Assembly (NCBI RefSeq): GCF_001983995.1
Contig: NZ_CP019450.1
Coordinates: 434,001-498,000 of the forward strand
Length of the DNA: 64,000 bases
Reading direction: 5' to 3'
Origin: Halioglobus japonicus
GTDB lineage: Bacteria; Pseudomonadota; Gammaproteobacteria; Pseudomonadales; Halieaceae
Shown: positions 1 through 64,000 of the stretch, in pieces
How the letters are laid out: every line of letters starts with the position of its first letter
How positions within the stretch are numbered: the first letter of the stretch is position 1
Made by a program: the position numbers and the translations under genes
Notes under the pieces: model-generated
What the model saw: the letters and a program-made list of their open reading frames with translations, nothing else
What the model was told of the DNA's origin: nothing
Databases searched by the model: none

Positions 1-339
1 ACCGCCCTGCCAGCCACCACGGCGCTCGCCATGGCGACACGCACCGGGGCCGCGGCAATCCGCATGGGCGACCACATTGGCCAGCTCAAGTCAGGCTATC
101 AGGCAGACATGATTCAGGTCGACTACACCGGACTGGAGCGCCAGCCACTGTACGACATTCGCTCCCATCTGGTGTACACCCTGGACGCCAGCGACGTGGT
201 CACCACCCTTGTTGCCGGCAAGGTGCTGATGCAGGATCGCCAGGTGCTCACGCTGGACGAAGCGATTCTACGCAAGGACGTCAACCGGGCTGCGAATGAT
301 ATTCGCGCAGCATTATCGGCACAGGGCGCCCCGCAATGA
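1..339 (+). CDS. Amidohydrolase (MTA/SAH deaminase-like), 3' end only
   Basis: The reading frame is open from base 1, so the gene begins upstream of the window; an internal ATG at 31 is not the start. The visible tail has the layout of the C-terminus of cytosine/5-methylthioadenosine/S-adenosylhomocysteine deaminases: a helix with ATRTGAAAIRMGD, then the beta-sandwich return 'IGQLKSGYQADMIQVD', a 'SHLVYTLDASDVVTTLVAGKVL' strand pair and a final helix. The zinc-binding core is outside the window, so the exact substrate cannot be judged. The stop overlaps the ATG of the next gene (ATGA), suggesting co-translation. A link to methylthioadenosine metabolism would fit mtnA at 20.5-21.6 kb, but this is inference. 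Confidence 0.8.
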   Translation, partial: TALPATTALAMATRTGAAAIRMGDHIGQLKSGYQADMIQVDYTGLERQPLYDIRSHLVYTLDASDVVTTLVAGKVLMQDRQVLTLDEAILRKDVNRAANDIRAALSAQGAPQ

Positions 340-896
340 GGCTGATTGCGCTATGCTGCGCCGCCTTCACCACCAGTGCATTGGCCCAGGAGATGCCCAA
401 CGTGAATTACCCCGATCGCGATACTGTTATTGCCCAGCTTGGCCTGCAGGGCCACGTCGAGGGTGGTTACTTCAAGCGGACGTTTCAGGCCGATCACCGC
501 CCCAGGATAGATGCCGGCATCGGCCCGCGCTTCACGATGACCTCGATTTATTATTTGCTCACGGCCGAATCCCCGGTAGGGCATTGGCATCTCAATCGCT
601 CCGACATTGTGCACTACTACCATCTCGGGGCGCCGTTGCACTACTACATGATTCATCCCGACGGTCGCCTCGAAACCGCAGTACTCGGACCGGATCTCGC
701 AGCAGGCCAGCAACTACAGCTCACTGTCCGCGGTGGCGTGTGGAAGGCATCGCACTTGCCCGGGGGCGATTACGGCCTGATCAGCGAAGCGGTGGCACCC
801 GGCTTCGAGTACGAAGACATGACGCTGGGTGAGCGCGCAGCGCTGCTCGAGGTGTTCCCGCAGCACGCCGAACTTATCCAGGCCTACACTCGCTAG
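336..896 (+). CDS. Secreted cupin_5 (DUF985) family protein
   Basis: 186 aa. Residues 1-18 are a typical signal peptide ending ALA-QE, so the protein is probably periplasmic, whereas most DUF985 proteins I know of are cytoplasmic. The body carries the family blocks: 'HVEGGYFKRTF', 'TSIYYLL', the histidine-rich 'HWHLNRSDIVHYYHLG' and the closing 'GFEYEDMTLGERAAL'. It is a small beta-barrel; the biochemical function of the family is not established. It overlaps the upstream amidohydrolase by four bases and is followed by a transporter after 2 nt, so the three genes probably form one transcript. Confidence 0.82.
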   Translation: MRLIALCCAAFTTSALAQEMPNVNYPDRDTVIAQLGLQGHVEGGYFKRTFQADHRPRIDAGIGPRFTMTSIYYLLTAESPVGHWHLNRSDIVHYYHLGAPLHYYMIHPDGRLETAVLGPDLAAGQQLQLTVRGGVWKASHLPGGDYGLISEAVAPGFEYEDMTLGERAALLEVFPQHAELIQAYTR

Positions 897-898
897 CC

Positions 899-1762
899 AT
901 GGATCGCTCCAGGCTGATTATTCTTGGCGTTATTGCCGTGCTGACCATGTCGGCCGTGCCGGTGCTGGTAAAGTCCACCGACGCGAATGCCGTGACCATT
1001 GGAATTGTGCGCCTGGGCATCGCAGTACTCGCGTTCGTCCCACTGGTACTGATCCGCGGCGAGGTGTTCCGATTTACCCGTCGCCAGTGGCTGCAGCTGA
1101 CCATCATCGGTTGTACGTTCGGGCTGCACTGGCTGACCTATTTTCTCAGCATCAAGCTCGCCACTGCCGCCATCGCCACACTGACCGTGCTCACCTATAG
1201 CGTGCAGTATTTAATTCTGGCGTACGTATTCAACCGGGAGTCGGTCAGTCCCGTCGAATGGCTGGCCATCGCGATCTGCTTCAGCGGTTGCATTCTCGTG
1301 TCTCCCGAACTGTCATTCCAGAATCAGGTTACCCTGGGCATTGCCGTGGGACTGTTATCGGCGCTGCTGTATGCTGCCATGCCGCTGCTGCACCAACGCG
1401 CTGAGGGGATCGGCACCCTGGAGCGTACTTTCGGCCAGTTTTTCTTCGCGCTGATTATCTTCCTGCCACTGCTGGGCCAAGCCAACTGGGATTTGCAGCC
1501 CACCGATATCCACCAGTTACTCGCGTTGGGACTGCTCTGCACGGTGCTCTCTCACGGCCTGTGGGTGAAGAGCAGCACCGAGCTGCCCGCCATTTACTCC
1601 AGCATGATTTACTTTCTCTATCTGCCCGGCGCGGTTATCGGCAGTGCGGTGTTTCTGGATGAGGAACTCACGCCGCGCAAGTTGCTGGGCTGCGCTATTG
1701 TATTGGGCGCCAGTGCGGCCCTGTCGCTGTATCGCTACCGACGCAGCAAAACGGCGTCTTGA
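899..1762 (+). CDS. EamA/DMT-superfamily transporter
   Basis: 287 aa with about ten hydrophobic segments arranged as two EamA repeats (roughly residues 5-135 and 145-275). Each repeat ends in the recognisable 'AxxAT(L)TVLTYS' / 'SSMIYFLYLPGAVIGSAVFLDEEL' type helix pair. This is the drug/metabolite exporter superfamily of the inner membrane; substrate cannot be read from sequence. It starts 2 nt after the cupin stop. A short C-terminal basic tail (RYRRSKTAS) is probably cytoplasmic. Confidence 0.88.
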   Translation: MDRSRLIILGVIAVLTMSAVPVLVKSTDANAVTIGIVRLGIAVLAFVPLVLIRGEVFRFTRRQWLQLTIIGCTFGLHWLTYFLSIKLATAAIATLTVLTYSVQYLILAYVFNRESVSPVEWLAIAICFSGCILVSPELSFQNQVTLGIAVGLLSALLYAAMPLLHQRAEGIGTLERTFGQFFFALIIFLPLLGQANWDLQPTDIHQLLALGLLCTVLSHGLWVKSSTELPAIYSSMIYFLYLPGAVIGSAVFLDEELTPRKLLGCAIVLGASAALSLYRYRRSKTAS

Positions 1763-1818
1763 CGCTGGAAAGCATTAGTTTCAAAATAGAACTATAGATG
1801 GTATCAAGAGGTTTGCCC

Positions 1819-2607
1819 ATGAGTTTTGCCCAGGCCACAGCAGTGACGCCCGACAACGGCGCGTTTAATGCAGAAATCCATCCCGGCTGGGATATCGGCG
1901 GCAATGCCAACGGCGGCTACCTGATAGCGCTCGCCGCCCGGGCCATGTCGGCCGCCAGCAGACCCCACCCGGTTTCCGTCACCGCCCACTACCTGTCTCC
2001 TGGGCGGCCGGGGCCGGTCAATATCAGCACCCAGGTCGTCAAGACCGGCCGCACGTTTACCACCCTGCGCGGCACTGTGATGGGCCCGGAAAAACCCATT
2101 CTGGAATTGTTGGGCTGCTTTGGCGAAGTCGAGAACGTCGACGGCACGGTTCTGGTCGACGCAGAGCCACCCGCCATGCCGCCGCCGGACGAATGCTTCA
2201 AACTTGAACCCAGCGAGAGGGGCTTTCCGCCGCCGCTGATGGGCAAACTCGATATGCGCATGCATCCAGAAGATGCCGCGGCCTTTGAAGGCCGCCCCAC
2301 AGGCCAGCCGCAAACCCGCGGCTGGATCCGCTTTCCGGATGACGAACCCGTCGATGCCTTTGCGCTTATGCTGTTTGCCGACGCATTCCCACCGACGATA
2401 TTCAATACCGAATTGCCGATTGGCTGGGTACCCACCGTCGAAATGACAACGCAAATACGCGGCATACCGGAACCCGGTTGGCTGCGCTGTCGGTTTTCCA
2501 CGCGTTTCATCACCGGAGGCGTGCTGGAGGAAGACGGCGAAATCTGGGACGAGAGCGGCCGCCTCGTCGCGCTTTCGCGCCAGCTGGCACTCACGCCCCG
2601 CGGCTAG
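1819..2607 (+). CDS. Acyl-CoA thioesterase family protein (double hot-dog)
   Basis: 262 aa from the ATG at 1819, preceded by AAGAGG at a good spacing; an in-frame ATG at 1798 has no such site. Two hot-dog domains are visible: N-terminal 'GGNANGGYLIALAARAM' followed by 'VSVTAHYLSPGRPGPVNI', and a C-terminal half with 'TVEMTTQIRGIPEPGWLRCRF' and 'EDGEIWDESGRLVALSRQLAL', the pattern of the TesB-like/4HBT_3 group. It probably hydrolyses an acyl-CoA in the cytoplasm. It faces the alpha/beta hydrolase at 2646 tail to tail, with 38 nt between them. Confidence 0.8.
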   Translation: MSFAQATAVTPDNGAFNAEIHPGWDIGGNANGGYLIALAARAMSAASRPHPVSVTAHYLSPGRPGPVNISTQVVKTGRTFTTLRGTVMGPEKPILELLGCFGEVENVDGTVLVDAEPPAMPPPDECFKLEPSERGFPPPLMGKLDMRMHPEDAAAFEGRPTGQPQTRGWIRFPDDEPVDAFALMLFADAFPPTIFNTELPIGWVPTVEMTTQIRGIPEPGWLRCRFSTRFITGGVLEEDGEIWDESGRLVALSRQLALTPRG

Positions 2608-2645
2608 TATCCAGCGCGGCTCGCGACGCTCGAGGTCGCGCTCCG

Positions 2646-3875
2646 CTACATCTGATCGAAGCCGATTTCACTCATGAAGCCGGCCATCTGCTTGAGGTAC
2701 TTGCCCTTATCCAGATGCACCAGGTGATTGCCAGGAAACCAGTGAATACGCAGCCGGTCCCAGTGATCCCACAATAGGCGCGCATGCTTGGGTGGGGCCA
2801 GCCGGTCGCCGGCACCGGCAATGACCATGAGCCGCTCGCGCGGTAATTTCGGTCGATAGGTCAGCGCCGAATGTACCGCCAGCTCATGGCGGATTTCGCT
2901 AATGCTGGTGCCGGTGGCTTTGAGCGCCGCCTTAATGGGCAAATTGACGGGGAACCATTCCATGACCAGATCGGCGAGACTGACCACCGGCACATTGGGA
3001 ATCGCAAACTCCAGCCGATCCTCTACCGAGGCGAGTAGCGCCGAGGTATAGCCGCCCAGGCTAATCCCTGTCACCCCAATCTTGCTCACGCCCTCAGACT
3101 CGAGCCAGTCCATAAAAATCCGGAAGTCATGCACCGCATGTGCAAACGATTCGCTGATATGCGCCGTGCCATGAGAGAAAAACCCGTGACCGCTGAACGG
3201 TGATAGGCGCTCGGCCCGAGCGCCATGGTGTGGCAGGGTATACAGGAGAATGTCGTATCCCTGGTTGTAAAACCACGGCAGGGCAAAAAACATCCGGTTG
3301 AGCCAGTAGGGGTCAGCCATGAATCCGTGAATAACCGCAATCGTCGGGCGCGGGCCATCATCGTGGCGCCAGTACTGGGCCTGTGCTCGCGCATTGCGCT
3401 TCTGGCGGGCATAGCGGTCGCGCATTTTCGGATTAACAGCGCGAAAGGGGCTCTCAAAACTGAGCAGTTCACAGCGGCCGTCACGGGATCGGAAGCGCCA
3501 CAAGCCGGCACTGGATCGCTCCATGCTGACGCGCGAGGAGTTGGGTCGCTTGAAGAAAGCGTCGGGGTCAGCCTGATCGGCCTTGCGCTGATAGTAAGGG
3601 CGCTGGCCGGCATCACGCTTTAACTGCATGGGCTGAAAACTGCGGGGCACCGCCAGGCCGCTCAACATACTGGCACCGACAGTACGCAGCAACAGGTCAC
3701 CAAAGGCGGTGGCGTCCACAGTTAACTCGGTGCGCAAATCCAGTTCGAAGTCGTCGGGAAACTTGTGAAAACTACTCTCGAGATTATCCCACCAGGGCTG
3801 CTCGGGCATAATCCGTCGACTGTGGGTATAGGTCTCGTTGGCCACCCGGGAAACGGTACTGGCGATGTCGTACAT
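2646..3875 (-). CDS. Alpha/beta hydrolase (ABHD18-like)
   Basis: 409 aa using the ATG at 3875 (MYDIASTVSR); the open frame extends further upstream but overlaps the neighbouring oxygenase. N-terminal ~130 residues are helical and unassigned. Then a hydrolase core: 'TIAVIHGFMADPYWLNR' (oxyanion region), nucleophile elbow 'GVTGISLGGYTS', acid in 'VIAGAGDRLAPP' and histidine in 'WFPGNHLVHLDKGKYL'. The complete Ser-Asp-His triad is present. It lies 55 nt downstream of the broken Rieske oxygenase on the same strand, so it may have belonged to the same catabolic unit. Substrate unknown. Confidence 0.78.
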   Translation of the reverse strand: MYDIASTVSRVANETYTHSRRIMPEQPWWDNLESSFHKFPDDFELDLRTELTVDATAFGDLLLRTVGASMLSGLAVPRSFQPMQLKRDAGQRPYYQRKADQADPDAFFKRPNSSRVSMERSSAGLWRFRSRDGRCELLSFESPFRAVNPKMRDRYARQKRNARAQAQYWRHDDGPRPTIAVIHGFMADPYWLNRMFFALPWFYNQGYDILLYTLPHHGARAERLSPFSGHGFFSHGTAHISESFAHAVHDFRIFMDWLESEGVSKIGVTGISLGGYTSALLASVEDRLEFAIPNVPVVSLADLVMEWFPVNLPIKAALKATGTSISEIRHELAVHSALTYRPKLPRERLMVIAGAGDRLAPPKHARLLWDHWDRLRIHWFPGNHLVHLDKGKYLKQMAGFMSEIGFDQM

Positions 3876-3930
3876 ACACGGTCCTGTTATTGTGATTATT
3901 TTTCCCGTCAGTGTATCGAACGAGGCGGGA

Positions 3931-5030
3931 TTAACCAGCCTCTTGCAGCGCCTCGCGGATGTGTTGGTGAAACCACAACACCGGTGTCTCAAGGCCACCA
4001 ATCGGCCACTCGCTGTCCGCGCCAGAACGCGCCATGCGCTGAATACTCTCGCAGGCCGCAATATCTTCTGCGGCGAACACCTGCTCATTGATAAGCCTGA
4101 AGCTCGTGTCCCAGTATCCTGCCTCCGGGTCGGCATCGCCGGGGATCAACATATCGTGTTGGACCTCACAGTGGTCGGTACCGTCGGAATAAACCGTAAT
4201 CCTCGATACCCAGTCGGGGTGAAACACCAGCATGTTATTGGGGAACAGAGTGTAAAACGGCGTAGTCCAGGCGCGCAGATTCCACTGTGATTGCGGCAGT
4301 GCGCGGGCTTCGAGGATGGCCTTGCGCGCACCCACTGAGCGCGAATGGCGCCCGAGTTTGGCGAACACGGTGCCGTGTTCGAGAAAAAAAGGTTCCACAG
4401 AATCCTTGTGCAGGCTCTTCAGGTGGCAGCCCTCGCTAAACGCATCCACGACCAGCTTCCAATTGCAGTTGGCCCGGCGACGGTCACCGGTTCGTACCAC
4501 ATGTTCGGACATGCCGAAGAAATCTAGGTCCGCGGCTACTTCGCTCAGGCCCGCGTCCCAATTGATCTCCCCACCCCCCGGTTGCACCCAGACAAACCCC
4601 GCTCGCTCAACCAACGGCAGCTTGACCAGCGAATGCGCCTCCAACGCCAGGTCGGGAAAAGCGACCTGACTCGGCACATAAAGGGACACTTAAACGCACG
4701 GGCGCTGCCACAAGGGGCCGTGGTCAGGCGCGCGCCACGATGCCGGCAGGCGTTGATAAATGCATTGAGCCCGCCGTGACGATCTCGGTTGAGCAGCAGC
4801 GGCATGGTACCTACCTGCGCCGTCACGAAATCACCCGGATCTCGCAATTGACTCACATGGGCAATCAGCAGGGGATATTGCCGGAACAAGACCGCGAGCT
4901 CACGCTCCAGCCGTTCAGCGCAGATGTAGTCGTTGACGCGCAATACACCGCTCTCACCGTGTTGGCTGCGCTGCTCCTCGATCAGGCCAAGCATCTGACT
5001 GAGCAAGGTCGTCGCCTGTTGCGGATTCAT
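3931..5030 (-). pseudogene. Rieske aromatic-ring-hydroxylating oxygenase alpha subunit, internally deleted and frameshifted
   Basis: The N-terminal part (5030 down to about 4690) carries the first half of the Rieske centre, 'CRHRGARLTT...FKCPF'. The C-terminal part (from about 4689 down to 3931, in another frame) carries the mononuclear-iron domain with 'NWKLVVDAFSEGCHLKSLH' (H-x4-H) and a later acid in 'AAEDIAACES'. At the junction near 4675-4695 the block that should read H-x-W-x-Y plus about eight residues is missing, and the frame slips by one. The second [2Fe-2S] histidine (CxxH) is therefore lost as well as the frame. The missing length is about 31 or 34 nt, judged from the usual family spacing. 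This is more than a one-base error, so I call it a true pseudogene. Confidence 0.8.
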
Positions 5031-5122
5031 GGCGCACCTTATTGAGCATCACTTTAGAATATTCAATTATAGTTTAATTCTGAGCTGGCTATACTGCAGA
5101 AGTGGACTTTGAGGAGACCACC

Positions 5123-5251
5123 ATGAACCACGACCCGATCAATACGCTTGAGCAACAGGTACTGGCCTCCGCCAGCCGTTGCACCAGCTGCGACTCGTCG
5201 CACAAACCACCGCAACTGTTGGATGATGGCAACGACAATCTGTTAGATTGA
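5123..5251 (+). CDS. Putative small protein with a CxxC motif (42 aa)
   Basis: A short frame, ATG at 5123, preceded by GAGGAG seven bases upstream, which is a strong ribosome site. The product is MNHDPINTLEQQVLASASRC followed by TSCDSSHKPPQLLDDGNDNLLD: hydrophilic, with one Cys-x-x-Cys and an acidic tail. No family is recognised. Its TGA overlaps a possible TTG start of the lipoprotein hydrolase (TTGA at 5248-5251), suggesting either a coupled small protein or a leader peptide. Coding status is uncertain; there is no second line of evidence besides the ribosome site. Confidence 0.4.
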   Translation: MNHDPINTLEQQVLASASRCTSCDSSHKPPQLLDDGNDNLLD

Positions 5252-6417
5252 CGCCAAGACCTGTTCAGCCAGATGCCCAAGATCCCAGAGACGACCCGTT
5301 GATCGCCTGTTTCCAACCAAAACCTGGCCATTACCTGCGCCTTGGGACATTGTTGCTAGTAGCACTCCTGAGTGCCTGTACCACGCACGAACATCAGCCC
5401 TATCAGCCGTCTGCCAGCCCAACCGCGGTGAAGGTCTCGCTCGAAACAGGCTACTACGAATACCAGGCAGACACGCCGCAACCTGAGACCTACGCACTTC
5501 CCTTCCAGCAACTCCCCGGGTACCACGTAAGCGGCCTGCGCTTTCCCTCCAGCGAGTTAAACGGACAGCCGGACAACATGGTTGACGCACGCTACTATCG
5601 CTCTGCCGACAGCGGCAAAAAACCTCTGCTCATCGTGCTGCCCATCTGGGCCACCCACACCTTTCCCGCCACCGTGGTCTCAAACGGCTATGCAGTGCAC
5701 AGTAAAGGGCAGGCCAATATCCTGTGGATGCAGGGAGACGGCGCCCTGTTCGACTGGTTCCACATCGCCGATATCCAGGACGAGGCAGAGTTCCGCCGCG
5801 AGGTCGATGCTGCTGCGGGGCGTTTTCGGGCGGTGGCCATCGACGTTCGTCGGCTGATCGACTGGGCGGCATCTCGTCCCGAAATCGACACCAACCGCAT
5901 CGGCATTATCGGATTCAGTATGAGTGCCCTGGTAGGGGCCAATGTGGCAGGCAACGACTCCCGGGTAAGTACCGCTGTGTACGTACTGGGAGGGGCCCGC
6001 CCCGGGGATATGATGGCCGAGTGCAACCTCGTGGTTGAGTATATGCGAGAGAGTGTGCAGGACACCTTGGGCTGGGATCAGGAGCAGTATCGCGCCTTCT
6101 TCAGCGAGGCACTGGCCGCCGGCGATCCCGCTCGCTGGCGAGGGCGATATCGACCGGAGGGCACGCTCATCATTGAGAGCAGCCGCGACGACTGCATTCC
6201 CGCGGCCTCACGCGCCGCCTTGTTCACTGCGACCGGCAAACCCGAACGCATTGTCTATCCCTACAACCACTGGCAACCGTTTCTCTCGATGACCCCAGTG
6301 GGACGCAACGTGTTGACCCGCGATATCTTCGAGTTTCTCGACCGCAAACTGCTCTCGCCAGATACGCTGGACTACCGCGGCCCGCACCAGGTTACGTCCA
6401 GCGGCAACGCGCGCTGA
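5248..6417 (+). CDS. Lipoprotein alpha/beta hydrolase (dienelactone-hydrolase-like)
   Basis: Up to 389 aa. The start is uncertain: TTG at 5248 overlaps the small upstream frame, while TTG at 5299 gives a neater lipoprotein signal (hydrophobic LGTLLLVALL then lipobox LSAC). Either way the mature protein would be lipid-anchored at that cysteine. The hydrolase core shows 'KKPLLIVLPIWATHTFP', nucleophile elbow 'IGIIGFSMSALVGANVAG', an acid near 'LIIESSRDDCIPAASRA' and a histidine in 'YPYNHWQPFL'. It may act on esters or related substrates in the envelope. It is separated from the divergent oxygenase pseudogene by an AT-rich gap. Confidence 0.75.
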   Translation: MTPRPVQPDAQDPRDDPLIACFQPKPGHYLRLGTLLLVALLSACTTHEHQPYQPSASPTAVKVSLETGYYEYQADTPQPETYALPFQQLPGYHVSGLRFPSSELNGQPDNMVDARYYRSADSGKKPLLIVLPIWATHTFPATVVSNGYAVHSKGQANILWMQGDGALFDWFHIADIQDEAEFRREVDAAAGRFRAVAIDVRRLIDWAASRPEIDTNRIGIIGFSMSALVGANVAGNDSRVSTAVYVLGGARPGDMMAECNLVVEYMRESVQDTLGWDQEQYRAFFSEALAAGDPARWRGRYRPEGTLIIESSRDDCIPAASRAALFTATGKPERIVYPYNHWQPFLSMTPVGRNVLTRDIFEFLDRKLLSPDTLDYRGPHQVTSSGNAR

Positions 6418-6421
6418 ACCC

Positions 6422-7024
6422 CTAGAGAAATACCGGATACAGCGAGACAACCAGCAGCAGGGCCATGGAGACGTTAAATGCCACCAGGCGCCGGCGGCTG
6501 GTCAGCACACGCTGCAATTGCAGCCCGGCCAGGGTCCACACAGAGATACAGGGCAGGTTAATCGCTCCGAACACCGCAGCTACCAGCAGCACCGCCAGCA
6601 GGCTCTGGTCGGGGGCGTAAACGCTCAAGGCTGTCAGCGCCATCGTCCACGCCTTGGGGTTAACCCATTGAAACAACACCGCCTGAACAAACGTCATGGG
6701 CGTTCCGGTGCTCTCCTCACTCTCCTCACCGGCCGGATTCGAGCTGGCGGTGGCGATCTTCCAGGCGAGGTACAGGAGATAGGCAATACTGCAGACCTTG
6801 AGCACAGCATAGCTGACGGGATAGGCGTCAAACAGTCCCAGCAGACCCAGACCCACCAACACCACCATACCCGTGAAACCCAGGGCCACGCCCGCCATAT
6901 GCGGCAGCGTACGCGTGAGACCGAAGTTCGCCCCGGAAGCCATTAACATAAGGTTATTCGGCCCAGGCGTAATAGAACTGACAAAGGAAAACATCGCCAG
7001 GCCGGCAAAGAGTTCATAAGACAT
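6422..7024 (-). CDS. LysE/RhtB family amino-acid exporter
   Basis: 200 aa, about six transmembrane helices. The N-terminus has the family hallmark 'SSITPGPNNLMLMASGANFGLTRTLPHMAGVALGF', and the middle has 'QWVNPKAWTMALTALSVY', also typical of LysE/RhtB. This is an inner-membrane exporter of amino acids or derivatives; the substrate is not predictable. It starts at an ATG at 7024 and converges with the lipoprotein hydrolase, whose stop is only 4 nt away. Confidence 0.9.
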   Translation of the reverse strand: MSYELFAGLAMFSFVSSITPGPNNLMLMASGANFGLTRTLPHMAGVALGFTGMVVLVGLGLLGLFDAYPVSYAVLKVCSIAYLLYLAWKIATASSNPAGEESEESTGTPMTFVQAVLFQWVNPKAWTMALTALSVYAPDQSLLAVLLVAAVFGAINLPCISVWTLAGLQLQRVLTSRRRLVAFNVSMALLLVVSLYPVFL

Positions 7025-7074
7025 AGGGCGATTATGCGTTAATCAACTCCGCTTGTCTGGCGCGCAGGGAATGT

Positions 7075-7479
7075 TTATCCAAAGGCGCCAAGAATCGCGC
7101 CCATCAGGGCCAACTGGGCCACATTGTAGCCGGCGCCTATACCCCAGAGTCCGCGCGGGTTGCGTGAAAACAGGTAGTTGATACCGAAAGCCGAGGCCAC
7201 GAAGAACACCCCGATAAACGCTCCGCTCGCGACACCTCCGACTACACCACCGTCAGCGGGCATCACCGCTGCCAGCGCGGCGGCCTGCACCAGCGTAAAC
7301 ACAAAGGCACTGCCCATAATCACCGCCGGATGCCCGGAATTTTGAATGTCTTCGTCCGACAGGCCCTCAAGGGCCTGCCAACGCTTGCCAAAGACAGGGC
7401 CGTACCAGATTCCGCCGACCACGAACGCCGATACCGCCGCCACGACGACAGCAATCCAATCGACTGAAGAGAAATCCAT
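7075..7479 (-). CDS. DUF1761 membrane protein
   Basis: 134 aa from the ATG at 7479, which follows AGGTGA at about seven bases; an upstream in-frame start at 7533 would add a tail lacking a ribosome site. The sequence opens 'MDFSSVDWIAVVVAAVSAF' and 'GGIWYGPVFGKRW', the DUF1761 signature, and contains four hydrophobic helices. Function unknown; located in the inner membrane. Confidence 0.82.
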   Translation of the reverse strand: MDFSSVDWIAVVVAAVSAFVVGGIWYGPVFGKRWQALEGLSDEDIQNSGHPAVIMGSAFVFTLVQAAALAAVMPADGGVVGGVASGAFIGVFFVASAFGINYLFSRNPRGLWGIGAGYNVAQLALMGAILGAFG

Positions 7480-7538
7480 TGGGCTCACCTGTTTTATGTA
7501 TTGTGCTATCAGCGCAGCACAGGCGAGCAACACGGGGG

Positions 7539-7754
7539 TTAGCTGACCTTGAGCTGGTCGTATTCCCGGGAAAGGTACTTTTGCTGCTGCACGCGGATAT
7601 ACATGTCGAGCTGGATCAGCGCATCATGCTTGCACGCAAAGGGCCCCTCAATGGTGCCTTCGCGAGTATGGAAATACCATTTATCGCCCTCGAGAATCAT
7701 GCGCTCGGAGCGGAAAAAAGAACGTCCATCTGTGTCGGTACTGCGGTTATTCAT
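7539..7754 (-). CDS. Small protein, DUF6316-like
   Basis: 71 aa from ATG 7754 (MNNRSTDTDGRSFFRSERM). The open frame continues upstream but that part looks non-coding. The core 'RMILEGDKWYFHTREGTIEGPF...DALIQLDMYIRVQQQKYL' resembles small proteobacterial proteins annotated DUF6316: an aromatic beta-hairpin followed by a helix. No catalytic residues are evident and the function is unknown. Family assignment is from memory of the motif and therefore moderate. Confidence 0.6.
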   Translation of the reverse strand: MNNRSTDTDGRSFFRSERMILEGDKWYFHTREGTIEGPFACKHDALIQLDMYIRVQQQKYLSREYDQLKVS

Positions 7755-7921
7755 TGTCGCTGTCCATGGAATGGGCTGCCGGTGCTGGCAGGACGGCCGG
7801 AGCAGGCCCCTATTATGCGCCCTGCAACGCCGCGTATCCAGCGTTATCGGCCAGTTGTGAGGCGACTTTAGTCCCCCGGAGGTTATAATTTCTATGACCA
7901 CTGATTAGGGTATTTTCGCTC

Positions 7922-8536
7922 GTGAATTCTGTTTCCTGCCAGGGGCGCCAGATAACGCCCTCCAAGATCGTCTGCATCGGCCGCAACTACGTGGCCCACA
8001 TTGAGGAACTCGGCAACGAGATTCCCGACGACATGGTGGTGTTCCTTAAACCCAATTCCGCCATCGGCAACACGCTGCACAGCGTTCGCGACGGCGAGCC
8101 ACTCCACTATGAGGGCGAGATTGCACTTCTGGTAGAAAACGGCAGTTTCAGTGCTGCAGGCTTTGGCCTGGATCTCACCAAACGGCGCCTCCAGGGCACC
8201 CTGAAACAGGCCAGCCTGCCCTGGGAAAGGGCCAAGGCATTCGATGGCGCCGCACTGTTCAGTGAATTCGTTCCACTCCCGGGCGAGGTCGATGACCTGG
8301 CACTCGAACTGGATATCAACGGCTCACTGCGCCAGACCGGTCACTGTGGATTGATGATGTATCCACCGGCAACCATTCTTTCTCAACTGCGCTCTTTCAT
8401 GACGCTCGAAGATGGCGACATTGTCATGACCGGCACCCCGGCAGGCGTCGGCGAAGTAGAAGCGGGAAGCCAATTTACCGGTCGTATCCGCCACGGCGAC
8501 AACACCCTGACCAGCCAGTTCTGGGAGGCGATGTAA
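7922..8536 (+). CDS. Fumarylacetoacetate hydrolase family protein (acylpyruvase/FAHD1-like)
   Basis: 204 aa, GTG start at 7922. Contains 'SKIVCIGRNYVAHIEELGN', 'VVFLKPNSAIGN', the metal-binding 'HYEGEIALLVE' and the closing 'MTLEDGDIVMTGTPAGVG', all conserved in the short FAH-fold enzymes that cleave acylpyruvates or decarboxylate oxaloacetate. It is shorter than full FAH proteins, as expected for this subgroup. The precise substrate is not deducible. Confidence 0.87.
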   Translation: MNSVSCQGRQITPSKIVCIGRNYVAHIEELGNEIPDDMVVFLKPNSAIGNTLHSVRDGEPLHYEGEIALLVENGSFSAAGFGLDLTKRRLQGTLKQASLPWERAKAFDGAALFSEFVPLPGEVDDLALELDINGSLRQTGHCGLMMYPPATILSQLRSFMTLEDGDIVMTGTPAGVGEVEAGSQFTGRIRHGDNTLTSQFWEAM

Positions 8537-8668
8537 TGAAAACGAGAACTGGCTCACAAAATCGCCACTCAATTGGCTACTAATTGCTAATTTGTCGGAT
8601 TTTTAATCGACTTGCAGGAATTCGGCCAATAGCCTGAATTGCCTTATAAAAACGCACGGAGTGCGACA

Positions 8669-9841
8669 ATGCGTCTAGTGAAGATGCCAGCAATGAGCCT
8701 ACAGCCGGGGATGTTTGTCGCCGAGCTGGATCGGCCGTGGCTGGAGACACCGTTTTCACTGCAGGGCTTTGTCATCCAGAACACCTCCGAGGTCCTTTAC
8801 GTTTCCAAATACGTCGATCACGTGTATGTTGACGCCGAGTACAAGGGCCGCCCGGTGTTCCTGAACCTCACCCTGGAGCCCACCGCCGACCAGGGCAAAA
8901 AGCGCCTGGAAATAAAAGAAGACATTGCCCACGCGAGAATCTGCTTCGACAACGCCGCCAATACCCTCGACAAGGTTTACGATTCACTGCGCAGTGGTCG
9001 CAACGGCGACTTTGAGGCAGTGCAGGAATCGATTACGCCGCTCATCGAAAGCGTCTTCAATAACAAGGAAGCGGTAGCGGCGCTGCTGCGACTGCGCGAG
9101 AGCGACGACTATCGCTATCACCACGGCATTTCCATGGCTGTCTGGGCCGCCATTCTCGGCCGTCAGATCGGCCTGCACCAGGACGAGTTGGAGACCCTGG
9201 CCCTGGGCTGTGCCATGTGCGATGTGGGCATGACCCAATTGCCGGGCGATTTACTCAGCCAGCCCCAGGCCCTCACTGACCAGCAGCTGCGCATTATTCG
9301 CGCCCACCCCAAGATGGGGGCAGAGCTTGTCGCCCAGAATAAAAACGTCAATATCGAAGTGCTGGCGATTATCGAGAATCACCATGAGCGCGCCGATGGA
9401 TCAGGCTATCCCAGAGGCATGGATGGCACGTCCATCCCGGTGCTGGCGCGTATCGCCGGTCTTGTAGATGCCTATGACGCCATGATTACACCGCGACCCT
9501 ATGCACCGGCACGCACCTCCCACGAAGCCATCCAGGAACTCATGGATGGCAAGGGCACGCTGTTCCAGGAATCGCTGGTAGAACAGTTTATCCAGGCCAT
9601 TGGTCTGTTCCCCACGGGCACGCTGGTAGAGCTGAATTCCGGCGAGGTGGGGATTGTCACCCGCCAGAACGAAACCCGTCGCCTGAAACCAGAGATCATT
9701 ATTGTGCTCGACGAGCAGCAACAGGAGCGCGACCCCTGTATCGTCGATCTGAGCATGCAGGACAGCAGCAACGAACGCTGGATTGCCCGCGAACTGTTGC
9801 CCGGCAGCTACGGCGTCGACAGTGAGGAGTACTTCATCTAA
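8669..9841 (+). CDS. DUF3391/HD-GYP domain protein with degenerate HD motif
   Basis: 390 aa from the ATG at 8669 (CGGAG upstream); a TTG at 8639 is also in frame. Residues ~1-125 match the DUF3391 domain that precedes many HD-GYP phosphodiesterases. The HD-GYP core follows, with 'HHGISMAVWAAILGRQIGL', 'NHHERADGSGYPRG' and 'DAYDAMITPRPY'. Where active enzymes have HDxGK, this protein has C184-D185-V-G-M, so one metal-ligand histidine and the lysine are replaced. The GYP and the second histidine pair are retained. It may bind rather than cleave c-di-GMP, or work poorly. The stop codon overlaps the start of the EAL gene (TAATG). Confidence 0.87.
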   Translation: MRLVKMPAMSLQPGMFVAELDRPWLETPFSLQGFVIQNTSEVLYVSKYVDHVYVDAEYKGRPVFLNLTLEPTADQGKKRLEIKEDIAHARICFDNAANTLDKVYDSLRSGRNGDFEAVQESITPLIESVFNNKEAVAALLRLRESDDYRYHHGISMAVWAAILGRQIGLHQDELETLALGCAMCDVGMTQLPGDLLSQPQALTDQQLRIIRAHPKMGAELVAQNKNVNIEVLAIIENHHERADGSGYPRGMDGTSIPVLARIAGLVDAYDAMITPRPYAPARTSHEAIQELMDGKGTLFQESLVEQFIQAIGLFPTGTLVELNSGEVGIVTRQNETRRLKPEIIIVLDEQQQERDPCIVDLSMQDSSNERWIARELLPGSYGVDSEEYFI

Positions 9842-11070
9842 TGCCCCGGCGCGGCAACATGATTGGTTTGGTCGAACTCGCAGATGCCGATACCCTGCGC
9901 GACCGACACGGTCACGCCTCGTTCCAGGAACTCAAAGAGGTATTCCGCAAGCGCCTGCAAGGCTGGGTCCGGGCCAAGGATGAGTGCAATCAACTCGAGG
10001 ACGGCCGCTACTACGTGGAGCTCAAAGGCGTGGGCAGTCGCGGCGAACTCGAGCTCGCCACGGCCAAACTGCAACGCATCTTCCAGGAACCCCACTACCA
10101 GTTCGGCCGCCCGGTCAGACTCGAGTTTACCGCCGGTTTCACCCAGGTGTCGGGCGTGGACATTAATCGCAAGAGCGCCATGCACGAGGCGGGAGTGGCG
10201 CTGCGTCAGGCGCGCAGCAGTTCGCGCCCCTACGACCTCTACCAACCCCAGCAGGAAATGGATCCGGATGCGGAGCGCAAACTGGTCCGCAAGCTGGAGA
10301 ACGCTCTGGAAGTCGGTGAACTACAGCTTCACTACCAGCCCAAGGTACACGCCAAGTATCACTCTCTCATGGGTGCCGAGGCCCTGCTGCGCTGGCACAC
10401 CAGTGACAAACTCATCGGCCCGAACAAGTTCATCCAGATCGCCGAGCGCCACGAGGTGATCACCCACATTACCTGGTTTGCCATCAAGTCGGCGGTGGCG
10501 CGCCTCGCGCGCTGGCCGGAAGAGCTCAGCATCGCTGTTAATGTCGCACCCAACCTGCTGCTCAATGACCAGATTCTCTCCGTAGTCCACGATGCGCTGG
10601 ATATTTACGGCGTCACTCCGGGAAGACTCACCATTGAGGTGACCGAGCGAGTCATGATTGACGACCCCCAGGTGATGCTGCAGCAACTGGGCCGGCTGCG
10701 GAAACTCGGGGTAAAAATTTCCCTCGACGATTTCGGTACAGGCTTCTCATCACTATCCTACTTTCGCGACCTTCCCGTTGACGAAATCAAGATCGATAAG
10801 AGCTTTGTCAGCATGATGGTTGAGTCGGAAAAAGACCTAGCTATTGTGAAAGCCGTTATTGGCCTCGCCCACAACTTCTCCATGCGCGTGGTTGCCGAAG
10901 GTGTAGAGACCATGGACATTGCCAGACAGCTGTCGGATCTCGGCTGCGATGTATTGCAGGGCTATGTGTTCGATAAACCCCTGCCGGTGGAAGTCTTCGA
11001 ACTCGACTACGGGCTGGCCCGTGACGCATCCGGGCGTCTGCGATCAAAGCCGCCCTCCTCGCTCAACTGA
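9841..11070 (+). CDS. Degenerate-GGDEF/EAL c-di-GMP phosphodiesterase
   Basis: 409 aa. The N-terminal ~140 residues look like a GGDEF fold ('DRHGHASFQELKEVFRKRL') but the signature is EDGRY rather than GGDEF, so no cyclase activity is expected. The EAL domain (about 150-395) is complete: GAEALLRW, NVAPNLL, TIEVTER, LDDFGTGFSS, KIDKSFV, AEGVET and LQGYVF. It should hydrolyse c-di-GMP to pGpG. It is translationally coupled to the upstream HD-GYP-like gene by a one-base overlap, so the two proteins are probably made together and may regulate one another. Confidence 0.9.
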   Translation: MPRRGNMIGLVELADADTLRDRHGHASFQELKEVFRKRLQGWVRAKDECNQLEDGRYYVELKGVGSRGELELATAKLQRIFQEPHYQFGRPVRLEFTAGFTQVSGVDINRKSAMHEAGVALRQARSSSRPYDLYQPQQEMDPDAERKLVRKLENALEVGELQLHYQPKVHAKYHSLMGAEALLRWHTSDKLIGPNKFIQIAERHEVITHITWFAIKSAVARLARWPEELSIAVNVAPNLLLNDQILSVVHDALDIYGVTPGRLTIEVTERVMIDDPQVMLQQLGRLRKLGVKISLDDFGTGFSSLSYFRDLPVDEIKIDKSFVSMMVESEKDLAIVKAVIGLAHNFSMRVVAEGVETMDIARQLSDLGCDVLQGYVFDKPLPVEVFELDYGLARDASGRLRSKPPSSLN

Positions 11071-11149
11071 GCAAGCACAGCGCCAAATTCGCGATTGTTA
11101 TCTTCATGCTTTTGCAGTAGCTTGATAGCAGGTCTGCGAGTGAGAGCTC

Positions 11150-11701
11150 ATGCAATCGATCCTGCGACTGGACGTAGCGGGTCAGCCGAGAGGCTGGATC
11201 AGCGCACAAGAGGCAGTTTCTGCCTATGCCAGAGGCGATGTTATTTGGGGCATCGGGGATCCCCTCCCCCCGGTATTTGGTGGCATTCAGCGGCTCACCG
11301 GTCTGCGCTCCAGAATCGACCTGCAACCCATTATTGCCCTGCAGGGCAGAGTATTCCGCGGCTTCAGCCCCCCCCTGTGTAATCGCACCCTGTTCCGCCG
11401 GGACGACTATCGCTGCCTGTACTGTGGTCAGCAACATACCCGTGGCGAGCTCACCCGCGACCACGTAATGCCCACTTCGCGGGGCGGCCTGGACCGCTGG
11501 GAAAACGTGGTCGCCGCCTGCCGTCGCTGCAACTGGCAGAAAGACAACATGACACCGGAAGAAGCCGACATGCCGCTGCTGGCGGTGCCATTCAGACCCA
11601 ATTCATTTGAGTGGCACTTCCTGGCCAAGGAGCGCATCCTGGCGGACCAGATGGAATACCTTTCCCGGCAGTTCAACGCAGAGCGGGACTGGGCGAACTA
11701 G
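11150..11701 (+). CDS. HNH endonuclease family protein
   Basis: 183 aa. The N-terminal ~85 residues have a beta-rich region of the type often found before HNH domains ('GWISAQEAVSAYARGDVIW'). The HNH domain runs about 86-145: first zinc knuckle CLYCG, 'LTRDHVMPTSRGGLDRWENVVAACRRCN', giving Cys-Cys/Cys-Cys zinc and the catalytic DH. The family is common next to no fixed partner in gammaproteobacteria; no phage genes or methylase lie nearby, so it is unlikely to be a restriction enzyme here. Confidence 0.85.
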   Translation: MQSILRLDVAGQPRGWISAQEAVSAYARGDVIWGIGDPLPPVFGGIQRLTGLRSRIDLQPIIALQGRVFRGFSPPLCNRTLFRRDDYRCLYCGQQHTRGELTRDHVMPTSRGGLDRWENVVAACRRCNWQKDNMTPEEADMPLLAVPFRPNSFEWHFLAKERILADQMEYLSRQFNAERDWAN

Positions 11702-11804
11702 CACCGCCGACGCTGCAATCAGTTTTCATGCCGCTGAGGCCTGCACCACCCAGAGTGCTTGGCTATACTCTACGCCAGCCCGCCAGTAGTAGAAGGAATC
11801 CACC

Positions 11805-12773
11805 TTGTCCAGCGAACACTTAAGCGCAGTAAACTCGATGATGGAGCAAATGGCCCGCTCGGTCATAGGCCAGGATGAAGTAGTGCGCACGCTGACGCTG
11901 GCCCTGCTATGCAATGGCAACGTCTTGCTGGAGGGCCTGCCAGGCACCGCCAAAACCCGCTCCATTAAAACCCTGTCGCAAGTGCTCGAAGCTCGCCTGG
12001 GCCGCATTCAGTTCACTCCCGATCTGCTGCCCTCAGACGTCACCGGCAACGAGGTTTATCAGGATAACCAGGGCGTATCGGAACTGATTTTCCAGGAGGG
12101 CCCAATCTTCAACGAGCTGGTACTGGCTGATGAAATCAATCGCGCCCCAGCCAAGGTACAGGCCGCGCTTCTGGAAGCCATGGAAGAGCGACAGGTCACC
12201 GTGGCCGGTAAAACTTACCCGCTTGCAGAACTATTCATGGTACTGGCCACCCAGAACCCCATCGAGCAAGAAGGCACCTACCCGCTGCCGGAAGCGCAAA
12301 TGGACCGTTTCCTGATGAAAATCGCGGTGAATTATCCCGACACCGAGGCAGAGCTTGCGATTGTGCGTATGCTCCAGGAAGAGGAAGCGCAAGCCGGCAC
12401 TCAGCTCACGGTCATTGCCCAGCAACATATTTTCGCCGCGCGCGACACTATTGGCGCAATGCAGATATCGCCTCCCGTAGAGCAATACCTGGTTGATCTG
12501 GTCATGGCGACGCGTCAACCGGAGGCCTTTGGTAACAAGCTGTCTGGCTGGATAGATACCGGCTCCAGCCCGAGAGCTACCATCGCCCTGCATCGCACTT
12601 CCCGGGCCAGTGCCTGGCTTGATGGCCGCGATCACGTCACCCCCGCCGATGTTCGCTCCGTCGCCCACGCCGTGCTACGCCACCGTCTCATCCTCAGCTA
12701 CGACGCCATGGCCGACCGGGTCAGCGCAGACACGGTGATCGACGAGATCATAGCCCAGGTCGCTGTTGGCTGA
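11805..12773 (+). CDS. MoxR family AAA+ ATPase
   Basis: 322 aa, TTG start at 11805 preceded by AAGGA. Walker A is 'LLEGLPGTAKTRSIK', Walker B 'LVLADEINRAPAKVQAALLEAMEE', sensor 1 'VLATQNPIEQEGTYPLPEAQMDRF'. MoxR ATPases act as chaperones for partner proteins with VWA domains. This is the first gene of a six-gene block (moxR, DUF58, DUF4381, two VWA proteins, BatD) in which each gene overlaps the next, matching the aerotolerance (bat) operons. Confidence 0.95.
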   Translation: MSSEHLSAVNSMMEQMARSVIGQDEVVRTLTLALLCNGNVLLEGLPGTAKTRSIKTLSQVLEARLGRIQFTPDLLPSDVTGNEVYQDNQGVSELIFQEGPIFNELVLADEINRAPAKVQAALLEAMEERQVTVAGKTYPLAELFMVLATQNPIEQEGTYPLPEAQMDRFLMKIAVNYPDTEAELAIVRMLQEEEAQAGTQLTVIAQQHIFAARDTIGAMQISPPVEQYLVDLVMATRQPEAFGNKLSGWIDTGSSPRATIALHRTSRASAWLDGRDHVTPADVRSVAHAVLRHRLILSYDAMADRVSADTVIDEIIAQVAVG

Positions 12774-13707
12774 CGCTGTGTCTGAAGACGGTATTTACAC
12801 CAACCTGCACGCCCTCGTTCGCCTGCGTTATACCGCCGGCGGCTTTAGCTACCTGCCAAAGCAGCCGGTGCGCTCACTGCTGGCGGGCCGCAAGCGCAGC
12901 AAGCTGCGCGGCCGCGGGCTGGACTTCGATGAACTGCGTCACTACCGGCCCGGAGACGATATCCGCACCATGGACTGGCGGGTCACCAACCGCACCGGCA
13001 AACCCCACGTGCGGGTATATACCGAGGAACGGGACCGGCCGGTGGTCGTAGTGGTCGACCAGCGAATGCCGATGTTCTTTGGCAGTACCCGGAAAATGAA
13101 GTCAGTGGTGGCCGCCGAAGCCGCTGCCATTACCGCCTGGCGCGTGCTGGGCGTCGGCGACCGGATTGGCGCCATTATGTTCAACGACGAGCGTGTACTC
13201 GACATACGCCCAGCCCGCAGCGAAAAAAAGGTCATGGCATGGCTGGGCGACCTGGAAGACATGAATCGCCAGTTGTCAGTCAATTCCGGCACCGCCGCGC
13301 GACCCGATGCCCTGGCCCAGGCACTGGAAGCCACCCAGCGAATGATCAGCCACGACTACCTGGTTATTCTGGTCTCCGATTTTTTTGGCTGGAACGACCA
13401 GTCACTGCAGAGTATCCGCCGTATTGGCGAGCACAACGACATCATCTGCACCATGATTTACGACCCTCTGGAGCGCGATATCTCCCGGGCGGATCAACTG
13501 GTGGTCAGCGATGGCCGCTATCAGTTGGAGATCAATCCCGGCAAAGAAGGCCTGGGGCAGCGCTTTGAGGATCAGTTCAAAAGCAACTTTGCCAGAGTAC
13601 AGGCGGCGCTTATGCGCCACGAGGTACCCGTCATCCAACTGCATACCGACGCAGACACTGCGTCCCAGCTGCGCCAGCAACTGGGTGGCGAGAGGCCGCT
13701 GCGGTGA
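12766..13707 (+). CDS. DUF58 domain protein
   Basis: Up to 313 aa; TTG at 12766 or GTG at 12778 are both possible starts, the first overlapping the moxR stop by 8 nt. Contains the DUF58 block 'RGLDFDELRHYRPGDDIRTMDWRVTNRTGKPHVR' and a VWA-like C-terminal half with 'VVVVVDQRMPMFFGS' and 'DYLVILVSDFFGW'. DUF58 proteins are regular partners of MoxR; the molecular role is poorly defined. Predicted cytoplasmic, as no transmembrane helix is seen. Confidence 0.93.
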   Translation: MADAVSEDGIYTNLHALVRLRYTAGGFSYLPKQPVRSLLAGRKRSKLRGRGLDFDELRHYRPGDDIRTMDWRVTNRTGKPHVRVYTEERDRPVVVVVDQRMPMFFGSTRKMKSVVAAEAAAITAWRVLGVGDRIGAIMFNDERVLDIRPARSEKKVMAWLGDLEDMNRQLSVNSGTAARPDALAQALEATQRMISHDYLVILVSDFFGWNDQSLQSIRRIGEHNDIICTMIYDPLERDISRADQLVVSDGRYQLEINPGKEGLGQRFEDQFKSNFARVQAALMRHEVPVIQLHTDADTASQLRQQLGGERPLR

Positions 13708-14204
13708 GCTTGCCAGACCTTCCGGACATATTTGGCAACTACGTTCTGGGCGAGGACTTCAACGAGGTCGTCTCCCCCGAGGCGGTCAACTGGCTGCCGC
13801 AGACGCCCGGTTGGTACGTGGTCGGTGCAATAGCGCTTGCCTATGCTGCGCGTTACAGCTGGCGGCGGCTGCGTTACTGGTATCGTAACCGCTATCGCAA
13901 GGAAGCCCGGCAGAAGCTCGCCAACCTCGAGCACAATGGTGCGGCAGTCGCAGCAATTAACCAAGTGCTCAAGCTTTCAGCGCTGGCCGCTTTCCCCCGG
14001 GAAGAGGTGGCGCGCCTATCGGGAACGCCTTGGGTCGACTTCCTCAACAGCCGCTGTGAAGCGCCAGTGTTTGATTCTGAGCAAGCCCAATTACTGGCGG
14101 AAGCGGTGTACACCGATCGTCAGCTGGACGCGCGCGTCAGCAACGATCTTATCGCCGCCAGCCAGGCGTGGCTCAATCTACACAGGAATCGCTACGGTGA
14201 TTGA
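13704..14204 (+). CDS. DUF4381 membrane protein of the bat operon
   Basis: 166 aa, GTG start overlapping the previous stop (GTGA). After 'LPDLPDIFGNYVLGEDFNEVVSPEAVNWLPQTPGW' style DUF4381 opening, there is one transmembrane helix (WYVVGAIALAYAARYSW), then a basic cytoplasmic helical domain. The family is found between DUF58 and BatA genes; function unknown, perhaps anchoring the complex to the inner membrane. Confidence 0.88.
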   Translation: MSLPDLPDIFGNYVLGEDFNEVVSPEAVNWLPQTPGWYVVGAIALAYAARYSWRRLRYWYRNRYRKEARQKLANLEHNGAAVAAINQVLKLSALAAFPREEVARLSGTPWVDFLNSRCEAPVFDSEQAQLLAEAVYTDRQLDARVSNDLIAASQAWLNLHRNRYGD

Positions 14205-15189
14205 ACTCGCACTGCCCTGGGCGCTGCTGCTGTTGCCGCTGCCGGCTCTGATGCGCCTGCTGCCGGCATACAAGGAAAGCCGCGATTCCGTCAAGGTACC
14301 GTTCTTCGATCAACTTGTGGCGCTCAGCGAGCAACGCCCTGAAGAGGGCGCCCGAATTCTACGCCGCGATCGCGTGCAAAAAATTCTCGTCGCCTTTACC
14401 TGGCTATGCCTGGTACTTGCGGCCACCAAACCGCAGTGGATTGGCGCGCCGATTGAGCAACAGAAATCAGGCCGCGACCTGATGGTGGCCGTGGACTTGT
14501 CGGGCTCTATGGAAGCCCGCGATTTTGCGCTACCGGACGGCACCACGCTGAACCGCCTGGAAGCGGTGAAAATTGTCCTCGATGAACTGGCCAGTCAGCG
14601 CGCCTCCGATCGGCTGGGACTGATCGTGTTCGGCGCCGCCGCCTATCTACAGACACCGTTCACCGACGAACACGAAGTATGGCAACAACTTCTGGGGGAG
14701 ACGGAAATTGGTATGGCTGGGCCCAGTACGGTGTTTGGGGATGCGATTGGTCTAGCCATAAAGCTCTTTCGTGAAAGCAATGCCGACAACCGTGTGCTGA
14801 TCATGCTCACTGACGGCAATGATACCGGGAGTACGGTACCACCTGTGGATGCGGCCAAGGTCGCCGCGGCCAACAACATTCGCATCTACACCATCGCCAT
14901 TGGCGACCCGACGACCGTAGGTGAGGACGCGCTGGATACACAGACCATCGAGCGAGTCAGCGAACTCACTAGGGGCCGCAGCTTCCAGGCCCTGGACCAG
15001 GCGCAGATGCGCGAGGCCTACGCCACCATTGCGAGCATGGAACCGGAACTCTACGAAAGTGTTTCGTTCCGCCCTCACCAGAGCCTGCATTGGGTACCGG
15101 TGGCCGTCGCTGTCATTGCGTTCATCTGCTACCACTTGTTCATGGCGGCCTGGACATGGCATCAGGGGAGGCTGCGCCGTGCTGCCTGA
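14197..15189 (+). CDS. batA: VWA domain protein BatA
   Basis: 330 aa from GTG 14197, overlapping the DUF4381 stop by 8 nt. Two N-terminal hydrophobic segments (ALPWALLLLPLPALMRLL and ILVAFTWLCLVLAA), a VWA domain with an intact MIDAS (DLSGSMEARDF, then 'TPFTDEHEVW' and 'LTDGNDTGS'), and a C-terminal membrane helix (VPVAVAVIAFICYHLFMAAW). The VWA faces the periplasm. Family members are linked to aerotolerance and envelope stress in other bacteria; the substrate of the complex is unknown. Confidence 0.92.
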   Translation: MIELALPWALLLLPLPALMRLLPAYKESRDSVKVPFFDQLVALSEQRPEEGARILRRDRVQKILVAFTWLCLVLAATKPQWIGAPIEQQKSGRDLMVAVDLSGSMEARDFALPDGTTLNRLEAVKIVLDELASQRASDRLGLIVFGAAAYLQTPFTDEHEVWQQLLGETEIGMAGPSTVFGDAIGLAIKLFRESNADNRVLIMLTDGNDTGSTVPPVDAAKVAAANNIRIYTIAIGDPTTVGEDALDTQTIERVSELTRGRSFQALDQAQMREAYATIASMEPELYESVSFRPHQSLHWVPVAVAVIAFICYHLFMAAWTWHQGRLRRAA

Positions 15190-16816
15190 CCTGACCTACT
15201 TCCACTTTCTGCGACCCTGGTGGCTGCTGGTATTACTGGTATGGGTAGCGCTGGCGGTAGTCATGCGGCTACGCAAGGACCAGGGCGACATGTTCAAAGG
15301 TATTATCGCGCCCCACCTGCTGGAACATCTGCGACTGGAAAAGCGTGATTCGCGCTGGCTGAATCCTTCCACGTTCGGAATCGTATTTGCCGTCGTGACG
15401 GCTATTGTCCTGGCCGGGCCCAGCTGGCGACAACAGCCCTCACCGCTATCCGAAGACAAATCCGCCCTGGTAGTACTGCTGGATGCATCGTCATCAATGA
15501 CCCAGCAGGATATCCAGCCTTCGCGACTGGTCAGGGCCCGCCACAAGGCCTCTGACCTGCTCGCACTGCGGCCGGACAAGCGCTCCGCGCTGATCGCCTA
15601 CGCGGGCTCCGCACACACAGTACTTCCACTGACCGCCGACCAGGATATTCTGAATCAGTACCTGCAGGCGATAAAACCCGTGATGATGCCGCGCCAGGGG
15701 AAATTCCCCGAGTACGCGCTGCCGCTGATCGACGAAATTCTGCGCGACACAACCGCCCCTGCCACGGTCGTGCTTCTCAGCGATGGCGCTGGCGCTGACT
15801 CAATCGCGGCGTTCAGCGCTTACTTTGCCGACAAACCCCACCAGTTCATTGTGCTGGGCATCGGCACTAACAGCGACGACGACGGGCTGGTGCCTCTGGA
15901 CGAACGGGCGCTCAAATCCCTGGCCGATTCAGCCGGAGGCCACTATGTTGATCTGACCATCGACAACAGCGACGTGCGCGCCATCGAACGGCGTATTGAA
16001 TCGCACTATGTCATCATTGATGACGATGCGCTGCCCTGGCTGGACAGCGGTTACCCGCTGGTGTTTGTCTGCCTGACCTTGTTTCTCATGTGGTTCCGCA
16101 AGGGCTGGACACTCAGCTGGAGCTGGCTGCTGGTTCCGCTGCTGCTTACTGGCTCACCCCAGCCCGCGCTCGCCCAGGAAGACGGCGACGCAGAAATCCA
16201 GGAACAGGCGCACACGCCTGTGGTCGTGCAGTGGTTTGCGGACCTCTGGTTCACGCCCGATCAACAGGGTCGCCTGCTACTCCAATTCGGCGACTATCGC
16301 GCCGCCGCCCGCCATTTTGCCGACCCCATGTGGAAAGGCATCGCCTGCTACTATAACGAGGATTTTATGCAGGCGGCCGAGTATTTCTCGCGCTCTGACA
16401 GCGATGACGCCCTGTTCAACGAGGCCAATGCCCGCAGTCACGGGCGGGATTTCCTGCGCGCCGTAAAGCGATACGACGAGTTGCTGGCACGCACCCCGGA
16501 CTATCCCGGCGCCCAGGCCAATCGGGACAAAGTGCAGACGATCATCGACGACATCAATCGCATGAGCGAGGCGCAAATGCAGGAACAGGGTGTCGGCACG
16601 GAAGAGAAACAAATGGGGGGCGATGACGCGATTCCCGCCGATGGTGCGGAAGTCCTCAGCTTCGAGCAGGTCAAACTGAAACAGTACACCGCCGAGGAAA
16701 TACTCGGCAGTGAGGCCACCCGCGATATGTGGCTGCGCGGGGTACAGAAGGATCCTTCAAACTTCCTGGCGGTCAAGTTCAATATGCAGTTGCAGCAGCG
16801 GGAGCCCGCGCCGTGA
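15179..16816 (+). CDS. batB: VWA/TPR protein BatB-BatC-like
   Basis: 545 aa from GTG 15179 (11-nt overlap with batA). Membrane helix at 10-30, another near 60-75, VWA domain with MIDAS 'LLDASSSMTQQDI' and 'LSDGAGADS', a further helix pair around 285-325 that ends in a signal-like 'QPALAQE', then a tetratricopeptide-type region ('YNEDFMQAAEYFSRSDSDDALFNEANA', 'DYPGAQANRDKV'). It thus fuses the BatB VWA and BatC TPR parts that are separate genes elsewhere. A linker rich in Glu/Gln follows the TPRs. Confidence 0.88.
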   Translation: MLPDLTYFHFLRPWWLLVLLVWVALAVVMRLRKDQGDMFKGIIAPHLLEHLRLEKRDSRWLNPSTFGIVFAVVTAIVLAGPSWRQQPSPLSEDKSALVVLLDASSSMTQQDIQPSRLVRARHKASDLLALRPDKRSALIAYAGSAHTVLPLTADQDILNQYLQAIKPVMMPRQGKFPEYALPLIDEILRDTTAPATVVLLSDGAGADSIAAFSAYFADKPHQFIVLGIGTNSDDDGLVPLDERALKSLADSAGGHYVDLTIDNSDVRAIERRIESHYVIIDDDALPWLDSGYPLVFVCLTLFLMWFRKGWTLSWSWLLVPLLLTGSPQPALAQEDGDAEIQEQAHTPVVVQWFADLWFTPDQQGRLLLQFGDYRAAARHFADPMWKGIACYYNEDFMQAAEYFSRSDSDDALFNEANARSHGRDFLRAVKRYDELLARTPDYPGAQANRDKVQTIIDDINRMSEAQMQEQGVGTEEKQMGGDDAIPADGAEVLSFEQVKLKQYTAEEILGSEATRDMWLRGVQKDPSNFLAVKFNMQLQQREPAP

Positions 16817-17892
16817 GGGCCGGGCTGATTCTGCTGTGCGTGAGCCTGCTGCTGCCACCGGCGGTAAGCGCAGAGAGCCCACTGCAGCCATTGCTGGAGG
16901 CGGGCCAACTTACGATCGATAGCAGCATGACGCCCGCCACCGGCGTAGTGCCGGGAGAGCGGGCCCTGCTGCATATCCAGATCGGCACCGGCACCTGGTT
17001 TACCGGCGGTGCTCGTATACGCCTACCGGAGGTGCCCGGTCTGGTGATCCTGCAAACCGAGGAGTTTGCCGCCAACTCTTCGGAGCGTCGCGATGGTCAA
17101 ACCTGGGTCATGCAGCGCTGGACCATTGACGTTTATCCACAACAGGCCGGCCTCTTCACTATTGGGCCGATTGAAGTCACGCTGAAGGTCAACGGGGGCG
17201 AGCTGGGCAATCTGGAAGGCCCCGTGCTTGCACCAGCCACGGAGCTCGAAGTCATCGTTCCTGAGGCACTTGCGAACACGCCCTTTTGGGTGGCCGCACC
17301 GGAGTTCAGCGCACGCCAGTCCCTCGACCGAGAGACCGACGCCCTGACTCCGGGCGATGCCTTTGAACGACGAGTGGAGTTTCGCGCCAGTGATGTTCAG
17401 GCCATGATGCTGCCCACACTGCGCCAGAGCGATACGCCCGGCCTCGCAGCATATCCCGGCACACCGAATCTGGAAAACCGGATGAATCGCGGCCAGTCAA
17501 AGGCCACCCGGATAGAGACCGTCAGCTACGTGGCCGAACAACCGGGGGACTATCTGCTCCCTGCAGAGGACTTTTTCTGGTGGAATACCAAGACCAACAC
17601 CCTGGAGGTCATCACGGTTCCGGCCGTCCAGATCCATGTCGAAGGCGACATGAATCAGCAGCCAGCAACCAACAATGCACTGCGCAGTGTTCAATGGATG
17701 GGTATAGGTGGACTGGTGGCCCTGGGCTTCATCGCCGCCGGCTTGTTGCGCTACCGGCCCTGGCGCTGGCTGGCCAAGCCAATAGCCGATGCGCGACGGG
17801 GCCTGGTGGCGCTGCGTCAGCCCGGGCTGCCCTCTCAACTCAATCCGGGCACTAGCCGCGGTGGTAGCGCTGCGGACAGAAAGGCATCTTAG
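16813..17892 (+). CDS. batD: BatD-like protein
   Basis: 359 aa from GTG 16813 overlapping batB (GTGA). Signal peptide ends near AVSAES; the periplasmic part consists of immunoglobulin-like repeats ('TIDSSMTPATGVVPGERALLHIQIGTG', 'VYPQQAGLFTIGPIEVTLKV'), then a transmembrane helix (WMGIGGLVALGFIAAGLL) and a short basic tail. This is the BatD arrangement. Its 3' end overlaps the end of gcvT on the opposite strand by about 40 nt, so the two transcripts converge. Confidence 0.88.
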   Translation: MRAGLILLCVSLLLPPAVSAESPLQPLLEAGQLTIDSSMTPATGVVPGERALLHIQIGTGTWFTGGARIRLPEVPGLVILQTEEFAANSSERRDGQTWVMQRWTIDVYPQQAGLFTIGPIEVTLKVNGGELGNLEGPVLAPATELEVIVPEALANTPFWVAAPEFSARQSLDRETDALTPGDAFERRVEFRASDVQAMMLPTLRQSDTPGLAAYPGTPNLENRMNRGQSKATRIETVSYVAEQPGDYLLPAEDFFWWNTKTNTLEVITVPAVQIHVEGDMNQQPATNNALRSVQWMGIGGLVALGFIAAGLLRYRPWRWLAKPIADARRGLVALRQPGLPSQLNPGTSRGGSAADRKAS

Positions 17893-18961
17893 TCACGGTC
17901 ACCGGCACCTGCTTGCCGCGAACCTCAACTGCCAGGGCTGTACCCGGCTCTCCCAGGTCGCGCTCAATAAACGCCATGGCAATGGGGCCACCGTAGCTGG
18001 CGCCAAAGGCTGCAGAGCAGACCTCTCCCACCTTATGACCGCTCTGATCGACCACCGGCTGACCTTCTCGAACGGGTCGCTTGCCGTCAACAGCCAGGCC
18101 AACCCGACGCAACGCCGGCTTGTTTTGCATACAATCGAAAATCACATCCGCACCCGGAAAGCCTCCGGGGCGCGCGCCATCAGGGCGACGCACCTTGCTG
18201 ATAGACCACAGCAGGCCCGCCTGAACAGGATCGATCTCGGTGCTGAGTTCATGGCCGTACAGGCACAACCCCGCTTCCAAGCGCAGTGAATCCCGGGCGC
18301 CAAGTCCAATCGGCTCAACCTGGGTAAACGCCAATAGGCGACGAGCCAGAACATCGGCTGCCGCTGCGGGGACTGAAATTTCGAATCCATCCTCGCCGGT
18401 ATAACCGGAGCAGGTGATGTAGACCTCGACCCCATCGATTTGCGCGCGACAACCTTGCATGAACACCAGCTCCGCAGCGGCCGGACATAGCTCAGCCATG
18501 ACTTCGCGAGCGGCAGGTCCCTGCAGTGCCAACAGGGCCTGGTCAGTCAGCACTTCCAGCGTCTGACCGGCAAGATGCGCCTGTAGGTGCTCGATATCCT
18601 GCGCCTTGCAGGCAGCATTGACCACCAGGAAGAACCGGTCTTCGGCCCAGCGGGTAATAATCAAATCGTCGAGCACGCCGCCCTGCTCATTGGTAAACAG
18701 CGCGTAGGTCTGGCCGTCGACCGCCAGCCCTTCAATATCCACCGGCACCAGGGACTCGAGCATCGCAGCTGTTCCAGCGCCCGTGATAATCACCTGCCCC
18801 ATATGCGAGACATCAAACAGTCCAGCCGCAGCCCGGGTATGCAAATGCTCCTTGATGATGCCGGAGGGATACTGCACGGGCATATCATAGCCAGCAAAAG
18901 GCACCATCTTGGCACCGAGTTCGCGGTGCAATCCATCCAGGGGTGTGGTCAGCAGGCTCAT
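17852..18961 (-). CDS. gcvT: Glycine cleavage system T protein (aminomethyltransferase)
   Basis: 369 aa, ATG at 18961. Opening 'TTPLDGLHRELGAKMVPFAGYDMPVQYPSG' and 'AGLFDVSHMGQVIITG' are diagnostic; 'GYTGEDGFEISVP' and 'GLGARDSLRLEAGLCLYGHEL' follow. It transfers the methylene group from the H-protein-bound intermediate to tetrahydrofolate. gcvH and gcvP are not adjacent within this window, and the downstream neighbour (batD) is convergent, so gcvT is on its own transcript here. No glycine riboswitch is recognisable in the 130-nt upstream gap. Confidence 0.95.
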   Translation of the reverse strand: MSLLTTPLDGLHRELGAKMVPFAGYDMPVQYPSGIIKEHLHTRAAAGLFDVSHMGQVIITGAGTAAMLESLVPVDIEGLAVDGQTYALFTNEQGGVLDDLIITRWAEDRFFLVVNAACKAQDIEHLQAHLAGQTLEVLTDQALLALQGPAAREVMAELCPAAAELVFMQGCRAQIDGVEVYITCSGYTGEDGFEISVPAAAADVLARRLLAFTQVEPIGLGARDSLRLEAGLCLYGHELSTEIDPVQAGLLWSISKVRRPDGARPGGFPGADVIFDCMQNKPALRRVGLAVDGKRPVREGQPVVDQSGHKVGEVCSAAFGASYGGPIAMAFIERDLGEPGTALAVEVRGKQVPVTVTKMPFCPQRYHRG

Positions 18962-19093
18962 GGTCAGGCTCCGGGAATAAGAGAAGAAGCCGGCACTCTA
19001 CCCACAGCCCGGTGCCGGTGCAACTGCTGTCCGACTGGCGAGCCAGGCGAGGTTCGGGGATAATGCGCGCCCCCGAATTACCAGGACTGGCCC

Positions 19094-19603
19094 GTGTACA
19101 AATTCAATACCGTCAATCTGATTGGCATGCCCGGTGCGGGCAAAAGTACCGTTGGCGTGATTCTGGCCAAGCAAACCGGCCTGCGCTTTGTCGACACCGA
19201 TCTCGACATCCAGGTCCGCGAGAACGCCACGCTGCAGGAAATCGTCGACAGCGAGGGTTATCTGCGCCTGCGCGAGATCGAGCACGATGTGCTCATGGAA
19301 CTGGACCTGGACCACGCGCTGATATCTACAGGTGGCAGCGTGGTCTACAGCGAAGATGCCATGGCGCGCCTCGCCGCCGCCGGTCCCATTGTCTATCTGC
19401 AGGCCGACCTGGCAACGCTGGAAGCGCGGGTGGCTGCCGCGCCACCGCGGGGCATTGCCAGTGACAGCGACGACGGGTTCGCCGGTGTCTATGCGGAGCG
19501 GACCCCGCTTTACGAGCGCTACAGCGACATCACGATCAACGCCACCGCGGGGACGGCAGATCAGGTGGCCGCCGCCATTCTCGCGCAGCTGGAACAGCTG
19601 TAG
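19094..19603 (+). CDS. Shikimate kinase-like P-loop kinase
   Basis: 169 aa, GTG start. Walker A 'LIGMPGAGKSTVGVILAK', then 'FVDTDLDIQVRENATLQEIVDSEGYLRLREIE' and 'ALISTGGSVVYSEDAM' match shikimate kinase. The lid region differs from AroK: instead of the usual RPLL it has 'PPRGIASDSDDGFAGVYAERTPLYERYSD'. It may be a true shikimate kinase variant or a relative with another substrate. It lies divergent from gcvT with 132 nt between. Confidence 0.8.
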   Translation: MYKFNTVNLIGMPGAGKSTVGVILAKQTGLRFVDTDLDIQVRENATLQEIVDSEGYLRLREIEHDVLMELDLDHALISTGGSVVYSEDAMARLAAAGPIVYLQADLATLEARVAAAPPRGIASDSDDGFAGVYAERTPLYERYSDITINATAGTADQVAAAILAQLEQL

Positions 19604-19604
19604 T

Positions 19605-19619
19605 GGACATGTCCGGACA
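19605..19619. promoter_or_regulatory. Two overlapping 10-bp palindromes upstream of the sigma-54 promoter
   Basis: GGACATGTCC (19605-19614) and TGTCCGGACA (19610-19619) overlap by five bases, about 43-57 nt upstream of the -24 element. They could be part of a binding site for an enhancer-binding protein, although such sites usually lie further upstream. The role is inferred from position only. Confidence 0.35.
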
Positions 19620-19661
19620 GCACCTGGAGCCCACTATCCTTCGATTTACCGAGTCTGCCGC

Positions 19662-19677
19662 TGGCACGGCCTTTGCA
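19662..19677 (+). promoter_or_regulatory. Sigma-54 (RpoN) promoter
   Basis: TGGCACGGCCTTTGCA fits the -24/-12 consensus TGGCACG-N4-TTGCW exactly, with a C before the TGG as preferred. Transcription should start near 19688. No gene starts within 200 nt downstream; instead a strongly folded region begins at 19684. Seen directly in the sequence; activity is inferred. Confidence 0.75.
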
Positions 19678-19683
19678 AATTAA

Positions 19684-19783
19684 CTGTCGAGGCGGCCCGC
19701 ATCTCTGCACTAATGGGCACCCGGCGACAAGGACGTCAACGGAGCGCAGAGAACACCATGGAGGGTGGCGGGCCGCCCGACAG
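19684..19783 (+). ncRNA. Candidate structured small RNA with GGA-loop hairpins
   Basis: Directly behind the sigma-54 promoter. Outer stem: 19684-19700 pairs with 19768-19783 (16 bp with a single bulged A). Inner stem: TCTCTGC (19702-19708) with GCAGAGA (19746-19752). Side hairpin CACC-ATGGAG-GGTG (19754-19767) and hairpin GAC-AAGGAC-GTC (19726-19737) each expose an A-N-GGA motif in the loop; a third ACGGA lies at 19740-19743. Such loops are what CsrA/RsmA proteins bind in RsmY/Z/CsrB sponges. No convincing open frame. The 3' end is unknown: a weak GCAAAAA/TTTTTTGC pairing follows at 19790-19825. It could alternatively be the 5' leader of the gene at 19898. Confidence 0.5.
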
Positions 19784-19876
19784 CTACCGGCAAAAAGTTA
19801 GTATTCCCAACGTCGATATTTTTTGCTTAACTCCGCCTTGAGGCATGCTTAAACGAGCTGGCCCTTGGTTTTTGTG

Positions 19877-19898
19877 TAAATCATCGGGAGGTGATTTA
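19877..19898 (+). promoter_or_regulatory. Hairpin presenting the Shine-Dalgarno in its loop
   Basis: TAAATCA (19877-19883) pairs perfectly with TGATTTA (19892-19898); the loop TCGGGAGG holds the ribosome site of the gene at 19898, and the stem includes the A of its ATG. A GGA in a hairpin loop over the ribosome site is the classical CsrA/RsmA repression geometry. It could also be a temperature-sensitive stem. Confidence 0.5.
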
Positions 19899-20119
19899 TG
19901 GGAGAGCGCAACCAGGAACCGAATACTTCGGAACCCCTGGAGGATATGTTCGAACCCGGCCTGGGCGACATGTCCGACGAGGACCTGGCCGAACTGGCCC
20001 CGCTGGCCTCGGACAAGCAACGCCTGGCGGAGAAACGCCGCCGCGCTGAGCAACGTCTGGAAGAGAAACGCCTGCGGGACGAGTTAGGTTACTACGATCT
20101 GGAGCTGGACGACTTCTAG
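19898..20119 (+). CDS. Small PA3496-family protein
   Basis: 73 aa with GGGAGGTG eight bases before the ATG. Highly charged: an acidic N-terminal half (EPGLGDMSDEDLAELAPL) and a helical, Arg/Glu-rich C-terminal half (RRRAEQRLEEKRLRDELGYYDLELDDF). This resembles the short PA3496-type proteins tentatively linked to the envelope; no enzymatic motif. Its ribosome site sits in a hairpin loop and a sigma-54 promoter plus folded RNA lie 220 nt upstream, so post-transcriptional control is plausible. Confidence 0.65.
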   Translation: MGERNQEPNTSEPLEDMFEPGLGDMSDEDLAELAPLASDKQRLAEKRRRAEQRLEEKRLRDELGYYDLELDDF

Positions 20120-20277
20120 TCGGCGCAAGCCACTGAAGTTTCGCTGACTTTGGGCGCAGGCACGGCCGCCACGGGGCAACCGGTGGTGACAGGGTCGGCT
20201 TCGCAGCTTTCAAACCCCACCCTCTTCCCGCACACCCGGCTCTCGCGCTAGCATGCGCAATCAGGGGGAGCCAATTT

Positions 20278-20484
20278 ATGCCAGAAATAAAACACGAAGT
20301 TCGGCCCGTCGACGTCAATTACCTGTGCGACAAATGCAACCAGGGAATGATGGCCCAATGTGGATTCATGGACGAAACCAGCGGTGACATCGAGCACCGC
20401 TGCCTGATCTGCGATCACAAGCAGACGTTTCAGTGGCGCGCATACCCAGGCATTGATTACATCGGCGCCGACGAAGCCCTATAA
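20278..20484 (+). CDS. Small zinc-ribbon protein
   Basis: 68 aa, preceded by GGGGGAG. Two Cys-x-x-Cys knuckles, CDKC and CLIC, separated by about 34 residues, suggest a single zinc ribbon: 'VNYLCDKCNQGMM...HRCLICDHKQTFQWRAYPGIDY'. The family is unnamed to me; similar short proteins occur in gammaproteobacteria as hypothetical genes. Its stop overlaps the mtnA stop on the other strand by a few bases. Confidence 0.65.
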   Translation: MPEIKHEVRPVDVNYLCDKCNQGMMAQCGFMDETSGDIEHRCLICDHKQTFQWRAYPGIDYIGADEAL

Positions 20485-21561
20485 ATCGTACAGCTGTGCG
20501 CGCAACGCCTGGAGTCCGGCAGGGTCAGCCGTACAGCAGCCGTGCTCGGTGATCAGCGCCGACACCAGGCGAGCTGGCGTGACATCGAATGCAGGATTAG
20601 CGGCACGGGTGCCGGCCGCAGCCAGATTGATCTGGCGCGACTCACCTGCCCCGTCGACACCCGCCATCGCCAGCACCTCGCCACTGTCGCGGGCTTCAAT
20701 GGGAATGTGTTCACCGGCGTCACAACGCCAGTCGACCGTGGACGCAGGCAAGGCGACATAAAAAGGAATGTTGTTGTCTGTGGCGGCCAGCGCCTTCAGA
20801 TAAGTCCCTATCTTGTTACAGACATCGCCATTAGCGGCGGTACGGTCTGAGCCGACAACGACGCAATCGACCAGACCCTCGCGCATCAACTGCCCGCAGC
20901 TGTTATCAGCAACCACCGTGCAGGGCACACCGGCGCGCTGCAACTCCCAGGCCGACAAGTTCACACCCTGATTCCTGGGACGGGTTTCCGACACCCACAC
21001 GTGCACGTTGAGTCCCGCTTCCACAGCCTTGTAAACCGGTGCCAGCGCAGTACCCCACTGAATCGTTGCCAGCCAGCCAGCATTGCAATGGGTCATCACG
21101 TTCAGCGTGTCGCCGCGCTGAGCCTCACGCAATAGTGGCAGACCGACTTCACCGATACGCGCACAACTGGCGATGTCCTCGGCGCGCAATTCCACGGCGC
21201 GTTGCCACGCCGCCTCAGCCCGGGCAAAGGGCATCAGCTCGCCAACCTCATCGCGAACCTGTTCCAGGGCCCAGCGCAGGTTCACCGCGGTGGGGCGGGT
21301 TGCGAGCAGCTTATCGTAAGCGACGGCCAGGCCCTGATCACTCGAATCATCACGCAACCCATGGGCCAACCCAAAGGCCGCGGTAATGCCGATCAGGGGT
21401 GCGCCCCGCACCTGCATGGCACTGATGGCATGGCAATAGTCCTCCAGTGATTCGAGGTGCACCCAGCGCAGCGTGTGAGGCAATAAGGTCTGATCAATGA
21501 CCTCTACCGCGCCGGATGTAGCGTCCCAGCGCAGGCTGGACAAGTCATCCGATGAAAACAC
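20479..21561 (-). CDS. mtnA: S-methyl-5-thioribose-1-phosphate isomerase
   Basis: 360 aa, GTG start at 21561. Signature segments: 'AISAMQVRGAPLIGITAAFGLA', 'VMTHCNAGWLATIQWGTALAPVYKA' (catalytic Cys) and 'VVVGSDRTAANGDVCNKIGTYLKALAA' (catalytic Asp). It isomerises methylthioribose-1-phosphate to methylthioribulose-1-phosphate in the methionine salvage pathway. It starts 2 nt after the stop of the membrane protein gene, so the two are co-transcribed with puuA upstream. Polyamine synthesis yields methylthioadenosine, so the grouping with a glutamylpolyamine synthetase makes metabolic sense. Confidence 0.95.
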   Translation of the reverse strand: MFSSDDLSSLRWDATSGAVEVIDQTLLPHTLRWVHLESLEDYCHAISAMQVRGAPLIGITAAFGLAHGLRDDSSDQGLAVAYDKLLATRPTAVNLRWALEQVRDEVGELMPFARAEAAWQRAVELRAEDIASCARIGEVGLPLLREAQRGDTLNVMTHCNAGWLATIQWGTALAPVYKAVEAGLNVHVWVSETRPRNQGVNLSAWELQRAGVPCTVVADNSCGQLMREGLVDCVVVGSDRTAANGDVCNKIGTYLKALAATDNNIPFYVALPASTVDWRCDAGEHIPIEARDSGEVLAMAGVDGAGESRQINLAAAGTRAANPAFDVTPARLVSALITEHGCCTADPAGLQALRAQLYDL

Positions 21562-21563
21562 GC

Positions 21564-22427
21564 TCAGGCTTCCTGTGCAGTGGCATTCTCGGTATGGGAA
21601 GTTTCATGCTGCCATTCAAACACGTTCAGCTCGATGAAAATAAACGCAAACAGCCACAGTGCCGCATCCCAGAAGTCGAGGAAGTCACCTGCCACACCCC
21701 AGTAACCCGCTGCGCCAAACAAGGTGCCGTACAGCGCGAACTTAATCCACTTGGTGAAGGCCATAATCTGGTCAGACAGGTTACCGCGCAACTGCAGGCG
21801 GACTTCAACTTCCAGCATGATGACAACCAACAACCAGGCGGCGGAGTTGATGACATCCGTCCAGGCCAGGGCCCGGGCCGCGGCCAGCACCTCGCTCTCG
21901 GAGACAATCTGGAATCCGTTGAGCTGAAACCATTGGTTACCGGATACCGCACAGCTGGCTGCATCCAGCGGGACATACTCGTCGATATCAACCTGCATCG
22001 ACAATCCCTGATCCAGCGACGCGCAAGGGTCGAAACCCACCAACGGAGAGGCGTCGTAGAGCATGGTGAGTTCGGCGTAGTAGCCAGTAAAAGCGTAGTA
22101 CACCGCGGCATAACAGAGCAAGCGCACCCAGTGCAGACCGCGCTTAACCCAACCCTGAATACGATTGTCATCGAGCACCGATGTCTCCAGCTCAAAGAGC
22201 AGCAAGAGCAACACCCAGGCGGTGGTATCAATGGTGGCGGAAAAGACCTGAATAATCTGCGAGGGCTCAAAGCCATCGACAAAGGTGTGCTCCAGCGCGC
22301 CCAATTCCTCCTGCAAGAACAGGAAAACATTGAATGTCAGCAACACATAGACCAGGTATTTAACGCCGGTGTAAAGGCGATAGTTGAAATCGCTGCCGCC
22401 TAGCAGCGTGTCCGAATCTTTCGTCAT
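21564..22427 (-). CDS. Multi-pass membrane protein of unknown function
   Basis: 287 aa with about six or seven hydrophobic segments (for example VLLTFNVFLFL, AWVLLLLLFEL, LLCYAAVYYAFTGYY, AAWLLVVIMLEVEVRL, LYGTLFGAAGYWG, ALWLFAFIFIELNVF). A soluble, acidic insertion of about 55 residues sits in the middle (GFDPCASLDQGLSMQVDIDEYVPLDAASC), with two cysteines that could pair on the periplasmic side. I recognise no family. It lies between puuA (7 nt) and mtnA (2 nt), so it is surely in their operon. Confidence 0.75.
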   Translation of the reverse strand: MTKDSDTLLGGSDFNYRLYTGVKYLVYVLLTFNVFLFLQEELGALEHTFVDGFEPSQIIQVFSATIDTTAWVLLLLLFELETSVLDDNRIQGWVKRGLHWVRLLCYAAVYYAFTGYYAELTMLYDASPLVGFDPCASLDQGLSMQVDIDEYVPLDAASCAVSGNQWFQLNGFQIVSESEVLAAARALAWTDVINSAAWLLVVIMLEVEVRLQLRGNLSDQIMAFTKWIKFALYGTLFGAAGYWGVAGDFLDFWDAALWLFAFIFIELNVFEWQHETSHTENATAQEA

Positions 22428-22434
22428 TCCAGTA

Positions 22435-23784
22435 TCAAACCTGCAGCAGCAAGTGCTCCCGCTCCCAGGAAGAAATTACCCGGTTAAATTCTTCGAACTC
22501 ATCGCGCTTGACCGCGGCAAAGGCCTTCAGGAACAGCGGATCAAACACTTCGCGAACCTCGGGCGAGTTATCCAGATTCCGCAGACCTTCCTCCAGACTG
22601 CGGGCAATTTCCACCTCGTCCTCATTGGCCGTACCCTGGTGCGGTTCGGTGGGCTTCAATTTGCCTTTCATCCCGAGGTAGCCGGACGCCAAAGTAGCCG
22701 CCATAGCGAGGTACGGGTTGGTGTCAGCCCCGGGGAAGCGGTTCTCTACCCGCGTCGCCGCCGCACTGCTCTCAGGCACCCGGAAAGCAGTCGTGCGATT
22801 GTCCAGACCCCAATTGAGGTTGATCGGCGCCGAAATATCGGGCGCCAGGCGACGGTAGGAGTTCACATTGGGCGCATAGAATGCAATCAACTCAGGCGTG
22901 TAGTGCTGCAGGCCGGCGATATAGCTGAGGAAGGTTTCCGTATGTTCGCCATCGGGCGTGACAAAGATATTCTCTCCCGTATCAGCGCGCACAATACTCT
23001 GGTGAATATGCAGCGCGCTGCCACACTCATTCTGCATGGGCTTGGCCATAAAGGTCGCGTAAATGCCATGCTTATGCGCGGTTTCGCGGATAGTGCGCTT
23101 GAAGATGAAGACCTGGTCGGCCAGATCCATGGCGTTGCCATGCAAAAAGTTGATCTCCATTTGCGCGGCGCCATTTTCGTGGATCAGCGTGTCCACCGCC
23201 AGGTTCTGCGCCTCGGCGTAGTCGTACATGTCTTCCACGAAATCTTCGAACTCTGCAACAGCATCGATGCTGTAAGACAAACGTGAAGTTTCGCGACGAC
23301 CAGAACGGCCGCTGGGAGGAATCAGGACATTGTCGGGATTGGTATTGCGATCGACGAGGAAAAATTCTACTTCCGGCGCCACCACCGGTTGCAGCCCCTC
23401 GGCTTCGTAAAGCTCCAGCACCCTGCGCAGCACATTGCGGCTAGACAGCGGGTGGGGCTCACCGTTCTGCTTGTAACAGTCGTGAATAATCTGGGCGGTC
23501 GGCTCGCGAGCCCAGGGCACCACTCGCATGGTGTTCGGGTCTGGCCGGAGAATCATATCGGTGTCGGTAGGCTCGACCAACTCCCAATGCTCGTCGCTGT
23601 ACTCTCCGGTGACACTTTGCACCATAATGCTTTCGGGGAGTTTGGGCTCGCCCATGTCGAGAAATTGGTGCGCGGGGATGAATTTGCCCCGTGCGTTACC
23701 GGTCATGTCTGGCACCAGCACTTCTACTTCGGAGATCTGGTGCTGCTTGAGCCAGTCCTTAATGGCCTGGGTATCGGTACTCAT
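22435..23784 (-). CDS. puuA: Glutamine synthetase family, probable gamma-glutamylputrescine synthetase
   Basis: 449 aa, ATG 23784. Contains 'PDMTGNARGKFIPAHQFL', 'VAPEVEFFLVDRNTNPD', 'ENGAAQMEINFLHGNAMDLADQVFIFKR', 'MQNECGSALHIHQSIV' and 'RLAPDISAPINLNWGLDNRTTAFRVPESSAAATRVENRFPGADTNPYLAMAA', all typical of the PuuA/GlnA4 branch rather than GlnA. It would ligate glutamate to a polyamine using ATP. The gene is divergent from a PuuB-like oxidase at 23909, strongly supporting polyamine catabolism. Confidence 0.85.
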   Translation of the reverse strand: MSTDTQAIKDWLKQHQISEVEVLVPDMTGNARGKFIPAHQFLDMGEPKLPESIMVQSVTGEYSDEHWELVEPTDTDMILRPDPNTMRVVPWAREPTAQIIHDCYKQNGEPHPLSSRNVLRRVLELYEAEGLQPVVAPEVEFFLVDRNTNPDNVLIPPSGRSGRRETSRLSYSIDAVAEFEDFVEDMYDYAEAQNLAVDTLIHENGAAQMEINFLHGNAMDLADQVFIFKRTIRETAHKHGIYATFMAKPMQNECGSALHIHQSIVRADTGENIFVTPDGEHTETFLSYIAGLQHYTPELIAFYAPNVNSYRRLAPDISAPINLNWGLDNRTTAFRVPESSAAATRVENRFPGADTNPYLAMAATLASGYLGMKGKLKPTEPHQGTANEDEVEIARSLEEGLRNLDNSPEVREVFDPLFLKAFAAVKRDEFEEFNRVISSWEREHLLLQV

Positions 23785-23908
23785 AAAATGTCCACATTGC
23801 CTAAAAATTCAGTATCGCGGGCCGCGACATCCGGTTCAAGGGCAAAACAAGGGAGCTACCCCGAACGTGTTATCAGCGGCGGGTTCAGCTTCGGAGTATA
23901 GTTCGGTC

Positions 23909-25192
23909 ATGCAAAACCTACCTCATGTCGACTCCTGGTACGCCGCCTCGGCTAACCAGTCACTGGATTTCCCCCCGTTGTTGGGCGAAGCAGAAGCTGA
24001 TGTATGCGTGATTGGCGGTGGATACACCGGCCTGTCCACGGCAATTCATCTGCGCAAACAGGGCTACTCCGTGGTCGTACTGGAGGCCAACAAAGTGGGC
24101 TGGGGCGCCTCGGGTCGCAACGGCGGCCATGTCGGCACCGGCCAGCGAGCAGACCAGGAAACACTCGAGGAACTGGTAGGCCTGGAGCACGCCAGGGCAC
24201 TCTGGCAGCTGGGGCTGGAGGCGGTGGATACGGTGTGCGAGCTGATCGACACCCACGCCATTGATTGCGAACTGAAATACGGCAACCTGCACGTGGCCTC
24301 CAAGGCGAAAGAGCAGCCCGACCTGATGGCGGAAGTCGAGCACCTGGAGCGTGTTTACGGTTACGACAAGATTCGCTACGTGCCCCCCCAGGAACTGGCG
24401 CAGATGACCTCCGGCCAGGGACTTCACGGCGGCGTACTGGACACGGGGTCCCGCCATCTACACCCTCTGAACTACGCTCTGGGCTTGGCCCGGGCCGCCC
24501 GCGATCTCGGCGCTACAGTACATGAAGGTAGCCGCGTTACCGCTTATACGGAGTCCAACGGCGTCACGGTGAGCACCGATCAGGGCACCGTCAAGGCCAA
24601 ACAGCTGGTGCTGGCCTGTAACGGCTATCTGGAAAAGCTGGAGCCGCGCACCGCGGGCCGCATCATGCCCATTAACAACTACATGCTGGCCACCGAACCT
24701 CTGCCCGAAGCATTGTGTCGACAGCTGATTCGCGACGACACCTCGATGTCCGACAGCCTGTTTGTGATCGACTACTGGAAGCTCTCGGCAGACAACCGGC
24801 TGCTGTTTGGCGGCGGCGAATCTTACACCCGCAAATTCCCCCGAGATATTGGCAGTTTTGTGCGCAAGTATATGCTGAAAATCTACCCCGAACTGGCCGA
24901 CACCCGGATTGAATACGGCTGGGGAGGCACCCTGGCGATTACCATGAACCGAATGCCGGATTTCGGGCGGCTCTCGGCCAACATTTTTTACGCCCACGGC
25001 TACTCGGGCCACGGCGTGCCTATTGCCACCCTGGCCGGAAAATTGCTGGCCGAGGCGATTGCCGGAGATGCGGAGCGCTTTGATGTCATGGCTTCGGTTC
25101 CTTCCAGAACCTTCCCAGGCGGCACCCTGCTGCGCTGGCCAGGCCTGGTCGCCGGCATGTTGTTCTACTCCCTGCGCGACCGACTCGGCTGA
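23909..25192 (+). CDS. puuB: FAD-dependent oxidoreductase, probable gamma-glutamylputrescine oxidase
   Basis: 427 aa from ATG 23909 (MQNLPHVDSWYAASA); the open frame extends upstream into the puuA gene and is not used. FAD-binding Rossmann motif 'DVCVIGGGYTGLSTAIHL', then 'VGWGASGRNGGHVGTGQRADQE' and a C-terminal 'YGWGGTLAITMNRMPDFGRL...YAHGYSGHGVPIATLAGKLLAEA', the DAO-type fold of PuuB. It oxidises the gamma-glutamylated amine made by PuuA. Only 124 nt separate the divergent starts. Confidence 0.87.
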   Translation: MQNLPHVDSWYAASANQSLDFPPLLGEAEADVCVIGGGYTGLSTAIHLRKQGYSVVVLEANKVGWGASGRNGGHVGTGQRADQETLEELVGLEHARALWQLGLEAVDTVCELIDTHAIDCELKYGNLHVASKAKEQPDLMAEVEHLERVYGYDKIRYVPPQELAQMTSGQGLHGGVLDTGSRHLHPLNYALGLARAARDLGATVHEGSRVTAYTESNGVTVSTDQGTVKAKQLVLACNGYLEKLEPRTAGRIMPINNYMLATEPLPEALCRQLIRDDTSMSDSLFVIDYWKLSADNRLLFGGGESYTRKFPRDIGSFVRKYMLKIYPELADTRIEYGWGGTLAITMNRMPDFGRLSANIFYAHGYSGHGVPIATLAGKLLAEAIAGDAERFDVMASVPSRTFPGGTLLRWPGLVAGMLFYSLRDRLG

Positions 25193-25258
25193 GATACACG
25201 CATTCAGCCGCGGCAGGGAGGCCGCGCAACCGCGATCGATCGCTGGTAAAATACCCCC

Positions 25259-26263
25259 GTGATCCCGCAAACCGAACTACATATCTGTGACTGGCGGTCA
25301 GAGTTACGCCACGCTGTCTCCGACGGCGAGACACTGCTTGCCCGCCTCCAGCTGAACCCCGAGCAGTTGGGTTACTCGGCACTTGCCGCACGCGACTTTC
25401 CTGTCCTGGTACCGCGCCCCTATTTACAGCGCATCACACCTGGCGACCCCGATGACCCGCTATTGCGACAAGTCCTCGCTACAGGTCAGGAAACACTGGT
25501 CGAACCGGGCTACAGCGACGACCCCGTCGGAGAGACCGGCGCGACCATCCAGCGCCCCGGCGTTATCCAGAAGTACCGCGGCCGGGTATTACTTATTCTT
25601 GCCGGTGGCTGCGCGATTAATTGTCGCTACTGCTTCCGCCGCCACTTTCCCTACCAGGAAAACCGCAACAGCCGCCAGGAGTGGCTGCAGGCGCTCGAAC
25701 ATGTGGCCGCGGACACCAGTATTACCGAGGTCATCCTGTCCGGCGGTGACCCGCTGCTGGTCGCCGACGCTGCACTCGCGGAACTTGTCGCGACCATCGC
25801 GGCCATTCCACACGTCAGGCGCCTACGCGTGCACACCCGGCTTCCGGTGGTCATTCCACAACGGGTTACCGACGGGCTGCTCCAGGCACTCACCGGTTCG
25901 CGACTGCGCTGTGTCATGGTGATTCACAGCAATCACGCCCGCGAACTGGATGCGTCCGTGGCGCAGGCCATGCAGCGGCTGCGGGAGGCTGATGTGGAAT
26001 TACTTAACCAGTCAGTACTGCTGGCCGGCGTAAACAACCACGCGGCAACACTTGTCAATCTCAGTGAGCGTTTGTTCGAGATCGGCGTGCGCCCCTACTA
26101 CCTGCACTTACTCGACAAAGTCCGCGGGGCGGCTCACTTCGATGTCCCTCAAGCAGAGGGTATTGCGCTCATAGATGCCATGGCGACCGAGCTACCCGGC
26201 TATCTGGTGCCACGATTAGTGCACGAGGAAGCGGGTCAGCCCGGTAAAACACGGATTGCCTGA
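25259..26263 (+). CDS. epmB: EF-P beta-lysylation protein (lysine 2,3-aminomutase homologue)
   Basis: 334 aa, GTG start. Radical-SAM cluster 'GGCAINCRYCFRRHFPYQ' (CxxxCxxC), 'ILSGGDPLLV', 'RLRVHTRLPVVIP', and PLP-lysine region 'YYLHLLDKVRGAAHF'. The length and lack of long extensions match EpmB, which converts lysine to beta-lysine for modification of elongation factor P. efp and epmA are not in the window. Confidence 0.93.
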   Translation: MIPQTELHICDWRSELRHAVSDGETLLARLQLNPEQLGYSALAARDFPVLVPRPYLQRITPGDPDDPLLRQVLATGQETLVEPGYSDDPVGETGATIQRPGVIQKYRGRVLLILAGGCAINCRYCFRRHFPYQENRNSRQEWLQALEHVAADTSITEVILSGGDPLLVADAALAELVATIAAIPHVRRLRVHTRLPVVIPQRVTDGLLQALTGSRLRCVMVIHSNHARELDASVAQAMQRLREADVELLNQSVLLAGVNNHAATLVNLSERLFEIGVRPYYLHLLDKVRGAAHFDVPQAEGIALIDAMATELPGYLVPRLVHEEAGQPGKTRIA

Positions 26264-26271
26264 TCCAGATA

Positions 26272-27906
26272 CTAATCGAGGAAACTGACCGGCCCGGCAC
26301 CCATGTGGGACTGAACCAGCGCCTTGTACTCGTCCTCAATCTGCTTGCGCTTCAACTTCATGGTCGGGGTGAGCAGGGCATTTTCGATCGTCCACTCATC
26401 GCAGACAAAGATATTGGAAATGCGCTCATATGACGGCACTTCACTGTTAATCTCCTCGAGCAGTGATTCCAGCTCGGCCTGCACCGCTGCCCGGTCCTTG
26501 GCCAGACCAACCTCTGACAGCGTCACCAGAACAATCGGCTGGTCGAGGCCATGGCCCATACAGCAGAACTGAGCCAGATTCGGATTGCGACCAAACAGCG
26601 ATTCGAGCTTCATCGGCACGATGAACTTACCCTTTGAGGTTTTGAAGACCTCGGACACCCGCCCTGTCACCCACAGGTTGCCATCGTCATCGAAGCGCCC
26701 TGAGTCACCGGTGCAGTACCAGCCATCGTCGAATACTTCCGCGGTTTTCTCCTCGTTGAGGTAATAACCTTTCATCAGACCGAGGCTTTTGAACTGAATC
26801 TCGCCCGCGTCCGATACCCGTACCTGGACGCTCGGGTCCATGGGCTGACCAACACAGCCGGAAATGGGTTGATCATCCTTTGTCCAGGCGATGCCATGGA
26901 CAAAGTTTTCCGTCATGCCGTAGCCGTCCCGCAACGCAATTCCCATGGACAGGAACCAGTCCTGCACGTCTACCGGGCAAGGCGCAGAGCCGGTGATAAT
27001 GCAGCGCGCACGCGACAGGCCCAGCGCCTGGGCGATGCCCGCTTTCTGCTCATCGTTGAGGCCGGCCTGCGCCTCGGGCGGAATCTTGGCGTCGATCCCC
27101 GCTTTGAATTTCACCCACAGGCGCGGCACGGCAAAGAAGAACGTCGGCTGCACCGAGCGAACCTCGTCACCAAAGGTGTCCAGAGACTCAGAGAATGAAA
27201 TCGAGGCATTGCTGTACAGGCTGGTCATCTCAACGATGATGCGCTCCGCCGCGTGTGACATGGGCAAAAAGGAGAAAAATTCGTTGGGCGTCTCATTCAT
27301 GCGGAAGCTTATAACCAGCCCCGGCACGACATGGCCGGGCGTCTGGTGCATATGCATGACCCCCTTGGGATTGCCGGTGGTACCGGAGGTATAGATGATG
27401 GTGAACACGTCTTCGCCATTGGGCACCGGCGATTCCAGGTAAGGCTCATAGCTAGCAATGACTTCGTCGAGGCTAGTATCCGCCGCGAACTTACAACCCA
27501 GCATCGCGACCGTCTCTACACCCTCGGGCAGGGCCTCGGTTACGCGCGCGTGCTGATCAAAATCGCCGCAGAACACCAGTTTCACGGCCGAGTGGTTGAA
27601 AATATAGTTCGCTGAACCGATGTCCTGGCCCGGGTAGATCGGCACGCTAATGTGGCCAGCGAGCATGATCGCCAGATCACAAATAGGCCAATCCATACTA
27701 TTAGACGACCAGATACCAATGCGGCTGCCTGCCGGGTAGTTCTTGTCGCGCAGAAATGCGGCGATACGGCGCACCCGGTTCCCCACATCGCGCCAAGTAT
27801 GCTCCGACCATTCGAGGTTTTTCGGCTGGCGCAGGTATACCTTGTCGGGAGTTTCCTGCTCCCAGCGATAGAACATTTCCAGAGGGGTGACGAGTGCTGC
27901 GGACAT
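26272..27906 (-). CDS. AMP-dependent long-chain acyl-CoA synthetase
   Basis: 544 aa, ATG 27906. Adenylation motifs 'FTIIYTSGTTGNPKGVMHMH', 'RDGYGMTENFVHG' and 'WYCTGDSGRFDDDGNLWVTGRVSEVFKTSKGKFIVPMKLE' are intact. The last is closest to the eukaryote-like FadD/FAA1 (FadD15-type) class. It activates fatty acids to acyl-CoA, fitting the acyl-CoA dehydrogenase at 30-32 kb. It converges with epmB with 8 nt between. Confidence 0.92.
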   Translation of the reverse strand: MSAALVTPLEMFYRWEQETPDKVYLRQPKNLEWSEHTWRDVGNRVRRIAAFLRDKNYPAGSRIGIWSSNSMDWPICDLAIMLAGHISVPIYPGQDIGSANYIFNHSAVKLVFCGDFDQHARVTEALPEGVETVAMLGCKFAADTSLDEVIASYEPYLESPVPNGEDVFTIIYTSGTTGNPKGVMHMHQTPGHVVPGLVISFRMNETPNEFFSFLPMSHAAERIIVEMTSLYSNASISFSESLDTFGDEVRSVQPTFFFAVPRLWVKFKAGIDAKIPPEAQAGLNDEQKAGIAQALGLSRARCIITGSAPCPVDVQDWFLSMGIALRDGYGMTENFVHGIAWTKDDQPISGCVGQPMDPSVQVRVSDAGEIQFKSLGLMKGYYLNEEKTAEVFDDGWYCTGDSGRFDDDGNLWVTGRVSEVFKTSKGKFIVPMKLESLFGRNPNLAQFCCMGHGLDQPIVLVTLSEVGLAKDRAAVQAELESLLEEINSEVPSYERISNIFVCDEWTIENALLTPTMKLKRKQIEDEYKALVQSHMGAGPVSFLD

Positions 27907-28075
27907 GATGTACTTCCTGAGTAACGGGTCTGATAATAAGCAATTGACTATAGCTTAAGAGCCGAGGCACTGCCCCCTGGATATGCCGACAGTGATGGGC
28001 ATTATTCTTCTCAGCCGATACCGCGCTGACCCGCGCCTCGTGATAGGATGCGCGTTTTAGAAGGAGGACACGCCG

Positions 28076-28417
28076 ATGCGTTATTGGCTACTTGGTATTC
28101 TGGCGGCACTGAGCATGCAAGCGCATGCCCAGCTCGCCCCCCAACCCCCGCAGGCACCTCAGCCACCACAGGGCAATGACATCATGGGCAAAGCGATGAT
28201 TGTGTCGCGGATTGCCGGGCTTTGCGAAGGCATCCGGCAGGTGAAGGTTTTTCAGGATGCCGCCCAGCTGGAAGGCGGCGACGAGTTTGTGGTGAAGTTT
28301 CTCAATGCCGAGGCCAAGCGCCTGGGCAAGACAATGCAGCAACTCGATACCCAGTGTATCCAGGCCCAAAGTACCTTTGAGCAGCTCTCCACAATGGCCG
28401 GCATCAGCCCGCAGTAA
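28076..28417 (+). CDS. Small secreted protein of unknown function
   Basis: 113 aa, preceded by GAAGGAGG. Signal peptide of 18 residues (MRYWLLGILAALSMQAHA), then a Pro/Gln-rich spacer (LAPQPPQAPQPPQG) and a helical domain of about 75 residues with two cysteines (GLCEGIRQ and DTQCIQAQ), possibly disulfide-linked. No family recognised; periplasmic by signal. Confidence 0.7.
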   Translation: MRYWLLGILAALSMQAHAQLAPQPPQAPQPPQGNDIMGKAMIVSRIAGLCEGIRQVKVFQDAAQLEGGDEFVVKFLNAEAKRLGKTMQQLDTQCIQAQSTFEQLSTMAGISPQ

Positions 28418-28513
28418 CAACGTGTCACGCCGTCGATTTCGGCGGCCGACCTGGCGCTTGTGTTGCGCGCCAGTACAGGCAAAATGGTCTCTTCTTCCCA
28501 CGAGGCTGTGAAC

Positions 28514-28884
28514 ATGCAGACGGATCCGCTTTCATCGGTAGCCAGCGATCTCCAACCCGAGATTACGATGCAACTAAATCAGGCAATAGCTCTTGGCGAA
28601 GCCGGGGTTGATCCATACATTCTCGACTTGTGCAGAGGCTATATCGACGCTGCGCTCCACTGTCGCGACTGGCGGCCCCCGCGGATGCCTGGGGAGAGAA
28701 AGAGCAGGCGGTGATTCAGCTCACTGAGCAGTTTGTGATGTCGGTCAGCACACTGGAAGCAGCCAGCATCGAGGCACTCCTGCCTTTTTTCAGGGCCGAC
28801 GAGGTTTATGCCCTTGTACACGCCCTGTATCTCATGGACATGTCGCTGCGTTTTGACATGGTAGGCAGGGAGGTATTGCTATGA
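28514..28884 (+). pseudogene. Frameshifted small gene upstream of a CMD-family gene
   Basis: Translation from ATG 28514 (GAGG upstream) runs MQTDPLSSVASDLQPEITMQ...YIDAALHCRDWRPP, then leaves frame at a run of five C (28676-28680). Reading on one frame back gives 'ADAWGEKEQAVIQLTEQFVMSVSTLEAASIEALLPFFRADEVYALVHALYLMDMSLRFDMVGREVLL'. Six Cs would restore a single 124-aa protein whose stop overlaps the ATG of the next gene (ATGA). Helical, perhaps related to the AhpD/CMD fold but without its CxxC. May be intact in reality if the C run was undercalled. Confidence 0.65.
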
Positions 28885-29408
28885 GCAGATTACCCGCAGA
28901 TGCACTCACCGCCGGCGTGTCCGGCGATGGTGAACTCGATCGGGCGATTGCCGGCTTCGCCGCATCTGTCGTGCGCCAAAAAGGGGTCGACCCGTTGACC
29001 ACTGAACTGGTGCGCCTGCGCTGCGCCCAGATTCACGACTGCAGACTTTGCGGATCGCTGCGCAATGCAGAAGCACTTGCCGAAGGTTTTGACGAAGACA
29101 TGCAGGCCAAAATCAGCCGCTATGAGCAGAGCGACCTGGCTCCTCACCAGATTGCTGCGCTGCGCCTTTGCGACGCCATGATACTGACTCCGTCCCTTGC
29201 AGACGCAACCTTAAAGGCCAACCTGCGCGAGCATTTTTCACCCGCACAAATTGCTGAACTCATGTTTGATGTCATGAAGTGGAGCCAGCAAAAGGCCCTG
29301 GTTGCACTGCGCATGGAAGCGCCGCCGTGGCAGGAGATTAACGTGCTCACCTTCAACCAGCAGGGACAGCCGGGCTTTGAGGGCCCGGCCTACACCGAAG
29401 AGGCTTAG
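28881..29408 (+). CDS. Carboxymuconolactone decarboxylase (AhpD-like) family protein
   Basis: 175 aa, ATG overlapping the previous stop. Contains the AhpD-like redox block 'ELVRLRCAQIHDCRLCGSLRNAEALAEGF' with CxxC and the following 'LAPHQIAALRLCDAMILTP' helix pair and 'FSPAQIAELMFDVMKWSQQKALVAL'. This suggests a thiol peroxidase-type or CMD-fold protein. It is translationally coupled to the frameshifted partner. Its stop codon overlaps, tail to tail, the stop of the quinoprotein remnant on the other strand. Confidence 0.83.
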   Translation: MSRLPADALTAGVSGDGELDRAIAGFAASVVRQKGVDPLTTELVRLRCAQIHDCRLCGSLRNAEALAEGFDEDMQAKISRYEQSDLAPHQIAALRLCDAMILTPSLADATLKANLREHFSPAQIAELMFDVMKWSQQKALVALRMEAPPWQEINVLTFNQQGQPGFEGPAYTEEA

Positions 29409-29604
29409 TCTGCCGCCGCCGCTGGCGGCGCGATCTCGTAGGCCAGCAACACATTGCCCGGCATGTGGAAGTAAATCCCATAGCCTGAGTTCATATACAC
29501 GGTATCACCGTTAAATACCGGGCCAGTGCCAGCGGCGAGAAAGAGCGGCCGCCGATAAAAAGGCCGTAATTCGAGCTGAGTGAAGGGAGTACCGCCCTGA
29601 AACG
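29405..29604 (-). pseudogene. C-terminal remnant of a PQQ-type quinoprotein dehydrogenase
   Basis: On the minus strand an open frame of about 65 codons with no start ends at a TAA at 29405. It reads '...LFLAAGTGPVFNGDTVYMNS' then 'GYGIYFHMPGNVLLAYEI' and a short Ala/Pro tail. The block GYGxxxxMPGNVLLA is characteristic of the last blade of PQQ/polyvinyl-alcohol-dehydrogenase-like beta-propellers. The rest of the gene is missing: directly upstream are a terminator and the 3' end of tRNA-Pro. It is a scar of a deletion or of an integration event at the tRNA. Confidence 0.65.
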
Positions 29605-29631
29605 AAAAAGCCCCGAATGTCGGGGCTTTTT
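29605..29631 (-). terminator. Rho-independent terminator behind tRNA-Pro
   Basis: AAAAAGCCCCGA / TCGGGGCTTTTT, a 12-bp stem with a three-base loop (29617-29619). It is symmetric with T runs in both directions, so it can end transcripts on either strand; its natural client is the tRNA gene 7 nt upstream on the minus strand. Confidence 0.85.
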
Positions 29632-29637
29632 GGTGTT

Positions 29638-29714
29638 TGGTCGGTGTGAGAGGATTTGAACCTCCGACCCCTTCCTCCCGAAGGAAGTGCGCTACCAGGC
29701 TGCGCTACACACCG
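29638..29714 (-). tRNA. tRNA-Pro (anticodon CGG)
   Basis: 77 nt including an encoded CCA (29638-29640). Acceptor arm CGGTGTG pairs with CACACCG; D arm GCGC-AGCCTGGTA-GCGC; anticodon stem CTTCC/GGAAG with loop TTCGGGA, anticodon CGG (reads CCG); T arm GGAGG-TTCAAAT-CCTCT. Very similar to E. coli proK. The 3' end faces a gene remnant, which is the geometry of tRNA-associated integration sites. Confidence 0.97.
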
Positions 29715-29731
29715 TTAATTTAAGGCGCGCC

Positions 29732-29760
29732 ACTATACCAAATGGCTTAAGGGCCGCCAA
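29732..29760 (-). promoter_or_regulatory. tRNA-Pro promoter
   Basis: On the minus strand TTGGCG (29755-29760) and TATAGT (29732-29737) are separated by 17 nt, followed by the GC-rich discriminator GGCGCGCC, which is typical of stringently controlled stable-RNA promoters. Confidence 0.7.
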
Positions 29761-29765
29761 TGCCC

Positions 29766-29978
29766 TCAGTATATGCCGGCCGCCCGTGCAATCCACTGGC
29801 TGACAAAGCTGAGAATGGTTACGGAACCAATCAGCAGCAGGATCATATAGAACGGACGAAATGGCTTGCGTTCGACCGAGTTGACGCCGCGCTTAAGGAA
29901 TTCGTCGACCTTAGCCTGATCCTCGGGATACAGGGAATTCTGGTAGCTGCGGTCTTGCTGTTCTTCAGGCTGTTTCAT
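29766..29978 (-). CDS. DUF3094 small membrane protein
   Basis: 70 aa. N-terminal 'LYPEDQAKVDEFLKRGVNSVERKPFRPFYMILLL' and one transmembrane helix (MILLLIGSVTILSFVSQWIA) match DUF3094, a small gammaproteobacterial family of unknown function. It ends 6 nt before the tRNA-Pro promoter. It starts after the terminator of the acyl-CoA dehydrogenase gene, so it needs its own promoter or read-through. Confidence 0.82.
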   Translation of the reverse strand: MKQPEEQQDRSYQNSLYPEDQAKVDEFLKRGVNSVERKPFRPFYMILLLIGSVTILSFVSQWIARAAGIY

Positions 29979-29982
29979 AGAT

Positions 29983-30016
29983 AAAAAAAGGGGAGAACAC
30001 GGTACGTATTCTCCCC
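29983..30016 (-). terminator. Terminator of the acyl-CoA dehydrogenase gene
   Basis: On the minus strand GGGGAGAA (30009-30016) pairs with TTCTCCCC (29990-29997) across an 11-base loop, followed by seven T. It lies about 55 nt after the acyl-CoA dehydrogenase stop and just before the DUF3094 start codon. Confidence 0.85.
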
Positions 30017-30069
30017 CCGAATAAAGGGAATGTCACGCCAAACCGGCGCGATTTCCCAGCAGCAAACGT

Positions 30070-31863
30070 TTAGAACGCGAACATTTCCTCGGGCATCTGC
30101 ATGAGGTTGTCAGCGCCGGCCAGCATGGTGGTCTTCAGCGACTCGGTACGCGGCAGCAGGCGTTCGAAGTAGAACTGCGCGGTCATCAGCTTGGCCTCGT
30201 AGAACGAGGTGTCGCCGTCGGCAGCGGCAATCTTCTGGCGGGCGATAATCGCCATCTTGGCCCAGAAGTAGGCCAGTGTGATGTAACCGGAGTACATCAG
30301 GTAATCCACCGCAGCGGAGCCCGCTTCGTCAGGGTTGCTCATGGCAGCTTCGCCAATCTGCATGGACACACCCAGCCACTCGTCTTTCTTGGCGTTGAGC
30401 GCGTCGATGAAGGGCTTATCTTCCTCGGCGGTGTTGGCCTGGCACAGCTCGTCGATCATGTTGGTGAAGTTGAGCAGCATCTTGCCGCCGGAACCCAGTA
30501 CCTTACGACCGATCAGGTCCATGGCCTGGATACCGGTGGTGCCTTCGTACAGCATGGCAATACGGCAGTCGCGGACGATCTGCTCCATGCCCCACTCGCT
30601 GATAAAGCCGTGGCCACCGAAAATCTGAACGCCGTGGTTGGCAGCTTCGTAACCGGTTTCGGTCATGAATGCCTTGGCGATCGGGGTCAGCAGTGACATC
30701 AGGTCATCAGCGTTTTTCGCTTCTTGCTCGGCGCCCTTGTCCACAATGTCGCCCAGCATGGCCAGGTACAGCAGGAACGCGCGGCTGCCTTCGGCAAAGG
30801 CCTTCTGGGTCAGCAGCATCTTGCGCACGTCGGGGTGCACGATGATCGGATCCGCGGGGCCATCGGCGTTCTTGGGGCCGGTGAGGCTGCGCATCGCCAG
30901 GCGCTCTTTGGCGTAGGTCAGGGCGCCCTGGAAGCTCTGCTCCATGTGGGACAGGCCCTGGGCAGCAGTACCGATGCGCGCAGTATTCATAAAGGTGAAC
31001 ATGCAGTTCAGGCCACGGTTCTCGGGGCCAATCAGGTAGCCCTTGGCGCCGTCGAAGTTCAGCACGCAGGTGGCGTTGCCGTGAATTCCCATCTTGTGCT
31101 CGATCGATGCACAGTGCACGCCATTGCGCTCACCGACAGAACCGTCATCGTTCACGTTCATTTTGGGAACGATAAACAGGGAGATACCCTTGGTGCCTTC
31201 CGGTGCGTCCGGGAGGCGAGCCAGTACGATGTGGACAATATTGTCCGTCATGTCGTGTTCACCGGCGGAGATGAAGATCTTCTGGCCGGTAATCGCGTAG
31301 GAGCCGTCGGCATTGGGCTCGGCCTTGGTGCGCAGCAGGCCCAGGTCAGAACCACAATGAGATTCGGTCAGACACATGGTGCCTGTCCACTCGCCGGAAA
31401 TCAGCTTGGTGAGGTACTTTTGCTTCTGCTCTTCGGTACCGTGCTCTTCAATGGTCTTAACAGCACCGTGGCTCAGGCCGGGGTACATACCCCAGGACCA
31501 GTTGGCGCTACCCACCATTTCAGTGTTCACAATGCCCACCAGGTTGGGCATGCCCTGACCGCCGTAATCAACATCGGCAGACAGCGAGGGCCAGCCATTG
31601 TCGACATACTGCTGGTAGGCTTCTTTGAAGCCCGCCGGGGTGGTCACACCCTCTTCGCTCCAGGTACATCCCTCTTCGTCACCAACACGGTTCAGGGGCT
31701 GCAAAACTTCTTCACAGAACTTGGCGCCTTCGGCCGCAATCGCGTCCATCAGGTCGGTGCTGGCCTCTTCGTAGCCGGGCAGGGTCTGGAAAACTTTTTC
31801 CGCTTCCAGTACTTCGTTGACAACAAAACCGATGTCGCGCAGGGGAGCCTTATAGTCTGGCAT
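30070..31863 (-). CDS. Acyl-CoA dehydrogenase with C-terminal extension (DmdC-like)
   Basis: 597 aa, ATG 31863 with AAAGGA upstream. Begins 'MPDYKAPLRDIGFVVNEVL', has 'TMCLTESHCGSDLGLLRTKAEP' and 'GQKIFISAGEHD' (FAD/substrate blocks), 'HVHKMGIHGNAT'-like 'EHKMGIHGNATCVLNF', and 'MLYEGTTGIQAMDLIGRKVL' with the expected catalytic Glu, then an extra ~130-residue helical domain. This long class includes 3-methylmercaptopropionyl-CoA dehydrogenase (DmdC) and other fatty acyl-CoA dehydrogenases; the substrate cannot be fixed from sequence. Single-gene transcript with its own promoter and terminator. Confidence 0.92.
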   Translation of the reverse strand: MPDYKAPLRDIGFVVNEVLEAEKVFQTLPGYEEASTDLMDAIAAEGAKFCEEVLQPLNRVGDEEGCTWSEEGVTTPAGFKEAYQQYVDNGWPSLSADVDYGGQGMPNLVGIVNTEMVGSANWSWGMYPGLSHGAVKTIEEHGTEEQKQKYLTKLISGEWTGTMCLTESHCGSDLGLLRTKAEPNADGSYAITGQKIFISAGEHDMTDNIVHIVLARLPDAPEGTKGISLFIVPKMNVNDDGSVGERNGVHCASIEHKMGIHGNATCVLNFDGAKGYLIGPENRGLNCMFTFMNTARIGTAAQGLSHMEQSFQGALTYAKERLAMRSLTGPKNADGPADPIIVHPDVRKMLLTQKAFAEGSRAFLLYLAMLGDIVDKGAEQEAKNADDLMSLLTPIAKAFMTETGYEAANHGVQIFGGHGFISEWGMEQIVRDCRIAMLYEGTTGIQAMDLIGRKVLGSGGKMLLNFTNMIDELCQANTAEEDKPFIDALNAKKDEWLGVSMQIGEAAMSNPDEAGSAAVDYLMYSGYITLAYFWAKMAIIARQKIAAADGDTSFYEAKLMTAQFYFERLLPRTESLKTTMLAGADNLMQMPEEMFAF

Positions 31864-31941
31864 TGTCCTTTACCTCTCTTTGTTTAAACCGGCCCGCGGT
31901 GGCAGCAGCCACCCCATAGGGACCATGTAAGCAGTGCACAC

Positions 31942-31969
31942 ATTTTGCGTAAAACGCCCCCGAAGTCAA
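31942..31969 (-). promoter_or_regulatory. Putative promoter of the acyl-CoA dehydrogenase gene
   Basis: Minus strand TTGACT (31964-31969), 16 nt, CAAAAT (31942-31947), about 80 nt before the start codon. The -35 is close to consensus. Confidence 0.5.
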
Positions 31970-32050
31970 ATACCTTTTTCGGGTTAGCCCCGGGCGGAGT
32001 CAGATATTCTGGTTATAAAGCGATCAAACGGGCGTCTTGCGATCAGATAA

Positions 32051-32066
32051 TAGTAAGCGCTTACTA
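32051..32066. promoter_or_regulatory. 16-bp perfect palindrome, possible operator
   Basis: TAGTAAGCGCTTACTA overlaps the bioD stop codon and lies about 82 nt upstream of the predicted -35 of the acyl-CoA dehydrogenase promoter. The core GTAAGCGCTTAC resembles LacI-family or TetR-type operators. Which regulator binds, if any, is unknown. Confidence 0.4.
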
Positions 32067-32738
32067 CTGCATAATCTCCCGAATATCAAGAGATTGACCT
32101 GCTTCAACAGGGCTCCAGGGGGAAATATGGGCCACCTCACCCAGAAACGGTGCAGGCAGCAGGTGCATCAGTGTGTCCAGGTTTTCCTCGTGGCACGTCA
32201 TTCGCTCACCGGGTTGATTTGCTACCCAGCCTGCCAGCGGCAGGCCGTCACCTAACACGGCCTCGGCCGTCAGCAGGGCGTGGTTAATACAGCCCAGGCG
32301 CATGCCGACGACAAGAATCACACCCACCTGTAACTCGCGGGCGAGGTCGGCGAGCGTCTCCCGAGGGGAGAGCGGGACACGCCAGCCACCGGCACCTTCG
32401 ATCAGCACCAGATCATGCGGCCCGGTCATAACGCCGCGGCAAAACCCCGCCAGTTGCGAGGCCTTCATGGTCCGGCCCACCTGGGCGACAGCAATGTGCG
32501 GGGCAATTGCCGGTGCCAGTGCCACCGGGTTGACCTGGGCGTAGGGCAGCTGCGCGGTCATACTGGCCATCAATGCGAGAGCATCTTCATTCTGGCCCTG
32601 ATCGTCACAGCCGGCTGCCACCGGTTTCACGGCCGCGGTGTTGAGCCCGGCCGCAGCCGCCGCCTCGAGAATGGCACAGCTCACCGCGGTCTTCCCCACC
32701 TCGGTATCGGTACCGGTCACAAAGAAAGTCTTGCTCAT
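32064..32738 (-). CDS. bioD: Dethiobiotin synthetase
   Basis: 224 aa, ATG 32738. P-loop 'FFVTGTDTEVGKTAVSCAIL', 'KPVAAGCDDQGQNEDALALM', 'LIEGAGGWRVPLSPRETLADLA' and 'GCINHALLTAEAV' are standard. It makes the ureido ring of dethiobiotin from diaminopelargonate, CO2 and ATP. Last gene of bioB-bioF-bioHC-bioD, 10 nt behind the BioHC fusion gene. Confidence 0.95.
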   Translation of the reverse strand: MSKTFFVTGTDTEVGKTAVSCAILEAAAAAGLNTAAVKPVAAGCDDQGQNEDALALMASMTAQLPYAQVNPVALAPAIAPHIAVAQVGRTMKASQLAGFCRGVMTGPHDLVLIEGAGGWRVPLSPRETLADLARELQVGVILVVGMRLGCINHALLTAEAVLGDGLPLAGWVANQPGERMTCHEENLDTLMHLLPAPFLGEVAHISPWSPVEAGQSLDIREIMQ

Positions 32739-32748
32739 ATTCGCTCTC

Positions 32749-34317
32749 TCACACTTTCGTCAGGGTACCGAAGTACACCTCATAACTGGCGGGCAGCAGT
32801 CCATCGCGCCGCCACTGCTCGTACGCCTGCAACATCCCCTGCAGGGCCCTGCGGCCGGTCAGGCCGACGGGACGATCGCGGTTGACGTTGTGGGCCCCCA
32901 GGGTTTTCAGCTCATTGAGCAATTCGCGCACCTGGCGGTATTCCATACAGAACGGCTCAATATCCACCTGCAACGCAATGCCCGGGGTGCGCGCCGCCGC
33001 CTGATCGAGACGCTCCAAAGGGAGAAATTCGTTAACGTGCTGATACTCATCCACGGCTGCCCAGGAAGATCGCAGTTCATGCAACGTGGCAGGCCCCAGC
33101 GAGGTAAAGACGCAGCGCCCGCCCGGCCGCAGTACCCGCGCAACTTCGGCGAACAACAACTCCGGGCGCAAGCACCATTGAATGGCAAGGCTACTGAACA
33201 CCAGATCAACCGAGGCGGAGGCCAGTGGCAATGCCTCGGCGTCGCCCACCAGCCACTCGCCCGCCTGGGGATGCACATCGCGTGCATAACGAACCATGCC
33301 CTCGGCCAGGTCCAGGCCGATATACGTGGCGTCGGGAAACCGTTGCCTGAGCGCGGCGCTGAAATGGCCGGTGCCGCTCCCGAGATCCAGCACCTTCTCC
33401 GGCGCCTCCGGCAGCGCGTTAATACTGGCCAACAGACGATCACCGACGTCTCGCTGCAATTGGGCGACACTGTCATATTCTGCCGCCGCGCGGCTGAAAG
33501 ACTGCGCCACATCGTGCTTGGCCAGTGCCAGTGGCGCCGCTACCGCAGCCAATAGATTCTGTTCCGCCAGGAATGCCTGCAGCGCTTCGGCGACTGCTTC
33601 TGGCTGTTCGAGAGGGGCGGTGTGTGCGCAACCAGCAAACACCCACACTCGTGCTGGCAGTCCTCGCATCGAGTCCTGCAACTCCGGCGGGTGCAGTCCA
33701 TCGTTGTCGGCCAGCAAATGCAGTTGCGGCGGCAGCAATGACGACAGCAATTGGCGTTGATCCAGTTGCGCTAGCCAGATCAGACCGGTTTCCAGCGCCA
33801 AACCAGGCTGCGGTGGACGCAGGGCCTGAAGCTCGCGCAGCAGTGCACGTGGATTCTCCGCGCCCGCCACCTGCAGGCTGTCAAAGCGGCGCAAGGTTCG
33901 CTGTTCATCATCGCGGTATGCGGAGGCGAATACGGCTAGGTCTGCCGCCGGCATTCCCGGCCAGTCGAGTTGGGCCACGAAACAGGGATTCGTACACAGC
34001 GTCACTACCGCACGTACGCGCTCCGGTGCTCGCTCGGCCAGGGCCAGGGCAAGCTGGCCGCCCAGCGACCACCCCAGGTAAACCGCCCCGGTAGGTGCCG
34101 CGGCCAGGATCTCGTCGAGCAGCACATCGAACTCCGGCGCCTTGTCCCCACAGCCGGGAGCCAGCCCGGGCAAATCCAGTAACGTCACATCGGCCCAAAG
34201 ACGCAGGGAGGGCAGCATCGGCCGCCACACCTCGCGATTGGCACCCCAACCGTGCAATAACACCAGTTTCTGACGAGGCTCACCGCTTGCGGGCAAATAT
34301 TCGCGCTGCAACATCAC
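32749..34317 (-). CDS. bioC: BioH-BioC fusion: pimeloyl-ACP methyl ester esterase plus malonyl-ACP methyltransferase
   Basis: 522 aa in a single frame. Residues 1-245 are a BioH-type alpha/beta hydrolase: '[15 protein letters not shown]', nucleophile '[23 protein letters not shown]', acid/His in '[12 protein letters not shown]' and '[21 protein letters not shown]'. Residues ~265-522 are a BioC methyltransferase: '[24 protein letters not shown]', SAM motif '[20 protein letters not shown]', '[11 protein letters not shown]'. The methyltransferase caps malonyl-ACP to start pimelate synthesis and the esterase removes the methyl at the end, so one polypeptide holds the first and last steps. Overlaps bioF by ATGA. 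Such fusions are known in some bacteria. Confidence 0.95.
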
Positions 34318-35489
34318 AGCTGCTCCCCGGCCACATCGGCCAAGACCGAAAGCAGCGCATCCACCTCGGCGTCAGTGTGTGCTGCGGTCAAGGTAATGCG
34401 CAGGCGCGAGGTGCCCGCAGGCACGGTGGGCGGGCGAATCGCCCCCACCAGAAAGCCCGCCTGGCGCAGGGCCGCACTGAATGCCATTGCCCGACCCGCG
34501 TCACCTATCTGCAGCGGCTGAATCGCGCTGTCGGAATCCATCAATGGCAGGCCAAGCGCCTCAGCGCCTGCGCGAAAGCGCCCTATCAATTGCTGTAAAT
34601 GTTCACGGCGCCAGGCCTCTGTCGCGAGCAGGCGCACCGCCGCCAAACCAGCCGCGGCGACCGCCGGTGGCATCGCTGTGGTGTAAATGTAGTTGCGCGC
34701 ACCCTGAATGAGGCTTTCGATCAACAGCTCGTCACCGGCCACAAATGCCCCGGCGCAACCCAGCGCCTTACCCAGGGTGGCCATGAGTACCGGCGCCTGG
34801 GCAGAATCAAGCCCGGCGGCGGTAACGCTGCCTGCACCGCCCTCGCCCATCACCCCGATGCCATGCGCATCGTCAACCATTAACCAGGCATTGTGCTGCT
34901 GGCAGAGGGCGGCCAGGTCGGCCAGGGGCGCGGTATCCCCATCCATGCTGAACACCCCGTCCACCACCACAAGTTTGGCGCTGTCAGGCGGCGCTGCGAT
35001 GATTTTGTGCTCAAGGTCGGTCACATTGTTGTGGGCGAAGCGGCGGAATCGCGCGCCACTGTGGAGGCCGCCGTCGAGTAGCGAGGCGTGATTGAGGCGA
35101 TCCTGAAACACCTGGTCGCCGGATTGAAGCAGCGTGGTGAGGGTACCGGTGTTGGCAGCATAGCCGGATGAGAACAACAGCGCCCGCGGGCGGCCAGTCA
35201 ACTCGGCCAGAGCCTCTTCCAGTTCGCGGTGGGGCGTACTGTGGCCGCACACGAGATGCGAAGCACCGCTGCCCACACCATAGCGCTCAGCGCCGGCGCG
35301 CAGCGCAGCCACCACCTGCGGGTGGGCGGCAAGCCCGAGGTAGTCATTACTGCAGAAATTGAGATATTCGCGCCCATCGACCCGCACCCGCGGGCCCTGG
35401 CTCGATTCCAGGGTCAGGCGCTGGCGATAGAGATCGTCCCTGCGGCGCTGCGCCAGGACAGCGCCAAGGCGCTCATTGAAACCGGGCAT
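34314..35489 (-). CDS. bioF: 8-amino-7-oxononanoate synthase
   Basis: 391 aa, ATG 35489. '[20 protein letters not shown]', '[23 protein letters not shown]', '[15 protein letters not shown]' and the PLP lysine '[18 protein letters not shown]' are all present. It condenses pimeloyl-ACP with alanine. It starts 8 nt after bioB and overlaps the fusion gene by 4 nt. Confidence 0.95.
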
Positions 35490-35497
35490 GGCACCAA

Positions 35498-36541
35498 TCA
35501 GGCGCGGGCCGCGTCGTAGAACTGGGGATGCGGTGTTTCCGGCGCCTGCTCCAGAGCCAGCTCCTCGGTGTTAATGCCGAGCTTGCCAAACAGGGCCATA
35601 TCTTTGTTGGCCCGGGGATTGGGCGTGGTCAGTAGCTTCTCGCCGTAGAAGATCGAGTTGGCACCGGCAAAATAGGCCAGCGCATGCATCTCTTCGTTCA
35701 TCTCTTCGCGGCCTGCCGACAGGCGCACATGTGACGCGGGCATCATGATACGGGCAACGGCAATCATGCGAATAAAGTCGATGGGGTCGAGATCTTCCTG
35801 GCTCTCAAGCGGCGTGCCTTCAACACGCACCAGCATATTAATAGGCACACTCTCCGGATGCTGGGGCAGATTCGCCAACTGCTGCAGCATACCGGCGCGA
35901 TCACTTTCCTGCTCGCCCATGCCGACAATACCGCCGGAGCAGATTTTCATGCCGGAGTTGCGCACATGGTCCAGGGTATCGAGACGATCCTGGTAGGTGC
36001 GGGTGGTGATAATGTCGCCGTAGTACTCCGGGGAGGTATCCAGGTTGTGGTTGTAATAGTCCAGGCCGGCTTCGGCCAACTCCCGGGCCTGATCTTCGGT
36101 GAGCATGCCCAGGGTCATACAGGTTTCCAAACCCAGATCCCGCACGCCTTTAACCATCGCTACCACGTGGGGCATATCGCGGTTTTTCGGGCTACGCCAG
36201 GCAGCACCCATACAGAAACGGGTTGAGCCTGCGGCCTTGGCCGCCTTGGCCTGCTCCAGCACTTTCTGCACTTCCATGAGCTTCTCCACCTCGAGACCGG
36301 TGTCATAGCGGGTGCTCTGGGGGCAGTAGGCGCAGTCTTCCGGGCAAGCGCCGGTTTTGATGGAAAGCAATGTGCTCACCTGCACCTTGTTGGGGTCAAA
36401 ATACTTGCGATGCAGGCTCTGGGCTTCAAACAGCAGATCGTTAAACGGCAGGGCAAACAGCGCTTCCACTTCCTGGCGCGTCCAGTCGTGGCGCAATTCC
36501 GAGGCGGTGGGCTCAACAATGGGGGTAGCAGCGGTGCTCAT
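35498..36541 (-). CDS. bioB: Biotin synthase
   Basis: 347 aa from ATG 36541 ([10 protein letters not shown]); an in-frame ATG at 36562 is less likely. Radical-SAM motif '[21 protein letters not shown]' region with CxxxCxxC, '[16 protein letters not shown]', '[16 protein letters not shown]', '[16 protein letters not shown]' and '[17 protein letters not shown]' are all typical. It inserts sulfur into dethiobiotin. First gene of the biotin operon, behind a promoter overlapped by a BirA operator. bioA is not in the window. Confidence 0.97.
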
Positions 36542-36581
36542 AGTTAACCTGATTCTGTTCATGCTGTTTCGGTGGTGGGAA

Positions 36582-36609
36582 ATGATACCGCGGGACCGGG
36601 CGCTGTCAA
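36582..36609 (-). promoter_or_regulatory. bioB promoter
   Basis: Minus strand TTGACA (36604-36609), 16 nt, TATCAT (36582-36587). The -35 lies inside the left half of the BirA operator, so bound BirA-biotinyl-AMP should block RNA polymerase. Confidence 0.75.
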
Positions 36610-36635
36610 CCTGGAAGAGCGGCCATGGTTAACAA
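36603..36635. promoter_or_regulatory. BirA operator between bioB and comF
   Basis: Half-sites CTGTCAACC (36603-36611) and GGTTAACAA (36627-36635) are inverted and 15 nt apart. This matches the known proteobacterial BirA box (TTGTNAACC, 14-16 nt, GGTTNACAA) with one mismatch. It overlaps the bioB -35 and also the ATG of comF, so it may influence both genes. Confidence 0.85.
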
Positions 36636-37344
36636 CATAAACCGCCTCGCCAGATACCTGCTGGATGGGCTGCTACCCCAGTACTGCGCCCTCTGCGGAA
36701 TGTTCAGCCACAGCGATCTGCCCCTCTGCCAACACTGCCGGGAGGAACTGCCTATCAACCAGGCCGCCTGCCCCTGTTGTGCACTGCCATTGCCGGCCCA
36801 CATCGCCGCGCCAGGCTGCGGCCGCTGCCTGCGCCACCCACCGGCCTATAGCGCTGCGGTCGTGCCGCTCATCTACGGGGAGTATCTGGCATATCTTATC
36901 CAGCGCTGGAAGTTCCAGCGCCAATCAGGATTCACTCGCCTGCTGGCCACCTTGTGGCTAGAGCATGCCCAGGTGACACCGCCAGACCTGCTGGTGCCCA
37001 TACCCCTGCACTGGCGGCGCCAGCTCACCCGCGGTTACAACCAGGCCGAGCTATTGGCCCGGGCTATCACAGCACAATCCAGCTCGCTGCAGCGCACCCG
37101 GATCGATACACACCTGTTGTACAGGCACCGGGCGACGGCAGCACAGTCGGCCATGGATGCCCAGGCCAGGACGCGCAATCTCAGGGGTGCCTTTACAGTG
37201 CGGCGGCGCTGTGACAGCCTGCGAATCGCATTGATCGACGACGTGATGACCACCGGTGCCACCGCGGAAGCGGCGGCCACAGCCCTGCTCGACGCAGGTG
37301 CCCGGCAGGTCGACATCTGGTGCCTGGCCCGCACCCCCCTGTAA
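36625..37344 (+). CDS. comF: ComF family protein (phosphoribosyltransferase-like)
   Basis: 239 aa; ATG at 36625 preceded by GGAAGAG and lying in the BirA box. N-terminal zinc finger with CALCG, CQHC, CPCC and CGRC, then '[25 protein letters not shown]' and the PRPP loop '[21 protein letters not shown]'. Homologues (GntX/ComF) take part in DNA uptake and use of DNA as nutrient. Divergent from bioB as in many gammaproteobacteria. Confidence 0.92.
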
Positions 37345-37363
37345 GAGGAACGAGGAATATTCC

Positions 37364-38050
37364 ATGCGCTGCCTAATACTCGCTCTGCTAATAACAGTAG
37401 CGCCGGCGGGGCTTGCTGAGACACCACTCACCGTCGCCGTCGCCGCCAACTTCCGCCCCACCCTGGAAGACATTAACGCCCGCTTCAGCGCCCAAACCGG
37501 TCACCCGGTCAGACTGAGTAGTGCCTCCACCGGTGTGCTCACCCATCAGGTCATGCGCGGCGCCCCTTATCATCTATTCCTGGCGGCCGACGCCGCCGCA
37601 CCGGCACTGCTGCACGATGAAGGCCTGGGCCTGCGGCCCTTTTGCTATGCCACCGGCCAGCTGGCACTGCTAGGCGGCCCCCTCAGTCAGCTTGAGGCGC
37701 CGGGCCTGGGGCTGGATCTGGCCATTGCCAATCCCGATACCGCCCCCTACGGCCAGGCCGCCATGGATGTACTGAACCTGAAGGGTACTCAGCCGCAGAG
37801 ACTGGTGCGGGGCAATAACGTACTGCAGGCCTACCAGTACTGGCGCACCCGTACCGTGCAAATGGCCCTGGTGTCCAAGTCATTAGCCGGTGAGGCGGGC
37901 ATCGCCATTCCCGCCAAATGGCATCGCGATCTGCAGCAACACGCGCTGGTAATCAAGGATCACCCAAACCTCAATGCCTATCTCGAGTGGCTGAGAAGTG
38001 ATACCGTGCGCCAACTGATTCTGGACTCGGGTTACCTGCCTTGCCCCTGA
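37364..38050 (+). CDS. modA: Molybdate ABC transporter, periplasmic binding protein
   Basis: 228 aa from ATG 37364 (CGAGGAA upstream). Signal peptide to about residue 18 (GLAE), then 'LTVAVAANFRPTLEDINARFSAQTGHPVRLSSASTGVLTHQVMRGAPYHLFLAAD', the ModA opening, and 'YAIANPDTAPYG'-like 'AIANPDTAPYGQAAMDVL'. Binds molybdate/tungstate and passes it to ModBC. Start of a tight modA-modB-modC-srkA unit; the stop is overlapped by the modB start. Confidence 0.92.
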   Translation: MRCLILALLITVAPAGLAETPLTVAVAANFRPTLEDINARFSAQTGHPVRLSSASTGVLTHQVMRGAPYHLFLAADAAAPALLHDEGLGLRPFCYATGQLALLGGPLSQLEAPGLGLDLAIANPDTAPYGQAAMDVLNLKGTQPQRLVRGNNVLQAYQYWRTRTVQMALVSKSLAGEAGIAIPAKWHRDLQQHALVIKDHPNLNAYLEWLRSDTVRQLILDSGYLPCP

Positions 38051-38721
38051 ACCCCGCCGAACTGGATGCCATTGCCCTGACCATGGCATTGGCCAGCACC
38101 ACCACTGTGATTCTTCTCCTGCTCGGCACGCCACTGGCCTGGTGGCTGGCACGACACCGGGGCAGTTTCGCCGCTTTTATCGAAGCCATCGTCGCGCTGC
38201 CGCTGGTACTGCCACCGACCGTGCTGGGGTTTTACCTGCTGCTGGCGCTGGCACCGGACGCGCCGCTGGGCAAAACCTGGCAGGCACTGACCGACCAGCA
38301 GCTGGCCTTCAGCTTCTCCGCGCTGGTCATCGGCTCGGTCATTTACTCGCTGCCATTTGTGGTCCAGCCACTGCAGGCCGCCTTCCAGCGGGTACCCGGC
38401 GGCATGCTTCAAGCGGCTGCCACGCTGGGGGCCACACCCTTCGACCAGTTTCGCTCCATCATCCTGCCGCTGACCCGGCGCAGTTTTATCGCCGCAGCCG
38501 TGCTTGGCTTTGCCCATACGGTCGGTGAATTCGGCGTGGTACTGATGATTGGCGGCAATATTCCGGGGGAGACCCAGGTACTCTCGATCGCCCTCTACGA
38601 CCAGGTGGAAACCCTGAAATTTGCCGAGGCCCACCGCCTCGCAGCCGGGCTGCTGGTCTTCTCCCTGGCGTTGCTGTTCTTTGTTTACCGCAAGGGCGCG
38701 GGCTGGCGGGTGAATCACTGA
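38041..38721 (+). CDS. modB: Molybdate ABC transporter permease
   Basis: 226 aa, TTG start at 38041 inside the end of modA. Five or so membrane helices and the permease loop 'EAAATLGATPFDQFRSIILPLTRRS'-type motif ('LQAAATLGATPFDQFRSIILPL'), with 'PLVLPPTVLGFYLLLAL' and 'HTVGEFGVVLMIGGNIPGETQVLSIALYDQVE' as in ModB. Inner membrane. Confidence 0.93.
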   Translation: MPLNPAELDAIALTMALASTTTVILLLLGTPLAWWLARHRGSFAAFIEAIVALPLVLPPTVLGFYLLLALAPDAPLGKTWQALTDQQLAFSFSALVIGSVIYSLPFVVQPLQAAFQRVPGGMLQAAATLGATPFDQFRSIILPLTRRSFIAAAVLGFAHTVGEFGVVLMIGGNIPGETQVLSIALYDQVETLKFAEAHRLAAGLLVFSLALLFFVYRKGAGWRVNH

Positions 38722-39800
38722 TGTTACTGCTGGATATTCAATGCGCCGGCGAACAGGGTTTTGAACTGGCACTGCAATGCGCTTTGCCCGCGGAGGGCGT
38801 CACCGCTATTTACGGACCCAGCGGCAGCGGCAAGAGCACCCTGCTGGACTGTATTGCCGGCTTACGCAACGCGGCGCCGGGTAGCGAGATTCGCTTCGGC
38901 GCAGCCACCTGGCAGAATCGCGAGAAATGCCTGCCGCCCTGGCAGCGCAATATTGGCTATGTGTTCCAGGATGCCCGGCTGTTCCCGCACCTCACGGTGG
39001 CGGGCAATCTCGACTATGCGGCAAATCGCGCCAGCGGGCCTGCACCGCTGGCGCGCGATGCACTTGAGCAATGGCTGGGGCTGACACCGCTGCTCGAGCG
39101 ATTACCCGATACGCTGTCGGCGGGCCAGCGCCAGCGCGTCGCCATTGGCCGCGCCCTCCTTGGCGCCCCGGATCTGCTGCTCCTGGACGAGCCACTGGCG
39201 AATCTCGATCACGCCGCCAGCCGCGAGTGCCTACAACTACTGCAGGACCTGGCGAGCCGGCTCGAACTACCGGTGTTGTATGTCAGTCATGATATCGAAG
39301 AGGTCGGCGCCCTGGCCGATCACATCCTGCTCTTGGAAAATGGTCGGGTAACTGCCCAGGGCCCGTTCCTGGAACTGGCGTCACGCCTGGACAACCGGCT
39401 CTCTCATGAAGAACAGGCTGCGGCTATTCTCATCGGTGAAATCGCAGCACACGACGAGGCTTATGGCCTCAGCGAGATTCACATTGCGGGCCAGTCACTA
39501 CTGGTCAATCACCTCGACCAACCCATCGGCAGCCGCCGCAGGGTACGCATTCCGGCACGGGACGTGAGCGTGTGCGCCAGCAAGCCAACCGACAGCAGTA
39601 TCCTGAACATCCTCCCGGTGACCGTGGCAGAGATAGAACAGTGCACAGACGCGCGGCTGCTGCTGCGCCTGGCTCTGGGCGACCAATATTTACTGGCGCG
39701 CATCACCCGCAAATCGGCCGAGACCCTGAAGCTCAACGCGGGCGATGACATCTTCGCCCAGATCAAAAGCGCCGCACTACTCAGCGAGGCGAGCCTGTGA
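38721..39800 (+). CDS. modC: Molybdate ABC transporter ATP-binding protein
   Basis: 359 aa, ATG overlapping the modB stop (TGATG). Walker A 'GPSGSGKSTLLDCI', 'YVFQDARLFPHLTV', signature 'LSAGQRQRVAIGRALL', Walker B 'DLLLLDEPLANLD', 'VLYVSHDIEEV', and a C-terminal Mop/TOBE domain (about 290-355) that binds molybdate. Complete ModC. Confidence 0.95.
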   Translation: MLLLDIQCAGEQGFELALQCALPAEGVTAIYGPSGSGKSTLLDCIAGLRNAAPGSEIRFGAATWQNREKCLPPWQRNIGYVFQDARLFPHLTVAGNLDYAANRASGPAPLARDALEQWLGLTPLLERLPDTLSAGQRQRVAIGRALLGAPDLLLLDEPLANLDHAASRECLQLLQDLASRLELPVLYVSHDIEEVGALADHILLLENGRVTAQGPFLELASRLDNRLSHEEQAAAILIGEIAAHDEAYGLSEIHIAGQSLLVNHLDQPIGSRRRVRIPARDVSVCASKPTDSSILNILPVTVAEIEQCTDARLLLRLALGDQYLLARITRKSAETLKLNAGDDIFAQIKSAALLSEASL

Positions 39801-40774
39801 GCGAACATCCCTACGACAGACTCACCCCGGACATGGTCATCGACGCGGTGGAATCCACGGGCCGGCTGTCCGACGCGCGCCTGCTGGCGCTCAACAGTTA
39901 CGAGAACCGCGTCTATCAGGTGGGCATTGAAGACGGCGAACCGCTGATCGCGAAATTCTATCGGCCGGATCGCTGGACCATGGCACAAATCGAAGAGGAG
40001 CACGCCTTCAGTCTGGAACTGCAGGCTGCCGACATCTCGGTAGTGGCACCGATGGCCGACGAGCAGGGCACCACCCTGCATACCTATGAGGGCTTCCAGA
40101 TCGCCCTGTTCCCACGCCGTGGCGGCTACCCCCCGGAGCTGGACAACCTCGACAACATGCTCATCCTCGGACGTACCCTTGGACGTATCCACGCCGTGGG
40201 CAAAGCCAATTCTTTCGAGCATCGCCAGCGTATTGATATCGACCGCATGCTCGCCGCGAACCGCGAGTACCTGCTGGAAAACTTCATTCCAAAGGAGCTT
40301 GAACCGGCTTACAGCTCGCTCACGGCAGATCTACTGCAGGCGGTCACCGAGCAATACCAACCTGCCCCGGAAGATGAGACCCGTGTGCACGGCGACTGCC
40401 ATGTCGGCAATATTTTGTGGCGCGATGATGTGGCGCACTTTGTTGACCTGGACGACTGCAGCACGGCGCCGGCCATGCAGGATTTGTGGATGTTCCTCAA
40501 CGGCGAGCGCCACGAGCGTGAACTGCAATTGTGTGAGCTGATCGAAGGCTACGAGGAATTTTGCGATTTTGATGCCAGACAACTGCGCTGGGTCGAACCG
40601 CTGCGCACGCTGCGGCTAGTGAATTATGCGGCCTGGTTGGCCAGGCGCTGGGATGATCCTGCGTTTCCGCGGGCGTTTACTTGGTTCAACACCGAGCGGT
40701 ATTGGGCTGAGCATATATTAGAGTTGCGGGAGCAGATGGCGGCTTTACAGGAGGAGCCTTTGCGGTTGCTGTAG
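39797..40774 (+). CDS. srkA: Stress response serine/threonine protein kinase YihE/SrkA
   Basis: 325 aa, GTG start overlapping the modC stop. 'RLLALNSYENRVYQVGIEDGEPLIAKFYRPDRW' and the kinase core 'VHGDCHVGNILWRDDVAHFVDLDDCSTAPAMQDLWMFLNG' are the SrkA signature (APH-type kinase fold with Asp catalytic and DLD metal site). In E. coli it limits stress-induced cell death. Its link to modABC here may be simple adjacency. Last gene of the unit; a hairpin element follows. Confidence 0.93.
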   Translation: MSEHPYDRLTPDMVIDAVESTGRLSDARLLALNSYENRVYQVGIEDGEPLIAKFYRPDRWTMAQIEEEHAFSLELQAADISVVAPMADEQGTTLHTYEGFQIALFPRRGGYPPELDNLDNMLILGRTLGRIHAVGKANSFEHRQRIDIDRMLAANREYLLENFIPKELEPAYSSLTADLLQAVTEQYQPAPEDETRVHGDCHVGNILWRDDVAHFVDLDDCSTAPAMQDLWMFLNGERHERELQLCELIEGYEEFCDFDARQLRWVEPLRTLRLVNYAAWLARRWDDPAFPRAFTWFNTERYWAEHILELREQMAALQEEPLRLL

Positions 40775-40816
40775 GTCTTGGGTGTTGTTGCTGGCTAACC
40801 GGTGCGGCATCGCGCT

Positions 40817-40923
40817 TATGTTTTGTGGAAGCGGCGCAGGGCTTTCGCGGGGAGTGTTTGAGGATTGCGTCAGCAATCCCACCCCGAGTTGCCCCGCGAC
40901 CGCAGCCGCTGGAGCAAAACATA
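40817..40923. repeat. Imperfect ~107-bp inverted repeat (hairpin element)
   Basis: Outer arms TATGTTTTG (40817-40825) and CAAAACATA (40915-40923) match perfectly. AGCGGC/GCCGCT and CGCGGGG/CCCCGCG blocks follow inwards, and the centre GGATTGC-GTCA-GCAATCC (40862-40879) is perfect. Overall a cruciform-like element with internal mismatches, between the ends of srkA and the FAD oxidase. It may be a MITE- or REP-like repeat or a bidirectional terminator; other genomic copies cannot be checked here. The rest of the 210-nt gap holds nothing I can name. Confidence 0.6.
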
Positions 40924-40984
40924 CGGCTGCGCAGAAAAACCCACGCCGCTGCGAATTCGCGTCTAGCCAGAGCCAGACACAACC

Positions 40985-42385
40985 TCAGGCGTCAAAAATC
41001 TTCCCAGGATTCATAATCCCCTTGGGATCAAACACCTGCTTAATGCCCTTCATAATCTCGATCTCCAGTGCCGAGCGCGAATACTCGAGATACTCCTTCT
41101 TGAGCAGGCCCACGCCATGCTCGGCCGAGACCGAACCACCGTAGCGCTGCACAATCTCAAACACCCAGGTCGACACTTCGCCGCACTGCGCCTTGAACTC
41201 ATCAATGGGCAGCCCCTCGGGCTTGAGAATATTCAGGTGCACATTGCCGTCGCCAATATGGCCAAACCAGACGATCTCAAAATCGGGATAGTTCTGGTTA
41301 ACCACGGCCTCCACTTCCGCCAGGAACTCCGGCACGCGTGAGATCACTGTGGAGATGTCGTTCTTGTAGGGCGTCCAGGGCGTAATGGTTTCGGAAATGT
41401 CTTCGCGCAGGCGCCACAGGTTCTGGGCCTGGGACAGGCTCTGGCTCACGGTGCCATCGTAAACCCAGCCCTGCTCCACGCAGTGCTCGAAGAGCGCCAT
41501 GGCTTTTTCCATGGCCGCATCGTTCGGCTGCTCGAACTCGATCAGGGCGTAGTAGTCGCACACGGTTTCGAAGGGGCGCTGTAAATCCTGATGAGCGACC
41601 ACTTTTTCCAGGGCGATCTCGGAGAAAAACTCAAAAGCCGACAATTCGATCTCGGCCTGGAAGGCGGTGAGCACATGCATAATTGCCTGCATGTCAGGCG
41701 CACCGAGGACCAGTACCGCCAGGTTCTCCGGCGTCCGCGTCAGTGACATGGTGGCTTCCACGACCACCCCCAACGTGCCCTCGGCACCAATAGCCAGCTG
41801 GCGCAGGTCGTAGCCGGCGTTGTTTTTCATCAGGCCGCGATTGAGGTCCAGCAGCTCACCGGTGCCGGTGACGAGCTTGAGGCCGGCCACCCAGTCGCGG
41901 GTCATGCCGTGCTTGATAACCTTGATGCCACCGGCATTGGTGGAGATATTGCCGCCGATCTGGCTGGAACCCGCGGAGGCAAAATCCACCGGATAGTAAA
42001 GACCCTGCTCCTCGGCGAACTGCTGCAGTTGCTCGGTAATAACCCCAGCGCCACAGCGCACGGTGCGGTCTACGAGATTGAAATCAGAAAGGGTATTAAG
42101 ACGGTCCAGGGCCAGCACCAGCTCACCATTGGCGGCCACGGCACCGGCACTCAGGCCGGTGCGGCCGCCGGAGGGCACAATCGCGAGGTTTTGGTCAGCG
42201 GCCAGGCGCACAATGGCCTGTACTTCCTCAATGGAACCGGGCAGCAGTACCGCCGAGGGCGCCGGCGTGTAGAAGCGGGTCCAGTCCAGGCCATACTGCT
42301 CACAGCTGCTTTCGTCAGTGAGCACACGCGTCTCGCCGACTATGGCTGCGAGAGCCTCCAAAATCGCTGGATCGAGCTGGGCCAA
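40985..42385 (-). CDS. FAD-linked oxidase, probable D-2-hydroxyglutarate dehydrogenase
   Basis: 466 aa from TTG 42385, which has GGAGG at the right distance; the frame stays open upstream through a palindrome. FAD_binding_4 domain: 'AIVPSGGRTGLSAGAVA', 'SSQIGGNISTNAGGIKVIKHGMTRDW', 'AIGAEGTLGVV'. C-terminal FAD-oxidase domain: 'WFGHIGDGNVHLNIL' and 'GGSVSAEHGVGLLKKEYL'. GlcD/D2HGDH type. Divergence from serA points to D2HGDH, which in pseudomonads re-oxidises the D-2-hydroxyglutarate that SerA makes. D-lactate dehydrogenase is an alternative. Confidence 0.87.
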   Translation of the reverse strand: MAQLDPAILEALAAIVGETRVLTDESSCEQYGLDWTRFYTPAPSAVLLPGSIEEVQAIVRLAADQNLAIVPSGGRTGLSAGAVAANGELVLALDRLNTLSDFNLVDRTVRCGAGVITEQLQQFAEEQGLYYPVDFASAGSSQIGGNISTNAGGIKVIKHGMTRDWVAGLKLVTGTGELLDLNRGLMKNNAGYDLRQLAIGAEGTLGVVVEATMSLTRTPENLAVLVLGAPDMQAIMHVLTAFQAEIELSAFEFFSEIALEKVVAHQDLQRPFETVCDYYALIEFEQPNDAAMEKAMALFEHCVEQGWVYDGTVSQSLSQAQNLWRLREDISETITPWTPYKNDISTVISRVPEFLAEVEAVVNQNYPDFEIVWFGHIGDGNVHLNILKPEGLPIDEFKAQCGEVSTWVFEIVQRYGGSVSAEHGVGLLKKEYLEYSRSALEIEIMKGIKQVFDPKGIMNPGKIFDA

Positions 42386-42425
42386 GGGGGTACCTCCGGT
42401 ATTTTTCACAGGGCGCTGAATCAGG

Positions 42426-42457
42426 GGGCGCGTATGGTACCATACGCGCCCTTTTTT
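42426..42457 (+). promoter_or_regulatory. 26-bp perfect palindrome followed by a T run, in the serA leader
   Basis: Arms GGGCGCGTATGGT (42426-42438) and ACCATACGCGCCC (42439-42451) match base for base and are followed by TTTTTT on the plus strand. It looks like a terminator pointing towards serA, yet both neighbours start here and diverge. An attenuator in the serA leader or an operator shared by both genes are the options. Confidence 0.55.
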
Positions 42458-42504
42458 CTGGTCCACTCCCTTTACGGGCCTCCACAACACAGGATTGAGC
42501 GGTC

Positions 42505-43734
42505 ATGGCACAGCAGTCTCTGCCCAAAGACAAGATCAAGTTTTTACTCCTGGAGGGCGTTCACCCGTCCGCTGTCGAAACGCTAGAGCGCGACGGTTAC
42601 ACCAACATTGAGTTTCACAAGAAGGCACTGCCTCCCGAGGAGCTGAAGAAGGCCATCGCCGGCGCGCACTTTGTGGGCATCCGCTCCCGCACCCAGCTGA
42701 CCGAAGAGATTTTCGAAGCCGCCAAAAAGCTGGTAGCGGTGGGGTGCTTCTGTATTGGCACCAACCAGGTGGATCTGAACGCGGCCACCCGGCGCGGCGT
42801 CGCGGTATTCAACGCACCTTTTTCCAATACCCGCAGCGTGGCCGAGCTGGTCATCGCCGAAGCGATTCTGCTGCTGCGCGGTGTGGCGGAGAAAAACGCC
42901 GCGGCACACCGCGGTGAATGGATGAAGACTGCCGTGAACTCTTACGAGATTCGCGGCAAGAAGCTGGGCATTGTCGGCTACGGCAATATCGGCATGCAGT
43001 TGGGCGTGATTGCCGAGAGCATGGGCATGCAGGTGCAGTTCTACGATGTGGTTAATAAATTGCCGCTCGGGAATGCGCGCCAGGTGCCGAGCCTCAACAA
43101 CCTGCTCGGGAATTCCGACGTGGTCAGCCTGCATGTGCCGGAGACCGGCGCCACTCAGGATATGATTGGCGCAGCCGAACTTGCGCAAATGCAGCAGGGC
43201 GCAATTTTGATCAATGCCTCGCGTGGCACCGTTGTCGATATCGACGCGCTGTCCGAAGCACTCGCCGAGGGACGCCTGGGCGGCGCGGGCATCGATGTCT
43301 TCCCCGTGGAGCCGCGCTCCAACGACGACGAGTTCATCTCCCCGCTGCGTCAGTTCGACAATACCTTCCTGACCCCTCACATTGGCGGCAGTACCGTTGA
43401 GGCTCAAGAGAACATCGGCATGGAAGTCGCCGAGAAGCTGGCCAAGTATTCCGACAACGGCACTACCACCTCCTCGGTCAACTTTCCCGAGGTGGCATTG
43501 CCCGAGCACGCCGGCAGCCACCGTTTGTTGCACATTCACCGCAACGTACCCGGCATCATGAGCGCGATTAACAACGTGTTCTCCGAGACCGGCGTCAACG
43601 TATCCGCCCAGTACCTGCAGACGACTGAAGAGGTGGGCTACGTGGTCATCGACGTGGACGCCGAGTACAGCGATGTGGCACTTGAGCGCCTGGCCGCGAT
43701 TGACGGCACCATTCGTTCACGCGTTCTGTTCTGA
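42505..43734 (+). CDS. serA: D-3-phosphoglycerate dehydrogenase
   Basis: 409 aa, ATG 42505. 'KFLLLEGVHPSAVETLERDGYTNIE', 'IRSRTQLTEE', Rossmann 'LGIVGYGNIGMQLG', catalytic 'INASRGTVVDIDAL' and 'TPHIGGSTVEAQENIG', and a C-terminal ACT domain (about 335-409) that binds serine. E. coli-type SerA length. It makes 3-phosphohydroxypyruvate, with 2-oxoglutarate reduction helping to recycle NADH in several bacteria. Confidence 0.96.
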   Translation: MAQQSLPKDKIKFLLLEGVHPSAVETLERDGYTNIEFHKKALPPEELKKAIAGAHFVGIRSRTQLTEEIFEAAKKLVAVGCFCIGTNQVDLNAATRRGVAVFNAPFSNTRSVAELVIAEAILLLRGVAEKNAAAHRGEWMKTAVNSYEIRGKKLGIVGYGNIGMQLGVIAESMGMQVQFYDVVNKLPLGNARQVPSLNNLLGNSDVVSLHVPETGATQDMIGAAELAQMQQGAILINASRGTVVDIDALSEALAEGRLGGAGIDVFPVEPRSNDDEFISPLRQFDNTFLTPHIGGSTVEAQENIGMEVAEKLAKYSDNGTTTSSVNFPEVALPEHAGSHRLLHIHRNVPGIMSAINNVFSETGVNVSAQYLQTTEEVGYVVIDVDAEYSDVALERLAAIDGTIRSRVLF

Positions 43735-43788
43735 TTCTTCTGTGCCGGGGGCTGGTCACAGCCAGCATCCCGGTGGCATCATCGTGCC

Positions 43789-44355
43789 ATGGCAACCGAA
43801 AAATACACAAACTCATCCAAAGACGAGTTCATCGCTGAACTGGTCAATGAGCACGGCGTGCCTCTCGAAAAGTACCTGGCGCGCAAGCTCGGCAGCCCGG
43901 AAGATGCAGCGGAGCTGGCCCAGGAAGCCTTCATTCGCATCCATCGCCTGGAGCAGCCACAGAATCTCGATAACGCCCGTGCGTTTCTCTACCAGGTAGC
44001 CACCAACCTGGCTGTCGACCAGTTGCGGCGCCGGCAGCTGCATTACAAATACCTCAATAGCGAAAAGGGCATGGTCGAAGACGGCGAGCTCCAGGACCCG
44101 AATGCCGCCGGCGCATCGCCGGAGCAAATTATTGGCGCCCGGGAGAAGCTGTCCGCCATCCAGGGCGCCGTTGAAGAGCTTCCTTTCAAGGTCAAACAGG
44201 CCTTTTTGTTGCATCGTCAGAACGGAATGCCCTACAGCGCGATCGCAGAACAGCTCCAAGTTTCAGTTTCTAGCGTAGAAAAGTACATACTGCAGGCGTT
44301 GAAGCACTGCCGCAGTCGGTTGGCGAGCCATTATCCGCCTGAAGATCAGGCATGA
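43789..44355 (+). CDS. ECF-family RNA polymerase sigma factor (FecI-like)
   Basis: 188 aa. Region 2 'EKYLARKLGSPEDAAELAQEAFIRIHRLEQP...ARAFLYQVATNLAVDQLRRR' and region 4 'AVEELPFKVKQAFLLHRQNGMPYSAIAEQLQVSVSSVEKYILQALKHCRSRL' are complete. FecI-like factors respond to cell-surface signals through a FecR anti-sigma and a TonB receptor; both follow immediately. It should switch on the receptor at 45594. Confidence 0.93.
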   Translation: MATEKYTNSSKDEFIAELVNEHGVPLEKYLARKLGSPEDAAELAQEAFIRIHRLEQPQNLDNARAFLYQVATNLAVDQLRRRQLHYKYLNSEKGMVEDGELQDPNAAGASPEQIIGAREKLSAIQGAVEELPFKVKQAFLLHRQNGMPYSAIAEQLQVSVSSVEKYILQALKHCRSRLASHYPPEDQA

Positions 44356-44367
44356 AGGCCAGTATTT

Positions 44368-44386
44368 TATATTTCACATAAATATA
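44368..44386. promoter_or_regulatory. AT-rich dyad upstream of fecR-like gene
   Basis: TATATTT-CACAT-AAATATA, 7-bp perfect arms, within the 141-nt gap between the sigma factor and the FecR-like gene. It may be part of a promoter or operator; nothing else is seen in the gap. Confidence 0.3.
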
Positions 44387-44496
44387 TTGAGGGAACTTGA
44401 TTCTAATTCGTCACACCAAGACAAGGAATCTATCGATAGCAGCTGCATCCGCACTGCTTTAGCAATCAACGCGGCAAGGCACCGCTGGAAACGAAC

Positions 44497-45480
44497 GTGG
44501 AAGTAGAAGGCAACGGACAATACGAGCAAGCGTGCGACGCAGCCCTGGGCTGGATTGCGCGGCTGCGCTCCGATCAGGCATCCGCTGCCGATCGCGAGTC
44601 GTTTGCGCTCTGGCTGGGCGAACACACCAGCCACCGTTCTGCCATGGACCAGATGCTCGAACTCTGGGACGACCTCGGTGTACTCCAGATGCTGCCCGAC
44701 GCGACGCCCGCGGAACTGCCCCGTGAAGCGGCCAACCAGAATCGCTGGTATGCCGGCGCCGTGGCGGTCGCTGCCACTGTCATGCTGGCCGTGTTCCTGT
44801 ATCCGCAACTGGGCAGCGACCCGGTCAGCAACGAGTACCGCACTGCAGTAGGCGAGCGCCTGATCGTCGACCTGCCGGACGACTCCCAGGTGGTGCTCAA
44901 CACAGATTCCTCCATCAGCGTCACCTACAGCGAAGATCAGCGTCACATCGATCTGCGCCGCGGTGAAGCCTGGTTCCAGGTGACCTCCGATAAAGATCGG
45001 CCTTTCCACGTCGACTCAGGCGAGACTCGCGTCACTGCCGTCGGCACTGCGTTCAACGTTTATCGCCTGCAGGACGGCACTGATATTACAGTGACTGAAG
45101 GCGTGGTCAGAGTCAGTGAGATTGTCGAAACGGGTGCCCACAAACCCGCCACCCAGATGCTGCAGGTGAATCAGCAGCTGCGTACCCGCAGCGATGGCTG
45201 GCTGCTCAGCCCGCCCTCTGATTTCAGCACCCGCCTGGCCTGGCGCCAGGGCGAATTGGTCGCCGAGGAAATGCCGCTGATCGAACTCGTGGCCGAACTC
45301 GAGCGCTATCATGACACCAACTACCTGATCGCCGACCCCAGCATCGCACGCCTGACCATCTCGGGCGTGTTGCAGCTCGACGAACCCGAAGCCATTCTCA
45401 AAGCCCTCGAGGTCAGTCTGGGTGTCCAGGCCGATACCCTAGAGAGCGGCACCGTGCGGTTGCTCAAAGCAGATCAGTAA
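44497..45480 (+). CDS. FecR-family anti-sigma regulator
   Basis: 327 aa, GTG start. N-terminal DUF4880-type domain ('AALGWIARLRSDQASAADRESFALWLGEHTSHRSAMDQMLELW'), transmembrane helix about 87-105 (AGAVAVAATVMLAVFLYP), FecR domain ('YRTAVGERLIVDLPDDSQVVLNTDSSISVTYSEDQRHIDLRRGEAWFQV') and a C-terminal DUF4974/STN-interacting segment. It transmits the receptor signal across the inner membrane to the sigma factor. Confidence 0.92.
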   Translation: MEVEGNGQYEQACDAALGWIARLRSDQASAADRESFALWLGEHTSHRSAMDQMLELWDDLGVLQMLPDATPAELPREAANQNRWYAGAVAVAATVMLAVFLYPQLGSDPVSNEYRTAVGERLIVDLPDDSQVVLNTDSSISVTYSEDQRHIDLRRGEAWFQVTSDKDRPFHVDSGETRVTAVGTAFNVYRLQDGTDITVTEGVVRVSEIVETGAHKPATQMLQVNQQLRTRSDGWLLSPPSDFSTRLAWRQGELVAEEMPLIELVAELERYHDTNYLIADPSIARLTISGVLQLDEPEAILKALEVSLGVQADTLESGTVRLLKADQ

Positions 45481-45593
45481 GCTATAAAGTCCCCTGCGTG
45501 GGACTCCCGCCTAATAGCTAGACCCAGGCGCTGTTCCAATAAATTTATTATTTTTCAGAGGCTTGCAGATCTGACGCTGCGGCCGGGGCAGCC

Positions 45594-48587
45594 GTGACCA
45601 CAACCAATGGACGAGGAGCAATATCCCGACCAGGCGTACGCTTTGCGTGGCGCCGCAGGTTGCTCGCTGCCTGTCTGGGCACTGTCCTGACAAGTGCAGC
45701 ACTGGCCGGCATCGACGAGCCGGTACAATTCACCCTCGACGCCCCTCGATTATCCTCAGCACTCATCCAGCTCAGCCAGCAAAGCGGCCTCGCGATGGTG
45801 TTCTCCGATCGCCAGATTCGCGACCTGCCCGCCGTGCCAGTGGTGGGTACACGTTCCACTGCCGAAGCTCTGGACACCATATTGGCTGGGTCTGAAATGA
45901 CCTGGGAAATCGTCGATGAACGGGTCATTGCGGTCTATCCGCTGGACTGTAGTGCGGCCGAGGAAGGCTGCGCTGGCGCAGCCGAGCTGGTCGCGGACTA
46001 CCCCATTTACGCCCCCGGTCTCGAAGAGACCTGGGTGTACGGCGCGACCGTCACCGGCTCGCGGATTCGGCGCACCGGCTATACCGGTGGCGCGCCAGTG
46101 GATATTCTGTCATCACCTGACATCGAGCTTAGCGGCGCACAATCCTTGGGAGAGCTCCTCAAGTTCGTTCCGGCGGTGTCTGGTAACGCTACCAGTACGG
46201 CCATTTCCAATGGCGGCGATGGTACCGCCACGGTAACCCTGCGTGGCCTGCCCGCCAGTAATACCCTGGTTCTCGTCAATGGCCGCAGAGTCGCTAACGA
46301 CGGCCTGGCAGGCGATTCAGTGGATCTGAACAGTATTGCGCCAGCCGCGGTAGAGCGCATCGAAATTCTCAAGGATGGCGCCTCAGCGATATATGGCTCC
46401 GATGCCATCGCCGGCGTGGTCAACGTCATCACCAAGCGGGATTTTCACGGTTTCCTGGCAGAGACCTTTTACGGTGAAGCCTCCGAGGGCGACCTGGACA
46501 CGGTGACCCACACGCTGCAATACGGCACAGGCCTACCGGAAGGCTCATTCTTTATAACAGCCTCTTACTATGATCAGGGCCCCCTTTACAGCCGCGATCG
46601 CGATATTTCCGCCAATGCCGACACCCGCCTCATCGGCGGCACCGACGAACGCTCCAGCGCCACTCCCAATGCACGGGTCATACTGCCCGACGGCAGCACC
46701 GTGATTGCCAGCGGGACCGGCTATCGCACGGCCACCGACGAAGACCTGTACAACTTTCGCGAGGAAACCAGCGCCGTCGTGCCCATGACGCGCAGCAGCA
46801 TCTACACCAACATCAGCTACGACTTCAGCGAACGGGTCACCGGTTACGCAGAAGCCAGCTACATGGATACCGATGCCAAGTCTACCCTGGCGCCCACCCC
46901 GGTGTTCACCGCCTTCGAACAGTCTCCACTACCGGTGGCTGCCGACAACACCTACAACTCCTTTGGGGTCGAGCTCGATGACGTGCGCCGCAGGCTGGTG
47001 GAACTGCCCGCCAGGCGCCAGCGCAACCAGTCCGAAGTGCAGCGCTTCAGCGCCGTACTGGAAGGCCTGTTCGCCGACTGGAACTGGGATGTCGGCTATA
47101 ACTGGAGCCGCAGCGAGGCCCAAGAGACCACTTACAATATCATCAATGCTGATCATTTACGCCGTGCTATCGGCCCCGCCGACGGCTGCCTGGGCCTGCT
47201 CATCGACGGCTGCGTGCCCGTTAACCTAACCGGGCCGGCAAGCTCTATTGACGAAGAACAGCTCGACTACATTTCTGCCACAGGTGAAGTAAGTGGTTAC
47301 TTCATGATGTCGTCCGCAAGCCTGAATATCAGCGGCGGCCTGCCCGGGCTGCCCGCCGGACGCACCGACATCGCCGCCGGTGTGGAGATCCGCGACGAGG
47401 CCACGAGCAAGCGGCCTTCACCGCTGCTGGCTGGTGCGGGCACCATTGGCGCGAGCAACTTCGAGGCCACCCGCGGTGACCGCCGGGCTACCGAACTGTA
47501 TGCCGAGTCGGTGGTGCCGCTGTGGCGCAATGCCAGCGGTCTATCGCATATCGCCCTGGAAGCGGCAGTGCGTTTTTCCGATTACGACGACTTTGGCGAT
47601 ACCACAAACCCCAAACTGGCCTTACGCTGGCAGGCAGGCCCGGACCTGCTGCTGCGCGCCAACTATGCGGAAGGCTTTCGCGCACCCAGCCTCAACGAGC
47701 TCTATGAAGGCGCCACCGAGAGCCAGGACTTTCTCGAGGATCCCTGCACCCAGTCCGCGAACGTCGGGTTGCTTCCCGGCTGCTCCCAGCAAGCCGACCC
47801 CACCCGCAATCAGTTCCTGACGGTCAAGGGCGGCAACGACGAACTCAACCCCGAGACGTCCTACAGCTATAGCGCCGGGGCGGTCTGGACCCCTCGCGCC
47901 ATTCCAGGCCTTGCCCTGTCCGCCGATTATTTCCGTATCGACCAGGAAGATGTGGTGTCTTCCAGCGCCCAATTCATCGTCAACCAGAATGCCTTTTACG
48001 GCCGCTTGAATGACTTGGTCACCCGCGACGATATGGGCAATCTGACCATGGTCGAGGCCACCAACCTGAATATTGGTGAACGCCGGGTCACCGGAGCGGA
48101 TTTTGCCCTCACCTATCATTATCCGCAGCAGGCCTATGGCCAGTTCAGCGTCGTCGGCAGCGCCAGCTGGATTCAGGAATATCTGGCCCGGCTAGACTCC
48201 ACTGCACCCAGCCTGGACCTGGCGGGCACCTTCCGCGACGAGGCCTCTGAAGGCCTGGGCGGGATTCCTGAGTGGAAGGCCCAGCTAGGGCTGCGCTGGA
48301 AGCGAGAACGCTGGCAAGGCAGCTGGCAATTACATTATGTAGGCAGCATGGAAGAATTGCTGCCAGGCACCAGCCAGACTCGCACCATCGACAGCTGGCT
48401 GGTCCACGACCTGCAACTGAACTACACCTTCGACGTACTCGACGGGCTGCGCCTGACCCTGGGCATCGACAATCTACTGGACGAAGCCCCCCCTTTGGCA
48501 GCCTCCGCCTTTAACGATAATATCGACGGCCGAACTCACGAGCTGAAGGGCAGGTTCTGGTATACCCGCCTCAGTCAACGCTTTTAA
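45594..48587 (+). CDS. TonB-dependent transducer receptor with STN domain
   Basis: 997 aa, GTG start. Signal peptide ending near ALAG, then an STN signalling domain ('LDAPRLSSALIQLSQQSGLAMVFSDRQIRDL...EALDTILAGSEMTWEI'), plug ('VTGSRIRRTGYTGG...TVTLRGLPASNTLVLVNGRRV...ILKDGASAIYGSDAIAGVVNVITKRDF') and a 22-strand barrel ending in Phe. The STN domain contacts FecR, so this is the sensor of the sigma/FecR system. The ligand is unknown; no siderophore or sugar gene is adjacent. Confidence 0.93.
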   Translation: MTTTNGRGAISRPGVRFAWRRRLLAACLGTVLTSAALAGIDEPVQFTLDAPRLSSALIQLSQQSGLAMVFSDRQIRDLPAVPVVGTRSTAEALDTILAGSEMTWEIVDERVIAVYPLDCSAAEEGCAGAAELVADYPIYAPGLEETWVYGATVTGSRIRRTGYTGGAPVDILSSPDIELSGAQSLGELLKFVPAVSGNATSTAISNGGDGTATVTLRGLPASNTLVLVNGRRVANDGLAGDSVDLNSIAPAAVERIEILKDGASAIYGSDAIAGVVNVITKRDFHGFLAETFYGEASEGDLDTVTHTLQYGTGLPEGSFFITASYYDQGPLYSRDRDISANADTRLIGGTDERSSATPNARVILPDGSTVIASGTGYRTATDEDLYNFREETSAVVPMTRSSIYTNISYDFSERVTGYAEASYMDTDAKSTLAPTPVFTAFEQSPLPVAADNTYNSFGVELDDVRRRLVELPARRQRNQSEVQRFSAVLEGLFADWNWDVGYNWSRSEAQETTYNIINADHLRRAIGPADGCLGLLIDGCVPVNLTGPASSIDEEQLDYISATGEVSGYFMMSSASLNISGGLPGLPAGRTDIAAGVEIRDEATSKRPSPLLAGAGTIGASNFEATRGDRRATELYAESVVPLWRNASGLSHIALEAAVRFSDYDDFGDTTNPKLALRWQAGPDLLLRANYAEGFRAPSLNELYEGATESQDFLEDPCTQSANVGLLPGCSQQADPTRNQFLTVKGGNDELNPETSYSYSAGAVWTPRAIPGLALSADYFRIDQEDVVSSSAQFIVNQNAFYGRLNDLVTRDDMGNLTMVEATNLNIGERRVTGADFALTYHYPQQAYGQFSVVGSASWIQEYLARLDSTAPSLDLAGTFRDEASEGLGGIPEWKAQLGLRWKRERWQGSWQLHYVGSMEELLPGTSQTRTIDSWLVHDLQLNYTFDVLDGLRLTLGIDNLLDEAPPLAASAFNDNIDGRTHELKGRFWYTRLSQRF

Positions 48588-48598
48588 AGGAAACACAC

Positions 48599-49063
48599 AT
48601 GCCCAGACTACTTCTCGCGGCCACCGCCGCTCTCGTCTTTACTTTGCCGGTTGTCGCTCAGGAGGCAGACGATTTCCCCGGCGTGAAGGGGCTGATGAGC
48701 GCACAGGAATATGAAGATGCCGGCCTGCAAAAGCTCACCCCAGAGGAACGCGAGGCCCTGGACGCTTGGCTGCTGCGCTACACCGCCTGGGAAGCCCCCG
48801 AAATCCGCAAGACCGTGGAAGAGGTGAAGGCCGTAGAAAAAGAATTCGCCATCACTTCCAGCGTCAAGCAGCCCTTCAAGGGATGGTCCACCAAAACTTA
48901 CTTCTACCTGGAAAATGGCCAGGTCTGGCAGCAGCGCACTTCTGGCCGCTATTACTACACCGGCGACGACACCAGCGTCAGCATCACCAAGAATGGGCTG
49001 GGCTTTTACGAGCTGGAGCTGGTGGCCACCGGCAAGACCGTTGGCGTCAAACGCATCAAATAA
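48599..49063 (+). CDS. Secreted protein of unknown function in the TonB receptor operon
   Basis: 154 aa, 11 nt after the receptor gene, GGAAACAC upstream. Signal peptide (about 21 residues, VVAQE). A short helical region (KLTPEEREALDAWLLRYTAW) is followed by a beta-rich C-terminal half ('PFKGWSTKTYFYLENGQVWQQRTSGRYYYTGDDTSVSITKNGLGFYELELVATGKTVGVKRIK') that looks like a small barrel. No family known to me; periplasmic accessory of the receptor is likely. Confidence 0.7.
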   Translation: MPRLLLAATAALVFTLPVVAQEADDFPGVKGLMSAQEYEDAGLQKLTPEEREALDAWLLRYTAWEAPEIRKTVEEVKAVEKEFAITSSVKQPFKGWSTKTYFYLENGQVWQQRTSGRYYYTGDDTSVSITKNGLGFYELELVATGKTVGVKRIK

Positions 49064-49146
49064 AACATTTATTCATATATTTCAGTCGCTTAGCCCTGAG
49101 GCAAGCGACTGAAACCCCCTCAGACCCCACAAGTTCCCCCTCAATA

Positions 49147-49163
49147 TTGTGAATATGTCACAA
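49147..49163. promoter_or_regulatory. 17-bp dyad and possible promoter upstream of the second TonB receptor
   Basis: TTGTGA-ATATG-TCACAA is a perfect inverted repeat with a five-base spacer. It resembles the CRP site but CRP needs a six-base spacer. A TTGAGG (49178-49183), 18 nt, TTTTAT (49202-49207) pair follows, so the dyad would sit just upstream of a promoter. Confidence 0.45.
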
Positions 49164-49284
49164 ATTTCCCATCTGCTTTGAGGAAAACCTGTGTTCATTC
49201 GTTTTATCACCGTGTTCAGTGGCTACTCCGCAGTCACGTTGAATAACAAGCATGCTTTAACTGAAAAAAAACAGGGGTAATCCT

Positions 49285-51960
49285 ATGTTGAGAAAAAATC
49301 GTCTCGCACTGGCGGTATCCGCCGCCGCGGGCATCAGCGCTGGTGTCGCTATGCCGCAGCTCGCCAATGCCCAGGAAGAGCAGATGGTGGAAGAGGTTGT
49401 TGTAACCGGTTCCCGCATCAAGCGCTCCTCCTTCGCCGAGGGCTCCCAGGTCGTTTCTATGGACGAAGTCCAGATCGAAGCGATGGGTACTCTGACTATA
49501 GCCGACGTTCTGCGTTCTTCTCCGCTGAACTCTCTCGGTTCATTTAACGAACGTTCCGGCTCTTCTGCTCAGTCCAACGCTACCGTTAACCTGCGCGGCC
49601 TGGGTTCTGACCGTACTCTGGTAATGATCGACGGCCGTCGTCTGGCTGGCTCTCCCAACCTGGGCGCATCCGCGATCAACATCAACATGCTGCCCATGGC
49701 CGCTGTAGAGCGTATCGACATCCTGGCTGACGGCGCATCTGCGGTATACGGTTCTGACGCCGTTGCTGGTGTTGTGAACCTGGTGATGAAGGAAAACTTC
49801 GAAGGCATCGAGTTCCAGGCAGTCTATGGCGACCGCGATCGCGATGACGGCATCGAAGAAGGCCTGAGCATGGTTGCCGGTCTGTCCAATGACCGCGGTA
49901 ACATCATGATCGCTGCTGAGTACAACCGTCGTGACCCCATCTTCGATGGCGACCGCGACTACACTGCAGCGCGCGCAGATGATCTGGACGGCGACGGCCG
50001 TATCAGTGCATATCTCGAGACCGACGGCATCTCCTACTATGGCCGTACTATCGAACTGTTCGATCCCAATACTGGCTACAACGTGATCTCTGCTGCCACT
50101 AACTGTGACGAATTGACCGCGACAGTGCCTGGATTCGTTGGCGAGATGGGCGCAGAAGTATTCGGCTATGGACCGCCCAATAGCTTCTGTAGCTATGCCT
50201 ACGCAGATGTGTCTGCAAATAAGGCAGAATTGAACCGTTATAACACTTACATGAGCGCCAACTACGAGATCAACGACAAGGTTGAATTCTACTCTCGTGG
50301 CCTGTTCTCTCGCGTTAAGTCTTTCGGTCGTTACGCGCCTCCAGCTGCTCCCTGGATCGACATGCCCAAGGACAACCCCGACGTACCGTTCGACATGGAA
50401 GGCCTGCTGGCTGATGGCACCATCACTGAAGATGCGATCCTGTACGGCTACTACCGCTGGACTGACGTCGGCTTCCGTGCCAACGAAGTGACTGACTACC
50501 AGTACGACTTCACCGCGGGTCTGCGTGGCGATATCAACGATCGCTTCAGCTACGACGCGTACGCTCAGTACGACCGTTACGAGTCCAAGGAATTCGGTTA
50601 CTACTACCTGTCTAACCTGGGCCGTGACTACGTATTTGAGAACGGCATCAACCCCACATCTCCCGAAGGTCTGACCGCACTGCGCTCTGTACCCACGCAG
50701 GACAACGAAACCGTACTGCAGAAGATCTACGGCCACGGTCAGTATGACTTCGGCGATGTCTTCGGCAGTGGCCCTCTCATCGTGCTGGCAGGCGCCGAGT
50801 ACTTCGAGATGGACTACAAGAATAAGTACGACGCACACTCCGAAGGTGGCTACGTTGGCGGCTCCGCCGGTAACTCCGCATTCGGTGAGCGCGACGTCAC
50901 TGCATTCTTCGCAGAAGCCATCATCCCCGTATTCGACGAGATGGAGTTCAACGTAGCGGTTCGTTACGATGACTACTCTGACTTCGGTTCTGAGACCTCT
51001 CCGACCATCGCCTGGACCTGGGGCGCTCTGGACTCCCTGACCCTGCGTGCTCGCTGGGGCCAAGGCTTCCGCGCACCCGGCCTGGACCAGCTGTACGGAG
51101 CGACAACGTTCTCAGCGTCAGACGCCACCGACTACCTGAGCTGTCAGCAGCAGGGTATCTCCAACGACGACTGCCCCGAGACTCAGTACGACACTTACTT
51201 CTCAGCTAATGACGGCCTCGACGCAGAGACTTCCGAGTCCCTGTCTGCGGGCGTCAACTGGCAGTTCTTCGACAACTGGGCGCTGGACCTAGGTTACTGG
51301 GACGTTGAAGTAGAAGACACTATCCGTCAGGAGTCTACTCAGTCCATCATGTACGCTGAAGCTGCAGGCATTGATACTTCTGCAGTGAGCGCCGACACTT
51401 ACGTTGATCGTAGCCTGGGCCGCCCGGTTGTGTACTCCTCGTACACCAACGCAGGTACCCTGAACGTGAACGGCGTTGACCTGAAGCTGAACGGTATTAT
51501 TGAAACTGGCTTCGGTATGTTCGATCTGGCCGCCCTGTGGTCGCACCAGCTCGAGTACTCCTCGACTGCTTACTACCTGGGCCCCGAGCAGGACACCGCA
51601 GGCTTCAACCTGACACCGGAAGACCGTGCACAAGCGATGATGATCTGGACCCTCGGCAACCACCAGGTTGACGTGGTTTGGAACTACATCGGCGGGCACT
51701 CCGAAGGTGACTCTGTTGAAATCAGCGACAACGGCTCTGCCAAGCTGACCACCAGCAGCAAGGACCTGGATTCCTGGGATACCTGGGATGCAGCCTACTC
51801 CTACGACGCCCAGAGCTGGGGTCGTATCAAGCTGGGTGTACGTAACCTGACTGACGAAGATCCCGTATTTGACAGCGAAGGCAAGTTCCCTCGCGATCAC
51901 TACGACCTCTACGACAACACAGGTCGCGTATACTACGCCGAGTACAAGATCAGCTTCTAA
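49285..51960 (+). CDS. TonB-dependent receptor, strong expression codons
   Basis: 891 aa, ATG preceded by AGGGGT. Signal peptide to about residue 29 (NAQEE), TonB-box-like 'EEVVVTGSRIKRSSF', plug 'ADVLRSSPLNSLGSFNERSGSSAQSNATVNLRGLGSDRTLVMIDGRRL' and 'GASAVYGSDAVAGVVNLVMKENF', and a barrel rich in aromatic Asp/Tyr loops, ending in Phe. It has no STN domain. Codon use favours CGT, TCT, CTG, GAC and AAC far more than its neighbours, a mark of a highly expressed gene. Substrate unknown; oligosaccharide, peptide or metal complexes are possible. Confidence 0.93.
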   Translation: MLRKNRLALAVSAAAGISAGVAMPQLANAQEEQMVEEVVVTGSRIKRSSFAEGSQVVSMDEVQIEAMGTLTIADVLRSSPLNSLGSFNERSGSSAQSNATVNLRGLGSDRTLVMIDGRRLAGSPNLGASAININMLPMAAVERIDILADGASAVYGSDAVAGVVNLVMKENFEGIEFQAVYGDRDRDDGIEEGLSMVAGLSNDRGNIMIAAEYNRRDPIFDGDRDYTAARADDLDGDGRISAYLETDGISYYGRTIELFDPNTGYNVISAATNCDELTATVPGFVGEMGAEVFGYGPPNSFCSYAYADVSANKAELNRYNTYMSANYEINDKVEFYSRGLFSRVKSFGRYAPPAAPWIDMPKDNPDVPFDMEGLLADGTITEDAILYGYYRWTDVGFRANEVTDYQYDFTAGLRGDINDRFSYDAYAQYDRYESKEFGYYYLSNLGRDYVFENGINPTSPEGLTALRSVPTQDNETVLQKIYGHGQYDFGDVFGSGPLIVLAGAEYFEMDYKNKYDAHSEGGYVGGSAGNSAFGERDVTAFFAEAIIPVFDEMEFNVAVRYDDYSDFGSETSPTIAWTWGALDSLTLRARWGQGFRAPGLDQLYGATTFSASDATDYLSCQQQGISNDDCPETQYDTYFSANDGLDAETSESLSAGVNWQFFDNWALDLGYWDVEVEDTIRQESTQSIMYAEAAGIDTSAVSADTYVDRSLGRPVVYSSYTNAGTLNVNGVDLKLNGIIETGFGMFDLAALWSHQLEYSSTAYYLGPEQDTAGFNLTPEDRAQAMMIWTLGNHQVDVVWNYIGGHSEGDSVEISDNGSAKLTTSSKDLDSWDTWDAAYSYDAQSWGRIKLGVRNLTDEDPVFDSEGKFPRDHYDLYDNTGRVYYAEYKISF

Positions 51961-51973
51961 GTTGATCTGACCT

Positions 51974-51991
51974 CCCCGGCCTCGGCCGGGG
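51974..51991 (+). other. GC-rich hairpin in the 3' untranslated region
   Basis: CCCCGGCC-TC-GGCCGGGG, an 8-bp stem shortly after the receptor stop and before the terminator. May stabilise the 3' end of this abundant transcript. Confidence 0.45.
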
Positions 51992-52005
51992 AACTCGAAT
52001 GAAAG

Positions 52006-52032
52006 AGCCAGCCTTAGGGCTGGCTTTTTTTT
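52006..52032 (+). terminator. Terminator of the second TonB receptor gene
   Basis: AGCCAGCC (52006-52013), loop TTAG, GGCTGGCT (52018-52025), followed by a run of T to 52032. Classical rho-independent terminator. Confidence 0.9.
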
Positions 52033-52045
52033 GCCTCACAAAACG

Positions 52046-52051
52046 TATAAT
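52046..52051 (+). promoter_or_regulatory. -10 element just before a start codon (possible leaderless mRNA)
   Basis: A perfect TATAAT lies six bases before the ATG at 52058, with no ribosome site between. No good -35 is evident because the preceding bases form the terminator. If used, the mRNA would begin at or near the start codon. Confidence 0.45.
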
Positions 52052-52057
52052 GCAGCT

Positions 52058-52984
52058 ATGAATGAACCATCGACGCAACACTGGTCCCGCTTCTGGCAAC
52101 AGGGCCACATCACCACCTTCGGCGCAGCGCTCAAAGACAACTACGAGGGCCCGATCAGGAATTTCTGGCTCGATCAGTACAAGATCCTGCCGGCCGATGC
52201 CCAATTGCTGGACGTGGCCACCGGCAATGGCGCACTAGCTCTGTTGGCGGCAGAATTTGCCCGGCAACAGGGGCACAACTGGCGGGTGATCGCCTCTGAC
52301 CTGGCCGACATAAACGAAGCCGCAGGGCAGCATCCGGCGGTCGAATACCACGCCGGCGTGGCCTGCGAGTCGCTGCCTTTTGGCGATGGTCGATTCGATC
52401 TGGTGAGCTCCCAGTACGGCGTCGAATACAGCGATCTTGAGCGCTGCATTCACGAGATCTACCGCGTACTGGCACCGGGCGGGCGTTTCGCCGCCATCTG
52501 CCATCACCGCGACTCCTACACCCTGAAGGAAAGCCGCAAGGAAATGGCGATCTACGAACAGGGCCTGGAGAAGAACAACATTTTTCGCGCCGCCATTGCC
52601 TTTTTCAACGCCGACGCCCAGGGCGCCGGCGATAAGGCTGAGAAGCAGAAAGGCGTCAACTATGCAGTGAATCGCCTGCGCGAGGGCAATGCCGGTCACC
52701 CCTGCTGCGAGCAAATGGTCGGTGCCGTCAGTCACGCCATCCGCGCCGCGTCCCAGCGGTCACCGGCGGAGACGATTGCGGAACTGAAGGCTATGAATGA
52801 GGAGTTCAGCAACGCCCACCAACGCCTGCTGGATCTCTCAAAAGCTGCAAAATCTACTGCCGACATGCAGGCATTAGTGACCTTGTGCCGCGACGCCGGC
52901 TTTGCCGGGGTTGAACTGGGCCAGGTTTTTCATGCGCCAGGTCAATTAGCCGGCTTTTCGCTGGTGGCACAGCGCCCCGATTGA
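52058..52984 (+). CDS. Class I SAM-dependent methyltransferase (paralogue A)
   Basis: 308 aa from ATG 52058. 'QHWSRFWQQGHITTFGAALKDNYEGPIRNFW' opening, SAM motif 'LLDVATGNGALALLAAEFARQQ', acidic turn 'VIASDLADINEA', 'FDLVSSQYGVEYSDLERCIHEIYRVLAPGGRFAAICHHRDS'. UbiE-like core with a helical C-terminal region (about 180-300). Its opening and core are shared with the gene at 54608, so the two are paralogues. Substrate unknown. Confidence 0.85.
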   Translation: MNEPSTQHWSRFWQQGHITTFGAALKDNYEGPIRNFWLDQYKILPADAQLLDVATGNGALALLAAEFARQQGHNWRVIASDLADINEAAGQHPAVEYHAGVACESLPFGDGRFDLVSSQYGVEYSDLERCIHEIYRVLAPGGRFAAICHHRDSYTLKESRKEMAIYEQGLEKNNIFRAAIAFFNADAQGAGDKAEKQKGVNYAVNRLREGNAGHPCCEQMVGAVSHAIRAASQRSPAETIAELKAMNEEFSNAHQRLLDLSKAAKSTADMQALVTLCRDAGFAGVELGQVFHAPGQLAGFSLVAQRPD

Positions 52985-53020
52985 TTGCATAGCAATCACG
53001 CTGGGCCTATTATCTCGAGC

Positions 53021-53878
53021 ATGTACAACGCAGACGGCTCACAGGCGGGCAGTTCACCGCAGCTACCCGAGGGATACGGCAAACGCTCATTCCTGCGATT
53101 TGCCGTCCCTGTGGATCTGCCGCGCTTGCAACAGGAATATGCGTCCATTCCCGAGCACGCCTGGATGGCATCCTACTGGGGCACGATCCACTGTTCGGTC
53201 GGTATGTTGTTGCTGCGCGGCGGGCAGAATGGCACCGAGCACGACTTTTTCGCGGACGACGTGGCGGACAGCCCACTGCTGGACAGCCTGCCGTATATCA
53301 AAAGCCTGATGGCCGCCGACGGACCCTTCGGCGGCGCCCACTATGGATTCCTGTTCCGCATGGAGCCCAACGGATTGACCCAGGCACACCGTGACATGAT
53401 GGCCAAGTGGGCTGATATGTACCGCATTCATTTCCCGATCCAAAGTAACAGCCGGGCGCGCCTGATATCGGACGGCTATGCCCAGCACTTTGCGCCGGGT
53501 CACGCCTGGAGTTTTGACAACGGCAGCCGGCACGGCGTCGTCAACGGCTCGACCGAACGTGTGCATTTCATTATGGATGTGAAGTTCAACGACACGCTAA
53601 AGCAACAGATCGACGACGCCGAGTTCATCCAGGGTGAGGCGAGGGAAGACCTGGTGCGCAAAATTGAAGCGGGCAAAAAAGACAAGGCGTCCTACCCGGG
53701 CGACGAATTCATGCGTAACGCGCTGATTCAACTGCGCCGGCGTGGCATGAACGACAAGCAGATCGCCAACACCTTCAATGCCAAGAAAATTCCCACCCGG
53801 CGCTACTACATCAAGAACCGGCGCGAACACGTCAAGAAGTGGAACGCTGCCATGGTCGGGGAAATCCCTCTCGGCTGA
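53021..53878 (+). CDS. Aspartyl/asparaginyl beta-hydroxylase family (2-oxoglutarate/Fe) with recombinase-like tail
   Basis: 285 aa from ATG 53021 (the frame extends to a TTG at 52985). Double-stranded beta-helix with 'TQAHRDMMAKWADMYRIHFPIQSNSRARL' (HxD) and 'FDNGSRHGVVNGSTERVHFIMDV' (distal His and Arg for 2-oxoglutarate), as in the AspH/LpxO-type family. C-terminal ~65 residues are helical and contain 'RRRGMNDKQIANTFNAKKIPTRR', like a helix-turn-helix of serine-recombinase regions. The hydroxylated target is unknown; it lies between two methyltransferases. Confidence 0.83.
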   Translation: MYNADGSQAGSSPQLPEGYGKRSFLRFAVPVDLPRLQQEYASIPEHAWMASYWGTIHCSVGMLLLRGGQNGTEHDFFADDVADSPLLDSLPYIKSLMAADGPFGGAHYGFLFRMEPNGLTQAHRDMMAKWADMYRIHFPIQSNSRARLISDGYAQHFAPGHAWSFDNGSRHGVVNGSTERVHFIMDVKFNDTLKQQIDDAEFIQGEAREDLVRKIEAGKKDKASYPGDEFMRNALIQLRRRGMNDKQIANTFNAKKIPTRRYYIKNRREHVKKWNAAMVGEIPLG

Positions 53879-53889
53879 GGCCTAACGGC

Positions 53890-54548
53890 CTACTTTTTCT
53901 TCAGGAAACCACCGGGCACAAAGGTGACCAGGTGCCGCTCAAGGCTGTGGTCGACTTCAAATTCCTCATTGCCCTGCATGAATTTCTTCACCGCCGCTGC
54001 GGGCCCAGGACCGTATTCGGGGAAGGTGGGGAACGCATCAAAGCAGGTATCTTCAGCGATCATATAGGAGCCCGGTGTCACAAATCGGCTGTAACAGCGC
54101 ATTTCCTCATGCTTATAGGGTGCCTTATGATCGGCGTCCAGGAGCACCATGACTGACGCGGCTTGCGCAGCCTCTGATTCCACTTTTGCCAGAACATCAG
54201 CTGCGATCGACGAGCCCTTAACGTACTCGATGCGTGGGTGCTCGGGCAGCCCGTCGGGTAAATCGATGTCGATCGAGAGCACTTTGCCGCGTCCCATCAG
54301 GTCAAACATCTGGGCAAAGAAAAGGGCGGAGCCCCCTGCAAGGTCCCGGTTTCTACCAACAGGTCGGTCTGCAACTTGTGCATCAGCTCCTGGTAGACCC
54401 ACATGTCCATGGGACATTTTGCCGCCTTGTAACCCATCCACTCGGTGTGTTCGTACACCTGACTGCGAAAGTAAATGATATTGGCAAGGCGCATGATCTC
54501 AGCGGGCGGCGGCGCTGCCTGTTTGTTTTTCTTGCTGGGTTTGGCCAT
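53890..54548 (-). pseudogene. CmcI-like methyltransferase/hydroxylase gene, frameshifted
   Basis: Starting at ATG 54548 the product reads 'MAKPSKKNKQAAPPPAEIMR...YEHTEWMGYKAAKCPMDMWVYQELMHKLQTDLLVETGT', then leaves frame. The continuing frame reads 'GGSALFFAQMFDLMGRGKVLSIDIDLPDGLPEHPRIEYVKGSS...VMVLLDADHKAPYKHEEMRCYSRFVTPGSYMIAEDT'. Together this is the CmcI (cephalosporin hydroxylase/O-methyltransferase) family with ETGT-xxGGSALF and DADH motifs. The slip is at C5 (54332-54336); one more C would give ETGTLQGGSALF in one frame. Could be a real one-base deletion or an undercalled run. Confidence 0.8.
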
Positions 54549-54607
54549 GGGATTACCTGCGCTTCGAAGGAGAGTATTATAGGCACTTCGCCAGCGGAGG
54601 GGCACAG

Positions 54608-55591
54608 GTGCCTGCCAGTAAAAATTCATCAGCCGAGCACTGGAGCCAGTGGTGGTCCGAGGGGCACATCACCAGCTTCGGCCCCGCGCTCATCAATAAC
54701 TATGAAGGCGCGACGCGAGCGCACTGGTTGCAGATATTCGCGGAACTATCCGAAGCCGATATCCTCGATATCGCCACAGGTAACGGCGCTCTGGCCACGC
54801 TCGCGGTAGAGTGCGCCGAAACGCATGGCAAGCACTTTCAGGTGACGGCAACAGACATCGCCGCCATCGGCGAGCATACCAGCAGCACCGACTCTAATAT
54901 CCCCCGATGGCGCGGGCAGATCAGTTTTCGTGCAGAGGTGCCCTGCGAACAACAGCCATTCCCGGATGCGAGCTTCGATCTCATCGTGTCCCAGTACGGA
55001 TTCGAATACAGCGATATAGACGCCACTCTGGCGGAGGTACACCGCTTACTGCGCCCCGGTGGCCGCTTCCAGGCCATCGCCCACCACGCGAGTTCCGGGG
55101 TGATCAAGCGGCAGGTGCTTAGCGCGCGCGTTTATCAGGCCGCGCTACAGCAATTGAAGTTATTCACGCTGTTACAGAGACACTTTGACAGCTGGGGCAA
55201 GGCCCGCAATCCGCAGGCGGTTGAGAAGCTGACCACCAAGCCCAAATTCCAGAAGAGCCACAATGCGCTGGAGAACGCATTGCGCCAGTTTGTCGGTGCG
55301 TTCCCCAATGACGAGACTGCAGCAAGACTGTTCTGCGCGATTGACGATCTGCGCGGCGACGCATCTCGCATGTCGCCCGCGGCCCGCACGGCGGCACTGA
55401 AAAAGCAGGAGGCCGGCTTCCTCGGCGCACAGGCGCGCCTGCAGGATCTTTTTGGCGCGGCACTGGACAGCGACCGTATCGAACACATAAGATCGCGCGC
55501 CCGCGATATCGGCTACAGTGATGCCACGGCCGAACCCTTTCTCGATGAGGATGGGGCCCTGGCGGGGTGGTCTTTGCGGCTGCTGAACTAA
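54608..55591 (+). CDS. Class I SAM-dependent methyltransferase (paralogue B)
   Basis: 327 aa, GTG 54608 with GGAGG upstream. 'EHWSQWWSEGHITSFGPALINNYEGATRAHW', 'ILDIATGNGALATLAVECAETHG', 'FDLIVSQYGFEYSDIDATLAEVHRLLRPGGRFQAIAHHASS' parallel paralogue A nearly block for block, with a longer C-terminal helical region. Divergent from the CmcI-like gene; both start within a 59-nt gap. Substrate unknown. Confidence 0.85.
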   Translation: MPASKNSSAEHWSQWWSEGHITSFGPALINNYEGATRAHWLQIFAELSEADILDIATGNGALATLAVECAETHGKHFQVTATDIAAIGEHTSSTDSNIPRWRGQISFRAEVPCEQQPFPDASFDLIVSQYGFEYSDIDATLAEVHRLLRPGGRFQAIAHHASSGVIKRQVLSARVYQAALQQLKLFTLLQRHFDSWGKARNPQAVEKLTTKPKFQKSHNALENALRQFVGAFPNDETAARLFCAIDDLRGDASRMSPAARTAALKKQEAGFLGAQARLQDLFGAALDSDRIEHIRSRARDIGYSDATAEPFLDEDGALAGWSLRLLN

Positions 55592-55612
55592 CGACTGACA
55601 CAGGATTTCACC

Positions 55613-56206
55613 GTGGACTTAATGACCGCTTTTATCACCCTGCTCTTCGTCATGGACCCGTTGGGCAACGTGCCCATCTTCCTGTCGGTGCTGAAGAATG
55701 TGGACCCCGCTCGCCGCCAACGGGTACTTGCGCGGGAGCTGGTCATCGCATTGGTGGTCCTGCTGCTGTTCCTGTGGGGCGGTGCTGCCCTGCTCGACCT
55801 GCTCGGCCTGCGCCAAGAGTCAGTCAGTATTGCGGGTGCGATCATCCTGTTCCTGATCGCTATTCGCATGATTTTCCCGTCACCCTACGGCCTGATGGGA
55901 GATACCCCGGAAGGCGAGCCATTTATCGTTCCGCTGGCCATTCCCATGGTCGCCGGCCCCTCTGCCCTGGCGATTGCGATGCTGCTGGTGACCACCAATC
56001 CGGACCGGATGATGGACTGGACCCTGGCCCTGATCGGCGCCTGGGCCGCATCTGCCGTGTGTTTGATGAGCGCGCCGCTTTTGCTTCGTGTACTGGGCAA
56101 TCGCGGCCTGGTCGCGGTAGAACGGCTGATGGGAATGGTGCTGGTAATGATCGCCGTGCAGATGTTCTTCGAGGGTGTAGAAGGATTCCTGCACCTGCGG
56201 GGCTAG
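55613..56206 (+). CDS. MarC/UPF0056 family membrane protein
   Basis: 197 aa, GTG start. Six membrane helices, 'LLFVMDPLGNVPIFLSVLKNV', 'GLRQESVSIAGAIILFLIAIRMIFP' and 'PLAIPMVAGPSALAIAMLLVT' are hallmarks of the MarC/YhgN family. Function unsettled. Converges with yceI across a short gap containing a GC hairpin. Confidence 0.92.
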   Translation: MDLMTAFITLLFVMDPLGNVPIFLSVLKNVDPARRQRVLARELVIALVVLLLFLWGGAALLDLLGLRQESVSIAGAIILFLIAIRMIFPSPYGLMGDTPEGEPFIVPLAIPMVAGPSALAIAMLLVTTNPDRMMDWTLALIGAWAASAVCLMSAPLLLRVLGNRGLVAVERLMGMVLVMIAVQMFFEGVEGFLHLRG

Positions 56207-56227
56207 TACCGCGGCGACCTGAACTCC

Positions 56228-56250
56228 GGGGGCATCAGATGACTGCCCCC
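56228..56250. other. Hairpin between convergent marC and yceI
   Basis: GGGGGCA (56228-56234) and TGCCCCC (56244-56250), nine-base loop, no T run. It may help to end the converging transcripts. Confidence 0.35.
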
Positions 56251-56266
56251 AACCTTGCCGCTATTT

Positions 56267-56863
56267 CTAGCGGGCGTATTCGAACAATAGATTGAAGCTC
56301 ACCGGCACGGCCGTGCTGATGTTCGTCAGGCCGGCCACTGCTCGCAGTGCCTCCACGCCACCGGCAAGGCCAAAGTCCGCCGCACTGACCACAATAGGCT
56401 TTGCAGTGACCACCCGCAGCGACGCCTCATCACCAAATACCACCACCGGCGCCGTATATTTCTTCTCCAGACCGTGCATGCTGACGGCAAAGGTAACGTC
56501 CCTGCTCATCGCACGACCATCGGCAGCCGCGGTGAGAATATCGGGCTCTATCAGCGCAGAAATCGTCGTTGTTGGAAACTCGGCAGTTTCAAAGAGCAGT
56601 TCGCGCATACGTTCATCGCGAATTTCGATCAGCGTGTTCACACTGTCCAGGTTAATCGTCACCGTGGCATTGCCGTCCTGGCCGATAAAACCCATCAGAC
56701 TGTCAAAGCTGTGACTCTCCGCAACCGCGAGATTCTTGACGGTGATGAAATCAACACTGGACTTGGCATCGTCCAGCTCCCACTGCGCCAGCGTCGGCAG
56801 TGCGGTCGCCATCATGCCCATGGTCAGACCCCAGATACCCACTCGTTTTGCCGTTTCTCGCAT
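56267..56863 (-). CDS. YceI-like periplasmic protein
   Basis: 198 aa from ATG 56863, with AGGAGG eight bases upstream; a GTG at 56872 overlaps this ribosome site. Signal peptide to about residue 26 (LAQWEL). 'WELDDAKSSVDFITVKNLAVAESHSFDSLMGFIGQDGNATVTINLDSVNT' and 'RMRELLFETAEFPTTTISA' are the YceI lipocalin-like fold, which binds isoprenoid or fatty-acid-like ligands in some proteins. Divergent from arsR. Confidence 0.88.
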   Translation of the reverse strand: MRETAKRVGIWGLTMGMMATALPTLAQWELDDAKSSVDFITVKNLAVAESHSFDSLMGFIGQDGNATVTINLDSVNTLIEIRDERMRELLFETAEFPTTTISALIEPDILTAAADGRAMSRDVTFAVSMHGLEKKYTAPVVVFGDEASLRVVTAKPIVVSAADFGLAGGVEALRAVAGLTNISTAVPVSFNLLFEYAR

Positions 56864-56946
56864 GGTCGTCACCTCCTTTCAACTGTGAATAGCGCACCAT
56901 CCTAACCGGCGAGTCACACCCTCGCCAAGGCCATGGCAGCACTACT

Positions 56947-56970
56947 ATATATATGCATTTACATATATAT
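56947..56970. promoter_or_regulatory. ArsR operator
   Basis: ATATATATG (56947-56955) and CATATATAT (56962-56970), perfect 9-bp arms with a six-base spacer, covering the -35 of the arsR promoter. ArsR/SmtB proteins bind such AT-rich dyads; occupancy would silence the operon until arsenite is present. Confidence 0.65.
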
Positions 56971-56987
56971 GATTATGCGTATATGAT
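56958..56987 (+). promoter_or_regulatory. arsR promoter
   Basis: TTTACA (56958-56963), 18 nt, TATGAT (56982-56987), about 22 nt before the start codon and overlapped by the dyad. Confidence 0.65.
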
Positions 56988-57009
56988 ATGCGCCAAGCTG
57001 GAGGACACC

Positions 57010-57366
57010 ATGAACCCACAAGCCCTGTTTAAATGCCTGGCAGATGACACCCGCCTTAAGACCGTGCTGCTGATCGCAGCCGAGCAGGAGCTGTGTGTCT
57101 GTGAGTTGACCACAGCTCTGGAAGTAAGCCAGCCCAAGGTCTCCCGCCACCTGGCGCAATTGCGCGATGCCGGTTTGCTGGCAACACGCCGCGCCGGGCA
57201 GTGGATTTACTATTCTATTAACCCTGAGCTGCCTGACTGGGCAAAAGATATTGTCGCTACCACCGCCCGTGGCAATCAGGAGGTCGCGGCGAGCAGCTGT
57301 GAGCGGCTGCACAACATGGGCGACCGCCCGGAACGCAATCGAAACTACTGCGGAGCCAGCGCATGA
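57010..57366 (+). CDS. arsR: ArsR-family arsenic-responsive repressor
   Basis: 118 aa from ATG 57010 (TGGAGG upstream). Winged helix with 'FKCLADDTRLKTVLLIAAEQELCVCELTTALEVSQPKVSRHLAQLRDAGLLATRRAGQWIYYSI'. The ELCVCELT block holds the two cysteines typical of arsenite sensing, and a third cysteine lies in the C-terminal tail (SSCERL). First gene of arsR-arsC-acr3-arsH, all overlapping or nearly so. Confidence 0.93.
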   Translation: MNPQALFKCLADDTRLKTVLLIAAEQELCVCELTTALEVSQPKVSRHLAQLRDAGLLATRRAGQWIYYSINPELPDWAKDIVATTARGNQEVAASSCERLHNMGDRPERNRNYCGASA

Positions 57367-57833
57367 AACTGTTGTTTATCTGCACACACAACCGCTGCCG
57401 GAGCATTATTGCAGAGGCTGTGACCCGCCAGTGGGGAGCACCCACCCTGGAAGCACGTTCCGCGGGCAGTCAGCCCTCGGGGGTGGTTCACCCCCTGTCG
57501 CTGAAATACCTGGCCGAGGCGGGCGCAAACATCGACGGCCTTACCAGCCAATCCTGGGATGTACACGAAGCCTGGGCACCGGATGTGGTCATCACTGTGT
57601 GTGATCAGGCAGCCGGGGAATCTTGTCCGGTGTGGTTTGGCCAGGCCCTCAAGGTGCACTGGGGCCTCAGTGACCCCTCGCGCCTGGCGGGAACTGACGA
57701 AGAAATTGGCGCCGCATTCAAGGCGACCATCGCTACACTGCGCTCACGTATCAAAGCGTTGGCGGCGGCCCAACCGGATACGCTGGACACCGAACCACTG
57801 CGCGCCTTGCTCACTGCACTGGGAGAGAACTAA
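57363..57833 (+). CDS. arsC: Arsenate reductase, low-molecular-weight phosphatase type
   Basis: 156 aa, ATG overlapping the arsR stop. '[17 protein letters not shown]' is the P-loop (CTHNRCRS) with nucleophilic Cys; '[18 protein letters not shown]' supplies the two further cysteines of the thioredoxin-linked type. Reduces arsenate to arsenite for export by Acr3. Confidence 0.93.
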
Positions 57834-58864
57834 TGGGAATTTTCGAACGCTATCTGAGTGTCTGGGTCGGGCTCTGCATTATCGCGGGCGTACTGCTGGG
57901 CAATCTGTTTCCCGCAGCCTTCGCCACCGTGGCCAGCTGGGAGTATGCCCACGTCAATCTGCTGGTAGCCGTGCTGATCTGGCTGATGATTTATCCGATG
58001 ATGATTCAGGTCGATTTCTCCGCCATCAAGGATGTCGGTAAAAAGCCTAAAGGCCTGGCACTGACGCTGGTGATTAACTGGCTGATCAAACCCTTTACCA
58101 TGGCCGCCATTGGCTGGCTGTTTTTCAAGGTATTTTTCGCCAGCTGGGTAGACCCGCAAACCGCCAGTGAATATATCGCGGGCATGATTTTGCTGGGTGT
58201 CGCGCCCTGTACCGCCATGGTCTTCGTCTGGAGCCAGCTGACAAAAGGCGACCCGAATTATACGCTGGTGCAGGTGTCGGTGAACGATATCATCATGATC
58301 TTCGCCTTCGCCCCGATTACCGCTTTTCTACTCGGGGTTAGCGATATCACGGTACCCTGGGAAACGCTGTTGCTGTCGGTGGTGCTCTATGTGGTGTTGC
58401 CGCTGGTCGCTGGCTATCTCACCCGCCGCTTCCTGCACGACAAGGTCTCGGACTTTGTCCACAAACTGAAACCCCTGTCTGTGGTCGGATTACTGGCAAC
58501 TGTGGTGTTATTGTTCGGCTTTCAGGCGGAAACTATTCTGGCCAAGCCAGAACAAATTGTGCTCATCGCCATCCCCCTGCTCATCCAGACCTATGGCATT
58601 TTCTTTATCGCCTATCTGGCCGCCAAAAGGATGGCCCTGCCGCACAACGTGGCCGCCCCGGCCGCCATGATTGGCACCAGCAATTTTTTCGAACTGGCGG
58701 TCGCTGTGGCCATTTCACTGTTCGGGCTACACTCTGGCGCAGCACTGGCCACGGTGGTAGGCGTACTGGTGGAGGTGCCTGTGATGCTGTCACTGGTAAA
58801 GTTCGCCAACAATACCCGGGACTGGTTCCCCGCGCCTGAGTCACAGCCCGCTACCAACGCTTGA
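57833..58864 (+). CDS. acr3: Acr3 arsenite efflux permease
   Basis: 343 aa, ATG overlapping the arsC stop (TAATG). Ten membrane helices; '[42 protein letters not shown]' and '[35 protein letters not shown]' with the conserved Cys are diagnostic. Pumps arsenite out across the inner membrane. Confidence 0.96.
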
Positions 58865-58872
58865 GATCGACT

Positions 58873-59583
58873 ATGAACGACTTACCCAATATCGCCCCTG
58901 ACTCCCTGCAGGTCCCCACGGCAGAAGACCTGGTACCCGCTGAGCGATCCACCCATCCGCCGCGTATTCTGCTGCTGTACGGATCGCTGCGCGAGCGCTC
59001 CTTCAGCCGCCTGGTCGTCGAGGAGAGCGAACGGCTGCTGCAGGCCATGGGCTGTGAGACACGCATCTTTAACCCCAGTGGCCTGCCACTGCCCGACGAC
59101 GGCGATGAAAACCACCCCAAGGTGCAGGAGTTGCGCGAGCTGATGACCTGGTCAGAGGGTCAGGTGTGGTGCTCGCCGGAGCGGCACGGTTCGATGACTG
59201 CAATCATGAAAGCGCAGATCGACTGGGTGCCCCTTAGCATTGGCGCTGTTCGTCCCACGCAGGGCAAGACCCTGGCGGTGATGCAAGTTGAAGGCGGTTC
59301 GCAGTCCTTTAACGTGGTCAACCAGCTGCGGGTACTGGGGCGCTGGATGCGCATGCTCACCATCCCCAACCAGTCGTCTGTAGCCAAAGCCTGGGCGGAG
59401 TTTGATGACAACAATCGCATGAAGCCCTCCGGCTTCTACGATCGCATTGTCGATGTCTGTGAAGAACTGGTGAAGTTCACCCTGCTCACTCGCGACATCG
59501 CCGACCATCTCGTCGATCGCTACTCCGAGCGCAAGGAGACCGCAGAGGATCTCATGAACCGAGTTAACCAACGCTCGCTGTAG
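58873..59583 (+). CDS. arsH: ArsH NADPH-dependent organoarsenical oxidoreductase
   Basis: 236 aa from ATG 58873. Flavodoxin-like '[26 protein letters not shown]', '[23 protein letters not shown]' and '[44 protein letters not shown]' are the ArsH signature. It oxidises trivalent methylarsenicals in several bacteria. Last gene of the ars operon. Confidence 0.95.
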
Positions 59584-59645
59584 CGAAATGACACCAGCTA
59601 TTAAGAGGCCCGAGAACCAACGTCCACACCGAGCGGGTGCTATGC

Positions 59646-59678
59646 TGGTCCAGATAAGACCCAAAGAAATCTGGACCA
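59646..59678. repeat. 10-bp inverted repeat upstream of the RND remnant
   Basis: TGGTCCAGAT (59646-59655) and ATCTGGACCA (59669-59678), perfect arms with a 13-base spacer. It sits between arsH and a truncated pump gene; it could be an operator or a trace of a mobile element. Confidence 0.4.
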
Positions 59679-59699
59679 TGGCACCAATGAAACTACCCC

Positions 59700-59919
59700 T
59701 GGTCACGACGCCATTCTGAATTCGGCTGTCAGCCGGATGCGGCCGGTAATGCTCGCAGCGGCAACAATCATTCTGGGTTTGATACCGCTGTTAAGTGACG
59801 TGTTCTTCGTGAACATGTCGGTGACCACTATGGCGGGACTGGGCTTTGCCTCACTGCTGACACTGGTGGTGGCGCCAACGCTCTACGCGATCTTTTTCAA
59901 GATTCACCGCGAGCGGTGA
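59700..59919 (+). pseudogene. C-terminal fragment of an RND multidrug/metal efflux pump
   Basis: From about 59704 an open frame reads 'DAILNSAVSRMRPVMLAAATIILGLIPLLSDVFF' then 'VNMSVTTMAGLGFASLLTLVVAPTLYAIFFKIHRER' and stops. This is the last two membrane helices of AcrB/CusA-type pumps, including the S/RxRPxLxTAxTT-like helix. Preceding bases do not continue the protein, so over 90% of the gene is gone. It marks a deletion next to the arsenic operon. Confidence 0.8.
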
Positions 59920-59934
59920 CACAACCGGGGCGGC

Positions 59935-61821
59935 CTAGATAACCTCAGCCAGGTCGCCCTTCTTCTCGAGCCAGGCCTTGCGATCTGACGCGCGCTTCTT
60001 AGCCAGTAACATATCCATCATGTTATTGGTGCCGTCACCGGCATCCAGCACCAGCCGCACCAGGCGCCGGGTGTCCGGGTCCATGGTGGTTTCGCGCAAC
60101 TGCATAGGGTTCATTTCGCCCAGGCCCTTAAAGCGCTGCACGTTCACCTTACCGCGCTTTTTCTCGGCCTCGATACGGTCCAGCACGCCCTGCTTTTCCG
60201 CCTCGTCCAGGGCGTAGAACACTTCCTTGCCCACATCGATGCGGTACAGCGGCGGCATGGCCACGTAAACATGGCCCGCGGCCACCAGGCTGCGGAAGTG
60301 GCGCACGAACAACGCGCAGATCAATGTCGCAATGTGCAGGCCGTCGGAGTCAGCATCGGCGAGGATACAGACCTTGTGGTAGCGCAGACCCGACAAATCG
60401 TCAGAGGCCGGATCAATACCCAGTGCCACTGAAATATTGTGCACCTCCTGGGAGGCCAGAATCTCCTGGGAATCCACTTCCCAGGTGTTAAGAATTTTTC
60501 CGCGCAGGGGCAGGATGGCCTGAAACTCGCGGTCGCGGGCCTGCTTGGCGGAACCGCCGGCAGAGTCACCCTCTACCAGAAACAGCTCGCCGCGAGTGGG
60601 GTCATCACCGGAACAGTCCGCCAGTTTGCCAGGCAGGGCCGGTCCTGCGGTGACTTTTTTGCGCACGACCTTCTTGGCGCTGCGCATACGGCTCTGGGCA
60701 TTGCTAATGCACATCTCCGCGAGCTTTTCAGCCTCTTCGGTGTGCTGGTTCAACCACAGGCTGAAAGCGTCTTTAGCAACGCCAGACACGAAAGCAGCCG
60801 CCTCCCGGGAAGACAGTCGTTCTTTAGTCTGACCGGAGAACTGCGGGTCTTCCAGCTTGGAAGACAGTACGTAGCAGCAGCGATCCCAGATATCATCGGG
60901 CGTGAGTTTCACGCCGCGGGGCAGCAGGCTGCGCAACTCACAGAACTCACGCATGGCGTCGAGCAGGCCGGTGCGCAGGCCGTTAACGTGGGTACCGCCC
61001 TGGGCGGTAGGAATCAGGTTAACGTAGGATTCGGCGATGACTTCGCCGCCTTCCGGCAGCCACTGCACCGCCCAGTCCACGCCCTCGGTAGAACCGGCAA
61101 AGCTGCCGGTGAAGGGCTGTTCCGGAATGGCCGGATAATCAATGGTGGAGTCAGCCAGGTAATCGGTGAGGCCGTCCTCGTAGTACCACTCCTGCGTTTC
61201 GCCTTTCTTTTCATCCTTGAATTTCACTCGCAGGCCAGGGCACAAAACGGCCTTGGCGCGCAGCACATGCACCATGCGCGATACGGAGAAATTAACCGAA
61301 TCGAAGTACGCAGGATCCGGCGTGAACTTCACCGTGGTACCGGTATTGCGCTTACCGCAGGTATCGATCACCTTGAGGTCAGAGGTTTTTTCCCCGCCCG
61401 AGAAAGTAATCTGGTGCACCTGGCCATCGCGCTTAATGGTGACAATCAATTCGTTCGACAGGGCGTTGACCACCGAGACCCCGACGCCGTGCAGGCCACC
61501 GGAGAACTGGTAGTTCTTGTTGGAAAACTTACCACCGGCATGCAGCGTGGACAGAATCACCTCTACGCCAGGCTTGCCCTGCTCGGGATGAATATCCACA
61601 GGCATGCCGCGACCATTATCGGAGACCGACACCGAGCCGTCCTTGTACAGCACAACTTCGATCTGGTCAGCGTGACCGGCGAGGGCTTCGTCGACACTGT
61701 TGTCGATGACTTCCTGGGCCAGGTGATTGGGTCTGGAGGTTTCGGTATACATGCCCGGGCGCTTGCGCACGGGCTCAAGCCCCGTCAGGACTTCGATATC
61801 TTCGGCGTTATATGTGCTCAT
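59935..61821 (-). CDS. parE: DNA topoisomerase IV subunit B
   Basis: 628 aa, ATG 61821. GHKL ATPase 'VIDNSVDEALAGHADQIEVVLYKDGSVSVSDNGRGMPVDIHPEQGKPGVEVILSTLHAGGKF', 'GLHGVGVSVVNALS', and Toprim 'ELFLVEGDSAGGSAKQARDREFQAILPLRGKILN' and 'DADSDGLHIATL'. Length fits ParE rather than GyrB. It follows yqiB-cpdA as in E. coli. Confidence 0.97.
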   Translation of the reverse strand: MSTYNAEDIEVLTGLEPVRKRPGMYTETSRPNHLAQEVIDNSVDEALAGHADQIEVVLYKDGSVSVSDNGRGMPVDIHPEQGKPGVEVILSTLHAGGKFSNKNYQFSGGLHGVGVSVVNALSNELIVTIKRDGQVHQITFSGGEKTSDLKVIDTCGKRNTGTTVKFTPDPAYFDSVNFSVSRMVHVLRAKAVLCPGLRVKFKDEKKGETQEWYYEDGLTDYLADSTIDYPAIPEQPFTGSFAGSTEGVDWAVQWLPEGGEVIAESYVNLIPTAQGGTHVNGLRTGLLDAMREFCELRSLLPRGVKLTPDDIWDRCCYVLSSKLEDPQFSGQTKERLSSREAAAFVSGVAKDAFSLWLNQHTEEAEKLAEMCISNAQSRMRSAKKVVRKKVTAGPALPGKLADCSGDDPTRGELFLVEGDSAGGSAKQARDREFQAILPLRGKILNTWEVDSQEILASQEVHNISVALGIDPASDDLSGLRYHKVCILADADSDGLHIATLICALFVRHFRSLVAAGHVYVAMPPLYRIDVGKEVFYALDEAEKQGVLDRIEAEKKRGKVNVQRFKGLGEMNPMQLRETTMDPDTRRLVRLVLDAGDGTNNMMDMLLAKKRASDRKAWLEKKGDLAEVI

Positions 61822-61927
61822 TATGGTGTTACTTGATACTACTTGGAGAATTGGCCGGGTTCATCGCATTGTACATGAGGGGGCGGCCAGCGGACGGAAG
61901 CTCTGAGAAAAATTTTGCGGGACTGCT

Positions 61928-62763
61928 TCAGTCCAGATAACCGCCGGATTCCAGGTCGACATACAGCGATGTGGTCAGCCTTGAAACCGCGGATTCAATC
62001 CGCCCATCCGGATGCAGGTCGAGCCAGCGATATCCCGGCGCCTGGGCGTCGGCCTTGAAGTTGTCGCTGCCCGGCGCAAACTGCACGCAGGTAGAGGGGG
62101 AGGCCATCAGCTCAACCGACCCGCGCTGACGATCAATCTGCTGGTGCACATGCCCCCACAGCACCGCGCGTACCCCGGCAAAACGCTCCGTCAGTGCCCA
62201 GAACGCGTCCGCATCAGCGACCATTTGCTCGTCGATCCAGGCGCTGCCTACGGCCACCGGTTGATGGTGCATGCACAGCAGACTGTGCAGACCCTCGGCT
62301 TCAGCCTGGATGAGAGCCGTCTCGATGCGCGCCAACTCCGCAGGTCCCAGGCGCCCGCCAACCTCGCGGGGAATCTGCGAATTGAGCATGAGAATCTGCC
62401 ACGGCCCAACTCTGATTTCCCCGTCAGACGCTCGGGATCACGGGCTGCCGCCAGCATCTGGTCGCGATCGTCGTGGTTACCAGGCAGCCAGTAATGGTGC
62501 GCTGCGAGGGTCTCCAGATAGGATTCGAGGCGTTCATAGGCGTGCAGTGCGCCCTTGTCGGATAGGTCACCGGTGGCCAGCACCAGGTCGTACTGCGCAC
62601 GCTCCCGCTGCACCTGCGCTAACACCTGCTGCAGGGATGCATCAGTATCCATTCCCAGCAGGGTGCCACCGGCCTGCTGGCACAAGTGGATATCAGTGAG
62701 CTGAACCAGACGGACGACGTCTGTCGCCGGTGTTACGCGCGCGATGGGTGCTGGTTCCGTCAT
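61928..62763 (-). pseudogene. cpdA: 3',5'-cyclic-AMP phosphodiesterase CpdA, frameshifted
   Basis: From ATG 62763 the frame gives 'MTEPAPIARVTPATDVVRLVQLTDIHL...LVLATGDLSDKGALHAYERL...HYWLPGNHDDRDQML...LTGKSELG', then breaks near 62396-62407. Reading one frame over continues 'WQILMLNSQIPREVGGRLGPAELARIETAL...CMHHQPVAVGSAWIDEQM...AVLWGHVHQQID'. All five metallophosphatase motifs survive, so one missing base is the only defect; adding one would give SELGPWQILMLNSQIP. Eight nt behind yqiB. Could be a sequencing error. Confidence 0.8.
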
Positions 62764-62771
62764 ACCGGTGG

Positions 62772-63224
62772 CTAGGGGCCGCTACTACCGACCGAAACAG
62801 GTGTGGTGCTGTGACCGTTGCCAAGACAATGTTCGAGCCAGTCCGCCAGGAAGCGGTTTTGCTGGGACTTCTCGTCCTGCTGGAACATCTGCTTGTTGGG
62901 ATAGGCGTATCGCCCCTGAATACGACGGTGCGATTGGAAGCTGCCGACCTCGAGCATGCCCGCGTCGTGATAGGCGCGCACTTCCACCTTCAGGCTCCCC
63001 AGCCAACGCGCCTGGGCATGCTGCTGGTGGAGACGGAAAATGGTCGTATATCGACAGCGCTCGACCACCTCCAGGCACACCGTGGCGGGACCGACGGCGA
63101 ACTCGCGGGTGTTGGTGCTCTCGTAATCGGGAAACAGGCGCAACAACCGGGCATAGTTCGCCTCGCAAACAGCGTGAAGCTCTGCGAGGTTGAGGTTGAA
63201 TTGTCGGCTTCTGGCAGCGTGCAC
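62772..63224 (-). CDS. yqiB: DUF1249 protein YqiB
   Basis: 150 aa, GTG start with AGGAA upstream. 'FNLNLAELHAVCEANYARLLRLFPDYES', 'VVERCRYTTIFRLHQQHAQARWLGSLKVEVRAYHDAGMLEVGSFQSHRRIQGRYAYPNKQMFQQDEKSQQNRFLADWLEHCL' matches DUF1249. Function unknown; conserved neighbour of cpdA. The gene that usually precedes it (nudF) is absent: 192 nt of non-coding sequence lead straight to divergent tolC. Confidence 0.93.
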   Translation of the reverse strand: MHAARSRQFNLNLAELHAVCEANYARLLRLFPDYESTNTREFAVGPATVCLEVVERCRYTTIFRLHQQHAQARWLGSLKVEVRAYHDAGMLEVGSFQSHRRIQGRYAYPNKQMFQQDEKSQQNRFLADWLEHCLGNGHSTTPVSVGSSGP

Positions 63225-63416
63225 GAAAAGCAGTTCCTATTTGCGACGAAACCCATGCAGGGCACGATCTATGTCATGGACCTGCTGGCAGTGTACCACT
63301 TATGATGGCCGTGACTACGCCCATTTTGGGCGGCAGTTCACACAATGCAAGGAACACTTGCGGCTGCTAAACTCTCTTTTTGCTTTTCGCCGCACTACCT
63401 TTACAGGGGAACCAAT

Positions 63417-64000
63417 ATGAAACGGACCGGAGTGGCGTTATTCGCACTGACACTCTCGATGGGCGCAAGCGCAGAATCCCTGCGCGATATCTATGAACTC
63501 GCACTTGAAAATGACGCCCAGCTCAAAGCGGAAGAAGCAATCTACCTGGCCAACAAGGAAAGTGAATCACTGGGACTCTCCGGCCTGTTACCGCAGATCG
63601 GCGCCAGCTACTCGCGCTCGGGCTCTGACACAGACACTGACTCGGAAAACTTCACCCTGACCGAAGACGGTATTGCCACGATTTCGTCCACCACCACATC
63701 AGATACGTATACCGACGCCTTCTCAGTGTCGCTCAACCAGCCGCTGTTTGACCTGCCGGCCTGGTTCAGCTTCAAAGCGGGCAAGGAACAGAGCAAGCAG
63801 GCTGAGGCCACCTTTGCCGGCAACCAGCAGAATCTGATAGTGCGCACCGTTGACGCCTATCTGGCAGTGCTGCGCGCACAGGACAACCTGACCGCCTCGA
63901 TCGCCGAGGAGAAAGCCTTTGAGCGCCAGTTGGAACAGACCCAGCAGCGCTTTGAAGTAGGTCTGATCGCCATTACCGACGTTTACGAAGCCCAGGCGGC
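63417..64000 (+). CDS. tolC: TolC family outer-membrane efflux protein, 5' part
   Basis: ATG 63417 (CAGGGGAACC upstream); the gene runs off the window after about 194 codons. Signal peptide ends near GASAES. 'SLRDIYELALENDAQLKAEEAIY', 'LSLNQPLFDLPAWFSFKAGKEQSKQAEATF' type strand, and 'RTVDAYLAVLRAQDNL...QRFEVGLIAITDVYEAQA' are the first repeat of TolC. It is the shared outer channel of efflux and secretion systems. Divergent from yqiB, as in E. coli. Confidence 0.93.
   Translation, partial: MKRTGVALFALTLSMGASAESLRDIYELALENDAQLKAEEAIYLANKESESLGLSGLLPQIGASYSRSGSDTDTDSENFTLTEDGIATISSTTTSDTYTDAFSVSLNQPLFDLPAWFSFKAGKEQSKQAEATFAGNQQNLIVRTVDAYLAVLRAQDNLTASIAEEKAFERQLEQTQQRFEVGLIAITDVYEAQA

Follow-up and report, generated by a model that had tools for sequence, protein, structure and literature searches.

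A predicted sigma-54-dependent RNA of the Csr/Rsm antagonist kind, conserved with its promoter in the Halieaceae

The window (the whole 64,000-nucleotide stretch of Halioglobus japonicus DNA that was analyzed) contains, between a gene of the shikimate-kinase fold and a gene of the PA3496 family, a sigma-54 promoter element followed by a predicted structured RNA. The features of this region, all on the forward strand, are as follows.

19094..19603, + strand: upstream gene, shikimate-kinase fold, perhaps a homoserine kinase (Pfam SKI, 108.6 bits)
19605..19619, + strand: three half-sites, GGACATGTCCGGACA, a candidate enhancer and part of a conserved upstream array
19662..19677, + strand: sigma-54 promoter TGGCACGGCCTTTGCA, with -24 TGGCAC and -12 TTGC, consensus at the key positions
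19684..19700, + strand: 5' arm of the closing helix P1, whose first bases probably precede +1
19687..19783 (about), + strand: predicted sRNA, its start placed from the promoter, ~12 nt past the -12 GC
19702..19752, + strand: helix P2, TCTCTGC / GCAGAGA, enclosing the hairpin region
19726..19737, + strand: hairpin H2, GAC[AAGGAC]GTC, a CsrA-type hexaloop with conserved pairing
19739..19743, + strand: ACGGA, the third ANGGA motif
19754..19767, + strand: hairpin H3, CACC[ATGGAG]GGTG, a CsrA-type hexaloop
19768..19783, + strand: 3' arm of P1, from the fold and covariation
19823..19833, + strand: TTGCTTAACTC, a conserved element, possibly the PA3496 gene's own promoter
19898..20119, + strand: downstream gene of the PA3496 family, 73 aa (NCBIfam NF046101, 45.9 bits, cut-off 22)

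The best-scoring NCBIfam model for the upstream protein is a homoserine kinase (hom_kin_desulfo), at 167.5 bits and under the cut-off of 197. A gene of this fold lies upstream of the RNA in 29 of the 40 loci compared below. A distant, separate homologue of the protein encoded at 19094-19603 is present elsewhere in the same genome.

The preliminary description of this DNA placed a sigma-54 promoter, matching the consensus at the key positions, at 19662-19677, with no gene for more than 200 nt. The element lies where it was claimed, and the PA3496-family gene begins at 19898, 221 nt past the promoter. The strict sigma-54 pattern occurs once in the 64-kb window, against 0.32 expected, and 28 of 100 shuffles also contain one match; with up to one mismatch, three matches are found versus 3.35 expected. 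Chance can account for a single strict match in a stretch of this size, and the promoter was therefore dropped as sole proof, so that the case rests on comparison with relatives.

In the window copy, P1 comprises 16 pairs with one bulged A (19684-19700 with 19768-19783), and P2 is a 7-bp stem (19702-19708 with 19746-19752). Both stems, as well as the two hairpins with A-N-GGA loops, are present at the positions first reported for them. The fold of 19688-19783 has a z score of -5.35, with 0 of 200 shuffles equally stable, and that of 19684-19840 a z score of -4.04, with 1 of 200. The copy carries three ANGGA motifs and two ANGGAN hexaloop hairpins; shuffles contain 0.63 ANGGA on average, and 1.6% of them reach three. 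The GAC/GTC hairpin (H2) is absent from the minimum-energy fold when this sequence is folded singly, and its predicted presence in the window copy draws on the comparison with relatives only. H1 is not recognizable in this copy, which is one of the weaker members of the family.

A DNA search of 58 genomes, including the window's own, matched just one other genome, and relatives were therefore sought through the flanking kinase gene. Thirty loci were fetched by this upstream gene (shikimate-kinase fold), and a sigma-54 element lies 3' of it in 25 of them, window included; 24 of these were picked up by a pattern search, which missed the one at L007. The RNA could be excised from 22 loci, its core starting 25-27 nt past the T of the -24 element. 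Fourteen of these 22 RNAs, excluding the window and its nearest relative, gave a clean alignment with invariant CA.GGA.G and ACA.GGA.G blocks, from which a covariance model (R1) was built that contains neither the window nor the promoter. Applied to the held-out window, R1 matches 19689-19779 with 46.5 bits (E 1.8e-7), and the opposite strand weakly, with 15.7 bits. Among 16 kinase loci outside the training set, five matched strongly, three weakly (20-23 bits) and eight not at all.

The distribution of the RNA is confined to one family in the genomes sampled. When up to the best 30 candidates per genome were scored, R1 matched 46 of 140 Halieaceae genomes, once each, and gave no match in the other 94; among the 78 good-quality Halieaceae genomes, 37 match. 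All eight members of the window's genus have the RNA. In a sample of 390 genomes from the order (best 11 candidates per genome scored), nine match, all in the window's family. Eighty named kinase-gene loci yielded five strong matches (Pseudohalioglobus sediminis, Haliea alexandrii, a Halioglobus MAG, a Haliea MAG and a Halieaceae MAG) and one weak match (Sediminihaliea albiluteola), all in the Halieaceae or its genera; three loci labeled Halieaceae, L180 (Parahaliea maris), L193 and L197, gave no match. Three loci kept outside the alignments (L017, L019 and L026) show sigma-54 elements and GGA hairpins by eye and differ in the rest; L008, L010 and L023 stand outside alignments A2 and A5.

The spacing between promoter and RNA is nearly constant. 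At 33 of the 46 R1-positive loci the promoter was examined, and a sigma-54 element was found 25-28 nt 5' of the start of the RNA model in 32; the 33rd (G010) reads CGGCAC. Twenty-one of these loci come from genomes that had not earlier been picked by promoter, and the element is present in all 21. One mark of a sigma-54-dependent gene, a -24 GG and a -12 GC at a conserved position, is thus found at 32 of 33 loci. Another, the presence of enhancer-binding-protein sites upstream, is provided by the predicted half-site array described below.

The family shares the architecture P1(P2(H1 H2) - AGGGA - H3). In the alignment of 14 sequences, 86.8% of cells pair, with a covariation of 0.309 versus 0.035-0.073 for slid controls; in that of 40 sequences (39 distinct), the values are 85.5% and 0.310 versus 0.046-0.097. 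P1, H2 and H3 are strong, with 92-97% of cells paired in the 40 sequences (96.5% for H2), and H1 (73%) and P2 (66%) pair less consistently. Of five covariation measures, one does not stand out clearly from shuffles: the count of pairs changed on both sides is reached by 61 of 500 with 40 sequences and by 37 of 500 with 14. For the remaining four, no more than 5 of 500 shuffles do so. Run on a plain MAFFT alignment, RNAalifold recovered P1, H2 and H3, with compensatory changes in 9 of 17 pairs, and found neither P2 nor H1. It had been asked at the outset whether the stems and the TGGCAC/TTGC elements are kept in relatives: the stems covary, and the promoter distance is constant. This conservation in relatives confirms, at the level of sequence, that the pairing of promoter and structured RNA is not due to chance.

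The loops carry motifs of the kind expected for CsrA binding. The 40 RNAs together contain 142 ANGGA motifs, whereas dinucleotide shuffles give 22 (maximum 37); for ANGGAN hexaloops with three closing pairs, the count is 99 against 0.9 (maximum 5). G3, G4 and A5 of the loop are retained in 38-40 of the 40 sequences for each of the three hairpins, and the figures for A1 are 39, 39 and 33; one further ANGGA site lies outside any hairpin. The motif ACANGGANGT is present in 38 of the 40 RNAs and ACARGGAYGT in 26, the ACARGGAUGU core being the in vitro selected consensus of CsrA. The ANGGAN hexaloops lend support to the Rsm-type reading of the preliminary description.

A search for csrA in the window's genome (G000) identified two CsrA homologues, with PF02599 matches above the cut-off. 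The second, divergent csrA (Pfam 52 bits; L091, G000 C1:1720134 onward) has a sigma-54 element of its own and is transcribed away from a GAF/PAS sigma-54 activator (L068), with a photolyase-like frame next (by eye). With E. coli UvrY as the query (E 1e-15), the best matches in G000, G001 and G033 have 24-34% identity, and G012 has none. UvrY/GacA orthologues are usually far closer than this, and these four genomes therefore seem to lack the Gac regulator. Activation by GacA/UvrY through an upstream TGTAAG-N6-CTTACA box is usual for Csr/Rsm antagonist RNAs, without being strictly defining; near the RNA, no such box was found with up to three mismatches, the nearest match lying at 18541-18558.

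We propose that the locus probably encodes a single-copy, trans-acting Csr/Rsm antagonist RNA under sigma-54. The basis for this proposal is a conserved promoter, a conserved and covarying structure, the enrichment of the motif and the presence of csrA. From these we infer transcription, CsrA binding and sequestration, as well as the identity of an activator. Sigma-54 RNA polymerase would start at about 19687, triggered by an enhancer-binding protein on the TGTCCG/CGGACA array 40-100 nt 5' of the -24 element. The RNA would fold as P1(P2(H1 H2) - AGGGA - H3), its GC-rich closing helix enclosing as many as three hexaloop hairpins together with a single-stranded site, all of which display A-N-GGA. 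These sites would bind and titrate CsrA, thereby freeing its target mRNAs. Several observations were counted against this reading: no terminator is conserved, the spacing to the PA3496 gene is nearly constant, the window copy is weak, 94 of 140 genomes are R1-negative, 11 of the 16 kinase loci outside the training set match weakly or not at all, and one covariation measure is close to shuffles.

Two of these observations bear on a different reading, in which sigma-54 transcription continues into the PA3496-family gene, making the RNA its 5' leader, and hairpin-bound CsrA, or some other protein, controls translation or stability in cis. We consider this unlikely. The gene lies on the same strand, 3' of the RNA, in 39 of 40 loci, and 110-152 nt past P1 in 38; a free sRNA needs no such near-constant distance. 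At L022, the sole locus without a PA3496 match, a start resembling that of the gene is visible, making it a weak counter-case to the leader. A U-tract follows P1 in 8 of 40 loci versus a background of 10%, and a strong hairpin, with a core shared by 35 of 40 loci, encloses the Shine-Dalgarno sequence of the PA3496 gene. Conversely, 35 of 40 loci have an element of the TTGATTTACTC type, TTG(A/C)TT(T/A)ACTC or a shorter form, in the interval from RNA to gene, where it is most simply the gene's own promoter, and the GGA sites belong to a closed domain that ends more than 100 nt before the PA3496 start codon. A leader function thus keeps a small probability because of the near-constant distance and the missing conserved terminator. 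In the window, the Shine-Dalgarno sequence sits inside a near-perfect hairpin, TAAATCATC-GGGA-GGTGATTTA (19877-19898; z -4.59 for the fold of 19868-19915), which is possibly a thermosensor or a protein site.

It is highly improbable that the hexaloops are bound, as in nitrate-assimilation leaders, by an ANTAR-domain protein instead of CsrA. The defining residues of ANTAR hexaloops, A1 and G4, are both present, and the Rfam narK RNA (RF03032) gives matches of 21.3 bits in the window and 22.7 bits at L013. These matches are below the gathering threshold (43.2) and cover the promoter and one hairpin only. In all three loops, G3 and A5 are conserved at least as well as A1 and G4, and the extra ANGGA site is not in a hairpin. 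The joint conservation of G3, G4 and A5 with A1 is therefore better explained by CsrA than by an ANTAR protein. Hardly credible is a structure acting as DNA, or as an element without a trans role (a cruciform or an attenuator), in which ANGGA is incidental: P1 is indeed long and GC-rich and the model scores weakly on the other strand, but the strand asymmetry (46.5 versus 15.7 bits), the ~100-fold excess of ANGGAN hairpins over shuffles and the fixed distance of the promoter from the RNA all argue against it.

If the RNA is a sigma-54-dependent CsrA antagonist, as we favor, an enhancer-binding protein would be expected to act upstream. In 41 upstream regions, TGTCC/GGACA half-sites occur 86 times versus 16 in mononucleotide shuffles (maximum 29), counts that are not independent because the regions are related. 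At least one half-site is present in 36 of the 41 regions, five having none, and 73 of the 86 fall at -100 to -40 relative to the -24 element. With a slightly wider half-site, 26 pairs of same-strand neighbors have a spacing of exactly 10 bp; inverted pairs are mostly on the same 10-bp grid (4, 14 or 6, 16 bp). The window's genome contains 34 strict sigma-54 sites, of which 30 were read; two or more TGTCCG/CGGACA half-sites accompany the RNA's own site and none of the 29 others.

The identity of the activator was approached by elimination. The preliminary description had suggested a link to nitrogen or carbon status, which finds no support here, as the upstream half-sites differ from CbrB-type and NtrC sites. 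The NtrC site is different from TGTCCG/CGGACA, and the CrcZ-like promoter of this genome carries GTTAC/GTAAC (by eye), which is also unlike it; for this reason neither NtrC nor CbrB is favored. A LuxO-like protein has no match (E 1e-110) in five of the eight genus members, all RNA-positive, nor in other RNA-positive genomes, and matches in genera without an R1 hit. Adjoining the LuxO-like gene of the window's genome (L073, G000 C1:1937398) is an apparent degenerate second copy of part of it. PilR was checked at 11 pilin-like loci from seven genomes of the genus, seven of them with a major-pilin-like gene. TGACA-N5-TGTCA is present at all seven major-pilin-like loci (L112-L118; four exact, three one base off), where it is likely the PilR site, and is not found at the other four; a single CGGACA/TGTCCG occurs at 1 of the 11. 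These sites were counted moderately against PilR. PrsR, considered on account of the PEP-CTERM literature (PMC9850573), was dropped for the window's genome, the three response regulators scanned being under the model cut-off.

About nine sigma-54 activators are encoded in the window's genome, two of them separated only by eye and gene order. In the RNA-positive genome G012, only five score above 100 bits: orthologues of NtrC, CbrB and PilR, an FHA-like bEBP, and a fifth protein to which nothing in G000 corresponds. The FHA-like bEBP is 44% identical to a G000 protein with Fis-type HTHs at its end. Its gene directly precedes that of a protein kinase (Pfam Pkinase, 124 bits in G000 and 136 in G012). 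In G000 the bEBP and kinase genes follow ampE and split ampD-like frames; in G012 they follow an amidase frame. Frames are split or shortened in the window's genome at L071/L072 (RtcR-like), L063 (NtrC-like) and L176 9300-9994 (AmpD-like), through sequencing errors or real breaks.

A search for this candidate bEBP gave scores of at least 360 bits in 54 of the 140 genomes. The RNA occurs in 42 of these 54 and in only 4 of the other 86. The corresponding Fisher value of 3e-20 is not evidence by itself, since shared ancestry can yield such co-occurrence. There are also genomes that act as counter-examples. In G020 (98% complete), the RNA and the upstream half-sites are present, but a search at E 1e-60 gave no match to the candidate. 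The five other activator loci fetched from that genome, its PspF-like locus aside, include no orthologue of the candidate. G153 and G155 likewise lack a match, and G160 has a weaker one. Twelve genomes are bEBP-positive and R1-negative, three of them with a divergent RNA by eye (L008, L010 and L019). Because of these counter-examples, we name the kinase-adjacent bEBP as the likeliest candidate only: by elimination and co-occurrence, the activator is most likely the bEBP encoded beside the Ser/Thr kinase. For its putative FHA domain there was no Pfam FHA match in eight proteins at E up to 5, a PDB search with the protein returned no FHA chain, and the N-terminus offers conserved GR and SR motifs only. 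A second HTH appears as two HTH_8 stretches in 8 of 8 proteins at E up to 5, and as one stretch in G000 at 0.001.

A broader scheme can be put forward tentatively, as a possibility about which we have more doubt than confidence. In the Halieaceae, a Ser/Thr kinase and an FHA-like sigma-54 activator with tandem Fis-type HTHs, their genes side by side 3' of one for an ampD-like amidase, may replace BarA/GacS-UvrY/GacA as the input to Csr, acting via the helically phased TGTCCG array, with a cell-wall or phosphothreonine signal setting CsrA activity. Searches of the open-access literature listed no report of the Halieaceae RNA, and none of a kinase input other than Gac. The authors of PMC5568370 state that, as of 2017, GacA/S was present in every species whose RsmA-regulating sRNAs had been validated experimentally. 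If true, the present reading would mean that the Csr input can be replaced while the RNA output is kept, as a sigma-54-driven RNA with no recognizable GacA. It would also provide a small circuit, amenable to testing, from marine bacteria, and add an RNA family not found in Rfam 15.

Comparison with known systems suggests that the best reading is an RNA of the Csr/Rsm antagonist kind that is new to Rfam. No Rfam 15 family matches the RNA at its gathering threshold. CsrB, CsrC, RsmX, RsmY and RsmZ give nothing in the window at that threshold, nothing in 19600-19900 at E up to 10, and nothing in eight relatives at E up to 5. The narK RNA (RF03032) has a comparable -24/-12-like start and a GAC hairpin (GAC[AAAGAC]GUC in narK). 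The first 15-16 positions of RF03032 read like a sigma-54 -24/-12 element, so part of that motif may be promoter DNA. The locus matches narK below threshold, its closing helix is outside the match, and narK has no GGA in the loop, as far as the consensus part shows.

The sigma-54 RNAs CrcZ (CbrB) and Qrr (LuxO) each depend on a dedicated enhancer-binding protein, and the Halieaceae RNA would share this general scheme. CrcZ titrates Hfq/Crc by CA motifs and the Qrr RNAs pair with mRNA, whereas the GGA hexaloops set the present RNA apart; unlike in the Qrr setting, the LuxO-like protein does not co-occur with it. The window's genome seems to encode a separate CrcZ-like RNA, at L064 507-820 on the minus strand (about G000 C1:1236589-1236902), between CbrB-like and pcnB-like genes (by eye). 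It has a sigma-54 element, TGGCACAGCAACTGCA, with GTTAC/GTAAC upstream and AANAANAA motifs, and scores 19.3 bits against Rfam CrcZ (E 0.027, gathering 95).

Pseudomonas syringae, which has a Gac system, offers another parallel. A machine-learning study predicted RsmA-regulating sRNAs with sigma-54/RpoN-like upstream sites in this species (PMC5568370), and RpoN-driven RsmA antagonists are therefore already in print as a prediction. Like the Halieaceae RNA, the P. syringae sRNAs are predicted to bind RsmA and have, at a conserved upstream position, a site similar to the sigma-54 consensus. They are several related predictions in one species, whereas the Halieaceae RNA occurs once per genome, with an enhancer array and with covariation across the family; the contrast concerns these features. 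In P. stutzeri, a further report describes higher rsmZ in an rpoN mutant (PMC8249394), which is of opposite sign to our reading of the Halieaceae RNA.

A further comparison is with CsrB/CsrC and RsmX/Y/Z themselves. Unlike these, the Halieaceae RNA has a sigma-54 promoter and an enhancer array in place of the GacA box, one long closing helix with no clear terminator, and apparently no GacA/UvrY orthologue in the four genomes searched. Like them, it is predicted to be short and intergenic, its genome encodes csrA, and its several hexaloop hairpins with A-N-GGA would likewise be expected to titrate CsrA/RsmA.
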